Origin: Acidobacteriota bacterium
GTDB taxonomy: Bacteria; Acidobacteriota; Vicinamibacteria; Vicinamibacterales; CAVVIG01
Assembly (NCBI GenBank): GCA_017883165.1
Contig: JADGOC010000012.1
Span: 1 to 48,122, forward strand
Length of the DNA: 48,122 bases
Direction of reading: 5' to 3'
Shown: positions 1 to 48,122 of the stretch, one piece after another
How positions within the stretch are numbered: the first letter of the stretch is position 1
Layout of the letters: each line of letters starts with the position of its first letter
The notes under the pieces: generated by a model
The model's database searches: none
The model's input: the letters and a program-made list of their open reading frames with translations, nothing else
Told to the model about the DNA's origin: nothing
Made by a program: the position numbers and the translations under genes

Positions 1-1095
1 GTCGAAATCGTAGGTGCCGTTGGTTCCAGCACCGACATACCAACCGGCATCGACGACAAACAGCTCGACGCCCATCGCCGCCGCGCGACGCATTTCGTCG
101 GCCAGCAGATCCTGATCGATCGTCGTGCCGTAGGCGAACCAGGTGTTGTACGTGACGAGCGGTTGGAACGGCCGGCCCAGACGGATGCCGTTCATGATGA
201 ACTGATGTATCGCCACTGACTCGTCGTTCGCGAATGCTGTCGACAGCCCGAAGAATGCGTGCGGCAGTTCGACGGGGTGCCCCGGAAAGACCGTTGTCGC
301 GAGGCTGGGGAATTGCGCGGTGACACGCAGGTCGGTGTCGTTCAGCCGATCGAACGCAATCCGCCAGCCACCGGACCACATGATCCCGCCGTAGAAATCG
401 TCGATGCCGGCGCCGACGATGATGAACGGGACATCCTGTTCGGTCGATCGCCCCTGACCGCCGATTTCCAGATGATCGCCGATGTCGAGGTCGCGGGTCG
501 ACAACTCGAATGCGCCGGAATTGGCCGCGTCGGGTGCGTCGCCGCGCAAGCCGCCCAACCAGTTCACCGTGTTGACCGGCATCGTGATCTGCCAGCCGAT
601 CAGATCGGTGATCACGACCGGCGTGACGACGAGCGGCTCGAACCGCGTCCAGGTCTCGATCGTCGGCGAGCCCGGATAGCACGCGTAGGTGCGCACGAGC
701 CGCATGTGGAGCTGCGGGTGCTCGAAGGTAAACACGAGACGGACGCCGCGATCATCGGTGAGCGTCTGGACGCTGACGAGCGAGGTCGACCCGCCGTTCG
801 TCAACTCGACGTGGCCGCCGCCGGCGGTCAGGCTCACGTCGGCGCCCGGCGTGATGTTCAGCGTGCGGCCGCTGACCGGGTCCGACAGCCGCTGCAGCGA
901 AAGGACGCGGTCCGCGCCGAAGCCGATCGCGAGCTCCAGGCCGCGGCTTCCGATGGTCCAGAGGTCGCTCGAGGGTTCGTGCGCGATGAACGCATCGTCG
1001 AGCGAGGCGACGATGGGCGCCTGCGCGGCTGCCGGATGAGCGACAGCCAGCAAGGCCGCAAAGAGGGCACACGAGGTCAGGAGTCGATTTGGCAC
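1..1095 (-). CDS. Alpha-galactosidase, GH36-like, N-terminal part (cut by window start)
   Basis: Likely exported glycosidase that removes alpha-galactosyl residues from oligosaccharides. The frame runs open to base 1, giving 365 codons of the N-terminal part. It begins with a signal peptide (MPNRLLTSCALFAALLAVA...AAAQA) and continues into the N-terminal beta-sandwich. Near the window edge is NTWFAYGTTIDQDLL followed by LFVVDAGWYVG. The VDAGWY block at the first strand of the (beta/alpha)8 barrel is typical of GH36/clan GH-D. The catalytic nucleophile and acid/base lie outside the window. The start chosen is GTG at 1095 because it gives a clean signal peptide; an upstream in-frame GTG at 1119 would lengthen the N-terminus by 8 residues. 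It lies 25 bases after pepT and probably shares its transcript. GH27-like specificity cannot be excluded from this fragment. Confidence 0.82.
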   Translation of the reverse strand, partial: MPNRLLTSCALFAALLAVAHPAAAQAPIVASLDDAFIAHEPSSDLWTIGSRGLELAIGFGADRVLSLQRLSDPVSGRTLNITPGADVSLTAGGGHVELTNGGSTSLVSVQTLTDDRGVRLVFTFEHPQLHMRLVRTYACYPGSPTIETWTRFEPLVVTPVVITDLIGWQITMPVNTVNWLGGLRGDAPDAANSGAFELSTRDLDIGDHLEIGGQGRSTEQDVPFIIVGAGIDDFYGGIMWSGGWRIAFDRLNDTDLRVTAQFPSLATTVFPGHPVELPHAFFGLSTAFANDESVAIHQFIMNGIRLGRPFQPLVTYNTWFAYGTTIDQDLLADEMRRAAAMGVELFVVDAGWYVGAGTNGTYDFD

Positions 1096-1120
1096 GGGTG
1101 AGGTGTCTTGGAAGCTCACG

Positions 1121-2362
1121 TCATTGTACCGCAGCCCGCTCCTCCCAGATCCGGCAGAGGTGCACGATCACTTCCGTCGCTTTCTCCATGTCTTCCGCCG
1201 ACACCCACTCGAGCCGTGAGTGAAAGTTGTGCTCGCCGGCGAAGAGGTTCGGCGTCGGCAGCCCCATGAACGACAGCCGCGAACCGTCGGTGCCGCCGCG
1301 GATGGACCGTGAGCGAACCTCGAGCCCCGCGCGCCGCACCGCTTCGTGCGCGCAGGCGACGACGTCGGGATGGCGATCGAGGATCGCTTTCATGTTGCGG
1401 TACGATTCCTCGATCGCCGTCTCGACCCACGCACCCGCGTGGGCGACGGCCGCTTCCCGCGCGAGCGACGAGACCAGCGTCTCCTTGTCCTTCAACCCCT
1501 CGGTGCGGAAATCGCGGATGAGCAGCTTCACCGACGTCCGTTCGACGCCGGCCTCCACCACGTAGGGATGTACGAAGCCGTCGTGGCCGTCGGCGGTCTC
1601 CGGCGACAGATGATCCACGGGCAACCGATGGATGAAGTCGGCCGCGATCTTGATCGCATTGATCATCCGGCCCTTGGCGTAGCCGGGATGCGTGTTGAAG
1701 CCGTGGAAGGTCACCGTCATCGCGTCGGCGGAAAAACTCTCCATCTCCACCTCGCCGCGGCCGCCACCGTCGATCGTGTACGCGCAGTCCGCGCCGAAGC
1801 GGGCCACGTCGAAGTGCGTCGCGCCACGGCCGATCTCCTCGTCTGGCGTGAAGGCGATGCGGATGCGGCCGTGCGGCACCTCCGGATGCGCCACGAGATA
1901 CGCGGCGGCCGTCACGATCTCGGCGACGCCGGCCTTGTTGTCGGCGCCGAGCAGCGTCGTCCCCGAAGCCGTGACGATCGTGTGGCCGAGCTGCTCTGCG
2001 AGCGGCGGGTTCTCGGCCAGACGGAGTACCACCGTCGGATCGTCCGGGAGCACGAGATCGCGGCCGTCGTAGGCTCGGTGGACAACAGGGGTGACGTTCG
2101 CGCCGCTCATCTCCGGCGACGTGTCGACGTGCGCGATGAAGCCGATCGTCGGCACATCCGGTTTGGCGCTCGTCGCCGGAATCGTCGCCATGACGTACCC
2201 GTGCTCGTCGATCGCGGCGTCGGCCAGCCCGATCGCGCGCAACTCCTCGACGAGATCCCGCAGCAGCACGAGCTCGGTTGCGGTGCTCGGACACGTGGAC
2301 GATCGTTCGTCGGACTGCGTGTCGTACCGGACGTAACGGAGAAAACGGTCGAGGACGGTCAC
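1121..2362 (-). CDS. pepT: Peptidase T (tripeptide aminopeptidase, M20)
   Basis: Cytoplasmic dinuclear-zinc aminopeptidase that removes the N-terminal residue of tripeptides. The 413 residues match the family length. The M20 metal-site blocks are present: [11 protein letters not shown] with H78 and D80, LLGADNKAG, a DEEIGRG Glu pair, [10 protein letters not shown], and C-terminal [17 protein letters not shown] followed by a His-containing EHNFHSR. The start is GTG at 2362, whose bases overlap the TGA of lysC (GTGA), so translation is probably coupled to lysC. The link to aspartokinase is not metabolically obvious; peptide scavenging would supply amino acids. Confidence 0.95.
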
Positions 2363-3558
2363 AAGTACGTGCGGTGCAGCAGGCGGACCGCCTCGTCGAG
2401 GCGGTCGCGCGGCACCGTCCAGGTAATGCGGAACGACGAGGTGGCGACGCCGTGCGGAATGATGCCGGCCGCGACGAGCGCGGCCGAGCCGCGGCGCACG
2501 TTGTCGAACGACGCGTTGATGCCGGCTCCGACGACGCTCAGCGCGCCGAGATCATCAGCGAGATGCAGCCGGTCGCCGAAGCGCGCGGCGAGCGCGTCGC
2601 GCAGCCGCGCTTCCTCGTGAAGGTTCTCCCGCGAGAGGACCAGCGTGAGCCGGCAGTCGCCGCCCCCGCTGACGACGTGCAGTTGCTTGCCGGCCGCGTG
2701 GTGGAGATCGAGCAGCGCGAGGACCTCGTCTTGCGGCGCGCTCGATTCGAGCACGAGGATGTCGCGTTCGCTCGCCACGCCGACCACCGTACCCGGGCCG
2801 CGCGGCGGATCGCGCCGCACGACGGTCCCGTCGGCCGACGGATCGGCGCCCGGCAGCGGCGACGTCGTGGCCCGCGCGTAGATGGCGATCCCCTGGGCTT
2901 TCGCGAACTCGACGGCCTGCGCGTTCAGCACGCGGGCGCCCGATTCAGCCAGCTCCTGCGTCTCTTCGTACGACAGCGTGGCGATACGGCGCGCGTCCGT
3001 CACGACGTGCGGATCGGCCGTGTACACGCCGTCGACGTCCGAACAGATCTCGCAGTACTCGGCCCCGAGCGCGGCGGCCATGGCGACGGCGGTCGTGTCG
3101 CTGCCGCCGCGGCCGAGCGTCGTCACCTCGCGCCGGTACGACACGCCCTGATAGCCGGCAATCACGACAATCTTGCCGCGCGAGAGCTCGTCCTGGACGC
3201 GAAACGGCCGGACCTCGATGATGCGCGCGTCGACGTGGCGGTCGTTGGTGATGATGCCCGACTGGCTGCCGGTGAAGCTGATGGCATCGCCGCCCAGCTC
3301 GCGAATGGCCATCGAGACGAGCGCCATGGCAATGCGCTCGCCGGCGGTCAGCAGCATGTCGAGCTCGCGGCGCTCGGGGTTGGGGGAAACCTGCTTGGCG
3401 AGCGCGATCAGATCGTCGGTCGTATCGCCCATGGCGGAGACGACGACCACCACATCGTGCCCCGCGCGCCGCGTGCGCATGACGCGCTCGGCCACCTGCC
3501 GGATGCGCGAGACGTCCGCGACGCTCGACCCGCCGTATTTCTGGACGACGATCGACAT
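2359..3558 (-). CDS. lysC: Aspartate kinase
   Basis: First step of the aspartate family pathway: ATP plus aspartate to aspartyl-phosphate, leading to lysine, threonine, methionine and diaminopimelate. The protein opens [12 protein letters not shown], the kinase nucleotide/substrate motif, and carries [19 protein letters not shown] and [11 protein letters not shown]. The C-terminal third is a regulatory ACT pair. Length is 399 residues from the ATG at 3558, typical of the monofunctional lysine-sensitive class. A longer frame begins at GTG 3573, but that codon lies inside a CACGAAG-type interspersed repeat, so I prefer the ATG, which gives [10 protein letters not shown]. It overlaps pepT by four bases. 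Feedback specificity cannot be read from the sequence. Confidence 0.94.
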
Positions 3559-3570
3559 ATCACCGTTGGC

Positions 3571-3603
3571 CACGAAAACACGAAGCCACGAAGACGAGTC
3601 TGG
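3571..3603. repeat. CACGAAG-type interspersed repeat, copy 1 (partial)
   Basis: Short block with two CACGAAG units (…acacgaagccacgaagac…), matching the unit also found at 6079-6161 and 9407-9439. It fills most of the 54-base gap between the xthA stop and the lysC ATG. It creates a spurious upstream GTG for lysC at 3573. Confidence 0.75.
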
Positions 3604-3612
3604 CCAGGCGCG

Positions 3613-4359
3613 TCACGTAAACGTCGCCATGACCGGCGCGTGGTCGCTCGTGCCGGTCTCTTTTTGCACCGCGCACGCCGTGGCACGTCCGGCGAGCGAC
3701 GCGCTCGCCCACACGTAGTCGAGCCGCCAGCCGATGTTCCGTTCGCGCATGTTGCGCCACGGCGGCCACCACGTGAAGAGCCCTTCGTTGTCGGGATCGA
3801 ACGCGCGGCCGAGATCGACCAGGCCGCGCCCGAGGATCCGTTCGACCAGCGCGCGCTCCTCCGGCAGCTGGCCGATCGCCCGCGGTTTGCGCTCCTTCGG
3901 ATGCACGTCTGTGTCCGTGCGCGCCACGTTCATGTCGCCGCAGAGCACGAGCGGGCGTCCCGCGGCCTGAAACGACGCCGCGTACGCGTCCATCGCCTCG
4001 AGAAACCGCATCTTGGCGGGGAAGTCCTTTCCGCCGTTCGGCACGTACACCGTCGCCACGGTGAGATCGCCGATGGCGACCGCGGCGATGCGGTTCTCGA
4101 AATTGAAGGCTGGATGGGTGAACGTCGGCCGTTCAGGCGCGATCGCCTGGCTCACGTGCAAACCGACGCCCGAGTAGCCCTTGCCGCCGTGCCAATAACA
4201 CCAGTAGCCCTCCATCTCGCACAGGGCAGCCGGCACTTGATCGGAGGCGGCTTTGATTTCCTGCAGGCAGACGACGTCCGGGCGCTCCCGCGCGATCCAG
4301 TCGTGGACCTGCGCGTGACGTGCCCGGATGCCGTTGACGTTCCAGGTGGCGATCTTAAT
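3613..4359 (-). CDS. xthA: Exodeoxyribonuclease III (AP endonuclease)
   Basis: Mg-dependent 3'-5' exonuclease and AP endonuclease of base-excision repair. The sequence is homologous from [20 protein letters not shown] onward: LQEIKA puts the metal Glu at residue 34, as in the E. coli enzyme. It also has [12 protein letters not shown] with the Asp/Asn pair, WRLDYVW, and C-terminal GTSDHAPV with the catalytic His. Full homology begins at an ATT codon (4357-4359), and no ATG, GTG or TTG is in frame with it upstream as far as I traced. ATT would be a non-canonical start overlapping the TAA of the ferredoxin gene. The next conventional codon is GTG 4236, which would remove the catalytic Glu. Coupled reading from the ferredoxin gene is the likely mode. 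Length from ATT is 248 residues, near the family norm. Confidence 0.9.
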
Positions 4360-4729
4360 GGCTGGCGTGTGCGGCCTGCCGCTCGGCTGCCGGAATGGCC
4401 ATCAAGGCCGGCTGTGCGGCGACGTGCGCCTTCACGATCTCTTCGGCCTTGGCCATCAGAGCGGCATCGCCGTTGCGGTACACCGCGTTGGCCTCGATCA
4501 GATCCTTCTGGTGCGACGGCGTCGCGTCGGTGCTTTCGTAAATCGCCGCCACCGGGCACGCCGGGACGCAGGCACCGCAATCGATGCACTCTTCCGGATG
4601 GATGTAGAGCATCGTCGCCTGGGCGAACTCGGGCTCGTCTTTGCGCGGGTGGATGCAGTCCACCGGGCATACGTCCACGCAGGCGGTGTCCTTGGTCTCG
4701 ATGCACGGGTCAGTGATGATGAAGGGCAT
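4355..4729 (-). CDS. fdxA: Seven-iron ferredoxin (3Fe-4S/4Fe-4S)
   Basis: Small electron carrier of 124 residues. The N-terminus [25 protein letters not shown] and the later [19 protein letters not shown] give the FdxA cysteine pattern. The first half lacks the second Cys of a canonical CxxCxxC group, as expected for a 3Fe-4S cluster; the second half binds 4Fe-4S. The C-terminal third (about 80-124) is Ala-rich and helical. The start is ATG 4729, preceded by GGAGA eight bases upstream; a longer frame to 4777 has no such site. The stop codon overlaps the ATT start of xthA. The redox partner is unknown. Confidence 0.92.
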
Positions 4730-4839
4730 GCAATAAGTCTCCACGTCGGGCCCGCGTCCGTCGCAGGCTCCGAGCACGAGATCCTACCGAAAACGGCGCC
4801 ATTGCGCCAGTCCGTCCGCCGTACGTGCCGATCGGCAAG

Positions 4840-5307
4840 CTAGACGGCGAAAAACATCATCGGGTTCGGCGACTCCTTGTAGCCGAGGGCTTCATAGAGC
4901 GGGCGTCCATCCTTGCTGGCGTTCAGGGCGAGCGACGTCACGCCGGCCGCGCGGCACCACGCGTGGATCGCGTCCATCACCATGCGCGCGACACCCTGAT
5001 GGCGGTGCGCGGGCTCGGTGTAGACGTTGTACACGAACGCGAGGCGATCGCCGAGGTACCGCGGCCCCGGCGGCCACGGCAGCACGGTGATGCCGCCGCC
5101 GCCCACCACCACGCCGTCGGCGGTCTCCACCAGCCACGCGCGATAGACGCCCGACGGCAGAACGTCGGCGAGCCAGCGGCCGAACGCAGGGCCGACAACG
5201 GCCGCATCCGTTTCGACGCCCATGTCGGTGAACATGCCGATGCGGTGCGCGATGAGCGTGTCAGCGTCGGCGAGCAAGGCGGCGCGAAGGCGGTAGAGGT
5301 TTGCCAA
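4840..5307 (-). CDS. GNAT family N-acetyltransferase
   Basis: A 155-residue cytoplasmic acyl-CoA transferase. The acetyl-CoA binding motif A is RHQGVARMVMDAIHAWCRAAG (about 102-122), preceded by the beta-4 strand VYNVYTEPAH and followed by the beta-5 block TSLALNASKDGRPLYEALGY. These are standard GNAT features. The substrate cannot be predicted. The start is TTG 5307, with TATAAT eight bases upstream on this strand, suggesting a leaderless mRNA; M25 would be a later alternative. It is divergent to the chlorite-dismutase-like gene across only 22 bases. The 110 bases between it and the ferredoxin gene show nothing I can interpret. Confidence 0.85.
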   Translation of the reverse strand: MANLYRLRAALLADADTLIAHRIGMFTDMGVETDAAVVGPAFGRWLADVLPSGVYRAWLVETADGVVVGGGGITVLPWPPGPRYLGDRLAFVYNVYTEPAHRHQGVARMVMDAIHAWCRAAGVTSLALNASKDGRPLYEALGYKESPNPMMFFAV

Positions 5308-5329
5308 TCGCGCGAATTATACTCAACCG
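5308..5329. promoter_or_regulatory. Shared divergent -10 element, GNAT / Cld-like pair
   Basis: The gap holds gaattatactc. Read on the minus strand, 5321-5316 is TATAAT, followed by 8 bases and the TTG of the GNAT gene. Read on the plus strand, 5318-5323 is TATACT, followed by 6 bases and the ATG of the Cld-like gene. Both distances fit transcription starting at or just before the start codon. No convincing -35 is visible on either side. Confidence 0.5.
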
Positions 5330-6064
5330 ATGCCACACCCGACCGACACGCGGCGCGGGCCCGAGCCGCCCGATCTCAGCGAGAAAGGCGGCGTGAAAGC
5401 CGGCCAGCCGCAGCGATCCGACGAGCGGCTCTTCATGCAGTTTCTTGCCTTCGGCGGCTGTCCCGACCCGCGTCCCATCGTCGAGGCGCTCGGCCGCGCG
5501 GGGATCGCCGGCGTGTTGTACGAAGACGTCAACGATCCGCGCGGGCTCGGGCTGCTGACGTTCAGTGAGAATCCGGACTTCTTCGTGGATCGCGTGCGTC
5601 CGCTCTTGAACACGGCGCCCTGTGCGGCGCTCGTGCAGAAGCCGGAGTACACGATGCTCGGCCGCACCTACGCGATCGGGTACGAGCCCGATCTCGCTGA
5701 CGTGCTGCTGCAGCGGCCGCGGCGGACGGTGCTCAACCCGGCCTGGCGTTGGGCGGTGTGGTATCCGTTGAGGCGCAACGGCAAGTTCGCGCAGCTGCCG
5801 GCGGACGAGCAGCGCACCATCCTCGCCGAGCACGGCGCCATCGGGATGTCGTTCGGCGCCGGCGACTACGCGCACGACGTGCGTCTCGCGTGCCATGGGC
5901 TCGACAAAGACGACAACGATTTCGTGGTCGGGCTGATCGGAAAGGACCTCTTTCCCCTGTCCGCGGTCGTGCAGGCGATGCGCAAGACGCAGCAGACGGC
6001 GTTATACCTCGACCGGCTCGGTCCGTTCTTCGTGGGCCGGGCGATCTGGCAGAGTCCCCTCTGA
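5330..6064 (+). CDS. Chlorite dismutase / HemQ-family heme-binding protein
   Basis: A 244-residue member of the Cld/DyP superfamily. The C-terminal half aligns in pattern with the family: WYPLRRNGKFAQLPADEQR, then LAEHGAIGMSFGAGDY, GLDKDDNDFVVGLIGKDLF, VVQAMRKTQQT and a terminal YLDRLGPFFVGR. Family members decarboxylate coproheme (HemQ) or degrade chlorite. I see no neighbouring heme-biosynthesis gene to decide, and I cannot assign the proximal His with confidence. The first 20 or so residues look poorly conserved. An alternative GTG at 5393, preceded by AAAGGCGG, would give a shorter protein; the ATG at 5330 fits a leaderless start after TATACT. Confidence 0.82.
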   Translation: MPHPTDTRRGPEPPDLSEKGGVKAGQPQRSDERLFMQFLAFGGCPDPRPIVEALGRAGIAGVLYEDVNDPRGLGLLTFSENPDFFVDRVRPLLNTAPCAALVQKPEYTMLGRTYAIGYEPDLADVLLQRPRRTVLNPAWRWAVWYPLRRNGKFAQLPADEQRTILAEHGAIGMSFGAGDYAHDVRLACHGLDKDDNDFVVGLIGKDLFPLSAVVQAMRKTQQTALYLDRLGPFFVGRAIWQSPL

Positions 6065-6078
6065 GTCGCCTCTAGCAT

Positions 6079-6161
6079 CACGAAGTCACGAAGCGCACGA
6101 AGCGCACGAAGCGCACGAAGACAACTAAGTTGGCTTTCTTCGTGTTCTCCGTGTCTTCGTG
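6079..6161. repeat. CACGAAG-type interspersed repeat, copy 2 (full, hairpin form)
   Basis: The left half has five CACGAAG units, four of them in a 9-base tandem (cacgaagcg). The centre is CAACT-A-AGTTG. The right half is CTTCGTG…CTTCGTG, the reverse complement. The whole can fold as a long stem between the convergent Cld-like and amidase genes. It could act as a two-way transcription barrier, but there is no T-tract. Confidence 0.8.
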
Positions 6162-6174
6162 AAAACCGGTGTTG

Positions 6175-7824
6175 CTAACGAGCGAGATCCGCCGTCGCCG
6201 CGAAGGTTGGCGGATGGCGGTGCTTCGTCGCCTGCTCGTACGCGTAGGCGAGCTTGATCAGCGTCGGCTCGCTCCAGGCGCGGCCGAAGAAGGAAATACC
6301 GATCGGCAGGCCGTGGAAGGATCCCGCCGGCACCGTGATGTGGGGATAGCCGGCAACCGCCGCGACGGTCGATGGCCCCGGGGCCGAGCCGGTGCCGCCG
6401 TCGCCGTTCACGAGATCGGTCAGCCACGCCGGCCCGCCGGTCGGCGCCACCAGCGCGTCGAGCTTGTACTTCGTCATCACCGCATCGATGCCGAGCGCGC
6501 GCGACATCCGTAGATCCTGCGCGAGCTCGGCCACGTATTTCGCGCTCGTGAGCGGCCCCTTCTTTTCGGCCTGGACCATGATCTCCTGCGCGAAGTACGG
6601 CATCTCCTGATCGTGGTGCGCGTTGTTGTACGCAATCACGTCCTTCAGCGAATGGACGGGCGCCGCCGGACCGAGCCACGCCAGGTACTTGTTCAGATCC
6701 GCTTTGAACTCGTACAGCAGGACGTCGAACTCGCTGTCATCGAACTTACCGAGCGTCGGGATGTTGGCCGGATCGACGATCACCGCGCCGCGCGTTTTCA
6801 TGTCGGCGATTGCCGCGTCCGCCAGTCGATCGGCGGCCGCACTGTAGCCGAACAATCGGTTGCGGACGATGCCGATGCGGGCGCCGGCGAGACCGTTGGC
6901 GTCGAGAAACGTCGAGTAGTCGCGTCGTCCCTTCGCCGCCGCGTCCTTCGTCGCCGGATCGGCGGGATCGGCGCCGGCCATCGCGCCGAGCAGCGCCGCG
7001 GCGTCGGCGACCGTGCGCGCCATCGGGCCCGCCGTGTCCTGGCTGTGCGCGATCGGCACGATGCCGGTTCGGCTCAAGAGGCCGAGCGTCGGCTTGATGC
7101 CGACAAGCGACTGGTTGCTCGAGGGCGACACGATCGAGCCGTCGGTCTCACTGCCGACCGCGCCGGCGCACAGACTCGCCGCCGCGGCGGCGCCCGAGCC
7201 CGAGCTCGAGCCGGACGGACTCCGGTCGAGCGCGTACGGGTTCCTGGCCTGCCCGCCTCGTCCGCTCCATCCGCTGGACGAATGGGTCGATCGAAAGTTT
7301 GCCCACTCGCTGAGATTGGTCTTGCCGAGGATCACGGCGCCAGCCTCGCGCAGCCGTTCGACGATGAACGCATCCTTCGGCGGGCGCGCCTGCTCGAGCG
7401 CGTGCGATCCGGCCGTGGTCATCATGCGATCGGCGGTGGCGATGTTGTCCTTGATGAGCACGGGGATCCCGTGCAGCGGACCGCGTGGGCCTGTGCTCTT
7501 GCGCTCGGCGTCGAGGCGGTCGGCGATCGCGCGCGCCTCCGGATTGATCTCGATCACGCTGTGGAGCGCGGGCCCCTGCCGATCGATCGCCTCGATGCGC
7601 GCGAGGTACTTGTCGACGAGCGAGCGCGCCGTGTCCTGCCCGGTGTCCATGCGATGTTGCAGCTGGGCGATCGTTGCCTCCTCCAGATCGAACGCGGCGG
7701 GCCGCGCCGGCGTCTGGGTCGCGCTGGGCGTTGGCGCGATGGCGACGAGAGTCATGGCGACGAGAACGCCCGCGAGGGCCGTGAAGGCAGGAGCCGTGAA
7801 AATGCCGCGCTGGATGGATCTCAT
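6175..7824 (-). CDS. Secreted amidase (amidase signature family)
   Basis: A 549-residue amide hydrolase with an N-terminal signal segment (about 13-32, FTALAGVLVAMTLVAIA). The amidase-signature triad is visible: Lys125 in VLIKDNIAT, the Ser of SPSGSSSGSG near 208-210, and the nucleophile Ser230 in GSETDGSIVSPSS. GIPVLIKDN and KPTLGLLSRTGIVP are hallmark blocks. The substrate is unknown; paralogues include Glu-tRNA amidotransferase A, but the export signal argues against that role. ATG 7824 overlaps the TGA of the upstream membrane-protein gene (ATGA), indicating coupling. The stop lies 13 bases from the interspersed repeat. Confidence 0.92.
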   Translation of the reverse strand: MRSIQRGIFTAPAFTALAGVLVAMTLVAIAPTPSATQTPARPAAFDLEEATIAQLQHRMDTGQDTARSLVDKYLARIEAIDRQGPALHSVIEINPEARAIADRLDAERKSTGPRGPLHGIPVLIKDNIATADRMMTTAGSHALEQARPPKDAFIVERLREAGAVILGKTNLSEWANFRSTHSSSGWSGRGGQARNPYALDRSPSGSSSGSGAAAAASLCAGAVGSETDGSIVSPSSNQSLVGIKPTLGLLSRTGIVPIAHSQDTAGPMARTVADAAALLGAMAGADPADPATKDAAAKGRRDYSTFLDANGLAGARIGIVRNRLFGYSAAADRLADAAIADMKTRGAVIVDPANIPTLGKFDDSEFDVLLYEFKADLNKYLAWLGPAAPVHSLKDVIAYNNAHHDQEMPYFAQEIMVQAEKKGPLTSAKYVAELAQDLRMSRALGIDAVMTKYKLDALVAPTGGPAWLTDLVNGDGGTGSAPGPSTVAAVAGYPHITVPAGSFHGLPIGISFFGRAWSEPTLIKLAYAYEQATKHRHPPTFAATADLAR

Positions 7825-8390
7825 GTCTTGTCCTTTACCGCGATGATCGTGCCCCAGATGATTCCCACCGCCATCATCACCGCGCCGACGACGTGGACGG
7901 ACCACGCGAGCTGATGATCGCGGTGGAGCGCGCCGGTCATCAGCAGAATATGCTCCCAGTCGTGCCCTTCGACTTCGGCGCTGGTGTGGCCGCCGAGCAG
8001 GACGAGCTGCAAGGCCCGCGCGTCATTGATGTAGATCGCGACGTCGAGCATGTTCTCGCCGGCCCACCATAACATCACGGCGGCGCCGAACGCATTGAAG
8101 CTGGCCTCCGTGAGAAAGGCGCCGAGACAGACGAGCGGGATCAGCACCTGCGTGAGGCTGCCGCCGAGCGTCATCATGAAGTCGCCAAACGGCGAAAAGA
8201 TGATGTGGCCGGCTTCATGGAACGGAATGCTGATGACGTGCAGAAACGAGTCGCCGACGACGTCCTGGCGCATCGGCCAGGCCAGGAACACGACCGTCCA
8301 TCTGAGAAGCAGGGCGAGCAGAAAGAGGCGTCCGGCGAGCTTCATCGGCGTGCGCGACGAGTATAAACGCACCGACCCGATACCGCTCAT
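7821..8390 (-). CDS. Membrane protein with HExxH motif (putative M50-like metalloprotease)
   Basis: A 189-residue protein with about four to five hydrophobic segments. Directly after the first comes ISIPFHEAGHIIFSPFG, in which H58-E59-x-x-H62 is a zinc-protease motif at a membrane edge, as in site-2/M50-type proteases. A Gly/Gln block GGSLTQVLIPL follows. A second canonical M50 Asp motif is not clear. GHDWEHILLMTGAL near the end adds His/Asp residues that could be ligands. Function is inferred from the motif only. ATG 8390 overlaps the thioredoxin TGA (ATGA) and the stop overlaps the amidase start, so the three genes are coupled. M16 (ATG 8345) is an alternative start. Confidence 0.7.
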   Translation of the reverse strand: MSGIGSVRLYSSRTPMKLAGRLFLLALLLRWTVVFLAWPMRQDVVGDSFLHVISIPFHEAGHIIFSPFGDFMMTLGGSLTQVLIPLVCLGAFLTEASFNAFGAAVMLWWAGENMLDVAIYINDARALQLVLLGGHTSAEVEGHDWEHILLMTGALHRDHQLAWSVHVVGAVMMAVGIIWGTIIAVKDKT

Positions 8391-8866
8391 CACATGGGGC
8401 GCGCGTCCGAGACCGCCTTCGTGATGAACGCCTCGATTTCGTCGGCCGGGCGTGCGCCGGCCGTGCGCGCGATTTCGCGGCCGCCGGCAAACACGGCGAG
8501 CGTCGGGATGGAGCGAATGGCGAACCGCTCGCCGAGATCGGAGAGCGCGTCGGTGTTGACCTTGACGATGACCAGGCGTCCGGCCTGGCGAGCCGCCACT
8601 TTCTCGAGCTCGGGCGCCACCATGCGGCACGGACCGCACCACGGCGCCCAGTAATCGACCGCCACCGGCAGCGACGACGCCGCGACCAGCCGATCGAAAT
8701 CGGCCGACCGCTGGATTTCGATCGGTGCGCCGGGCGACGGCAGGTCCCGCTTGCAGTGGCCGCAGCGCGACGCGGCGCCGAGACGGTCGTACGCCTGCCG
8801 GTTCTTCTGGCCGCACGACGGACACGCCGTCACGACCCCGCGATCATCCAGTGTTCCTGAGGCCAT
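8390..8866 (-). CDS. trxC: Thioredoxin with N-terminal zinc ribbon (TrxC-like)
   Basis: A 158-residue thiol-disulfide reductase. Residues 12-40 carry CPSCGQKNR and CGHCKRDLP (C15, C18, C35, C38), the zinc ribbon of thioredoxin 2. The thioredoxin fold follows with the active site WAPWCGPC (C77, C80) and the cis-Pro in RSIPTLAVF. There is no signal peptide, so it is cytoplasmic. It is the first gene of a coupled trio with the HExxH membrane protein and the amidase, an uncommon neighbourhood for trxC. No good ribosome site precedes the ATG at 8866. Confidence 0.93.
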   Translation of the reverse strand: MASGTLDDRGVVTACPSCGQKNRQAYDRLGAASRCGHCKRDLPSPGAPIEIQRSADFDRLVAASSLPVAVDYWAPWCGPCRMVAPELEKVAARQAGRLVIVKVNTDALSDLGERFAIRSIPTLAVFAGGREIARTAGARPADEIEAFITKAVSDARPM

Positions 8867-8952
8867 ATGTTAGGATGCGTGCCGATCTGATCATACCTCC
8901 TCACCTTCGCGAGGCGACGCGGCCGCGCCCCCGCATGGCATGCGGTACCTCC

Positions 8953-8970
8953 GTCTCACGTTAGTGAGAC
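8953..8970. promoter_or_regulatory. Perfect 7-bp inverted repeat in a divergent intergenic region
   Basis: GTCTCAC-gtta-GTGAGAC lies in the 131 bases between the divergent thioredoxin and VOC genes, 27 bases before the VOC start. It could be an operator or an mRNA hairpin. The rest of this gap shows no clear promoter hexamers. Confidence 0.4.
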
Positions 8971-8997
8971 CGGCGGGCCGCGCGAAAGGACAGACGC

Positions 8998-9381
8998 ATG
9001 AAGCGGGTGACGGGCCTCGGTGGGGTGTTCTTCAAAGCAGAGGATCCGGCGAAGCTGTACGCGTGGTACGAGCGCCACCTCGGCATCGTGCGCGAACCGA
9101 CGGGAGCCGTGACGTTCACGTGGCGCGACGGCGAAACGAACGGCCGGCCGGGTACCACGGTGTGGGCCATCTTCCCCAAGGATACGCGGTACTTCGATCC
9201 CAGCCGCGCGAGGTTCATGCTCAACTACCGCGTGGACAATCTCGACGCGTTGCTGGCGGTCCTGGCGGAGGAGGGCGTGCCGATCGATCCGAACCGGGAG
9301 GAGTACGACTACGGCAAGTTCGCTTGGATCACCGACCCGGAAGGCAACCGGATCGAGTTATGGGAACCCAAAGCTCCATAG
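8998..9381 (+). CDS. VOC family protein (glyoxalase/bleomycin-resistance fold)
   Basis: A 127-residue single-domain vicinal-oxygen-chelate protein. It has GGVFFKAEDPAKLYAWYERHLG at the start and WITDPEGNRIELWEPK at the end. The latter holds the metal Glu (RIELWE) characteristic of the family. Members are isomerases, dioxygenases or binding proteins, so the substrate is open. The start ATG follows GAAAGGACAG. It converges on the transglycosylase gene with 11 bases between stops. Confidence 0.88.
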   Translation: MKRVTGLGGVFFKAEDPAKLYAWYERHLGIVREPTGAVTFTWRDGETNGRPGTTVWAIFPKDTRYFDPSRARFMLNYRVDNLDALLAVLAEEGVPIDPNREEYDYGKFAWITDPEGNRIELWEPKAP

Positions 9382-9392
9382 CCAGATATCAT

Positions 9393-10451
9393 CTAATATC
9401 TTCTATCTTCGTGCTCTCCGCGGTCTCCGTGTCTTCGTGATGAACCCGGCGAGGCTGGAATGCGATCGGCGAGCAGGCCGACGCTGATCGCGTACGAGTG
9501 GGCGCAGTTGTACTCGAGCAGCGCGTCGTAGTTGCCGAAGACGAGAAAATGCCTGGTCGCGCCGGAGACCATTGCCGCGTCCGGCAGGCTGGCCGGCAGC
9601 GCCCCGCCGTTCGGCAGGCGCACGCCGAGTGTGGCCCATGTCTTCACCGGCTGCACGACCGTCATGTCGCGCGTCGCCTGACACGTCCCCGCCCGCCGCC
9701 CCACGTCCACGGCGATGGTGCGCGCCGCCGCGCGCGAGACCTTGACCTCCCGTCCCCACGGTTGTCCCGCCGTCCAGCCGTGCCCTTTGAGATAGTTCGC
9801 GATCGACGCGAAGATGTCCGCCGGCGAGGACCAGATGTCGCGCCGGCCGTCGCCGTCGAAGTCCTCGGCGAACTTCAGATAGCTCGACGGCATGAACTGC
9901 ACCTGGCCCATCGCGCCCGCCCACGATCCGCGCATGTGGGCCAGATCGATGTCGCCGCGGTTGAGGATGTCGAGGGCGTCGAAGAGCTCGGCGCGAAAAA
10001 ACGCGGACCGGCGCGGATCCCACGCGAGCGTCGCGAGTGCGGCCACGGTCGGCCGGACGCCGCTGAACTGCCCGAAATTCGACTCGAGCCCCCACACGCC
10101 GACGATGATGCGCGGCGACACGCCGTAGCGGCCGCCGACACGTTCGAGCAGCGTCCGGTGCTTCGCGAACATCTCGCGCGCGGTCCTGACGACCTTCGGC
10201 GTCAGACGCCGCGCCACGTACTTCTCGAGCGATAGCACCGTCTCGGCCTGCGTGCGATCGCGCTCGATCACGACCGGCAGCGGCTCATCGATGTGGCCGA
10301 GCGCGTCGTCCACGACCTCCGGGCGGATCCCGCGCGCGAGGGCTTCCGTGCGCACGAGGGCGAGCCACTCGGCGAACGAGGGGCGCGCGGCCGCGTCCTG
10401 CCCGGGAAGCATCGACGCCACGATCAGAACGACAAGAGCGATCACCGGCAC
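9393..10451 (-). CDS. Lytic murein transglycosylase, MltB family
   Basis: A 352-residue exported enzyme that cleaves the MurNAc-GlcNAc bond with 1,6-anhydro product. After a signal segment (2-21) comes the SLT-type domain: IIVGVWGLESNFGQ with the catalytic Glu123, then GSWAGAMGQVQFMPSSYLKFAEDFDGDG and DIFASIANYLKGHGW, all MltB hallmarks. No lipobox Cys is present. The last 15 or so residues (RRHGDRGEHED and flanks) are encoded by the interspersed repeat at 9407-9439, with the stop just beyond it. The start is GTG 10451. It follows emrB by 12 bases, so it is probably the last gene of the efflux operon. Confidence 0.9.
   Translation of the reverse strand: MPVIALVVLIVASMLPGQDAAARPSFAEWLALVRTEALARGIRPEVVDDALGHIDEPLPVVIERDRTQAETVLSLEKYVARRLTPKVVRTAREMFAKHRTLLERVGGRYGVSPRIIVGVWGLESNFGQFSGVRPTVAALATLAWDPRRSAFFRAELFDALDILNRGDIDLAHMRGSWAGAMGQVQFMPSSYLKFAEDFDGDGRRDIWSSPADIFASIANYLKGHGWTAGQPWGREVKVSRAAARTIAVDVGRRAGTCQATRDMTVVQPVKTWATLGVRLPNGGALPASLPDAAMVSGATRHFLVFGNYDALLEYNCAHSYAISVGLLADRIPASPGSSRRHGDRGEHEDRRY
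9407..9439. repeat. CACGAAG-type interspersed repeat, copy 3 (inside a gene end)
   Basis: CTTCGTG…CTCCG…CTCCGTGTCTTCGTG matches the right half of copy 2 (6138-6161). It lies within the last codons of the transglycosylase gene, next to the convergent VOC gene. Confidence 0.78.
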
Positions 10452-10463
10452 GTCAACGAGACC

Positions 10464-12017
10464 TCAATGCGCCGCAATCGGCGCGCCTTGATGTTTTGGC
10501 CGCTTCATCAGGAGCAGCAGCGGCAGGAGCGCGATGAACAGGAAGCCCAGGAGCTGGAAGATGGACACGAACGACACCATCGACGCCTGCCGCTGCACCA
10601 TGCCGAACATCGCCGCCATCGCGCGGTTGGTGGCCGTCGTCGGGTCCGAGCCGGACGCGATGAAGCCGGCGCGGACGCGGGCGAACGTGGCTTGCGCGGC
10701 CGGCGAATAGATGTTGACGTTGGCGCCGAGCATGTTCGTCGTCGCCTGCGTGTGCCTGGAGAGCAGCGTGCCCGTCGTCGCGATCCCGACGCTGCCGCCG
10801 ATGTTTCGCATCAGGTTGAACAGGCTCGTGGCGTTGCCCATGCGCTCGCGCGAAATCGAGTCCATCGTCACCGTCGTCAACGGCACGAAGAGCAGCGCCA
10901 TGCCGGCTCCCTGAATCAACTGCGGCCAGAAGATGTCCCAATATCCCGCGCTGAGATTGAGCGTGCCGAGAAAGATGAGCGTTCCTCCGCCGACCACCAG
11001 ACCGACGCTGAGGAGCTTACGCGGGTCGAACTTCCCGGTCATCAGTCCCGTTAGCGGCATCATGAAGAACGACCCGATGCCGCGCGGCGCCATCGCGATG
11101 CCGGCCTGAAGCGGCGGGTACCCGAGCACGGTCTGCAGCATGATCGGCAGGAGCACCATGCTGCCGTACAACACGAAGCCGACGATCGTCATGAGGAAGA
11201 CACCGACGGCGTACGTGCGCGTCTTGAACACGCGCAAGTCGACCACGGGGTCGTCGGTGCGGAGCTCGTGCACGATGAGGGCGATGATCGTCACCGCGCT
11301 GATGACGGCGAGGATCGCGATCATGTGCGAGGAGAACCAGTCTTCCTCCTGCCCCTTGTCGAGCACGATCTGCAGCGCCCCGATGCCCACGGCCAGCATC
11401 CCGATGCCCCAATAGTCGACCCTCCGTTTTTCCTGCTTCAGATACGGCGGGTCGAAGATGAACATCTTCGTCATCACGATCGACGCGATGCCGACCGGAA
11501 TGTTGATGTAGAACACCCAGCGCCAGCTGTAGCTGTCGGTCAGGTATCCGCCGAGCACCGGGCCAAGAATCGGCGCGACGACAATGCCGAGGCCCCAGAA
11601 GCCCATGGCTTTGCCGCGGTCTTTCGGTGCGAACGCTTCGAGGAGGACCGCCTGCGAGAGCGGCTGCAGCGCGCCGCCGGTGGCGCCCTGCATGATGCGG
11701 AAGACAATGAGCGAGCCGAGCGTCGGCGCGAGGCCGCACAAGAATGACGCCCCGGTGAATCCCACGACCGAGAGCATCAGCAGCCGCTTCCGGCCGAAGA
11801 CGCTGGCGAGCCAGCCGGTCATCGGCAGGATGATCGCGTTGGCCACGAGATACGAGGTCAGCACCCACGTCGCCTCGTCGATCGTCGCCGACAGGCTGCC
11901 GGCGATGTGCGGCAGCGACACGTTGACGACCGTGGTGTCGAGCACCTCCATGAAGGTGGCGAACATCACCGAGATCGCGATGATCCACGGGTTGATCGGG
12001 CGCTGCGTCTGAGGCAC
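10464..12017 (-). CDS. emrB: EmrB/QacA-type (DHA2) multidrug MFS transporter
   Basis: Inner-membrane proton-drug antiporter of 517 residues with about 14 membrane segments. Diagnostic blocks are the motif-D1 type LDTTVVNVSLPHIAGSL in the first helix, the motif-A type GWLASVFGRKRLL, RIMQGATGGALQPLSQ, and motif C GLGIVVAPILGPVLGGYL. The start is GTG 12017, giving MPQTQRPINPW; it lies 5 bases after the EmrA stop. The C-terminal end carries a basic tail. With the membrane-fusion and TolC proteins upstream it forms a complete tripartite pump. The drug range is not predictable. Confidence 0.94.
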   Translation of the reverse strand: MPQTQRPINPWIIAISVMFATFMEVLDTTVVNVSLPHIAGSLSATIDEATWVLTSYLVANAIILPMTGWLASVFGRKRLLMLSVVGFTGASFLCGLAPTLGSLIVFRIMQGATGGALQPLSQAVLLEAFAPKDRGKAMGFWGLGIVVAPILGPVLGGYLTDSYSWRWVFYINIPVGIASIVMTKMFIFDPPYLKQEKRRVDYWGIGMLAVGIGALQIVLDKGQEEDWFSSHMIAILAVISAVTIIALIVHELRTDDPVVDLRVFKTRTYAVGVFLMTIVGFVLYGSMVLLPIMLQTVLGYPPLQAGIAMAPRGIGSFFMMPLTGLMTGKFDPRKLLSVGLVVGGGTLIFLGTLNLSAGYWDIFWPQLIQGAGMALLFVPLTTVTMDSISRERMGNATSLFNLMRNIGGSVGIATTGTLLSRHTQATTNMLGANVNIYSPAAQATFARVRAGFIASGSDPTTATNRAMAAMFGMVQRQASMVSFVSIFQLLGFLFIALLPLLLLMKRPKHQGAPIAAH

Positions 12018-12022
12018 GGAAG

Positions 12023-13225
12023 CTATTTGATGTACACGATCGGTTCCACCGACATGCCCGGTCTGAGCAGATGTTCCGGATCCTGTCCGGGGTCGAACAC
12101 GATCTTGACTGGCACGCGCTGGACCACTTTCACGTAGTTGCCGGTCGCATTTTCCGGCGGCAGCATGCTGAAGCGCGCGCCCGTCGCGGCGGCGATGCTG
12201 TCCACGTGGCCGTGGAATTCCTTGCCGCCGTACGCGTCCACCTTGATCGTCGCGCGCTGCCCGGCGCGCATGTTGGTGAGCTGCGTCTCCTTGAAATTCG
12301 CCGTCACCCACACGTTCTCGAGCGGGATGATCGCCATCAGCGGCTGCCCGGCTTGAATCACCTGGCCGACTTCGACCGACTTGCGGCTGACGATGCCGGC
12401 CTGGGCCGCCTTGGTGGTGGCGTACTGGAGGTTGAGCTCGGCCTGCTGCAGCGCGGCGCGCGCCTGCTGAACGCGCGCCTCGGCCGAGGCGGCGCGCGCG
12501 CGCATCGCCGTCACCTGTTCGGGACCGGTCTGCGCCGACTGCAGCGCGGCGTGCGCCTGCCGCTCGCCGCCGCGCGCCGCAACCAGGCGGCTCTCGGCGA
12601 CCAGGATGCCGGCGTCGGCTTCCGCCACCTGCGAGCGCATCGAGTCGACGGCCGCCTTCGCGGCGTCGGCCCCCGCGACCGCGGCGTCGAACAGCTGCTG
12701 CGACACTTCGTCCTTGGCGAGCAGGCCGCGCAGCCGCTCGACGTCGCGCGCGGCCTTGACGGCGTTGGCCTCCGCCTCGCGCTGCTTGGCCTGGGCGGTC
12801 GTGAGCCGCGCGTGCGCCGCGTCGACTTCCTTCTGTGCCGCGTCGGCGCCGCCGCGCGCCTGTTCGATCGACCCTTGCGCCGTGCCGATGTTGCCCGACG
12901 CGGTCGCGGACGTAATGGGCACGTTGCTCTCCGCCGCTGCGGCCGTGGCCTCGGCGTCGGCGAGCTCGGCCCTGGCTTTTTCGAGTGCCACCTGATAATC
13001 GCGCGGATCGATCTCGACGAGGATGGCGCCGGCGTCGACAGACTGATTGTCGTTGACCGCGACGCGCAGCACCGTGCCGCTGACGCGCGCCGCCACCTGC
13101 GTCACGTGCCCCTCAATCTGGGCATCGTCGGTCGATTCGTGGCCGGAGGCGATCCAGATCCAGACGCCGATGACGACCGCGACGGCCACGATCGCGGCGG
13201 CAATGAGACGAACACGATTCCCCAT
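12023..13225 (-). CDS. emrA: EmrA/HlyD-family membrane fusion protein
   Basis: A 400-residue periplasmic adaptor of the pump. It has one N-terminal membrane helix (about 7-26), then the lipoyl half STDDAQIEGHVTQVAARVSG. A long Ala/Gln/Glu-rich coiled-coil hairpin (about 75-265) follows, unusually extended and near-repetitive. It ends with the second lipoyl half and beta-barrel (GQPLMAIIPLENVWVTANFKE). The ATG at 13225 overlaps the TGA of the TolC-like gene by one base; a TTG just upstream is less likely. Confidence 0.93.
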   Translation of the reverse strand: MGNRVRLIAAAIVAVAVVIGVWIWIASGHESTDDAQIEGHVTQVAARVSGTVLRVAVNDNQSVDAGAILVEIDPRDYQVALEKARAELADAEATAAAAESNVPITSATASGNIGTAQGSIEQARGGADAAQKEVDAAHARLTTAQAKQREAEANAVKAARDVERLRGLLAKDEVSQQLFDAAVAGADAAKAAVDSMRSQVAEADAGILVAESRLVAARGGERQAHAALQSAQTGPEQVTAMRARAASAEARVQQARAALQQAELNLQYATTKAAQAGIVSRKSVEVGQVIQAGQPLMAIIPLENVWVTANFKETQLTNMRAGQRATIKVDAYGGKEFHGHVDSIAAATGARFSMLPPENATGNYVKVVQRVPVKIVFDPGQDPEHLLRPGMSVEPIVYIK

Positions 13226-14580
13226 CAACGAGAGCCTCCGAGATACTGTCGCACCGCCTCTTCGGCGACGCCGAGGGCGCGCGCGAGCGAGGCTTTCGAG
13301 ACGTTGTAGCCGTACAGACCGCCGATGTATTGCTCGTTGGCCAGCGCCACGGCGCTCTGCGCCTGCACGACCTCGATGTTGCTCGTGACGCCCGCGGCGA
13401 AGCGGTCGCGCGCCTGCGTGAGCTGCGCGGCGGCGAGATCGCGCGTTTTCGCCGCGACGTCGAGCTGCTGGCCGGTCGCCTGCAGGTCGAGGAACGCGGT
13501 GCGGACGTCGTAGTAGACCGCCGCCTTCATGTCGTCGGCCTCCGCGCGGCGCGTGCGGAGATCGGCGTCGGCTTCGAGCAGCCGGCCGCGGGTGCGCCCG
13601 CCCTGGAAGATCGGCACATTGACCGCGCCGGTGACGGCGAAGGTGCCGCGCGCGTCGCCAGGCGTCAGGCCGAGGTCGCCGAAGTCGGCGGTCACGTGCA
13701 CCGAGGGGAGCGCCGTCGCGAGCGCCGCCGCACGGGAGGCTTCCGCCGCGCGCACACGCTCGAGCGCCGCCTGGTAGTCGGGCCGCGTCTTGTAGGCGCG
13801 CTCGAGCGCCTGCTCGAGCGTCATCTCGGGAACCGGCGCGTACGGGACCTGATCGGTCAGCGTGAACGTCTGGCCGACCGGCAGGCCGATCACGCGGGCG
13901 AGCTGCAGCTTCGCCTTTTCGAAGTCATTCGCGGTGGCCGTGGCGTGCTGCTGCTCGGTGTTGAACTGCACCTGGGCGCGCAGCACGTCGATGCCGGCCA
14001 CCAGGCCGCCCTGTCTCAAGTCGACCGCCTGGTTGTAGAGCGCCTGCGCCGTGTCCATCTGGGCGCGGGCCGAGTCGGCGCGCGCGGACGAGGCGAGCGC
14101 CTGGAGATACAGATTGGCCGTCACCAGGACGACGAGATCGCGGGCGCTCTTGTAGGAATAGCGCGCCGCCGCGACGTCGTGCGCCGCCGCGCGGGCGCCG
14201 TTGATCTGGTTCAGATCGAAAATCGATTGCGTGACAAACACCCGCGCGTCGAAGACGTTCAGCGGCCCGACGAGTGACGGCACGCCAGGCGGGAGCGGAA
14301 AGCCGAACACCGCGAGATTGATCATCTCGCGCGTCTCCGAGAGACGGCCGTTGACGTTGGGCAACAACTCCCCGAGGGCCATCCAGCGGGCGCCACGGGC
14401 GTGGTCGGCCGCCTGCTCGCTGGTCAGCACGCCGAGGTTGTGCTCCAGGGCGCGGTTGATGGCGTCGCCGATCGACAGCGAGATCGGCGTGGCCGACGCC
14501 GCGCCCGACGGCACGCCGCCGAGAAATGGGTTAGGTTGCTGTCCGACTTGCAGCACGAGAAGCAGCAGTGCGGCTCTCAC
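13225..14580 (-). CDS. TolC-family outer membrane efflux protein
   Basis: A 451-residue outer-membrane channel. The N-terminus is a short signal peptide (MRAALLLLVLQVG). The sequence then shows the two-fold repeat of long helices with SIGDAINRALEHNLGVLTS and ARDRFAAGVTSNIEVVQAQSAVALANEQY, typical of TolC/OMF proteins. The start is GTG 14580, preceded by AAAGGGA. It is the first gene of the operon. No repressor gene is adjacent; the 198-base divergent gap upstream is the likely control region. Confidence 0.92.
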   Translation of the reverse strand: MRAALLLLVLQVGQQPNPFLGGVPSGAASATPISLSIGDAINRALEHNLGVLTSEQAADHARGARWMALGELLPNVNGRLSETREMINLAVFGFPLPPGVPSLVGPLNVFDARVFVTQSIFDLNQINGARAAAHDVAAARYSYKSARDLVVLVTANLYLQALASSARADSARAQMDTAQALYNQAVDLRQGGLVAGIDVLRAQVQFNTEQQHATATANDFEKAKLQLARVIGLPVGQTFTLTDQVPYAPVPEMTLEQALERAYKTRPDYQAALERVRAAEASRAAALATALPSVHVTADFGDLGLTPGDARGTFAVTGAVNVPIFQGGRTRGRLLEADADLRTRRAEADDMKAAVYYDVRTAFLDLQATGQQLDVAAKTRDLAAAQLTQARDRFAAGVTSNIEVVQAQSAVALANEQYIGGLYGYNVSKASLARALGVAEEAVRQYLGGSR

Positions 14581-14665
14581 TCGGGATCCCTTTCTCGCCT
14601 AGCGCGGCCTCGACGAGACGGGCGGAGAGCAGCCGGGTCGAGTGGGGCGAAAGGCGGCGCGGCCG

Positions 14666-14694
14666 TTGACGACCGCGTTTCGCCAGAGTACTAC
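14666..14694 (+). promoter_or_regulatory. Possible promoter for the CBM9/DUF5916 gene
   Basis: TTGACG (14666-14671), 17 bases, then TACTAC (14689-14694), about 85 bases before the ATG at 14779. The -35 is good and the -10 poor. It lies in the 198-base gap between the divergent efflux operon and this gene. I could not identify a matching minus-strand promoter there. Confidence 0.35.
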
Positions 14695-14778
14695 GACAGC
14701 GCCCGCTACGGTTCAAAATACTGTCCGTTCGCCCCAAATACGGGATAAAAACCCAATCGTGGGCTGGTCCGTCTAAGC

Positions 14779-17034
14779 ATGGAAATGCGAACGCTACCGA
14801 TCTGTCTGCTGGCGGGCCCCGTACTGATCGCCCTGGGGATCGCCCCGCGCGCCGACGCGCAGTCGGTGCTCTCAGGCGAAGCCATCCACATCGGCCGCGC
14901 CGCCGGGCGCATCACGATTGACGGCGACCTCTCCGACGAAGGCTGGCGCGGCGCCACCCGCGTCGAGAAGTGGTACGAGGTCAACCCGGGCGACAACACC
15001 GAGCCCAAGGTAAAAAACGTCGCCTATCTCGCCTACGACGATCGATTTATCTACGCCGGGTTCGAGTTCGGCGATCCCAACCCTGGTGCGATTCGCGCCC
15101 CGCTCGGCGACCGCGACAACGTCCCCGGCTTCACCGACTACGGCGGGATCATTCTCAGCGCGAGAAACGACGGCCGCTCCGCCCAGATGTTCCTCGCCAA
15201 TCCCAGCGGCATCCAGTACGACGCGCTCTCCGACGACGCGTCGGGCGAGGACTCGTCGCCCGATTTCTTCTGGGAATCGGCCGCGCGCATCACCGATCGC
15301 GGCTGGACGCTCGAGATCCGCGTGCCGTTCTCGTCGCTGCGCTACCACAACGTCGACCCCCAGACCTGGGGTGTCCTGCTGTATCGCAACTATCCGCGCG
15401 ATTTCCACTACCAGTTCTTCTCGGCGAAGCTGCCGCGCGGCGGCAACTGTTTCATCTGCCGATCGAATACGCTCGTCGGCCTCGAGCACCTGCCGTCGGG
15501 CGGCCACATCGTTGCCGCTCCCTATGTGACGGCCAGCGAAGCCGCGGCTCCGAGCGGCGACCTCGGTACGCCGCTCGTCAACGCACCGGTGCAGCCGCAC
15601 GTCGGCATCGACGTGAAGTACACGCCGAACGCCGACACCGCCGTCGATTTGACGGTGAAGCCCGACTTCTCGCAGGTGGAGTCGGACACGGCGCAGATTT
15701 CCGCCAACGAGCGGTTCGCGCTGTTCTTCCAGGAGAAACGGCCGTTCTTCCTCGAAGGCGTCAACCTCTTGTCGACGCCAATCCAGGCCGTTTACACGCG
15801 CACGATCACGGCGCCCCGGTGGGGCGGCCGCGTCACCGGAAAGGAAGGCGGCATCACCTACACCGCGGTCGTCGCCGACGATGTGGGCGGGGGAAGCGTG
15901 GTGATCCCCGGCGCGAACGGATCCGACACAGCGCCCCAGGACTTCAGCTCGCGGGTGTTCGTCGCCCGCGCGCGAAAGGACCTCGGCCGGTCCTTCGTGA
16001 GCATGCTCGTCACCGACCGCGAGACCGACGGCTTCGGCCACAACCGCGTGCTCGGTCCCGATTTCGAGTGGCACCCCTCGGACGCGGACATCGTCGCCGC
16101 GCAGTGGCTGCTGAGCGACACGCAGACGCCGAACCGGCCGGATCTCTACAGTGGCTGGACGGGGCAGTCGCTCGCGTCGCATGCGGGGACCTTGCGGTGG
16201 ACCCACAATACAACGCACCTGGATTTTGTCGGCCTCTACAACGACGTGGGCGCGGGTTTCCGCGCGGACACCGGCTTCGTGCCGCAGGTCGATTACCGCG
16301 AGACCTACGGCGAAGCGGGCTACACGATCCACCCGCACGGCTTTCTCTCGCGCCTTCGAACGTTTCTGATTACCGATCGGCAGGTGCAGTTCGACGGGAC
16401 GACGATTACGCACGAGATCTCGCCCGGCGCGGGCATGGACACGAAGCTGAACGGCTTCATGCGTTTCCGCTACGAGAACGACGTCGTGCGAAGCGGCGAT
16501 CGCCTGTTTCCACGCCAGCAGTTCGTCTACACGGTGCAGGTCAGCCCGTCGCGCGCCGTTTCGCAGGTGTCGATCGACGGCTTCCTGGGCCAGGAGGTCG
16601 ACTTCGCCAACTCGCGTCCCGGCCGCGGCGGGACGATCAATCTCAACGCGACGCTGCACCCGATGGGACATGTCGAGCTGGCGCTGCTTCAGGCCGAGCG
16701 GATACTCAACGTCGACGATGCGGCGGGTGTGGGGAAGCGGCTCTTCACGGCGCAGGTCTCGCGCGTGCGCGGCACCTACACGTTCACCGCGCGCAGCTTC
16801 GCGCGCGTCATCGGCCAGTACGTGTCCACCCATCGCGATCCATCGCTGTATCTCACCGAAACGCCCGCCACGAGCGGCAGCTTCAGCGGGTCGGCGCTTC
16901 TGGCCTACAAGCTGAACTGGCAGTCAGTGCTGTTTGTCGGCTACGGCGACGACCGGGAGCTGTCCGATCTGAACCGCTTCGAGAAAGCCGACCGGCAGTT
17001 CTTCGTGAAGGTCTCCTATGCGTTCCAGCGCTAG
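14779..17034 (+). CDS. CBM9-like / DUF5916 outer-membrane protein
   Basis: A 751-residue exported protein. After a signal peptide (1-27, ending ADAQ) the N-terminal 200 residues resemble the family 9 carbohydrate-binding fold: RITIDGDLSDEGWRGATR, then YDDRFIYAGFEFGDP and RGWTLEIRVPFSSLRY. The remaining 500 residues resemble DUF5916, a predicted beta-barrel: DFSQVESDTAQISANERFALFFQEKRPFFLEG, repeated amphipathic strands, and a terminal aromatic residue pattern (VSYAFQR) typical of barrel insertion. The role is unknown; it may take up or bind large substrates at the cell surface. It is divergent from the efflux operon. Confidence 0.88.
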   Translation: MEMRTLPICLLAGPVLIALGIAPRADAQSVLSGEAIHIGRAAGRITIDGDLSDEGWRGATRVEKWYEVNPGDNTEPKVKNVAYLAYDDRFIYAGFEFGDPNPGAIRAPLGDRDNVPGFTDYGGIILSARNDGRSAQMFLANPSGIQYDALSDDASGEDSSPDFFWESAARITDRGWTLEIRVPFSSLRYHNVDPQTWGVLLYRNYPRDFHYQFFSAKLPRGGNCFICRSNTLVGLEHLPSGGHIVAAPYVTASEAAAPSGDLGTPLVNAPVQPHVGIDVKYTPNADTAVDLTVKPDFSQVESDTAQISANERFALFFQEKRPFFLEGVNLLSTPIQAVYTRTITAPRWGGRVTGKEGGITYTAVVADDVGGGSVVIPGANGSDTAPQDFSSRVFVARARKDLGRSFVSMLVTDRETDGFGHNRVLGPDFEWHPSDADIVAAQWLLSDTQTPNRPDLYSGWTGQSLASHAGTLRWTHNTTHLDFVGLYNDVGAGFRADTGFVPQVDYRETYGEAGYTIHPHGFLSRLRTFLITDRQVQFDGTTITHEISPGAGMDTKLNGFMRFRYENDVVRSGDRLFPRQQFVYTVQVSPSRAVSQVSIDGFLGQEVDFANSRPGRGGTINLNATLHPMGHVELALLQAERILNVDDAAGVGKRLFTAQVSRVRGTYTFTARSFARVIGQYVSTHRDPSLYLTETPATSGSFSGSALLAYKLNWQSVLFVGYGDDRELSDLNRFEKADRQFFVKVSYAFQR

Positions 17035-17049
17035 GCGGCGGCGCGGTCT

Positions 17050-17087
17050 TTGACGTACGTTTACACATAATGTATAAGACTATGTGT
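17050..17087 (+). promoter_or_regulatory. Strong sigma-70-type promoter with inverted repeat around the -10
   Basis: TTGACG (17050-17055), a 17-base spacer, then TATAAG (17073-17078). ACACATA (17063-17069) and TATGTGT (17081-17087) form a perfect 7-bp inverted repeat with an 11-base centre covering the -10. The GTG start at 17086 is 8 bases past the -10, so the mRNA would be leaderless. The palindrome is well placed for a repressor. Confidence 0.72.
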
Positions 17088-17571
17088 GACCACCGCCAAC
17101 TACCGTGACGCCCTCGCCTCCGCGATCAAGGAATACGAAGATCTGGGGCAGCAGCGCCGCGACATCGACGACCGGCTCGCCCAGCTCGCGCAGACAATCG
17201 GCACCCTCACGCGCCTGCTCGGCCTCACGCCGAGCGTGCCGCTTGGCCTGACCGATGCCTGCCGCCTCGCGCTGCGCACCGGCGTGCCGATGACGCCGAT
17301 CGAGGTCCGCGATCGGCTCCTGGCGATCGGCGTCGATCTGTCGATTTACGCGAACGAACTCGCCGCGATTCACACCGTGCTGAAACGCCTGAATGAAGCG
17401 GGAGAGGCGCGCTTCCTCCCGCGCGGGCCCGGGAAGCACGCCTATCTCTGGGCGCGCCCCACGCGCGCGATCGCAATCGGCCCCGAGATCGCCGAGTTCA
17501 TTCGCGGAGCCGGCGATCGGACCGCCGCGCCTCGTCCCTCACCCTCTCGACGACAGAGTGCGCCGAAATGA
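17086..17571 (+). CDS. Winged-helix protein with N-terminal coiled coil (HARE-HTH-like)
   Basis: A 161-residue putative DNA-binding protein. Residues 5-45 are a coiled coil (YRDALASAIKEYEDLGQQRR…). Residues 54-122 match a winged-helix plan: GLTDACRLAL, TPIEVRDRLLAIGVDLS, an ELAAIHTVLKRLNEAGE recognition-type helix, then a basic wing (RFLPRGPGKHAYLW). This resembles the HARE-HTH class; the family assignment is by pattern only. The tail (about 140-161) is disordered and basic. It starts with GTG at the probable transcription start. The palindrome over its promoter invites autoregulation. It overlaps the next gene by 4 bases. Confidence 0.72.
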   Translation: MTTANYRDALASAIKEYEDLGQQRRDIDDRLAQLAQTIGTLTRLLGLTPSVPLGLTDACRLALRTGVPMTPIEVRDRLLAIGVDLSIYANELAAIHTVLKRLNEAGEARFLPRGPGKHAYLWARPTRAIAIGPEIAEFIRGAGDRTAAPRPSPSRRQSAPK

Positions 17572-18440
17572 TGGACCTTGCCCTGCGGCGGCGTTTCTAC
17601 GCCGAAGAACTGGAAGCGGTCTGCAGGCTGCGGTCGCCGGCGCTGGTCGACGCCTTCGCCGCCGTACCGCGCGAGCATTTTCTGCGGCCCGGCCCGTGGG
17701 TGGTGCTGGCGGACGCCGATTTCGCGGCGGGCATCCGCACGCGCACGACGGTCGACGCCGATCCCGCCCGCGTGTGCCATAACATCGCCGTCGGCATCAA
17801 TCCAGCGCGCCAGCTGTTCAACGGGCAGCCGGGCACGATCGGCGTGTGGATCGACACGCTCGACCTGGCGCCGGGCGCGCGCGTCCTCCACGTCGGCTGC
17901 GGCCTCGGCTACTACACGGCGGTTATGGCGCACTGCGTGGGGCCGACCGGCCGCGTGGTGGCATTCGAAGTGGATGAGACGCTCGCGTCGGAGGCGCGCC
18001 AGAACCTCGCGTCGATGCCCTGGGTTTCCGTGCAGCATGGCGACGCGTCGCAGGTGGCCGGGGAGATCTTCGACGCGATCCTGATCAACGCGGGGATGAC
18101 GCATCCGCTCGACGCCTGGCTCGATGCGCTCGTCCCTGGCGGCCGGATGATTCTGCCGCTGACCGCGGCGCTGGCGGCGATGGGTCCCACGCTGGGCAAG
18201 GGGCTGGTGCTGGTGATCACAAGAGAGGACCAGGCCTCGCTCTCCGCGCGCGTTCTGAGCTTCGTGGCGATCTACTCCGCCGTCGGGCTGCGCGACGACG
18301 ATCTGAACGATCGCCTGGGCAAAGCCATGCTGGGCGGGCCGCAGCAGTGGCAGACGATCGCGCGTCTTCGACGCGACAGGCACGAGGCGTCGGCGTCCTG
18401 CTGGCTGCACGCCGAGACGTTCTGTCTTGCGTCGGCCTGA
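17568..18440 (+). CDS. PCMT-like SAM methyltransferase
   Basis: A 290-residue class I methyltransferase resembling protein-L-isoaspartate O-methyltransferase. It has VDAFAAVPREHFLRPG, the N-terminal block shared by PCMT proteins, then motif I VLHVGCGLGYYTA (106-118) and VVAFEVDE. VQHGDASQVAGEIFDAILINAGMTHPLDAWLDAL and LVPGGRMILPL follow. The canonical GDG…Y block is altered, so a different protein or small-molecule substrate is possible. It is translationally coupled to the winged-helix gene (ATGA overlap) and lies 18 bases before the old yellow enzyme. Confidence 0.83.
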   Translation: MMDLALRRRFYAEELEAVCRLRSPALVDAFAAVPREHFLRPGPWVVLADADFAAGIRTRTTVDADPARVCHNIAVGINPARQLFNGQPGTIGVWIDTLDLAPGARVLHVGCGLGYYTAVMAHCVGPTGRVVAFEVDETLASEARQNLASMPWVSVQHGDASQVAGEIFDAILINAGMTHPLDAWLDALVPGGRMILPLTAALAAMGPTLGKGLVLVITREDQASLSARVLSFVAIYSAVGLRDDDLNDRLGKAMLGGPQQWQTIARLRRDRHEASASCWLHAETFCLASA

Positions 18441-18458
18441 GTAAGTACAATCGTCCTC

Positions 18459-19541
18459 GTGCCACATCTCTTCACGCCGCTCCCGCTCCGCTCGCTGACG
18501 CTTGGTAACCGGATCGTCGTCTCGCCGATGTGCGAGTACTCGAGCGTGGATGGCTTCGCCAATGAATGGCATCTCATCCATCTCGGCAGCCGCGCGGTCG
18601 GCGGCGCGGCGCTCGTGTTCACGGAGGCGACCGCGGTGACGCCCGAGGGGCGCATCAGCACGGAGGATCTCGGCATCTGGAGCGACGCGCACGTCCCGAT
18701 GCTCGAGCGCATTGTGTCTTTTGTTCACGAGCAGCGCTGCTGTGCCGGCATGCAGCTCGCGCACGCGGGGCGGAAGGGCAGCACGGCGGCGCCGTGGAAG
18801 GGCCAGGGCGCCATCCCGATTTCGGCGGGCGGGTGGGTCCCCGTCGGCCCGACCGGAGATCCGTTTTCGACGACCTATCCGATGCCCCGCGCGCTCGACG
18901 CGGCGGAGATCCCCGCCGTCGTCGAAGCGTTCAAGGAGGCGGCGCGCCGCGCTCTGGTCGCCGGCTTCGATCTCGTCGAGATCCACGCGGCGCATGGATA
19001 TTTGATTCATCAGTTCCTGTCGCCGTTGAGCAACTCGCGCACCGACCAGTACGGCGGATCGTTCGACAACCGCGTCAGGCTCTGTCTGGAGGTTGTCGAC
19101 GGCGTCCGGAGCGTGTGGCCGGAGCGGCTGCCGCTGTTTGTGCGGATCTCGGCGACGGACTGGGTGGACGGTGGATGGGACGTCGAGCAGTCGATTGCCC
19201 TGTGCCGGCGGCTGCGCGATCGCGGCGTCGACGTGATCGACTGCTCGTCTGGCGGCAACGTGGCGAACGCGGACATGCCGATCGGGCCCGGCTATCAAAC
19301 GGCGTTCGCCGGGCAAATCAGGAAGGCCGCGGAGATCGCAACCGGGACGGTCGGGCTCATCACGTCGCCCCCGCAGGCCGACCACGTGATCCGTAGCGGA
19401 CAAGCCGACTGTGTCTTCCTGGCGCGCGAGCTGCTGCGCGATCCGTATTGGCCGCTGCGCGCGGCACACGAGCTCGGGCATGTGGTCCCGTGGCCGGCGC
19501 AGTATCTGCGCGCGGCGCCGAAGGACACGCCAGCGCGCTAA
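18459..19541 (+). CDS. Old yellow enzyme, NADH:flavin oxidoreductase (YqjM-like)
   Basis: A 360-residue FMN ene-reductase. SPMCEYSS gives C25 and Y27, the redox-tuning pair of the YqjM/thermophilic-like class. QLAHAGRKG and EIHAAHGYLIHQFLSP give the substrate-binding H176 and H179. GGSFDNRVRLCLEVVD and VGLITSPPQADHVI are the FMN phosphate-binding blocks. It likely reduces electrophilic alkenes or quinones. The start GTG lies 7 bases after TACAAT (18446-18451), so it may also have its own leaderless transcript. Thirteen bases separate it from the response regulator. Confidence 0.93.
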   Translation: MPHLFTPLPLRSLTLGNRIVVSPMCEYSSVDGFANEWHLIHLGSRAVGGAALVFTEATAVTPEGRISTEDLGIWSDAHVPMLERIVSFVHEQRCCAGMQLAHAGRKGSTAAPWKGQGAIPISAGGWVPVGPTGDPFSTTYPMPRALDAAEIPAVVEAFKEAARRALVAGFDLVEIHAAHGYLIHQFLSPLSNSRTDQYGGSFDNRVRLCLEVVDGVRSVWPERLPLFVRISATDWVDGGWDVEQSIALCRRLRDRGVDVIDCSSGGNVANADMPIGPGYQTAFAGQIRKAAEIATGTVGLITSPPQADHVIRSGQADCVFLARELLRDPYWPLRAAHELGHVVPWPAQYLRAAPKDTPAR

Positions 19542-19554
19542 CCGCAGGTCGAAG

Positions 19555-20223
19555 ATGCGCGTGCTGTTGATCGAAGACGATCGCACGATTGCCGATTTCG
19601 TGATGCGCGGGCTGCGGGAGGCCGGCTTCGCCGTGGATCACGAACTCGACGGGGAGGCGGGCCTCGAGGCCGCGCTGCAGCAGCCGTACGACGTGGCGAT
19701 CGTCGATCTGATGCTGCCCAGGCGCGACGGTCTCAGCGTGATCGACGCGCTCCGCAAGCGGGGCGCGGCGACGCCGGTGCTCATTCTGAGCGCGCGGCGG
19801 TCGGTGGACGATCGGGTCAAAGGGCTGCAGGCGGGCGGCGACGACTATCTCACCAAGCCATTCGCCTTCGCCGAGCTGCTGGCACGCGTGCAGGCGCTCG
19901 TGCGGCGCGCCAGCCGCTCCCCGGAGCCGACGACGCTGACGGTTGAGGATCTGGTGCTCGATCTGCTGTCGCGCCGCGTCACGCGTGGCGGCACGGCGCT
20001 CGATCTCCGGCCGCGGGAGTTTGCGCTGCTCGAGTATCTGATGCGCAACGCCGGCAAGGTCGTGTCGAAGACGATGATTCTGTCGCACGTCTGGGATTAC
20101 CGCTTCGATCCGCAAACCAACATCGTCGACGTGCTGGTCAGCCGGCTGAGGGAGAAGATCGACCGTCCGTTCGAGAGGAAACTGCTGCGCACCCTGCGCG
20201 GCGTCGGCTACGTGCTGCGGTAG
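19555..20223 (+). CDS. OmpR/PhoB-family response regulator
   Basis: A 222-residue two-component regulator. The receiver domain has the acidic cluster E7-D8-D9, phospho-acceptor D51 (VDLMLPRRDG), a Ser in LILSARR and K101 in LTKPF. The C-terminal winged helix has LRPREFALLEYLMRNAGKVVS and VDVLVSRLREKID, ending RTLRGVGYVLR, the standard OmpR finish. The start ATG 19555 follows GCAGGTCGAAG. The TAG stop abuts the REP-like repeat that separates it from its kinase. It is likely to bind the direct GTAA repeats upstream of htrA (inference). Confidence 0.95.
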   Translation: MRVLLIEDDRTIADFVMRGLREAGFAVDHELDGEAGLEAALQQPYDVAIVDLMLPRRDGLSVIDALRKRGAATPVLILSARRSVDDRVKGLQAGGDDYLTKPFAFAELLARVQALVRRASRSPEPTTLTVEDLVLDLLSRRVTRGGTALDLRPREFALLEYLMRNAGKVVSKTMILSHVWDYRFDPQTNIVDVLVSRLREKIDRPFERKLLRTLRGVGYVLR

Positions 20224-20315
20224 GGGGTCGGGAGCCTTTTTTCAGTTTCTGCGTACTCTCTATGTCAGAAACTGTGGATCGATGATGGCAGAAACTGAAA
20301 AAGGCTCCCGACCCC
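20224..20315. repeat. REP-like long inverted repeat between regulator and kinase
   Basis: The left arm (20224-20252) begins GGGGTCGGGAGCC, then a T-run and CAGTTTCTGC. The right arm (20288-20315) is its reverse complement except for one A fewer in the A-run. An inner pair CAGTTTCTG (20243-20251) / CAGAAACTG (20266-20274) makes a nested hairpin. The element starts one base after the regulator stop and runs into the kinase coding region. It resembles mobile REP/MITE-type elements; no transposase gene is in the window. Confidence 0.85.
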
Positions 20316-21616
20316 TTCGGACTTTCGCTCTGCGGCTCGCGGTGTGGTACGCGACACTCTTTGTCATCGGCTCGATCGCCATCGTCGTCCTGACTTATTT
20401 CCTGACCTCCGTGTCGCTCGAACAGCGCGATCAGCAGATCGTCCACGAAAAGCTGGGCGAGTACGCCGTCGCCTACGAGCGCGGCGGGATCGCCGCGCTG
20501 ACCGACATCGTCCGCGCCGAGCAGAGCACCGCGCCCGAGCGGCTCTTCGTGCGCGTGCTCGATCGCGGCTCGGAGATGATCGTGCTCAGCGGGCCGGAAG
20601 GCTGGCGGCCCGAGGCGCTCGAGATGGCGTCGCTGCGACTCGGCGACGGCACGCTGGTCGAAGTGGGGAAGAGCCCCGACGCGCGCGAGGATCTGCTGGC
20701 GCGGTTCCGCGCCGTCCTCGGCCTGGTGACGCTGTCGATCGTCGTCATCGCGCTCGGCGGCGGGCTGCTGGCGACCCAGTCCGCGCTGGCGCCGATCCGC
20801 CGGCTCATCGACGCCGTGACGCGCATCATTCGCACCGGCCGCACCGACGCGCGCGTGCCGCTCGCCGGCACCGGTGATGCGATTGACGATCTGACGGCGC
20901 TCTTCAACGCCATGCTCGACAAGATCGAAGGGCTCGTGCGGGCCATGCACGGCGCGCTCGACAACGTGTCGCACGATCTACGGACGCCGCTCACGCGGCT
21001 CCGCGGGACGGCGGAACTGGCGCTCGCCGGCGCCCCCGATGCCGAACGCTTCCGCGAGGCGCTGGCCGACTGCGTCGAGGAATCCGATCGTGTGCTCGTG
21101 ATGCTCAACACGCTGATGGACATCTCCGAGGCCGAGAGCGGGGCGATGCCGCTGCAGCGCGAACCGGTCCGCCTGGCCGACGTCGTCGCGCGCGCCGTCG
21201 ATCTGTACCACGACACGGCGGAAGCCAAGGGCGTGACGCTCGCCGTCGCGCCAGGCGAGGCCGTCATCGTTTCGGGCGACCGCACCCGGCTCGAGCAGGC
21301 CGCGGCCAATCTCATCGACAACGCGGTGAAATATACCCCGGCCGGCGGACGCGTGGACGTCGAGATCGCGCGAGACGGCAATCGCGCGCTCCTGCGCGTG
21401 CGCGACACCGGTCCCGGAATCCCCGCCGACGAGCTGCCGCGGATCTGGGATCGGCTCTTTCGCGGTGATACCAGCCGCACCGAGCGCGGCCTCGGCCTCG
21501 GCCTGAGTCTCGTCAAGGCGATCGTCGAGGCGCACGGCGGCTCGGTGGACGTCATCAGCGAGCCTGGGCAAGGCTCGACTTTTACTGCGGCGCTGCCGAA
21601 CCTTTCACCGATGTAA
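20282..21616 (+). CDS. Sensor histidine kinase (HAMP, HisKA, HATPase)
   Basis: A 444-residue membrane kinase. TM1 is about 18-42 (LRLAVWYATLFVIGSIAIVVLTYF), a 100-residue periplasmic sensor loop follows, and TM2 is about 144-165. Then come HAMP (PIRRLIDAVTRIIRTGR), HisKA with H231 in VSHDLRTPLTRLRG, and the ATPase with N, G1 and G2 boxes (NLIDNAVKYT, DTGPGIP, GLGLGLSLVK). The first 11 residues (MMAETEKGSRP) are encoded by the right arm of the repeat, so the start is repeat-derived. It pairs with the upstream regulator and precedes htrA, as in envelope-stress systems. Confidence 0.94.
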   Translation: MMAETEKGSRPLRTFALRLAVWYATLFVIGSIAIVVLTYFLTSVSLEQRDQQIVHEKLGEYAVAYERGGIAALTDIVRAEQSTAPERLFVRVLDRGSEMIVLSGPEGWRPEALEMASLRLGDGTLVEVGKSPDAREDLLARFRAVLGLVTLSIVVIALGGGLLATQSALAPIRRLIDAVTRIIRTGRTDARVPLAGTGDAIDDLTALFNAMLDKIEGLVRAMHGALDNVSHDLRTPLTRLRGTAELALAGAPDAERFREALADCVEESDRVLVMLNTLMDISEAESGAMPLQREPVRLADVVARAVDLYHDTAEAKGVTLAVAPGEAVIVSGDRTRLEQAAANLIDNAVKYTPAGGRVDVEIARDGNRALLRVRDTGPGIPADELPRIWDRLFRGDTSRTERGLGLGLSLVKAIVEAHGGSVDVISEPGQGSTFTAALPNLSPM

Positions 21617-21656
21617 TGTTCCCGTAACCGGCCAGTAAGGCGTGGTCCCGTCTAAT
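21613..21656 (+). promoter_or_regulatory. Triple GTAA direct repeat and -10 upstream of htrA
   Basis: GTAA occurs at 21613, 21624 and 21635, exactly 11 bases apart, with the first unit sharing the kinase stop codon. TCTAAT (21651-21656) is a good -10, 12 bases after the last unit, and there is no -35. This spacing is the pattern of OmpR/PhoP-type activators binding head to tail in place of a -35. Confidence 0.55.
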
Positions 21657-21690
21657 AGGGGTAGGGAAACTCCTTGAAAGGGACACGTCA

Positions 21691-23229
21691 ATGAACGCAT
21701 CACACCACCTCCGCCAGCGAGCCAGCCAGATCGGGCTCGTCGCCCTGGCGGCTGCCGTGCTCGTCACCGGAGCCGCCTGGCGCGGCGCCGCCGCCGGCCC
21801 CCAAGCCTCGGGCACACACGCGATGCCCGTCGTCACGTCGCCGATCGCGCACGCTGTCGCCGGCGGACGCGATTCCTACGCCGACGTCGTGAACGTCGTG
21901 GCGCCGGCCGTCGTCACCGTGCACGCGGACGGGAAAGCTAGAGTGTCGCAGACCGAATTCCAGATGCCCGGCGGCCAGGGGCCGGGCGACGATCTGCTGC
22001 GCCGCTTCTTCGGCGAGCAGTTCGGGCAGGGGCAGCAGAGCCCGTTCGGCCGCGGCCAGCGCCGTCAGCAGGCTCCGCGCCAGCACGCGCTCGGGTCGGG
22101 CGTGGTCGTCGCGGCGGACGGTTACATCCTCACCAACAACCACGTGATCGACGGCGCGGACGACATCAAGGTGGACCTCACCGACGGCCGCACGATGTCG
22201 GCCAAACTGGTCGGCACCGACAAGGCGAGCGATCTCGCGCTGCTGAAGATCAGCGCGTCCGATCTGCATCCGATCGCGCTCGGCAACTCCGACGCGGTCC
22301 AGGTCGGCGACGTCGTCCTCGCGGTGGGCAACCCCCTCAATCTCGGACAGACGGTGACGATGGGCATCATCAGCGCGAAGGGCCGATCGACCAACGTCGG
22401 CGACGGCAGCTACGAAGACTTCCTGCAGACCGACGCGCCGATCAACCACGGCAACTCCGGCGGCGCGCTCGTGAACATGAAGGGCGAGCTCGTCGGCATC
22501 AACTCGCAGATTCTGTCGCCGTCGGACGGCAACATCGGGATCGGTTTCGCGATTCCGGCGAACATGGCGCGCCACGTCATGGACGAGCTGCGGACGAGCG
22601 GCAAGGTGACGCGCGCGCAGCTCGGCGTCACGGTGCAGAACGTGTCGTCGGACATGGCGCAGAGCCTCGGTCTGAAGACGGTCGGCGGCGCGATCGTCGG
22701 GTCCGTCACGGCGGACAGCGCGGCGGAGCGCGCGGGCATCAAGCAGGGCGACGTGATCCTGTCGTTCAACGGCCAGCCGGTGCACGACATGAACTCGCTG
22801 CGCAACCGCGTGGCGGACACGAAGCCGGGCTCGAGCGCCAACGTGACCGTCGTGCGCGACGGCAGCGAGAAGAGCCTGACGGTGAAGCTCGACGAAGCGC
22901 AGCCGGCAGAGAGCGCGCGGAACGATTCGGCGGGCGAGAGTGAAGACAAGACGGCGCTCGGCCTGTCGGTCGTGGCGCTCACGCCGGATCTGGCGTCGCG
23001 CATCGGCGCGCCGAAAGCCGCGCACGGGCTGGTCGTCGAAGAGGTGAATCCGGACGGGCGCGCGGCTGACGCCGGCCTCCAGGCCGGCGACCTCATCGAA
23101 CAGGTCAACCGTCAGCCGGTGCAGACGGTCGCCGAGCTCAAGGCCGCGGTGCGCCGATCGGCCGACAAACCGGTGCTCCTGCTGATTAGTCGGCAGGGGA
23201 CTGAGATCTTCGTGACGGTCCGGTCGTAG
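21691..23229 (+). CDS. htrA: HtrA/DegP-family periplasmic serine protease
   Basis: A 512-residue envelope quality-control protease/chaperone. An N-terminal signal or anchor segment (13-35) is followed by a Gln/Gly-rich LA-loop region (90-131). The trypsin-like domain has H151 (LTNNHVIDGA), D181 (ASDLALLKI) and S256 (NHGNSGGALVN). Two PDZ domains follow (about 305-395 and 425-510), with AGIKQGDVILSFNGQPV and AGLQAGDLIEQVNRQPV. It has the full DegP/DegQ layout. SD AAAGGGA precedes the ATG. Its place after a two-component pair suggests regulation by misfolded envelope protein. Confidence 0.96.
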   Translation: MNASHHLRQRASQIGLVALAAAVLVTGAAWRGAAAGPQASGTHAMPVVTSPIAHAVAGGRDSYADVVNVVAPAVVTVHADGKARVSQTEFQMPGGQGPGDDLLRRFFGEQFGQGQQSPFGRGQRRQQAPRQHALGSGVVVAADGYILTNNHVIDGADDIKVDLTDGRTMSAKLVGTDKASDLALLKISASDLHPIALGNSDAVQVGDVVLAVGNPLNLGQTVTMGIISAKGRSTNVGDGSYEDFLQTDAPINHGNSGGALVNMKGELVGINSQILSPSDGNIGIGFAIPANMARHVMDELRTSGKVTRAQLGVTVQNVSSDMAQSLGLKTVGGAIVGSVTADSAAERAGIKQGDVILSFNGQPVHDMNSLRNRVADTKPGSSANVTVVRDGSEKSLTVKLDEAQPAESARNDSAGESEDKTALGLSVVALTPDLASRIGAPKAAHGLVVEEVNPDGRAADAGLQAGDLIEQVNRQPVQTVAELKAAVRRSADKPVLLLISRQGTEIFVTVRS

Positions 23230-23238
23230 TTCATCGGG

Positions 23239-23370
23239 TCATCGTCCGAGCAGCTCGACAATCGGCTTCATCGACTCAATGTGATCGGCTGCTGCTTTCA
23301 TCCCCACCCTGATGGGGATGGCGAGCAGCAGCCCCCACACGCCCCACATCCACGGCGTGAGCCCCGGACC
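23239..23370 (-). pseudogene. C-terminal relic of an AI-2E/PerM-family permease gene
   Basis: On the minus strand this stretch reads GLTPWMWGVWGLLLAIPI and then MKAAADHIESMKPIVELLGR before a TGA (23239-23241). That matches the conserved C-terminus of AI-2E family transporters (final helix plus the ESLxPxxELLG tail). Upstream it meets an in-frame TGA at 23371-23373, and the rest of the gene (about 300 residues) is absent, replaced by the start of the DHDPS-family gene. It is therefore a remnant in the 155-base gap. The apparent GC-rich hairpin at 23287-23333 lies inside it. Confidence 0.7.
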
Positions 23371-23384
23371 TCAATTCGTGTACC

Positions 23385-24296
23385 ATGTCGGCAATCATGC
23401 CGTTTGGCGGTGTCTTTTCGGTCCTTCCGACTCCCTTCGACCCGGCCGGTGACGTCGATCGCGAGAGTCTCACACGCGTGATTGACCTGTTTCTCGCCGC
23501 CGGCGTCAACGGATTCACGGCGCTCGGCGTGACCAGCGAAGTCGCACGGCTCACGGAAGCCGAGCGCGATCTCGTGCTCGACACCGTGCTGGCGCACGTC
23601 AACGGTCGCGTGCCTGTGGTCGCGGGCACGACCGCGGAGGGCCTGCGGACCTGCATCGGGTACAGCGCGCGTGCCCGGCGGGCCGGCGCGGCCGCCGTGA
23701 TGATCAGCCCGCCGCGGATGCCGAAGATCAATTCCGACGCCGTCGCGCGGCATTTCGCCGACGTCTCGGCCGCCGTCGACATCCCGATGATCGTCCAGGA
23801 TTACCCGCCCATCTCGGGGTACGCGATGGAGCCGGCGCTCCTGGCGCGCATCGCGCGCGACGTACCGGCCGCACGCACGATCAAACTCGAGGATCCGCCG
23901 ACGCCGTTCAAAACGTCGCGTATCCTCGAGCACACCAAGGATCTCGACGTCCGCATCTTCGGCGGGCTGGGCGGCGTCTTTCTGCTCGAGGAGCTGATGG
24001 CCGGCGCCGCGGGCGCGATGACCGGCTTCGCGTTCCCCGAGATCCTCGTCAAGATCGTGACGCTCTTTCGCGCGGGCCGCGTCGATGAGGCCGCCGATGC
24101 CTTTTACAGCACGGTGGCGCTGATGCGCTTTGAGTTCCAGGACGGCATCGGGATGGCCATTCGCAAAGAAGTGCTCAAACGCCGCGGCGCGATCGCGCAT
24201 GCCGGCATCCGGCCGCCCGGCGGCCAGCTCGATCAGACGACGCGCGATGCGCTGGATCGGGTGATGAAATGGATGGCACGATGGATCTCGGACTGA
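23385..24296 (+). CDS. DHDPS-family (class I) aldolase/lyase
   Basis: A 303-residue (beta/alpha)8 Schiff-base enzyme of the DapA superfamily. It has ALGVTSEVARLTEAER (in place of the GTTGES block), VVAGTTAEG, the catalytic Tyr140 in VQDYPPISGY and the Schiff-base Lys167 in RTIKLEDPPTP. The Arg that binds the aspartate-semialdehyde carboxylate in true DapA, after the YNVP block, is missing. I therefore think this is not lysine biosynthesis; 2-keto acid aldolase activity on sugar acids or hydroxyoxoglutarate is more likely. It overlaps the SDR gene and is followed by proline dehydrogenase. Confidence 0.88.
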   Translation: MSAIMPFGGVFSVLPTPFDPAGDVDRESLTRVIDLFLAAGVNGFTALGVTSEVARLTEAERDLVLDTVLAHVNGRVPVVAGTTAEGLRTCIGYSARARRAGAAAVMISPPRMPKINSDAVARHFADVSAAVDIPMIVQDYPPISGYAMEPALLARIARDVPAARTIKLEDPPTPFKTSRILEHTKDLDVRIFGGLGGVFLLEELMAGAAGAMTGFAFPEILVKIVTLFRAGRVDEAADAFYSTVALMRFEFQDGIGMAIRKEVLKRRGAIAHAGIRPPGGQLDQTTRDALDRVMKWMARWISD

Positions 24297-25072
24297 AGAA
24301 CAAGATTGCGATGGTGGGCGGCGCGAGCAAGGGGCTCGGCTTCGCGGTGGCCCGCGCGCTGGCGCTCGAAGGGGCGACCGTGTCGATCGCGTCGCGCGAT
24401 CGGGCGGCGATTGACGCGGCGGCGGCGAAGATTCGCAAGGAGTCGGGCGGTACGGTGCTCGCGCACGCGGCCGACTTGAGCAGCGCGGAGGCGATCGCCG
24501 CCTGGCACGGCCAGACCGCCGAGCGCTTCGGCGGGATCGATCTGCTCTTCACCAACACCGGCGGACCGCCGGCCGGCGCCGTGCTGGCCTTCGACGATCA
24601 GGCGTGGCGCTCCGGGTTCGACCTGCTGGTCCTCAGCGTGATTCGCACCGTCCGCCTCGTCGTGCCGTCGATGCAGGCGCGCGGCGGCGGCGCCATTCTG
24701 ATGGGCACATCGTCGTCGGTGAAAGAGCCGATTGCGAACCTCGCGCTCTCGAATGTGCTGCGGGCATCGGTGGCGTCGCTGGCCAAGACGCTCGCGATCG
24801 AGCTCGCGTCGAGCAAGATTCGCGTGAACCACCTCATTCCAGGACGCATCGACACCGACCGCCTCCGGCAGCTCGACGAGATCAACGCGAAGCGCGCCGG
24901 CGTGACGGTGGAAGAGCAGCGTCAGCGCATGGCGGCGACAATTCCCCTCGGGCGCTACGGCCAGCCGGACGAGTTCGGACGCATGGCGGCGTTTCTGCTG
25001 TCCGATGCGGCGTCGTACATCACCGGGGCGACGATGCAGGTCGACGGCGGGCTCATACGCGGAACCCTGTAA
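24281..25072 (+). CDS. SDR-family protein lacking the Tyr-x3-Lys pair
   Basis: A 263-residue Rossmann oxidoreductase-like protein. The NAD(P) motif is VGGASKGLGFAVA (12-24), NTGGPP replaces NNAG at 92-97, and the late block PLGRYGQPDEFGRMAAFLLSDAASYITGATMQVDGG is standard FabG-like. The catalytic segment reads TSSSVKEPIANLALSNVLRA: where Tyr-x3-Lys is expected there is S157 and R161. This variant occurs in a known SDR subgroup, so it may be a binding or regulatory member or use another acid. The start is ATG 24281 (MDLGLKNK); a further in-frame ATG at 24269 exists. It overlaps the aldolase gene by 16 bases. Confidence 0.87.
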   Translation: MDLGLKNKIAMVGGASKGLGFAVARALALEGATVSIASRDRAAIDAAAAKIRKESGGTVLAHAADLSSAEAIAAWHGQTAERFGGIDLLFTNTGGPPAGAVLAFDDQAWRSGFDLLVLSVIRTVRLVVPSMQARGGGAILMGTSSSVKEPIANLALSNVLRASVASLAKTLAIELASSKIRVNHLIPGRIDTDRLRQLDEINAKRAGVTVEEQRQRMAATIPLGRYGQPDEFGRMAAFLLSDAASYITGATMQVDGGLIRGTL

Positions 25073-25099
25073 TCATGAATTCTGAAGTGAGAATCAAGA

Positions 25100-26032
25100 A
25101 TGAGCATCGCCCGTAGGATCCTCCTCGCGGCGTCCACCAACGTCTGGATCCGCGAGCACGCGACGAAAGCGGCGTTCGTGCGCCGCTCGGTGTCGACCTT
25201 CATGCCGGGCGAGCGCATCGAGGACGCGATGGCGGCCGCGAGCCTGCAGCAGCCGAACGGCATCGGCACGATCTTCACGCGTCTCGGCGAAAACCTGACG
25301 CGCGTCGAAGACGCCGAAGAGGTGACGCGGCACTACCTCGACGTGCTCGACAAGATCAGCGCCGCCGGTCTCGACGCGCAGATCTCGGTGAAGCCGACGC
25401 AGCTCGGCCTCGATCTCGACAAGGAGATCTGCTTCCGCAATCTGCAGCGCCTGGTCGATCGCGCGGCCGAGCGCCAGAATTTCGTCTGGATCGACATGGA
25501 GAGCTCGCCGTACGTCGACCCGACGCTGGATCTATTCCGCCGCACGCGCATGCGGTCGCCGCTCATCGGGCTCGCGCTGCAGGCGTACTTGTTCCGGACC
25601 GCGCAGGACGTCGAGTCGCTGCTGCCGCTCGGCGCGGCGATTCGCCTCGTCAAGGGCGCGTATCTCGAGCCGGCCACGATCGCGTACCCGAGGAAGGCCG
25701 ACGTCGACGAGAACTTCTACAGGCTGTCGTGCCGCATGTTGAGCGAGGAGGCGCAGCGGATGGGCACGCTGCTTCACATCGCGACGCACGACCCGGTGCT
25801 TGTCGATCGGCTGAACACGTTCATCACCGAGCACGGCGTGCCGACGACCGCGTACGAATACTCGATGCTGTACGGCATCCAGCGCCCGCTGCAGTTGCGG
25901 CTCGCGAAGCAGGGACGCCGCATCCGCGTGCTCATCGCGTACGGCGAGTACTGGTTTGCCTGGTACATGCGCCGCCTCGCCGAACGTCCGGCCAATGTGT
26001 GGTTCGTCGTCAAGAACCTGTTTGCGAGATAG
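25100..26032 (+). CDS. Proline dehydrogenase
   Basis: A 310-residue monofunctional FAD enzyme oxidising proline to pyrroline-5-carboxylate and passing electrons to quinone. Family blocks are SVKPTQLGLDL, WIDMESSPYVDPTLDLF, GLALQAYLFRTAQDVESL, RLVKGAYLEP, LHIATHDPVLVDRL, YEYSMLYGIQRPLQ, and the terminal YGEYWFAWYMRRLAERPANV with the Arg pair that binds the substrate carboxylate. The P5C dehydrogenase partner is not in the window. The start ATG follows GAGAATCAAGA. It lies 27 bases after the SDR gene. Confidence 0.94.
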   Translation: MSIARRILLAASTNVWIREHATKAAFVRRSVSTFMPGERIEDAMAAASLQQPNGIGTIFTRLGENLTRVEDAEEVTRHYLDVLDKISAAGLDAQISVKPTQLGLDLDKEICFRNLQRLVDRAAERQNFVWIDMESSPYVDPTLDLFRRTRMRSPLIGLALQAYLFRTAQDVESLLPLGAAIRLVKGAYLEPATIAYPRKADVDENFYRLSCRMLSEEAQRMGTLLHIATHDPVLVDRLNTFITEHGVPTTAYEYSMLYGIQRPLQLRLAKQGRRIRVLIAYGEYWFAWYMRRLAERPANVWFVVKNLFAR

Positions 26033-26042
26033 AGGTTACGTC

Positions 26043-29000
26043 ATGAAAATCATTCGCGTCATTGTCGGTGCGGGCGTCGCGGTCGTTGCGGCATGGGCCG
26101 GCACCCACCTGATCACCGCCCAGCAGCCGCCCGCTGGCTCCGCGCCGGGGCTGGCGTTCCGTTTCATGGGTCCTGCCGTCGGCAACCGCATCGCGTCGGT
26201 CGCCGGCGTGCCTGGCGATCCGACGACGTACTACATGGGCGCCGCGTCCGGCGGCATCTGGAAGTCGACCGACAACGGCGCGACGTTCGCGCCGATCTTC
26301 GACAACCAGCCGGTCGCCGCGATCGGCGCGCTCGCCGTCGCGACCTCCGATCCGAAGATCGTGTGGGCCGGCACCGGCGAGGCCTGGGCGATCCGCGACA
26401 GCGACATGATGGGCGACGGCGTCTACAAGTCCGTTGACGCCGGCGCCAACTGGACGCATCTCGGCCTCGACGAGACCGGCCGGATCGGCCGCATCATCAT
26501 TCATCCGACCGACCCCAACATCGTCTACGTCTGCGCCGAAGGACGGCTGACCGGGCCGCAGCAGGAAAAAGGCGTCTATAAGACGACGGACGGCGGACAA
26601 ACCTGGACGCGGTCGCTCTTCGCCGATCCGCTCACCGGCTGCTCGGGCCTGACGATGGATCCCAAAGATCCGAACGTGCTCTTCGCTGGCATGTGGCAGG
26701 TGGAAATGCACACGTGGGGCGAGCTGAGCGGTGGACCCGGCAGCGCGATTTACGTCACGCGCGACGGCGGTGCGAAATGGACGAAGGTCGTCGACCCGGG
26801 CCTGCCGAAATCGCCCGTCGGCAAGATCGACGTCGCGATCGCGCCGACCGACTCGCACCGCGTTTACGCGCTGATGCAGACGGCCGACCAGGGATCGCTC
26901 TGGCGCTCGGACGACGGAGGGACAAAGTGGAAGATAGTCAGCTGGGATCGCGCGCTGATCGGCCGCGCGGGTTACTACATCCGCCTCGGCGTGTCGACTG
27001 CTGACGCGAACGAGCTGCTCATCGCCAACAGCAGTCTCCACAAGTCCACCGACGGCGGCGTCACGTTCTCGCCGACCGGCGGCTGCGGCGACTGCCACGA
27101 CATCTGGTGGGATCCGAAAGACCCCGAGCGCTACGTGCTGACGCACGACGGCGGGGCGACGATCACCACGGATCACGCGCGCACCTCGTCGCGCGTCGTG
27201 CTGCCGATCGGCCAGATGTACCACGTCGCCGTCGACAACCAGATGCCGTACTACATCTACAGCAACATGCAGGACGACGGGACGATGCGCGGGGCGAGCG
27301 ACTCGCCGGAAACGGCGGCGAACAATGCCGCGGGGCGCGGCGGCCGTGGTGGACGCGGAGGTGGCGGCGGCGGCGGTGGGCGCGGCGGGCGAGGCGGTCC
27401 GGTTCAGTTGCCCGATTTCGGCATCGCGGCGGCCCTCGGCGGCGGTGGCGCTGGCAACTTCGGCGGCGGCAATTTTGGAGGCTTTGGGGGCGGACGAGGC
27501 GGCGGTCAGTGGGATCACAACCTCGGCGGCTGCGAATCAGGGTTCACCCTACCGGACCTCACGGATCCGAACGTCGTGTGGGCGAGCTGCTACGGCAACA
27601 AGCTGACGCGCTTCGACGCGCGGACCAAGCAGCCGCGCTCGGTGGCGCCGTGGATGATCTCGCTCGACTCGCCGCCCAACGACGCGAAGTATCGCTGCCA
27701 CTGGACGGCGCCCCTGGCGATCGATCCGTTCGACCACAACACGGTGTATTACGGATGCCAGGTGGTCTTCGCCACGTCGAACGCGGGGCAGTCGTGGAAA
27801 GTGATCAGCCCGGATCTCTCGACGCAGGATCCCAAGTACATCGTCGGCTCCGGCGGGATCGTCGGCGACAACCTCGGGCAGTTCTACGGCGAGCTGGTGT
27901 TTGCGATCGCACCGTCTGACGTGCAGAAAGGGCTCATCTGGGCGGGCACCAACGACGGCAAGGTGTGGTACACGCGCGACGCGGGCGCAAAGTGGAACGA
28001 CGTCACGAAGAACATCACCAGCATGCCGGCGTGGGGAACGATCAGCAAGATCGAGCCGTCGCACTTCGATGCCGGCACGGCGTACGTGGCCGTCGATCTG
28101 CATTTGATGGACAACCGCGCTCCGTTCCTCTACAGGACGACCGACTTCGGTCAGACGTGGACGAAGATCACCGGCGATCTGCCGTCGAGCCATCCGCTCG
28201 ATTACGTCAAGGCGGTGGCCGAGAGCCCGAATCGCAAGGGCATGCTCTTCGCCGGCACCGGCCACGGCCTCTACTACTCGATGGACGAGGGCGGGCATTG
28301 GACGGCGCTGAAGTCGGGGCTGCCGCCGGCGCCGGTCAGCTGGATCGTCGTGCAGAAGCAGTATCACGATCTCGTCGTGTCGACGTACGGGCGCGGGCTG
28401 TACATCATGGACGACATCACGCCGCTCGAGCAGCAGCCGGCCGCGACCGCCGCGGTGCAGCTGTTCGCGCCGCGATCGGGAATCCGCTTCGCGCGCAGCG
28501 GGCGCGCGCAGTTCAACTTCACGCTGTCTGGCGACACGTCGCCGGTGAAGATCGAGATTCTCGACGCGTCCAACGCCGTCATCCGTACATTCGAGGGCCA
28601 GGGGCGCGCGGGGCTGAACCGCGCGTCGTGGGACATGCGCTACGACCAGCCGCACTACGTCGAGCTGCGATCGACGCCGGCGGAGAATCCGCACGTCTGG
28701 GAGGAGCCGCGGTTCAAGGACAAGGAGACGCGGCCCGTCACGCACTGGGGGCTCGCGCCGGCGCAAGTGGGGCCGCTCGCCGCACCAGGGAAGTACTCGG
28801 TGCGTGTCACGGCGAACGGACAGTCGGCGACGACGCCGTTTGAGGTCGTGAAGGATCCGACCATCACGTCGGCGGACGCCGATCTGGTGGCGTCCACGCA
28901 GATGCAGATTCGGATCCGCGACGACATCGAGCAGACCTCGACGGCGATCAACGGGATCGAAGTGATGCGCAAGACGCTGGAGGACGCGCAGAAGGCGCAT

Positions 29001-29354
29001 CCTGACAACAAGGAGGTGCTGAAGAGCCTGCGCGACATGGATCAGAAGCTCCAGTCGGTCGAATTCCGGTTCATCGAGCGCGCCGCGATGGCGAGCGACG
29101 ACAAGTACTTCCAGCAGGCGTACAAGGTGTACTCGAATCTCATCTGGCTAAACGGCGCCGTCGGCACCGGCGCCAGCGACGAAGGCGGCGGCGCCGACTT
29201 CCGTCCGACTGACACGCAGGTCGCGGTGCTCGCCGAAATCGAGAAGGACCTGAACGCGGCGAAGAGCGATTACAGCAGGGTGATGGAGACCGACGTGACG
29301 CAGTTCAACAAGCTGGCGCCCGGCCGGAGCCTGAAGCCGCTCGTGCCGAAATAG
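26043..29354 (+). CDS. Secreted sortilin/BNR-repeat beta-propeller protein
   Basis: A 1103-residue exported protein. After a signal peptide (to about TAQQ) it has many BNR/Asp-box repeats (GGIWKSTDNGATF, GVYKSVDAGANW, GVYKTTDGGQTW, IYVTRDGGAKW, LWRSDDGGTKW, VWYTRDAGAKW, LYRTTDFGQTW). They form one or two 10-bladed Vps10/sortilin-like propellers. A C-terminal beta-sandwich (about 820-950) and a helical tail follow. A glycine/arginine-rich insert interrupts the propeller (27327-27507). It has no clear catalytic residues, and such proteins are very common in Acidobacteriota. SD GAGGT precedes the ATG. The next gene begins directly at its stop. Confidence 0.9.
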   Translation: MKIIRVIVGAGVAVVAAWAGTHLITAQQPPAGSAPGLAFRFMGPAVGNRIASVAGVPGDPTTYYMGAASGGIWKSTDNGATFAPIFDNQPVAAIGALAVATSDPKIVWAGTGEAWAIRDSDMMGDGVYKSVDAGANWTHLGLDETGRIGRIIIHPTDPNIVYVCAEGRLTGPQQEKGVYKTTDGGQTWTRSLFADPLTGCSGLTMDPKDPNVLFAGMWQVEMHTWGELSGGPGSAIYVTRDGGAKWTKVVDPGLPKSPVGKIDVAIAPTDSHRVYALMQTADQGSLWRSDDGGTKWKIVSWDRALIGRAGYYIRLGVSTADANELLIANSSLHKSTDGGVTFSPTGGCGDCHDIWWDPKDPERYVLTHDGGATITTDHARTSSRVVLPIGQMYHVAVDNQMPYYIYSNMQDDGTMRGASDSPETAANNAAGRGGRGGRGGGGGGGGRGGRGGPVQLPDFGIAAALGGGGAGNFGGGNFGGFGGGRGGGQWDHNLGGCESGFTLPDLTDPNVVWASCYGNKLTRFDARTKQPRSVAPWMISLDSPPNDAKYRCHWTAPLAIDPFDHNTVYYGCQVVFATSNAGQSWKVISPDLSTQDPKYIVGSGGIVGDNLGQFYGELVFAIAPSDVQKGLIWAGTNDGKVWYTRDAGAKWNDVTKNITSMPAWGTISKIEPSHFDAGTAYVAVDLHLMDNRAPFLYRTTDFGQTWTKITGDLPSSHPLDYVKAVAESPNRKGMLFAGTGHGLYYSMDEGGHWTALKSGLPPAPVSWIVVQKQYHDLVVSTYGRGLYIMDDITPLEQQPAATAAVQLFAPRSGIRFARSGRAQFNFTLSGDTSPVKIEILDASNAVIRTFEGQGRAGLNRASWDMRYDQPHYVELRSTPAENPHVWEEPRFKDKETRPVTHWGLAPAQVGPLAAPGKYSVRVTANGQSATTPFEVVKDPTITSADADLVASTQMQIRIRDDIEQTSTAINGIEVMRKTLEDAQKAHPDNKEVLKSLRDMDQKLQSVEFRFIERAAMASDDKYFQQAYKVYSNLIWLNGAVGTGASDEGGGADFRPTDTQVAVLAEIEKDLNAAKSDYSRVMETDVTQFNKLAPGRSLKPLVPK
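27327..27507 (+). repeat. Gly/Arg-rich low-complexity insert in the propeller gene
   Basis: In-frame tract coding (GRGG)n, a poly-Gly run, then GNFGGGNFGGFGGGRGGG, separated by one short ordered stretch (PVQLPDFGIAAAL). It reads like a disordered loop between propeller blades and is prone to slippage. Confidence 0.85.
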
Positions 29355-29987
29355 ATGAAGACGACGTGGATCGTCGCGTCGATCGCGCTGGCGGCGTTCA
29401 GCGGCGCGATGCAGTCGCCGTCCGCGCCGGCGCAGGCGCCGTCACCCGTGTCGGCCGACTATCGCGTCCGGCTCGACACGACCAAAGGGACGATTGTCGT
29501 CGACGTGCACCGCGACTGGGCGCCGCACGGCGCCGATCGGTTTCACGAGCTGGTCGCGGCCCTCTACTACGACGACAACCGGTTCTTCCGCGTGGTGAAA
29601 GGACGCTGGGCGCAGTTCGGGATCAACGGGGATCCGAAGATCGCGGCGGCCTGGCGAGAGCGGACGATCGCCGACGATCCGCCGAAGCAATCGAACGTCC
29701 GAGGGACGGTGACGTTCGCGTTCGCGGTGCCGAACGGCCGCGCGACCCAGGTCTACATCGCGCTGGCCGATCTCTCCGCACAGCAGGACACGCAGGGCTT
29801 CGTGCCGTTCGGGCGCGTCGTCGAGGGTATGGACGTCGCGGACGTGCTGAACTCGGAGTACGGCGAAGCAGCGGGAGGCGGCATCCGCGCCGGCAAGCAG
29901 CAGCCGGTGTTCGACGGCGGGAACGCGTTTCTCGATCGCGAGTTCCCGCGGCTCGATCGCCTTATTCGCGCGGCGATCCGCCCGTAA
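29355..29987 (+). CDS. Cyclophilin-type peptidyl-prolyl isomerase, exported
   Basis: A 210-residue prolyl isomerase with an N-terminal signal segment (1-28). The cyclophilin core has TTKGTIVVDVHRDWAPHGADRFHELVAALYYDDNRFFRVV, then FGINGDP in place of the usual QGGDP, and GFVPFGRVVEGMDVADVLNSEYGE. The FHELV/RFFRV blocks are standard; some catalytic-pocket residues of the GTGxGG and MAN-GPNT regions are changed (TVTFAFAVPNGRATQVYIAL), so activity may be reduced. The ATG abuts the TAG of the propeller gene with no gap. The 3' end overlaps the convergent GH127 gene by 26 bases. Confidence 0.88.
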   Translation: MKTTWIVASIALAAFSGAMQSPSAPAQAPSPVSADYRVRLDTTKGTIVVDVHRDWAPHGADRFHELVAALYYDDNRFFRVVKGRWAQFGINGDPKIAAAWRERTIADDPPKQSNVRGTVTFAFAVPNGRATQVYIALADLSAQQDTQGFVPFGRVVEGMDVADVLNSEYGEAAGGGIRAGKQQPVFDGGNAFLDREFPRLDRLIRAAIRP

Positions 29988-32361
29988 TCGTCCTGACGCC
30001 GATCACCGCGCCGGCCGTCGACTGCGGCAGCGCCTGGAATGTCACTGTCACGTGATCCTTGCCGCGTGTCAGCGCTTCCGGAAGCGCGTATTCGCGATCG
30101 AGCTGCTCGGTCGGGTGGTACTCGAGCGATTCGGTGACGATCTTCTGGCCATCCACGAGCACGTCGAACGAGCGGCGGCGCCCTTCGCTGCCTCGGTACG
30201 TGCACACCAGCGTCACGGGCCGATCCGGCGCGGCCTTCAACTCATAGCTGAACCAGCCGTCGCGCGCTTCGCGCGTGCGCAGGCCCTCGAAGTAGCCATC
30301 GGTGGCGTTGTCGCCCGCGTACGCGTGCTCGCGCTCGCTCTGCGCGTCGCCGGCGGCGACCGCGTCGATCGTGCGCGTGTCGAACTCCTTGCGGCGCGCG
30401 TCGGCGGCGGCCATCGCGGCCTTGCGCGTTTCCCATTCCGCCGGCGACACGACGGTCCAATACACCGTGTAGCGCTGGTCGACCACCTGATAGAACGGGA
30501 TGAGCGTCACCTCGTGCGGCTGCGCGAGCGCGTTTGTCGTGAAGTGCAGCCGTGAGCCGGCCACGGGCGCGATCTTCGACGTCACCGACGCGACGTCGCC
30601 GACCAGCACCGGAATGACCGGCGTCTTCACGCGGCCGATCTGTGGGGCGCTCGGCCCGTACCGCTTGATGGTCTCGAGCCCCTCCCGGCCGAGATCGCCG
30701 GCGAGAACAATCGGCCCGTACATCACGGCGATCATCTTCGGGTCATCCGGCATCGCTTCTGTGTGCAGGCTCATCGGCAGCTGGACATCGACGCGGTCGC
30801 CGCTCTTCCATTCGCGATCGATCGTCACGTACGACCCGGGCGTCGCCTGGATCGGCGCGCGCTGACCGTTGACCGTCACGGTCACGCCCGACCGCGCCCA
30901 GCCCGGATACCGCACCTTCAGCGCGACCCGAACCGGCGGTTTCGCCGTCATCGTCAGATGGGTCGTATCTTCTTCAGGGAAGCGCGTCTCCTGGCGGACG
31001 GCGAGCCCCTTCTCGGCCCAGGTGACCTCGGACGGAATGAACAGGTTCACCAGCAGCGATCGATCGTCGTGGAAGTAGATCGTATCCCCGTACTTGGTGT
31101 GGTTCTCCATACCGGTGCCGACGCAGCACCAGAAGGAATCATCGGGCGTCGAAAACGATTTCCACGCGCCGGGCCTGAGCGGGCAGTAATACAGGACCAT
31201 GCCCGTTTCCGGATCCTGGGACGGCAGAATGTGGTTGAACAGGCCGCGCTCGTAGAAATCCATCGCGTCGGTTGACGGCGACCACTCGAAGACGTGGCGC
31301 GTCAGCTTCAGCATGTTGTAGGTGTTGCACGTCTCGGCGCTCGACGTGCCGAGATGCTTCGAGAACTGATCCTCGGGGAAGAACGCCTCGCCATCGCTGT
31401 TGCCGCCGATCACGTACGAACGGTGATGGACGACGCGTTCCCAGAAAAACGTGACGATGTCGCGGTATTTGGTGTCGCCGGTCAGCTCGTACTCGCGCGC
31501 GGCGCCGATGATCTTGGGAAACTGCGTGTTCGCGTGCAGTCCGTTGAGCGGGTCCTCCCTGCGCTCCAGCGGATCGAAGATGGCCTTGTGGTCGAACGCG
31601 TGCGCGATGCGCAGATACTCAGGGTTGCCGGTCGCCGCGTAGATGTTCGCGAGCACTTCGTTCATGCCGCCGTGCTCGGTGCCGAGCGCCTTCTGCTGCG
31701 TCTCCTCGCTGATGCGATCGACGCGGAACTTCACCCAGTCGGCCATCTTCGTGACGACGGTGAGCGCCTGCGGGTTGTCGCACAACTGGCTGACGTCGAG
31801 CAGGCCCGCCATGATCTTGTGGATCGTGTAGTAGGGCGCCCACACCTTCTCGCGCGCCTCGACGCGATCGAAGAACTCCTCGGGGAACGCGGAGAGGTAG
31901 CCGGGATGGAAGCGCTTCGCCTGCGCGTCCTGAATCTTCGCGAGCTCGGCGACCATCAGATCGGCGCGCGATTTGAACCGGGCGTCGCTCGTCGCCGCAT
32001 ACATCAGCGCGAGCGCCGACAGGTAGTGGCCAACCGCGTGGCCGCGCAGTTCGACGTCGGGCGCTTCCCAGCCGCCAAGCGGCTTGGCGGCGGAGGGAAG
32101 TCCGGCGTTGACGCGGAAGTTGTGCAGCAGCCGACCCGGCTCGAGGCTCATCAGGTACTGCTGATCGAGCAGCATCGCCTGCTTGAATGGGCCGTCGAGC
32201 AGGCGGACATCGGTGAGCGGAAACGGACGCGCCAGCGGCACGACCTTGTCGGGCACCGCCGCCGGCGCCGCCATCGTTTGCCGCGACGCGCCGGACACCG
32301 CCGCGCCGACGCACCCCAGAGCCAGAAGCAGCAGCTTCAGACGTCTCACGTCAGGCCTCAT
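29962..32361 (-). CDS. GH127-family glycoside hydrolase (beta-L-arabinofuranosidase-like)
   Basis: A 799-residue exported enzyme (signal peptide 9-31). It contains the (alpha/alpha)6 barrel of GH127 (former DUF1680): LLDGPFKQAMLLDQQYLM, ELRGHAVGHYLSALALMYA, and YYTIHKIMAGLLDV. GTSSAETCNTYNMLKL supplies the Glu and Cys zinc ligands, and DDSFWCCVGTGMENH supplies the Cys-Cys pair with the nucleophile. The C-terminal 150 residues (after about 640) form an extra beta-domain, possibly carbohydrate-binding. It likely removes beta-L-arabinofuranosyl groups from plant or glycoprotein glycans. ATG 32361 overlaps the S10 peptidase stop by one base. Confidence 0.93.
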   Translation of the reverse strand: MRPDVRRLKLLLLALGCVGAAVSGASRQTMAAPAAVPDKVVPLARPFPLTDVRLLDGPFKQAMLLDQQYLMSLEPGRLLHNFRVNAGLPSAAKPLGGWEAPDVELRGHAVGHYLSALALMYAATSDARFKSRADLMVAELAKIQDAQAKRFHPGYLSAFPEEFFDRVEAREKVWAPYYTIHKIMAGLLDVSQLCDNPQALTVVTKMADWVKFRVDRISEETQQKALGTEHGGMNEVLANIYAATGNPEYLRIAHAFDHKAIFDPLERREDPLNGLHANTQFPKIIGAAREYELTGDTKYRDIVTFFWERVVHHRSYVIGGNSDGEAFFPEDQFSKHLGTSSAETCNTYNMLKLTRHVFEWSPSTDAMDFYERGLFNHILPSQDPETGMVLYYCPLRPGAWKSFSTPDDSFWCCVGTGMENHTKYGDTIYFHDDRSLLVNLFIPSEVTWAEKGLAVRQETRFPEEDTTHLTMTAKPPVRVALKVRYPGWARSGVTVTVNGQRAPIQATPGSYVTIDREWKSGDRVDVQLPMSLHTEAMPDDPKMIAVMYGPIVLAGDLGREGLETIKRYGPSAPQIGRVKTPVIPVLVGDVASVTSKIAPVAGSRLHFTTNALAQPHEVTLIPFYQVVDQRYTVYWTVVSPAEWETRKAAMAAADARRKEFDTRTIDAVAAGDAQSEREHAYAGDNATDGYFEGLRTREARDGWFSYELKAAPDRPVTLVCTYRGSEGRRRSFDVLVDGQKIVTESLEYHPTEQLDREYALPEALTRGKDHVTVTFQALPQSTAGAVIGVRTITGGSPRE

Positions 32362-33929
32362 CAGTGCTGTGACGTCGACGATCTGACCTGGCCGCTGTTG
32401 CCGTGAATGAATTTCGCGATGTCGGTCTTGAGCGCCTTGTGCGCCGAGGGCCGGATGTAAATCATGTGGCCGGCCTCGTAGTAGCCGAACGAGACTCGGC
32501 TCGTAATCGCTGGGTCGTACGCGAGGTGCGAGAAATTGAATTCCGATCCGCCCATGTAGGTCGCCATGTCGTAGTACCCGCAGGCGACGAACACCTTCAG
32601 AAACGGATTCTTCGCCATTGTCTGGCGCAGCGGATCGCTCTCGTCCATGTAGCGGTTCTGCACGTAGGTCCAGGGGCGGACGTTGCCCGAGGACGGATAG
32701 TGCAGATCGCTTTCCCACTTGAGATCGTTCTTCACATAGTCGTGGAAGAGCGCGGTGTACGCGCCCTGCAGCGCCGTGTTCGACGGATCGAATTCCTGGC
32801 GCTCGCCGGCGGCGTCGGCGTCGAGCCCGGTGAACCGGCCGTCGAGGCGGCCGAGCATCAACCGCTTGTCGCGGAGCAGTTCCTTGCGGAAGCGTCCGGA
32901 ATCGACGCGCAGATTCGATTCGAGAATGAATTGCGGCGAGAGCCCGGTGTAGTGCGCGAGTCTGGCCGCCACCGCCTGGCGCTCCGCGTCGTTGAGCGTA
33001 TTGCCCCTCGACAACGCCGCCGCGTACTCACCCCACGCGAACGTCCGCGCCTCGTCCACCGCCTGCTTGATGGTCTTCTGCTGCAGATCGGCCGGCAGCT
33101 TCTTGTGGTACCACGCGGTGGCGGCGAAGGTCTCGATCTGATCGGTGTAGGCGACGTCGTTGTCAGGCGCCGGCGACAAGGTCTGGTACGTCAGCAACGA
33201 CGAGATGAGCACGATGCCGTTCAGCTCGATGCCGTGGCGCGATTGCAGCTCCTGCGAGAGGCCGGCCGACCGGATCGTGCCGTAGCTCTCCCCGATCAGA
33301 AATTTCGGCGAGGGCCAGCGGTTGTACGCGGAGAGATAGGTGTTGATGCATTCGCCGAAGGCGCGGATGTCGCCTTCCTGGCCGTGGAACTGTGCGGCGT
33401 TGACGCCCGCCATCGCGCGGCTGTAGCCGGTGTCGATCGCGTCGATGAAGACGATGTCGCTGACGTCGATCAGGGAGTTGTCGTTGTCGACGAGATGATA
33501 GGGCGGCGCCGGCTGGAATCCTTCGTCGGCCATCTGCACGTGACGCGGCGCGAACGATCCCATGTGCAGCCAGACGGTGGCCGACCCGGGGCCGCCGTTG
33601 TACAGAAACGAGACCGGCCGCGTCTTCGTGTCCTCGCCGTCTTTCGTGTACGCGACGAAAAACATCCGCGCGGCGATCTTCCCATCGTCGAGGCGGATGG
33701 GTAAGGTCCCGGCCGTCGCGGTGTATTTGATGTCGCGCCCATCGAGCCGAATCGTGTGCGAGGTCTGCGACGCTTTGTCGTCGGTGACGCTCGCGACCTC
33801 GGTCCGCGAGACCGGCTGGGCGCCCGCTTCATCGGGACGCGGTGGAGGCTGGCCGCCGCGGCCCTGCGCGTAGGCGGGAGCGAGCGACAGCACGAGGGCA
33901 AGCGACACGAGTGCGGCACGTCTCAACAT
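32361..33929 (-). CDS. Serine carboxypeptidase, S10 family, exported
   Basis: A 522-residue secreted alpha/beta-hydrolase peptidase. It has a signal peptide (MLRRAALVSLALVLSLAPAYA), the oxyanion block FLYNGGPGSATVWLHMGSFAPR, and the nucleophile in LIGESYGTIRSAGL. The Asp is in VACGYYDMATY and the His in GYYEAGHMIYI. The start chosen is ATG 33929, with AGGAG ten bases upstream; an in-frame ATG at 33956 would add MKPSRRIAH. It couples to the GH127 gene (TGATG), so peptide and glycan degradation are co-expressed. Confidence 0.93.
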   Translation of the reverse strand: MLRRAALVSLALVLSLAPAYAQGRGGQPPPRPDEAGAQPVSRTEVASVTDDKASQTSHTIRLDGRDIKYTATAGTLPIRLDDGKIAARMFFVAYTKDGEDTKTRPVSFLYNGGPGSATVWLHMGSFAPRHVQMADEGFQPAPPYHLVDNDNSLIDVSDIVFIDAIDTGYSRAMAGVNAAQFHGQEGDIRAFGECINTYLSAYNRWPSPKFLIGESYGTIRSAGLSQELQSRHGIELNGIVLISSLLTYQTLSPAPDNDVAYTDQIETFAATAWYHKKLPADLQQKTIKQAVDEARTFAWGEYAAALSRGNTLNDAERQAVAARLAHYTGLSPQFILESNLRVDSGRFRKELLRDKRLMLGRLDGRFTGLDADAAGERQEFDPSNTALQGAYTALFHDYVKNDLKWESDLHYPSSGNVRPWTYVQNRYMDESDPLRQTMAKNPFLKVFVACGYYDMATYMGGSEFNFSHLAYDPAITSRVSFGYYEAGHMIYIRPSAHKALKTDIAKFIHGNSGQVRSSTSQH

Positions 33930-34005
33930 ATGAGCGATTCTCCTGGAAGGCTTCATCTATCCTATTCGTCAGCGCCATCCATGATGGCCCTGCCGTTGTG
34001 TTCGG

Positions 34006-34602
34006 TCAACGCCGTTCGCGCTTCACCGAGGTCAGCAGAACGGGCTGCGAACCGTAATCCTCGAGCACGACCGTCTTGCCGTCCTTGTCGGCGGTGATCT
34101 TGGTCGCCAGCGACAGTTTCCCCTCGCCTTCGCCGTCTGAGTTCAGGCGCACCTCGACGAGGGTGAACGGATAATCAATGGTCCGTGGCCGGTGCGACGC
34201 TTCCCAGAAGCCGATCGGCCGATCCGTCGCGAGCACGACGCGTTCGCCGCCTTCGGGCAGCGGGGAGCGTCGAGCGTAATGCAGTTCGTAGCCGAGCGTG
34301 CTCGGCGTGCGGATATAGCCGACGCGCTTCATGCCCTGCAGCGCCTCAAGCAGCTGTTCCGGCCCCTTGTCCATCAGCGTGGCAATCAGTCGATCGTGCT
34401 CGGCGTCGGTCGACCAGCGGTCGACGACGATTTCGATCGTGCCAGCACCGCCCCGCCCGACGTTGCTCATGTTGACAGCCATGGCCGTGAAGCGCTCAGC
34501 CGTGCCGCTCGTTTGCGCGATGGTGAGTGTCGAACTGGCCGCCAGGCCGGCCGTGATCGCGCAAGCGGCCGCAATGTGGCGAAATGCGTGTGGACGATTC
34601 AT
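34006..34602 (-). CDS. Conserved exported protein of unknown function
   Basis: A 198-residue protein with a signal peptide (about 8-29, IAAACAITAGLAASSTLTIAQ). The mature part is mostly beta-strand and charged: AVNMSNVGRGGAGTIEIVVDRWSTDAEHDRLIATLMDKG, LEALQGMKRVGYIRTP, a PIGFWEASHRPRTIDYPFTLVEVRL block and a Lys/Arg-rich end. No catalytic motif is visible. SD AGGAGGCG precedes the ATG. I do not recognise a function. It is divergent to the cold-shock gene and 77 bases before the S10 gene. Confidence 0.8.
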   Translation of the reverse strand: MNRPHAFRHIAAACAITAGLAASSTLTIAQTSGTAERFTAMAVNMSNVGRGGAGTIEIVVDRWSTDAEHDRLIATLMDKGPEQLLEALQGMKRVGYIRTPSTLGYELHYARRSPLPEGGERVVLATDRPIGFWEASHRPRTIDYPFTLVEVRLNSDGEGEGKLSLATKITADKDGKTVVLEDYGSQPVLLTSVKRERR

Positions 34603-34732
34603 CGGACGCCTCCTTTGATTCGGACGGGTCAGGTCAGTCGCAGGTGCAAGAACGCGACCAGCCGTGGCCCCGGCCGGCCCGGGCGGATGAGGGGGGCCCG
34701 GACCACCCTAGCGGCCCTTTGCCGAAACCGTG

Positions 34733-34776
34733 TATAGTCCCAACGGGTCATTTGGACCCGCCGACAAGGAGACGTC
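34733..34776 (+). promoter_or_regulatory. -10 element and short hairpin leader of the cold-shock gene
   Basis: TATAGT (34733-34738) is a good -10; I see no consensus -35. The leader then has CGGGTC-ATTTG-GACCCG (34744-34760), a 6-bp stem with a 5-base loop, and AAGGAGA just before the ATG. The rest of the gap back to 34603 is GC-rich with no readable signal. Confidence 0.5.
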
Positions 34777-34977
34777 ATGGCGAGCGGTACGATCAAGCGT
34801 TTGGCGCGGGAAAAGGGATTCGGTTTCATTCGCGACGAGGGCGGCCAGGAGTGGTTTTTCCACCGCAGCTCGGTGACGGGCGGCAGCTTCGAGGATCTCG
34901 AAGAAGGCCAGCGCGTGAGCTTCGACGAAGAGCAGTCGGCCAAGGGCCCCAGAGCCGGGAACGTCCGCGCCTCCTAG
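34777..34977 (+). CDS. Cold-shock domain protein
   Basis: A 66-residue single-domain RNA-binding protein. It begins MASGTIKRLAREKGFGFIRD with RNP1 (KGFGFI); RNP2 is EWFFHRSSV. SFEDLEEGQRVSFDEEQSAKGPRAGNV is the usual beta-4/beta-5 end. It melts RNA structure; whether cold-induced is unknown. SD AAGGAGA is strong and a leader hairpin precedes it. It stands alone, convergent on the M28 gene. Confidence 0.95.
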   Translation: MASGTIKRLAREKGFGFIRDEGGQEWFFHRSSVTGGSFEDLEEGQRVSFDEEQSAKGPRAGNVRAS

Positions 34978-35008
34978 ACGTCCCATCCTTCCGACATCGT
35001 GACGACGC

Positions 35009-36838
35009 TCACTTCCGCGCGGCGGGCGTGAGCGTCGTGTCTTTTCGCTGGCCGTTGCGCAGGTAGACGACCTTGGCGGGCTGGCCGATCTTCAACAGCT
35101 CGAGCGCGAAGGTGTAGTCGTAGATGTTCGTGATCGACTGGCCGGCGATCTCGACGATCACGTCGCCCTTCTGCAAACCGGCCTGCTCGGCCGGGCCGCC
35201 GCCAATCACGCCGCTCAGCAGCAACCCTTTCATCTCGGTCGAATAATCCGGAATGGTGCCGGTGAAGACGCGCACGCCGGCGCGGCCGGCGCCGCTCGGC
35301 AGCGACTGATCGACCTTCGTGAACTGCGGCGCGCGATCGAGGTCTTCGAGCTTGCGCGTGATCGAGGCGGCGAAGCGCACCACGCGGTCGAGATCCGCGT
35401 AGTCGATCTTGTCGGCCGTATCGGTCGGACGGTGGTAGTCGGCGTGCGTGCCGGTGAAGAAGGTGAGGCACGGCACGCTCGCCAGGTTGAAGCTGGCCAC
35501 GTCGGTCGGCTGATACGGGTCCTGCTGGAGCTGCAGATCGAATCCGGCGGAGACGTTGGCCTGCTCGATGATCTTCGCCCAGACCGGACTCGTGCCGAGC
35601 GCTTGCACCGTCAGCTTGTTGTCCTGCATGCGGCCGACCATGTCGAAGTTGAGATAGGCCTCGATGCGATCGGTGGGAATGGGCGGCGTCGCCATGAACG
35701 CCGAAGAGCCGATCAGGCCGAACTCTTCCCCGGACCACAACGTGAGCATCACGTTGCGACGCCGCGGCTGCCTGGACAGCTCCTCGCCAATCGCGAGGAC
35801 GGCGGCCGTGCCCGAGGCGTTGTCGTCGGCGCCGAAGTGGACGCGGCCCATCTCGTCCTTGCCCGCGAGCGAGTTGCCGTTGGCGCCGCGCCCGAGATGA
35901 TCGTAATGCGCGCCGAGAACGACCCACGGCTTCTCGGCGTTGTCGGCGCTGTTTCCAGGGGCATCCGTCGCGGGGAGGTACGCCGCGACGTTGCGGCCGC
36001 TCTGCTTTTCGCGCACGACGTCGGCTCGGACCGTCACGGTGAGATTGGGAAAAGTGAAGCCGGGGACGTGCGGATTCCCCGAATCGAGCGCCTTCTGCGC
36101 GGCGTCGAGCGTGTTCTCCGGCGCGGCCGAGAAGATCTCGCCGGCGACCTTGCCGCTGATGCTCGCCGCGACCAGGCCCGAGCCCGCCAGCGCCGTGTCG
36201 AAGCTCATGGGAATCGTGTCGCCCGCGTTGGGCGAGTGCGGGCCTGCGACGACGAGCATCGCCACCGCGCCGCGTTGCCGCGCGGCCATCGCCTTGTAGC
36301 GCAGGTCGGCGTACCGCGCGAGGATGGCGCGCGTCTTCTGATCGGCGTCCTCGGGAAAGTAGCGCAGCACCAGCACGATCTTGTTCTTGACGTCGAGGCC
36401 GGCGTAGTTGTCGTAGCCGAAGTTCTGGCTGTCCGGCACGACGATCCCATATCCGGCGAAGACCACCGGTCCGCTCACCTCGGCGTTGTCGGAGAACGAC
36501 AACGCCTGCACATCGGCCGTCGTCTTGAAAGCGGAAGGATGGAGGGCGGACGCGACGGTCAGCGACGAGCCGCCGTCGCGCGAGCCGGCCGTGAAATCGA
36601 ACGGCAGGAAATAGCCGTCGCGTCCGGGCAGCGGCTTGGCGCCGATCTTCGCGAGCTGCGACGCGATGTAGTCGCCGGCCATCCGCTCGCCGTTCGATCC
36701 GGCGAGGCGCCCTTCGAAGCGCTCCGAGGCGAGCGCCTCGACAACCGCGCGCGTCCCGGTGGGTGCCTGTTGCGCGCCGGCATGCAGCACGACTGCGCTC
36801 GCCAGCGCGACGACGACAGGGAACCGTCTCATCATCAT
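35009..36838 (-). CDS. M28 zinc aminopeptidase with PA and PDZ domains
   Basis: A 609-residue exported peptidase. After a signal peptide (6-22) a PA-type insertion (about 100-270) interrupts the peptidase. The M28 metal site is GAHYDHLG, HFGADDNASGTAAVL, LTLWSGEEFGLIGS, LNFDMVG and GTHADYHRPTDTADK, with His, bridging Asp, Glu pair, Asp and His. The C-terminus (about 525-609) is a PDZ domain (GLQKGDVIVEIAGQSI). The start is the first of three ATGs, 13 bases after the PD40 gene, so the two are co-transcribed. Confidence 0.94.
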   Translation of the reverse strand: MMMRRFPVVVALASAVVLHAGAQQAPTGTRAVVEALASERFEGRLAGSNGERMAGDYIASQLAKIGAKPLPGRDGYFLPFDFTAGSRDGGSSLTVASALHPSAFKTTADVQALSFSDNAEVSGPVVFAGYGIVVPDSQNFGYDNYAGLDVKNKIVLVLRYFPEDADQKTRAILARYADLRYKAMAARQRGAVAMLVVAGPHSPNAGDTIPMSFDTALAGSGLVAASISGKVAGEIFSAAPENTLDAAQKALDSGNPHVPGFTFPNLTVTVRADVVREKQSGRNVAAYLPATDAPGNSADNAEKPWVVLGAHYDHLGRGANGNSLAGKDEMGRVHFGADDNASGTAAVLAIGEELSRQPRRRNVMLTLWSGEEFGLIGSSAFMATPPIPTDRIEAYLNFDMVGRMQDNKLTVQALGTSPVWAKIIEQANVSAGFDLQLQQDPYQPTDVASFNLASVPCLTFFTGTHADYHRPTDTADKIDYADLDRVVRFAASITRKLEDLDRAPQFTKVDQSLPSGAGRAGVRVFTGTIPDYSTEMKGLLLSGVIGGGPAEQAGLQKGDVIVEIAGQSITNIYDYTFALELLKIGQPAKVVYLRNGQRKDTTLTPAARK

Positions 36839-36851
36839 GTCTCGATGGCTC

Positions 36852-37967
36852 CTAGGACTTCGGCTTCCTGAGCGGCGCGCGCCTGATCGCTTCGAGCGCC
36901 TTCTCGTGATTCCAGTCGGCGAGAAACAGCTGTCCGGCCGCGCCGCCCGAGCGGCTCGACGTCCACGCGAGACGCGTCCCGTCGGGCGACGGCACCGGAA
37001 GCCCGTCGAAGCCGTCGGAGTACGTCACCCGCACCGGCTCTTTGGTGCCTTGCGAGTCGACCATGAAGATCTCGAAGTTCTCGAACCCGAGCTTGTTCGA
37101 CGCGAACAGGATGTACTCGCCCGAGGGGTGCATGTAGGGCGCCCAGCTCATCGATCCGAAATCGGTGATCCGCTTCTGGTCGCTCCCATCCGGCTTCATC
37201 GTCCACACGTCCGCGATGAGCCCCTTTTCGTCGAAGCGGCGCCAGACGATGCGCGAGCCGTCGGGAGTGAAAAATGGTCCGCCGTCGTATCCCGCCGTGT
37301 TCGTGAGCTGCTTCTGCCCCGAACCGTCGGCGTGCATGATGAAAATCTCGGCGAAGTAGCTCGGGTTGACCTCGAGCAGCTTCTGTTCCTCCGCGCTGAG
37401 CGTGCGGTTGTACGCATTGCGCATCGACGAGAACACAATCCACTGGCCGTCGGGCGAGTAGCTGCCTTCGGCGTCGTACCCGCGCGCGGTCGTGAGCCGC
37501 TTGAGCGCGTCGGTCTTCTGGCTATACACGTAGATGTCCATCTCGGGGTCGTAATCCCACGAGTAGCGCCGCTCCTTGCCCGACGCGCGAAAGGCGAGCT
37601 CCTCGTCTTGCAGCTCTTTCGATTTCGGATCGGCGTGCGTCGACGCGAAGAGGATCTCGTCGCTCCCGGGACGGAAAAACGGGCACGTCGTCTTGCCAAT
37701 GCCTGGCGAGACACGCGCCGTCTCGCCGGTTGAAAGATCGAGCGTGTAGATCTGGTAGAACGGATTGCCCGGCTCGCGCTCGCTCTGGAACACGATCCGC
37801 TGGCCGTCCGGCGACCAGTAACCTTCCCCGGCGCGCTTGCCCTCGACCGTGAGCCGGCGGACGCGTGTCAGAAAGTCACTTTCTTTGTACTGCGGGGGCG
37901 GGGCAGATGGTATTTGGCCAAAAATGCACATCACGGCCATCGCCGCGATGAGTCTGAGTGTAGGCAT
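36852..37967 (-). CDS. Exported PD40/TolB-like beta-propeller protein
   Basis: A 371-residue protein with a signal segment (4-22) and about six PD40 repeats: GEGYWSPDGQRIVFQSE, EGSYSPDGQWIVFSS, GGPFFTPDGSRIVW, WAPYMHPSGEYILFASN, GLPVPSPDGTRLAWTS. These build a propeller similar to TolB and to the N-terminal half of some peptidases. No catalytic residues are seen. It directly precedes the M28 gene and may present substrate to it. ATG 37967 has TATTAT eight bases upstream on its strand, fitting a leaderless start. Confidence 0.87.
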   Translation of the reverse strand: MPTLRLIAAMAVMCIFGQIPSAPPPQYKESDFLTRVRRLTVEGKRAGEGYWSPDGQRIVFQSEREPGNPFYQIYTLDLSTGETARVSPGIGKTTCPFFRPGSDEILFASTHADPKSKELQDEELAFRASGKERRYSWDYDPEMDIYVYSQKTDALKRLTTARGYDAEGSYSPDGQWIVFSSMRNAYNRTLSAEEQKLLEVNPSYFAEIFIMHADGSGQKQLTNTAGYDGGPFFTPDGSRIVWRRFDEKGLIADVWTMKPDGSDQKRITDFGSMSWAPYMHPSGEYILFASNKLGFENFEIFMVDSQGTKEPVRVTYSDGFDGLPVPSPDGTRLAWTSSRSGGAAGQLFLADWNHEKALEAIRRAPLRKPKS

Positions 37968-37986
37968 GCTGCTGCATAATATCAGC
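37968..37986. promoter_or_regulatory. Shared divergent -10 element, PD40 / cNMP-GspE pair
   Basis: Only 19 bases separate the start codons. On the minus strand 37981-37976 is TATTAT, 8 bases before the PD40 ATG. On the plus strand 37975-37980 is CATAAT, 6 bases before GTG 37987. This is the same geometry as at 5308-5329. No -35 is evident. Confidence 0.45.
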
Positions 37987-38607
37987 GTGACAGAGACCCA
38001 GATGTCGTTTCTTCACACACTGTCGCTTTTTGCCGGTCTGCCGCCGGAGGCATGCCGCGAGCTCGAGCCGCGGATGAAGTACCGCGAGTTTCCGCCGCAG
38101 TCGACCATCATCCGCGAGGGCGGACCAGGCAACGCGGCGTTCTTCATTCAGTCGGGCAGCGTCGCGGTCCGCCGGAAGGATCCGGCCAGCGGGATCGAAT
38201 TCCAGCTCGCCGAGTCTGTCGAGCCGTTTCTCGTGTCGGCGTCGACCGTCGGCGTGATCGTGCAGCGGCTCGCGCGGCGGCTGTGCCCGGCGCGCAAGGA
38301 GCCGTACGACGCCGACGCGGCGGCGTCGGGATATTTCGGCCTGCCGCCCGGCATCACGCTCGATCGCGTGCGCAGCTGCAACGAGTGCGGCGGCAAAGGC
38401 GTCAAGGGGCGCATCGGCGTCTACGAAGTGTTGAAGATGAACACGGAGCTGCGCGGGCTGGTGTCGCGCGCGTCGCGCGCCGAAGACATTCACGCCGCCG
38501 CGATCGCGCACGGCATGCTCGACCTCAAGCGATACTCGGCCCTGCTGCTCACCGAAGGACTCACGAGCGTCGAGGAAGTGATGAGCGTCGTCAGTGTCGA
38601 AGAATAA
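37987..38607 (+). CDS. cNMP-binding domain fused to a GspE/PilB C-terminal tail (ATPase core missing)
   Basis: A 206-residue protein made of two partial domains. Residues 6-75 (MSFLHTLSLFAGLPPEACRE…FFIQSGSVAVRRKD) are the first half of a cyclic-nucleotide-binding domain. From about residue 76 the sequence is the end of a type II/IV secretion ATPase: SVEPFLVSASTVGVIVQRLARRLCP, a zinc-finger remnant (C100, C131, C134; the expected second Cys is Arg), GRIGVYEVLKM and LTEGLTSVEEVM. Walker A, Walker B and the Asp/His boxes are absent. The frame is intact. It looks like an in-frame internal deletion of a cNMP-GspE gene. The GTG at 37987 fits the -10; ATG 38002 is an alternative. It overlaps PPK2 by 14 bases. 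Confidence 0.72.
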   Translation: MTETQMSFLHTLSLFAGLPPEACRELEPRMKYREFPPQSTIIREGGPGNAAFFIQSGSVAVRRKDPASGIEFQLAESVEPFLVSASTVGVIVQRLARRLCPARKEPYDADAAASGYFGLPPGITLDRVRSCNECGGKGVKGRIGVYEVLKMNTELRGLVSRASRAEDIHAAAIAHGMLDLKRYSALLLTEGLTSVEEVMSVVSVEE

Positions 38608-39481
38608 GGCCGGCGTGTATCTCGACCGGTTTCGCGTCCGCCCCGGCGATCGGTCGGCGCTGACCCGCGATCGTCCGGGCCACACCGGGCCGTTCTCCGA
38701 CAAGAAAGCCGCGCAGACGCATCTCGAGCACGGCGTCGTGCGTCTCGAGGCGCTTCAAGAGCGGCTCTACGCGCAAGGCGAGCACGCGCTGGTGGTGATC
38801 CTCCAGGGCATGGACGCGTCGGGGAAGGATAGCGCGATCACGCATGTGATGTCGGGCGTGAATCCGCTGGGCACCGAAGTGCACGCCTTCAAGCAGCCGT
38901 CGAGCGACGAGCTGGCGCACGATTTTCTCTGGCGCGCGGTAAAGGTGCTGCCGGCGCGCGGGCGGATCGGCATCTTCAACCGTTCGTACTACGAAGAAGT
39001 GATCGTCGTGCGCGTGCATCCCGATCTGCTCCGCACGCAGGGGCTCCCGGTCGAGCGCGTCACGCCAGCGGTGTGGAAGGAGCGGCTGGAGGACATCAAC
39101 GCGTTCGAGCGCCACCTGTGGCGGAGCGGCACGACCGTTTGCAAGTTCTTCCTGCACGTGTCGCGGGCCGAGCAGCGCCGGCGCATGCTCGAACGGCTCG
39201 ACGATCCTGCGAAGAACTGGAAGTTCTCAGAGGGCGACCTGCCCGAGCGGCGCAAGTGGCAGGCGTACCATGCCGCGTACGAGAAAGCCCTGGCGGCGAC
39301 GAGCACCAAGCACGCGCCCTGGTACGTGATTCCCGCGGATCACAAGTGGTTCGCGCACGCCTTGATCGCCGACATCATCGTGGATGCGCTCGAAGGTCTC
39401 GACCTCTCGTTTCCGAAACTGACCGCGACCGAGCGCGGGCGGCTCGCCCGCAACCGACGCGCGCTCGTCCGCGGCGCCTGA
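38594..39481 (+). CDS. ppk2: Polyphosphate kinase 2 family protein
   Basis: A 295-residue polyphosphate:nucleotide phosphotransferase. Walker A is GMDASGKDS (72-80), the lid/Walker B block is FNRSYYEEVIVVRVHP (128 onward), and GDLPERRKWQAYHAAYEKAL and TKHAPWYVIPADHKWFA are the PPK2 signatures. It regenerates NDP or NTP from polyphosphate; the exact class (AMP or ADP acceptor) cannot be read with certainty. The start is GTG 38594, inside the end of the previous gene. Nineteen bases separate it from the ABC-F gene. Confidence 0.93.
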   Translation: MSKNKAGVYLDRFRVRPGDRSALTRDRPGHTGPFSDKKAAQTHLEHGVVRLEALQERLYAQGEHALVVILQGMDASGKDSAITHVMSGVNPLGTEVHAFKQPSSDELAHDFLWRAVKVLPARGRIGIFNRSYYEEVIVVRVHPDLLRTQGLPVERVTPAVWKERLEDINAFERHLWRSGTTVCKFFLHVSRAEQRRRMLERLDDPAKNWKFSEGDLPERRKWQAYHAAYEKALAATSTKHAPWYVIPADHKWFAHALIADIIVDALEGLDLSFPKLTATERGRLARNRRALVRGA

Positions 39482-39500
39482 TTCGTGGTACGGTCGTCGG

Positions 39501-41312
39501 ATGCCACTGGTGGCACTCGACCACGTGTCGATCGCCTACGGCCATCTCCCGCTCCTCGACGACGTCGCGCTGCAGATCGAGGCGGGCGAGCGCGTCTCGG
39601 TCATCGGGCGCAACGGCACCGGAAAATCGACGCTGCTGCAGATCATCGGCGGCGACCAGGCGCCCGATCGGGGCAGCGTGTGGCGCCAGCCCGGGCTGCG
39701 CGTCGCGCGGCTCGAGCAGGACGTGCCGCTCTCGACCGATCGCCCGGTCTCAGCGGTGGTCGCCGAAGGCCTCTCGGGCCTGACGCACGACGCCGCGGAC
39801 GAGTGGCGGCGCGAGCACCGGGTAGACCTGGTCCTTTCGCGCCTACAGCTGCCGCCCGAGGCGATCGTCAACACGTTGTCTGGCGGCTGGCGGCGCCGCG
39901 TCCTGCTCGCGCGCGCGCTCGTCGCCGAGCCCGATCTGCTCCTGCTCGACGAGCCGACCAATCATCTGGACATCGACGCGATCACGTGGCTCGAGAATTT
40001 CCTCGCCGACTATCGCGGCGCGGTCGTCTTCGTCACCCACGATCGCGCGTTTCTCCAGCGGCTCGCCATCCGCATCGTCGAGCTCGACCGCGGCCGGCTG
40101 ACGTCGTGGCCCGGCGACTACGCGACGTTCCTGCGCCGGAAGGACGAGTGGCTGGCGAATCAGACGGTGCAGGACGAGAAGTTCGACAAGCGGCTCGCCG
40201 AAGAGGAGGTGTGGCTGCGCCAGGGCGTCAAGGCGAGGCGGACGCGCAACGAAGGGCGCGTGCGCGCGTTGATGGCGATGCGCGAAGAGCGCGCCACCCG
40301 CCGCGAGTCGATCGGATCCGCGCGCCTGCAGATCGAGCGGGCGGACCGATCGGGCCAGCTCGTCTTCGAGGCCGATCGGATTACGAAGTCGTTCGGCGGC
40401 GTGACGGTCGTCGGCGAATTCTCGACGCGTGTGATGCGGGGCGATCGCATCGGCCTCATCGGCCCGAACGGCGCGGGCAAGACGACGCTGCTGCGCATGC
40501 TGCTGGGGGAAATGGAGCCCGACAGCGGGGAGGTGCGGCGCGGCGCGAACGTGCAGGTGGCGTACTACGACCAGCAGCGTGAACAGCTCGATCCCGAGCG
40601 GACCGTGTTCGACACGGTCGGCGACGGCAACGAGACGGTCACGGTCAACGGGCAGCCGCGCCACGTGCACGCGTACCTGCGCGATTTTCTGTTTCCCGCC
40701 GAGCGGGCGCGGTCGCCGGTCAAGGCGCTGTCGGGAGGCGAACGCAACCGGCTGCTGCTCGCGCGGCTGTTCACGCGGCCGGCCAACGTGCTAGTGCTCG
40801 ACGAGCCGACCAACGATCTCGATCTCGAGACGCTCGAGCTGCTCGAAGCGCAGCTCGTCGACTGGCCGGGCACGCTGCTGCTCGTCAGCCACGATCGCGC
40901 GTTCCTCGACAACGTCGTCACCAGCACGTTTGCGTTCGAAGGGAACGGCCGCGTGGAGGAATATGTCGGCGGGTACGACGACTGGCTGCGTCAGCGCGCG
41001 GCGGCGCGATCCGTCGCGGTGGCCGCTCCCGCGGCGCCGCCACTCGGGAAAGACGCTGCACCGCGCGCCGGTCCATCGGTGGCGGCGCGCAAGCTGTCCT
41101 ACAAAGAGCAGTGGGAGTTCGCCGAGCTGCCCGCGCAGATCGAGGCGCTCGAAGCCGAGCAGATCGAGCTGAGCGCCAGGGTCGCGGACCGGGACTTCTA
41201 CAAAGAGCCGGCGGCGACGATCGACGGGACGCTGGCGCGCGTCGCCGAGCTGCAGCAGGCGCTGACGAGCGCCTACGCGCGCTGGGATGCGCTCGACTCG
41301 CGCGCGAAGTAG
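39501..41312 (+). CDS. uup: ABC-F ATPase, Uup-like
   Basis: A 603-residue soluble ATPase with two ABC domains and no membrane part. The first has GRNGTGKST (36-44), LSGGWRRRVLLARAL and LLLLDEPTNHLDIDAI. A charged linker with RTRNEGRVRALMAMREER follows. The second domain has GPNGAGKTT, LSGGERNRLLLARL and VLDEPTNDLDLETL. The C-terminal coiled coil (about 525-603, KLSYKEQWEFAELPAQIEALE) is typical of Uup, which acts on ribosomes or DNA intermediates. TACGGT six bases before the ATG may be a weak leaderless -10. Confidence 0.94.
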   Translation: MPLVALDHVSIAYGHLPLLDDVALQIEAGERVSVIGRNGTGKSTLLQIIGGDQAPDRGSVWRQPGLRVARLEQDVPLSTDRPVSAVVAEGLSGLTHDAADEWRREHRVDLVLSRLQLPPEAIVNTLSGGWRRRVLLARALVAEPDLLLLDEPTNHLDIDAITWLENFLADYRGAVVFVTHDRAFLQRLAIRIVELDRGRLTSWPGDYATFLRRKDEWLANQTVQDEKFDKRLAEEEVWLRQGVKARRTRNEGRVRALMAMREERATRRESIGSARLQIERADRSGQLVFEADRITKSFGGVTVVGEFSTRVMRGDRIGLIGPNGAGKTTLLRMLLGEMEPDSGEVRRGANVQVAYYDQQREQLDPERTVFDTVGDGNETVTVNGQPRHVHAYLRDFLFPAERARSPVKALSGGERNRLLLARLFTRPANVLVLDEPTNDLDLETLELLEAQLVDWPGTLLLVSHDRAFLDNVVTSTFAFEGNGRVEEYVGGYDDWLRQRAAARSVAVAAPAAPPLGKDAAPRAGPSVAARKLSYKEQWEFAELPAQIEALEAEQIELSARVADRDFYKEPAATIDGTLARVAELQQALTSAYARWDALDSRAK

Positions 41313-41333
41313 CCAGTACGGGTAGGATCAGAC

Positions 41334-41867
41334 ATGCTGAACCGCATCACGCCAGTCGCGATTCTCATTGCCGCCGGGGCCGCCGCGACACTGCTCGCAA
41401 CAGGCCTCACCTTCACGACACCGGAGGGATGGCGGAAGGTCACCACGACCTCGTCGATGCGCGTGGCCGACTTCTCATTGCCGCATGCCGACGGCGACAG
41501 CGAGGACGCGGAGCTGGTCGTTTACTATTTTGGCGGGCAGGCCGGCAGCGTCGACGCGAACATCCAGCGATGGGTGGGGCAGATGCAACAACCGGGTGGT
41601 CGCGCATCGAGCCAGGTCGCGAAGAAACAGACGCGCAAGGTAAACGGCCTCGACGTGACGCTGCTCGATCTCAGCGGGACGTTCGTCGCCGAAATGTCGC
41701 CCGGCGCGTCAGCGCATAACAGCAAGCCGAACTTCCGCCTCCGGGCCGCCGTTATCGAGACGGCACACGGCCCGTACTACATCAAGCTGACAGGACCGCA
41801 GCAGACCGTCTCGAAGTGGGACGCCTCGTTCGAGCGGTTTGTCGCCAGCCTCAAATTCGAGCCTTAG
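41334..41867 (+). CDS. Exported protein of unknown function
   Basis: A 177-residue protein with a hydrophobic N-terminal segment (6-26, ITPVAILIAAGAAATLLATG). The mature part has FTTPEGWRKVTTTSSMRVADFSLP, ELVVYYFGGQAGSVDANIQRWVGQM and a closing VSKWDASFERFVASLKFEP. The pattern suggests a small secreted alpha/beta fold; no catalytic motif is seen. TAGGAT lies 5 bases before the ATG. Its stop overlaps the convergent gene's stop by four bases. Confidence 0.78.
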   Translation: MLNRITPVAILIAAGAAATLLATGLTFTTPEGWRKVTTTSSMRVADFSLPHADGDSEDAELVVYYFGGQAGSVDANIQRWVGQMQQPGGRASSQVAKKQTRKVNGLDVTLLDLSGTFVAEMSPGASAHNSKPNFRLRAAVIETAHGPYYIKLTGPQQTVSKWDASFERFVASLKFEP

Positions 41868-42289
41868 GATCTGTTCGGGCCGTCGCCTGGCCCCGGCGAC
41901 GGCGACGCCGTGGTCTTCTTCGTCACCCGCAGCTTGTGTTCCTTGCCGTCCTGGTCCTTCACGTAGACGACGTTCTTCTCGAGCGCGAAGGTGACCGCGT
42001 CCCCGACCGTGACGTCGATCGACCGCCGTCCGACCGGCACCACGTCCTCGAGCTCGAGCCGCAGGCCGTCAGCTTCGATCACGTAAGTCCGAACGTCAGC
42101 CATGGCGCGCAGGGGCGGTACTCGGCCGGGGCCGCCATCGAAGCTCGTTGCGCCGGGACCGAAATCGACCATCTTGCGCGTGATGTCGGCACCGCGCCAC
42201 GTTCCAGTCTGCCAGTGGCGGGCAGCGGCAGCGTTGAGCGCCGTCAAGGCTAGAAGAGCTCCGAGCACCAGCGCCGTTCGCGCCCGCAT
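41864..42289 (-). CDS. Small exported protein of unknown function
   Basis: A 141-residue protein with a signal peptide (6-22, ALVLGALLALTALNAAA). The rest is beta-rich: RTYVIEADGLRLELEDVVP, VTVGDAVTFALEKNVVYVKDQDGKEHKLRVTKK, ending in a Pro/Ser/Gly tail. The middle could be a small beta-barrel. The start ATG follows GGGAGAT seven bases upstream. It lies 20 bases after the FKBP lipoprotein on the same strand. I do not recognise a function. Confidence 0.78.
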   Translation of the reverse strand: MRARTALVLGALLALTALNAAAARHWQTGTWRGADITRKMVDFGPGATSFDGGPGRVPPLRAMADVRTYVIEADGLRLELEDVVPVGRRSIDVTVGDAVTFALEKNVVYVKDQDGKEHKLRVTKKTTASPSPGPGDGPNRS

Positions 42290-42309
42290 ATAGGATCTCC
42301 CTCGCCGAG

Positions 42310-42753
42310 CTACTGCACGCTCAGCACTCCGATTTCGAAGATGAGCGTGGCGTTTGCAGGAATCGTCGTGCCGTTGCCGTTCGCGCCGTAGGCGAGGTTC
42401 GGTGGAATGACGAGGCGCCGTAAGCCGCCTACTTTCATGCCCGGGACGCCTTGGTCCCACCCGGCAATCACCGCTCCAGTACCCAACACGAAGACGAAGC
42501 TTCTTGACGAATCAAATACCGCGCCTTTGTTATCGGTTTGGGTCGCATCGTACAGCCAGCCGGTATAGCTGACCGTCAGCGATTTTCCGGCAACCGCATC
42601 AGCGCCGGCGCCGATGCGCAGATCCGTTTGTGTGAATGGTACGTTGGCGGAGGGGGCCGTGGTGCTTCCACACCCGGCATACCCGGCGGCCATCAGCAGG
42701 GCAGCGCAGGCGCGCAGGAGGCCGCGGCTTCGCGGAACAGACAGAGTGATCAT
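42310..42753 (-). CDS. FKBP-type peptidyl-prolyl isomerase lipoprotein
   Basis: A 147-residue prolyl isomerase anchored by a lipid. The lipobox is GYAGC with Cys28, after a hydrophobic segment. The FKBP domain follows: LTVSYTGWLYDATQTDNKGAVFDSS, FVFVLGTGAVIAGWDQGVPGMKVGGLRRLVIPPNLAYG and a terminal ATLIFEIGVLSV. The aromatic pocket residues are conserved, so activity is likely. TAGACT six bases before the ATG would allow a leaderless transcript. It is 25 bases after the GT39-like gene. Confidence 0.93.
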   Translation of the reverse strand: MITLSVPRSRGLLRACAALLMAAGYAGCGSTTAPSANVPFTQTDLRIGAGADAVAGKSLTVSYTGWLYDATQTDNKGAVFDSSRSFVFVLGTGAVIAGWDQGVPGMKVGGLRRLVIPPNLAYGANGNGTTIPANATLIFEIGVLSVQ

Positions 42754-42778
42754 GATCGCAGTCTAGCAGAAGGGAAAC

Positions 42779-44401
42779 TCAGCGAGTGACAGGGCGCAGT
42801 CTGTAGATCTCGAAGTTCGGGCCGGGACGCTCGATGCCGGTCAGGCCCTCGAGAGGCAGGAAGAAGGCGTCCTGCTGATCGTAGACCCGGTCCGGCCGCG
42901 GTGGCGCGGGCGTGAACGCCGCGGCCAGTTCGTAGCGCTCGCGCACGAGTTGCTCCACTCCCGCGGCGACGCCACTGTAGAGCACGAGCGGCGATCGCTG
43001 CACGATGATCCAGTCCGGCAGCGGACCGCCCTCGGGTGTGAAGTGGCCGTTCGCGTAGCCACGCAGGTGGATGTTGAGCGATCGGCCGTCGATATCGTAG
43101 AGCGCCAGCCCGTAACTCGCGCCCGACTGATACACGATGCTGCCCGGCGGAATGAGATCGAACAGCGCTCGTCCGACGAGGACGCGGTTGTCGGTCCGCG
43201 CGAGCAAGCGATCTGTCAGCACCAGAGGTCCCGCCGACGGGGCAACGGCCAGCGCGGCCACGGCGGCGACCGCCCAGTGCTGAACCACCGAACTGGATTC
43301 GCGCAGCACGAGCCGGACGATGGTCACGACACACCAGGCGGCGGCGATTGCTAGAAACGGCAAGACGGGAAGGATGTAGCGGGCGAACACGGTGTGCCCG
43401 GCGCCTGCGACGACGTAGTAGGCGATCGGGAACGAGAGGAAGACGGCCGACTGCCGGAACCGCATCGTCAGCAATCCCACGGCCCCCGCGACGCCCGCGA
43501 GATACACAGGCCAGCCGAAGGCGGCCGGCAACGTGACGCTCGCGTGATACCACCAGCCTTGCGGCAGCACCAACCCGTGTCCGTGCTGGAGCCTCGCGGC
43601 CACGCCTGACGTGTCAGCGAGCACCTGACGCCACTCAATGAGCGCGTACGGAAACGCAGCGACGAATGCGAGCACGAACAGCGCCGCGAACGCGAAGATG
43701 GCCAGCGCCAGCCTGCGCAGCGCGTCAGAGTCCGTCCGCCGCGATTCGAGGAGCTGCTGCACGCCGGCCACGGCAAAAGGCACGCAGACGCCGAGCCCGT
43801 TGTACTTCGTCGCCATCGCGAGCCCGCCGACCAGCCCCGCCACCGCCGCCCGCCAGATCTCTCCGCTCTCCTGCCATCTCACGATGAGAAGCACCGTGAG
43901 GACGATGAGCGACGTCATCGTGACGTCGCTGACGCCGAAGTGCGAATCGCGGGCGTGGAGCAAGGACAGCGCCAGAAAGAGCGTGGCGACCAGGGCGATC
44001 GTGTCGTCGAACAGCCGCCGCGCGATCGCGAACACCCACCAGACGGTCAGCGTGCCCATCCCCGCAGAGAGTCCGCGGCTGATATAGAAAAACGGCGCGA
44101 GGCTCTGGCGTCGGCTTTCGGCGAATGCGGCGAGCGTCGCGTAGTGCGCGAATGGCTTGCCGATCCAGTAGCAGACGACGTACAGCAGCGCGAGCGCGTA
44201 AATAAATAACGTCGGGTAGTTGAAGTCAGGTGGACGGAAGTGTCCCAACAGCGTCATGACCGCCGGTCCCGCGAGTGCGGTTTCGTCGGGCCGTCCCTGC
44301 GCTCCCGGCAGGCCGAAGCCGATTCCCCACAGGCGGACCGCCGCCGCCACCACCAGAATGAGCGTCAGTAACCGAGCGACTGCCGTGCGGGATGTGGTCA
44401 T
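42779..44401 (-). CDS. GT39-like integral membrane glycosyltransferase
   Basis: A 540-residue protein with about 10-12 membrane helices. It resembles dolichyl-phosphate/polyprenyl-phosphate mannosyltransferases and ArnT: an acidic pair in the first loop (GRPDETALAGPAVM), HARDSHFGVSDVTMTSLIVL, and GLAMATKYNGLG. The C-terminal 130 residues form a soluble periplasmic domain. The donor and acceptor are unknown. The start ATG 44401 lies only 36 bases from the divergent membrane-protein gene. Confidence 0.86.
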   Translation of the reverse strand: MTTSRTAVARLLTLILVVAAAVRLWGIGFGLPGAQGRPDETALAGPAVMTLLGHFRPPDFNYPTLFIYALALLYVVCYWIGKPFAHYATLAAFAESRRQSLAPFFYISRGLSAGMGTLTVWWVFAIARRLFDDTIALVATLFLALSLLHARDSHFGVSDVTMTSLIVLTVLLIVRWQESGEIWRAAVAGLVGGLAMATKYNGLGVCVPFAVAGVQQLLESRRTDSDALRRLALAIFAFAALFVLAFVAAFPYALIEWRQVLADTSGVAARLQHGHGLVLPQGWWYHASVTLPAAFGWPVYLAGVAGAVGLLTMRFRQSAVFLSFPIAYYVVAGAGHTVFARYILPVLPFLAIAAAWCVVTIVRLVLRESSSVVQHWAVAAVAALAVAPSAGPLVLTDRLLARTDNRVLVGRALFDLIPPGSIVYQSGASYGLALYDIDGRSLNIHLRGYANGHFTPEGGPLPDWIIVQRSPLVLYSGVAAGVEQLVRERYELAAAFTPAPPRPDRVYDQQDAFFLPLEGLTGIERPGPNFEIYRLRPVTR

Positions 44402-44437
44402 ATTTGAAGAGGCCGTGTCGGTTCTGTAGAGTGAGGC

Positions 44438-45793
44438 GTGCGTCGCGCGCTGCCCGTCGCCGTTTCCGTGGCCGTCTTCATCGGCACGTTCGTCATCCGT
44501 GTGCGCGGCATCACCCAGCACTTCTGGCTGCTCCAGGATCAGATCCGCGACTGGGGCATCGCGCTCCGGCCGTTCACCGAGCTGCCGCTCGTCGGCTCGC
44601 CGACTCACGTGGGCGGCTACACGATTGGGCCCGCATTCTACTGGATCCTGTGGCTCATCCGCGTGCTCGTCGGGCCGTGGTTCCAGAACCTGCCGCACGC
44701 GGGCGGCATCGGCCAGGCGCTCGTGCAATCGGGCGTCGACACGCTTCTGGTGATCGCGATCTGGAAACGTTCGGGCTCGATCTGGCCCGCTCTCACCACT
44801 GTGGTCATCCTCGCGACAGCACCGTTTGATCTGTCCCTGGCGGCGGTGATCTGGAATCCAGTGATGGGCGCCATCCTGGCCAAGGCGGCAATTGCGCTCG
44901 TGCTCCTCGGCTGGCCGCGCGGCGCCGCGTGGCGGGCCGCGATCGTGGCGGCGATCGCGTGGAGCGCGGTGCACGCGTACACCGGCGCCGTGTTCGTGGC
45001 CCTCGCCGTCTTCGCTGCGATCGTCGTACAGTCGCTAATGGAGGAGGGTGCGCGCGCGGCGTCGCGCCGTCTCCTGCTCATCGCCGGCGTCGTCGCACTT
45101 CTGCAGATACCGTACGCCGTGCACCAGATGCAGCAGCGCTCCGACCACGGCGGCATGGACGCCGTGTCCGGAAGCCTTTTGCGCGTGGTGGCGGGAGACG
45201 ACAGCACGCGTTTCCGTGCGAGCGCGACGACTTACGCGGCGTCGGTGAATTCGATCGAAGCGGCCCAATGGGCCGTCGCGGCGCCAGGATGGGTGCTGCT
45301 TGCGTGCGGCGTGCTGCTCGCGATCGGCTACCGGCGGGATCCGGTGCTGCTCATGGTGACGCTGCTGCCGCAGGTTCTGGCCATCGCCGGGTACGCGTTC
45401 TGGGTCGGCTTCCTCGATTCCTATTACTACCTGCCGATCTTGCCAGCGGCTGTGGTCACCGTTGTCCTCGGCATCACGGCGTGTCTTCCGGCGCGGGCGG
45501 CCAAGGTCGTGTCCATCGCGATATTGGCCTGCGTGGTCGCGGTCGCACCCTCGCGCGTCGCCGCGGCTCACCTGTTCGATATGCCGGCGTATCGCGGGCT
45601 CGTGAAGGCGTCGCGCGCGATTGTCAGCTTGGGCCGGCCGATGCGATCCCTCGAAACGAGCGTCGCTCTCCCGCCGACGGCCGATCCGGCGTTCATCTAC
45701 CGGATTCTGGGTGGAACTTTCGATCCGAAGTCGCCGTGGGTTGCGGTCATCCAGCCGGACGGAGGCGTCGAACTGCGGCGGGCTCGTCCATGA
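44438..45793 (+). CDS. Polytopic membrane protein, GT-C-like
   Basis: A 451-residue protein with about 10 membrane helices. The first loop has WLLQDQIRDWGIAL, which in position resembles the acidic loop of ArnT/PMT glycosyltransferases, and GSPTHVGGYTIGPAFYW follows. It has a C-terminal hydrophilic end (about 400-451). It may be a glycosyltransferase acting with the divergent GT39-like gene, but I do not see a clear family signature. The start is GTG 44438, after TAGAGTGAGGC. Confidence 0.72.
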   Translation: MRRALPVAVSVAVFIGTFVIRVRGITQHFWLLQDQIRDWGIALRPFTELPLVGSPTHVGGYTIGPAFYWILWLIRVLVGPWFQNLPHAGGIGQALVQSGVDTLLVIAIWKRSGSIWPALTTVVILATAPFDLSLAAVIWNPVMGAILAKAAIALVLLGWPRGAAWRAAIVAAIAWSAVHAYTGAVFVALAVFAAIVVQSLMEEGARAASRRLLLIAGVVALLQIPYAVHQMQQRSDHGGMDAVSGSLLRVVAGDDSTRFRASATTYAASVNSIEAAQWAVAAPGWVLLACGVLLAIGYRRDPVLLMVTLLPQVLAIAGYAFWVGFLDSYYYLPILPAAVVTVVLGITACLPARAAKVVSIAILACVVAVAPSRVAAAHLFDMPAYRGLVKASRAIVSLGRPMRSLETSVALPPTADPAFIYRILGGTFDPKSPWVAVIQPDGGVELRRARP

Positions 45794-45817
45794 CCTTCCG
45801 AGGGATCATGGGGCGCA

Positions 45818-45846
45818 TTGCCGCGTGCGCGCGCCGGTGGTAGGCT
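45818..45846 (+). promoter_or_regulatory. Probable promoter for the S9 peptidase gene
   Basis: TTGCCG (45818-45823), 17 bases, TAGGCT (45841-45846), followed by GGAGGAG (45857-45863) just before the ATG at 45867. The spacing is right and the hexamers moderate. Confidence 0.45.
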
Positions 45847-45866
45847 CGCGCGTCACGGAGGAGAGC

Positions 45867-48122
45867 ATGCGTCCCGCCCGCCATATATTTGCCGCTGTCC
45901 TCGCGCTCGGTCTTGCAGTCGTCGCACGGTCCACGGTGTCGGCCCAGGCGGCTCAGGCGGGCCAGGCGGGCCAGCCGAGATCGTCCGGTTCGGCTCCGAC
46001 GATCGCGCAGTTTCTCAGCCCCGCTTCGCCCGTCGAGGTCACCGCCGCGAGGAAGGTGGACCGCGTAGCGTGGATCGCCTACGAGCAGGGGAAGCGCAAC
46101 GTCTACACCGCCGCGGCGCCCCCGTTCAGGCCGGTGCGCCTGACCAAGTACATGAAAGACGACGGCATCGATCTGACCGAGGTTCGGATCTCCGCCGGCG
46201 GATCGACCGTGGTGTTCGTGCGCGGGAGCGCGGCCAATCGCGCGGGCTGGCACGCGAATCCATCCGGCGATCCGAACGGCGCCGAGGAAGCGATCTGGGC
46301 GGCGCGCACCGCGCGCCCCGGCATCTCCTGGCGCGTCGTCGAAGGCAACAATCCGCAGCTGTCCCCGGACGGACGCTGGGTGCTGGTCGCAAGGGACGGA
46401 CAGATCTATCGCGCGGCCGTGACCCCAGCCAAGCCGGCCACGGCGATGAACCGCGGCGAGAAGCCGTTCATCAGCGAGTGGGGGACCAACGGGAATCCGG
46501 TGTGGTCGCCGGACGGGCAGCACATCGCGTTTGTCAGCAATCGCGGCGATCACAGTCTGATCGCGGTCTATCACGTGAAGACGCGGGCGGTGACGTATCT
46601 GGCGCCGAGTGTTGATTTCGACACGAATCCGGTCTGGTCGGCCGACAGCGCGCACATCGTGTTCACGCGCCGGCCCGGGACGCCGTTCGGCCAGCAGTCG
46701 CAGCCCGGCGGCGGCGGCATCGGGCTGTCGGCGGGGCCGGCGTTTCAGGCGGGACAGGCGGGACAGGCGGGAAGAGCGGGACGGGCAGGAGGGGCGGGAC
46801 GGGGGGGAGAGGCAGGACAGGCAGGAGAGGCAGGACAGCCGGCGCGCGTGCCGGGTCTGACCGACGCGACATTGGCCGGCGGCTACACGCAATCGATCTG
46901 GACGGCCGCCGCCGTCACGGGGGAGGGCCACGAGGTCTGGCACAACCAGCCGAACGATCGGCTCTTCGCCGCGATCACGAACATTCGATGGGCGGGCGAC
47001 CGCGTCGTCTTTGCGCTCAGCATTGGCAACCGCAGCGGCGGCCGCGGCGCGCGAGGGCAAGCCCCGCCGGCCGCGGAGCCGGCCGCTCCGCAGGATGCGT
47101 GGGATCGGTACTACAGCCTCGACGTGACGAAGCCGAACGCGACGCCGACGCTGCTGACGACGACCGATGGGCTGATCGAGGATCAGACGTCGAGCATCAT
47201 TTCGCAGGACGGTTGTACGTTCTACTACTCCACGAACGCGAAGGACATCGAGCGCCGCCACATCTGGGCGGTGCCGACCTCGGGCGGCGAGCCGACGCAG
47301 GTGACGATGGGGCAGGGGATTGAGACGTTCCCGGCTCCGCTCGCGTCAGGCAAGACGATCGCGACGTTGAGCGCGAGCTGGAACATGACGCAGTCGCTCG
47401 GCATCTGGTCTCTTCGACCGGCGCCGAGCGCCGCGTCCGCGCAGAAGATTATCTTTCCGACCGCGCGTCCGGGGTTCCCGGCCGATGCGCACGTCGAGCC
47501 GCAGCTCGTCATGACGAAAGCGCCCGACGGCCTGGACATTCACAACCAGCTCTTTTTGCCGAAGGACATCAAGCCGGGCGAGAAGCGGCCGGCGATGATC
47601 TTCGTGCACGGCGGCCCCGCGCGGCAGATGCTGCTCGGCTATCACTACCGCTACGTCTACCACATGTTTTACGGCATCAACGAGTGGCTCGCCGCGCACG
47701 GCTACGTGGTGTTGTCGGTGAACTATCGCAGCGGCATCGGGTACGGCCGCTCGTTCCGCACGGCGCCAAACACCGAGGCGCGCGGCAACTCCGAATATCA
47801 GGATGTGGTCGCGGGCGCGACGTATTTGCAGTCGCGCCCTGACGTCGACGCCTCGCGCGTCGGCATCTACGGCCTGTCGTACGGCGGCCTGCTGACGGCG
47901 CAGGCGCTTGCGCGCAACTCCGACATCTTCGCGGCCGGCGTCGATTACGCCGGCGTGCACCTCTACGGCAGCTCGCTCGATCCGAACGACGTCTCGTACC
48001 AGTCATCGGCGATCTCGCAGATCGACACATGGAAGTCGCCGGTGTTGCTCATCCAGGGAGACGACGACCGCAACGTCAACTTCGCGCAGACGGTCGGCCT
48101 CGTCCAGCTGCTGCGTCAGCAC
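45867..48122 (+). CDS. S9-family prolyl oligopeptidase-like peptidase (cut by window end)
   Basis: Open to the last base: 752 codons of the N-terminal part. After a signal peptide (MRPARHIFAAVLALGLAVVA…SAQA) comes a beta-propeller with PD40-type repeats (NGNPVWSPDGQHIAFVSN, DTNPVWSADSAHIVFTR). It is interrupted by two Gly/Ala/Gln tracts. The alpha/beta-hydrolase domain has FVHGGPARQM, YRSGIGYGRSF, the nucleophile in GIYGLSYGG and the Asp in IQGDDDRNV; the His lies beyond the window. It is exported and probably removes dipeptides or cleaves after Pro. SD GGAGGAG and a probable promoter precede it. Confidence 0.9.
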   Translation, partial: MRPARHIFAAVLALGLAVVARSTVSAQAAQAGQAGQPRSSGSAPTIAQFLSPASPVEVTAARKVDRVAWIAYEQGKRNVYTAAAPPFRPVRLTKYMKDDGIDLTEVRISAGGSTVVFVRGSAANRAGWHANPSGDPNGAEEAIWAARTARPGISWRVVEGNNPQLSPDGRWVLVARDGQIYRAAVTPAKPATAMNRGEKPFISEWGTNGNPVWSPDGQHIAFVSNRGDHSLIAVYHVKTRAVTYLAPSVDFDTNPVWSADSAHIVFTRRPGTPFGQQSQPGGGGIGLSAGPAFQAGQAGQAGRAGRAGGAGRGGEAGQAGEAGQPARVPGLTDATLAGGYTQSIWTAAAVTGEGHEVWHNQPNDRLFAAITNIRWAGDRVVFALSIGNRSGGRGARGQAPPAAEPAAPQDAWDRYYSLDVTKPNATPTLLTTTDGLIEDQTSSIISQDGCTFYYSTNAKDIERRHIWAVPTSGGEPTQVTMGQGIETFPAPLASGKTIATLSASWNMTQSLGIWSLRPAPSAASAQKIIFPTARPGFPADAHVEPQLVMTKAPDGLDIHNQLFLPKDIKPGEKRPAMIFVHGGPARQMLLGYHYRYVYHMFYGINEWLAAHGYVVLSVNYRSGIGYGRSFRTAPNTEARGNSEYQDVVAGATYLQSRPDVDASRVGIYGLSYGGLLTAQALARNSDIFAAGVDYAGVHLYGSSLDPNDVSYQSSAISQIDTWKSPVLLIQGDDDRNVNFAQTVGLVQLLRQH
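46746..46839 (+). repeat. Low-complexity (AGQ/AGR)n tract in the S9 peptidase gene
   Basis: In-frame 9-base repeats of caggcggga type, coding QAGQAGQAGRAGRAGGAGRG and on. A shorter tract of the same kind (AQAAQAGQAGQ) follows the signal peptide near 45945-45975. They are prone to length changes by slippage. Confidence 0.8.

Follow-up and report, generated by a model that had tools for sequence, protein, structure and literature searches.

The GspE (T2SS) and PilB (T4aP) motor ATPases (PDB 4pht, 3jc8) share an ATP-binding core made up of Walker A (GPTGSGKTT), an Asp box, Walker B and a His box, together with a CxxC...CxxC zinc motif. In one acidobacterial order a motor of this type occurs as a single gene of ~669 amino acids that encodes cNMP_binding (residues 28-116), MshEN (139-222) and T2SSE (283-662) domains. 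MshEN domains act as receptors for c-di-GMP (PMC5013675). The motor may respond to two ligands, a cyclic mononucleotide and c-di-GMP, and motors with cNMP and c-di-GMP-type input domains seem little described in the literature that we searched; a text search for the architecture returned no paper on a cNMP-GspE fusion.

Here we analysed a window, the whole 48,122-nucleotide stretch of contig JADGOC010000012.1 from an Acidobacteriota bacterium, which contains a short relative of this gene. A first-pass annotation made from the sequence had proposed that the short gene was a decayed secretion ATPase, a new small regulator or an assembly artefact. Our data suggest that it is probably a real in-frame deletion remnant (a pseudogene) of a known motor-ATPase architecture.

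The short open frame and its full-length orthologues

The short open frame (38002..38607, forward strand) encodes 201 amino acids and ends with a stop codon at 38605-38607. It corresponds to a cNMP-MshEN-GspE/PilB-type ATPase gene minus its interior. The start is probably ATG 38002 rather than the alternative GTG 37987, since the orthologues begin with Met at the position of this ATG. The head (38002..38214, forward strand) comprises 71 residues of the N-terminal part of the cNMP-binding domain and lacks the phosphate-binding half. It matched Pfam cNMP_binding (PF00027) over positions 2-34 of 89 with E=5e-5, which is under the gathering score because only one third of the domain is present. 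The tail (38215..38604, forward strand) is formed by the ~129 C-terminal residues of a GspE/PilB ATPase, lying beyond the Walker B and His boxes, and matched Pfam T2SSE (PF00437) over profile positions 260-369 of 370 with E=1.6e-14. Both halves score far beyond chance. The direct fusion of a cNMP-domain first part to a GspE/PilB tail, as the first-pass annotation described it, was thus borne out by the Pfam matches and by alignment with an intact orthologue.

In that alignment, with the full-length protein of genome G018, residues 4-71 matched 38011-38214 at 65% identity, nothing matched between the two ends, and residues 540-668 matched 38215-38601 at 66% identity. This places the junction (38212..38217, forward strand) between bases 38214 and 38215, after the S of LAE-S and before VEPFL, in agreement with the position near 38210-38216 that had been proposed. 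Compared with the G018 orthologue, ~468 codons (about 1.4 kb) are absent in frame. Across the orthologues, identity to the head (orthologue residues ~2-71) was 51-65% and identity to the tail was 61-67%. In the five orthologues that were measured, the distance from head to tail was 1392-1440 bp and in every case a multiple of three. Intact orthologues therefore have flanking parts that are co-linear with the short gene, from which the core is lost.

The segment that is missing from the short gene includes the cNMP phosphate cassette, all of MshEN, Walker A, Walker B, the Asp box and the His-box region. The orthologues carry FGEMALLTGKPRTAS immediately past the junction point and the short gene does not. 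Loss of the Walker motifs with retention of the frame had also been noted at first pass, and comparison with the orthologues gave the same result, with the ATP-binding core absent and the frame open for 201 codons. Against the NCBIfam cut-offs of 630 and 676 bits for GspE and PilB, the short protein scored 98 and 81 bits. The complete beta-roll and phosphate-binding cassette (FGE...PR.A) of a cNMP-binding domain are likewise absent. Judged from its sequence, the product could neither bind nor hydrolyse ATP, would very probably fail to bind cyclic nucleotide, and so would have no motor function. AlphaFold gave a low pLDDT of ~35-50 for most of the head and a moderate ~65-76 for much of the tail, from an alignment that was shallow and partly misaligned.

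The first-pass annotation had the short gene overlapping the downstream PPK2 polyphosphate kinase gene (38615..39481, forward strand; PF03976, E=1.4e-68), and we find this doubtful. The closest PPK2 homologues begin MNIDRFRV, MDTSRFRV or MNLGRFRV, equivalent to GTG 38615, which lies 7 bp past the short-gene stop. The overlapping alternative, GTG 38594, adds 7 residues that are absent from the homologues, and GTG 38615 is probably the start. PPK2 is separate from the feature. Upstream and divergent is a TolB/WD40-like beta-propeller protein (36852..37967, reverse strand), taken from the list of open reading frames and named by sequence inspection only. No TolB/WD40-like gene lay beside the full-length gene in the orthologue loci that we fetched. 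A search for M28 peptidase, TolB-like, PPK2 and ABC-F genes in the neighbourhood of the full-length gene and around the PPK2 genes of the family showed no conserved context.

Distribution of the full-length gene and other damaged copies

Full-length cNMP-GspE homologues, whose existence was one of the checks suggested at first pass, were readily found. An orthologue was detected in 11 of the 162 genomes of the order (E<=1e-22), and in seven of them it is intact and in a single frame (G001, G018, G015, G010, G040, G093 and G117). The carrier genome of the short gene is itself one of the 11. The orthologue of G004 is split across two contig ends; we considered its pieces as a case of decay and rejected this, as both run into contig ends. 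In G072 (L080, G072:C23:8000-15000, about 2940-2955) the orthologue has one frameshift between residues 263 and 265. It falls where the MshEN linker meets the ATPase domain, and both frames are intact apart from it. The G072 frameshift either reflects inactivation at an early stage or stems from an error in sequencing. Just upstream of the G072 orthologue lies a short open reading frame that resembles, by eye, a hydrogenase-maturation-type protease.

A heavily and independently decayed copy is present in a genome of another genus (G011; L040, contig C128, 2524-3336). This copy lacks residues 1-291, residues 371-458 with Walker A, and residues 615 onward, and it contains frame changes. It derives from the same orthologue as the short gene and its Walker A region is likewise gone. 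The lesions differ, however, since in G011 both termini are lost, there is an internal deletion along with the frame changes, and there is no in-frame fusion of head to tail.

The short form itself did not recur in relatives, which was another of the suggested checks. We found no other example in the order (162 genomes) or in the 80 best loci that a contig scan with the tail profile returned from the named genome collection. When the named-genome contig scan was queried with the short protein it returned zero relatives. A plasmid search returned generic GspE tails only, none spanning 80% of the query. Among the 80 best named loci, the cNMP-bearing forms came from other Acidobacteriota or from records with a delta-proteobacteria or Syntrophorhabdus label, and all of them had the core. 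The full-length cNMP-GspE architecture was seen, for example, at L086-L088, L090 and L093 (other Acidobacteriota and records labelled delta-proteobacteria). Separately, a tail of this acidobacterial gene, 66% identical, was seen on a contig (JANYKU010000037.1, L085) whose label names the actinobacterial family Ilumatobacteraceae, possibly by mis-binning or transfer.

Selection on the probable remnant and its origin

In the tail of the short gene the tetracysteine motif reads CPAR...CNEC instead of CxxC...CxxC, the second Cys having changed to Arg (C26R). Cys is invariant at this site across eight orthologues and is also present in PDB 4pht and 3jc8. The tail has six changes at sites that are invariant elsewhere; the lineage of G010 likewise has six changes at conserved sites.

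Branch dN/dS was estimated with our own script, a GY94-type branch model, and each of nine tips was tested in turn. Because synonymous sites are near saturation, these estimates of omega are rough. For the tail, omega on the short-gene branch was 0.285 (tree) or 0.20 (star) against about 0.03, with 2dlnL of 9.99 and 8.45. When G072 was dropped it was 0.50 (2dlnL 10.15) and with six taxa it was 0.18 (2dlnL 7.55). Overall, dN/dS on this branch was 0.18-0.50 against ~0.03-0.04 with 2dlnL of 7.6-10.2, and the result holds across tree shape and taxon set. The rise was the largest of the nine tips, and the only other, in G010, was weak (omega 0.12-0.13, 2dlnL 4.2-4.3). As a control, the intact PilB tail on contig C70 of the carrier genome showed no rise (0.062 against 0.056). 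The tail has thus been evolving under relaxed constraint since the deletion. Relaxation was seen in the tail alone; dN/dS of the head was not raised (0.12 against 0.10, with neutrality rejected), on a branch that includes time before the deletion.

These data bear on the possibility that the organism has a full-length gene whose core was lost in metagenome assembly or through a chimeric amplicon or read. The assembly is fragmented (334 contigs), the break of the same gene over two contig ends in G004 fits such an origin, and a recent sequencing or assembly error would leave no trace in a single sequence. However, an artefact predicts a tail that evolves as in the intact orthologues, and we observed loss of an invariant zinc-ligand Cys and a raised dN/dS, with the carrier's own PilB tail normal. 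A recombination site at the deletion edges was sought as exact repeats (within 60 bp on either side) in five relatives, and none over 10 bp was found. With no such repeat and no N in the window, collapse by k-mers or the assembler is unlikely. Moreover, the missing core is on no other contig of the assembly, in which the remaining T2SSE matches are paralogues of 32-45% identity. We therefore regard an artefact as unlikely, and we infer that the deletion is present in the organism and not just in the assembly.

The short frame has zero accumulated stop codons or frameshifts, which counts against its being a pseudogene. We asked how much weight this carries. In a frame as GC-rich as this one, a random change creates a stop about 2% of the time, so the probability of seeing none is 0.67-0.25 at 0.1-0.35 neutral changes per codon. 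The open frame is consequently weak evidence for function, and with a moderately recent deletion its survival would be no surprise.

Selection could instead have held the head-tail fusion as a new small functional protein, for instance a dominant-negative or adaptor that docks on pilus or secretion motors through the GspE C-terminal domain. The GC pattern across codon positions is normal throughout the 201-codon open frame, and relaxed constraint was not seen in the head. Nevertheless we consider this very unlikely, since the form occurs in no other of the genomes and loci searched, the cNMP phosphate cassette is absent, the zinc motif is broken, the tail is relaxed, the head fold is poorly predicted, and a promoter scan, which is weak evidence, gave no sigma-70-like match. 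That such a protein, with its truncated cNMP head and GspE C-terminal domain, is maintained to interfere with or tune the cell's intact pilus or secretion motors is very improbable.

Of the three origins offered at first pass, the decayed secretion ATPase therefore stood, supported by the full-length orthologues, the decay in G011, the raised tail dN/dS, the lost zinc-ligand Cys and an assembly in which the core is nowhere present. Nothing was found to support a new small regulator, and an artefact fits the relaxed constraint of the tail poorly. Under the deletion-remnant reading, the ancestor would have been a full-length motor ATPase of ~670 amino acids with cNMP-binding, MshEN and GspE/PilB ATPase domains, carried as a standalone gene by a minority of the order's genomes. 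A single ~1.4 kb (468-codon) deletion would have removed MshEN and the ATP-binding core entirely, along with half of the cNMP domain. A length that is a multiple of three, a 1-in-3 chance, would have kept the frame open, and the leftover tail would then have drifted under relaxed constraint. Most simply, the genome would have lost a paralogue that it could spare. Besides the short gene, it keeps at least four intact genes of the GspE/PilB type, among them those on contigs C70, C23, C227 and C284, and for this reason loss of the motor function would be tolerable. The short gene presumably has no function left.

Comparison with known motor ATPases

Gene callers can take an in-frame deletion remnant of this kind for a clean, new fusion of cNMP domain and secretion ATPase tail, which calls for caution in annotation. 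The parent architecture is of greater interest than the remnant, and the patchily distributed cNMP-MshEN-GspE motor gene appears to be undergoing loss more than once within this acidobacterial order.

The closest known relatives of the short gene are the seven intact cNMP-MshEN-T2SSE ATPases (PF00027-PF05157-PF00437), to which both of its ends are 51-67% identical, in the same order and frame. Unlike these, it lacks ~468 residues and one Cys of the tetracysteine motif. The tail aligns with the GspE and PilB motor ATPases (PDB 4pht, 3jc8) over ~125 C-terminal residues, a stretch that takes in the CxxC...CxxC region. In contrast to those motors, the short protein has no Walker A, Asp box, Walker B or His box.
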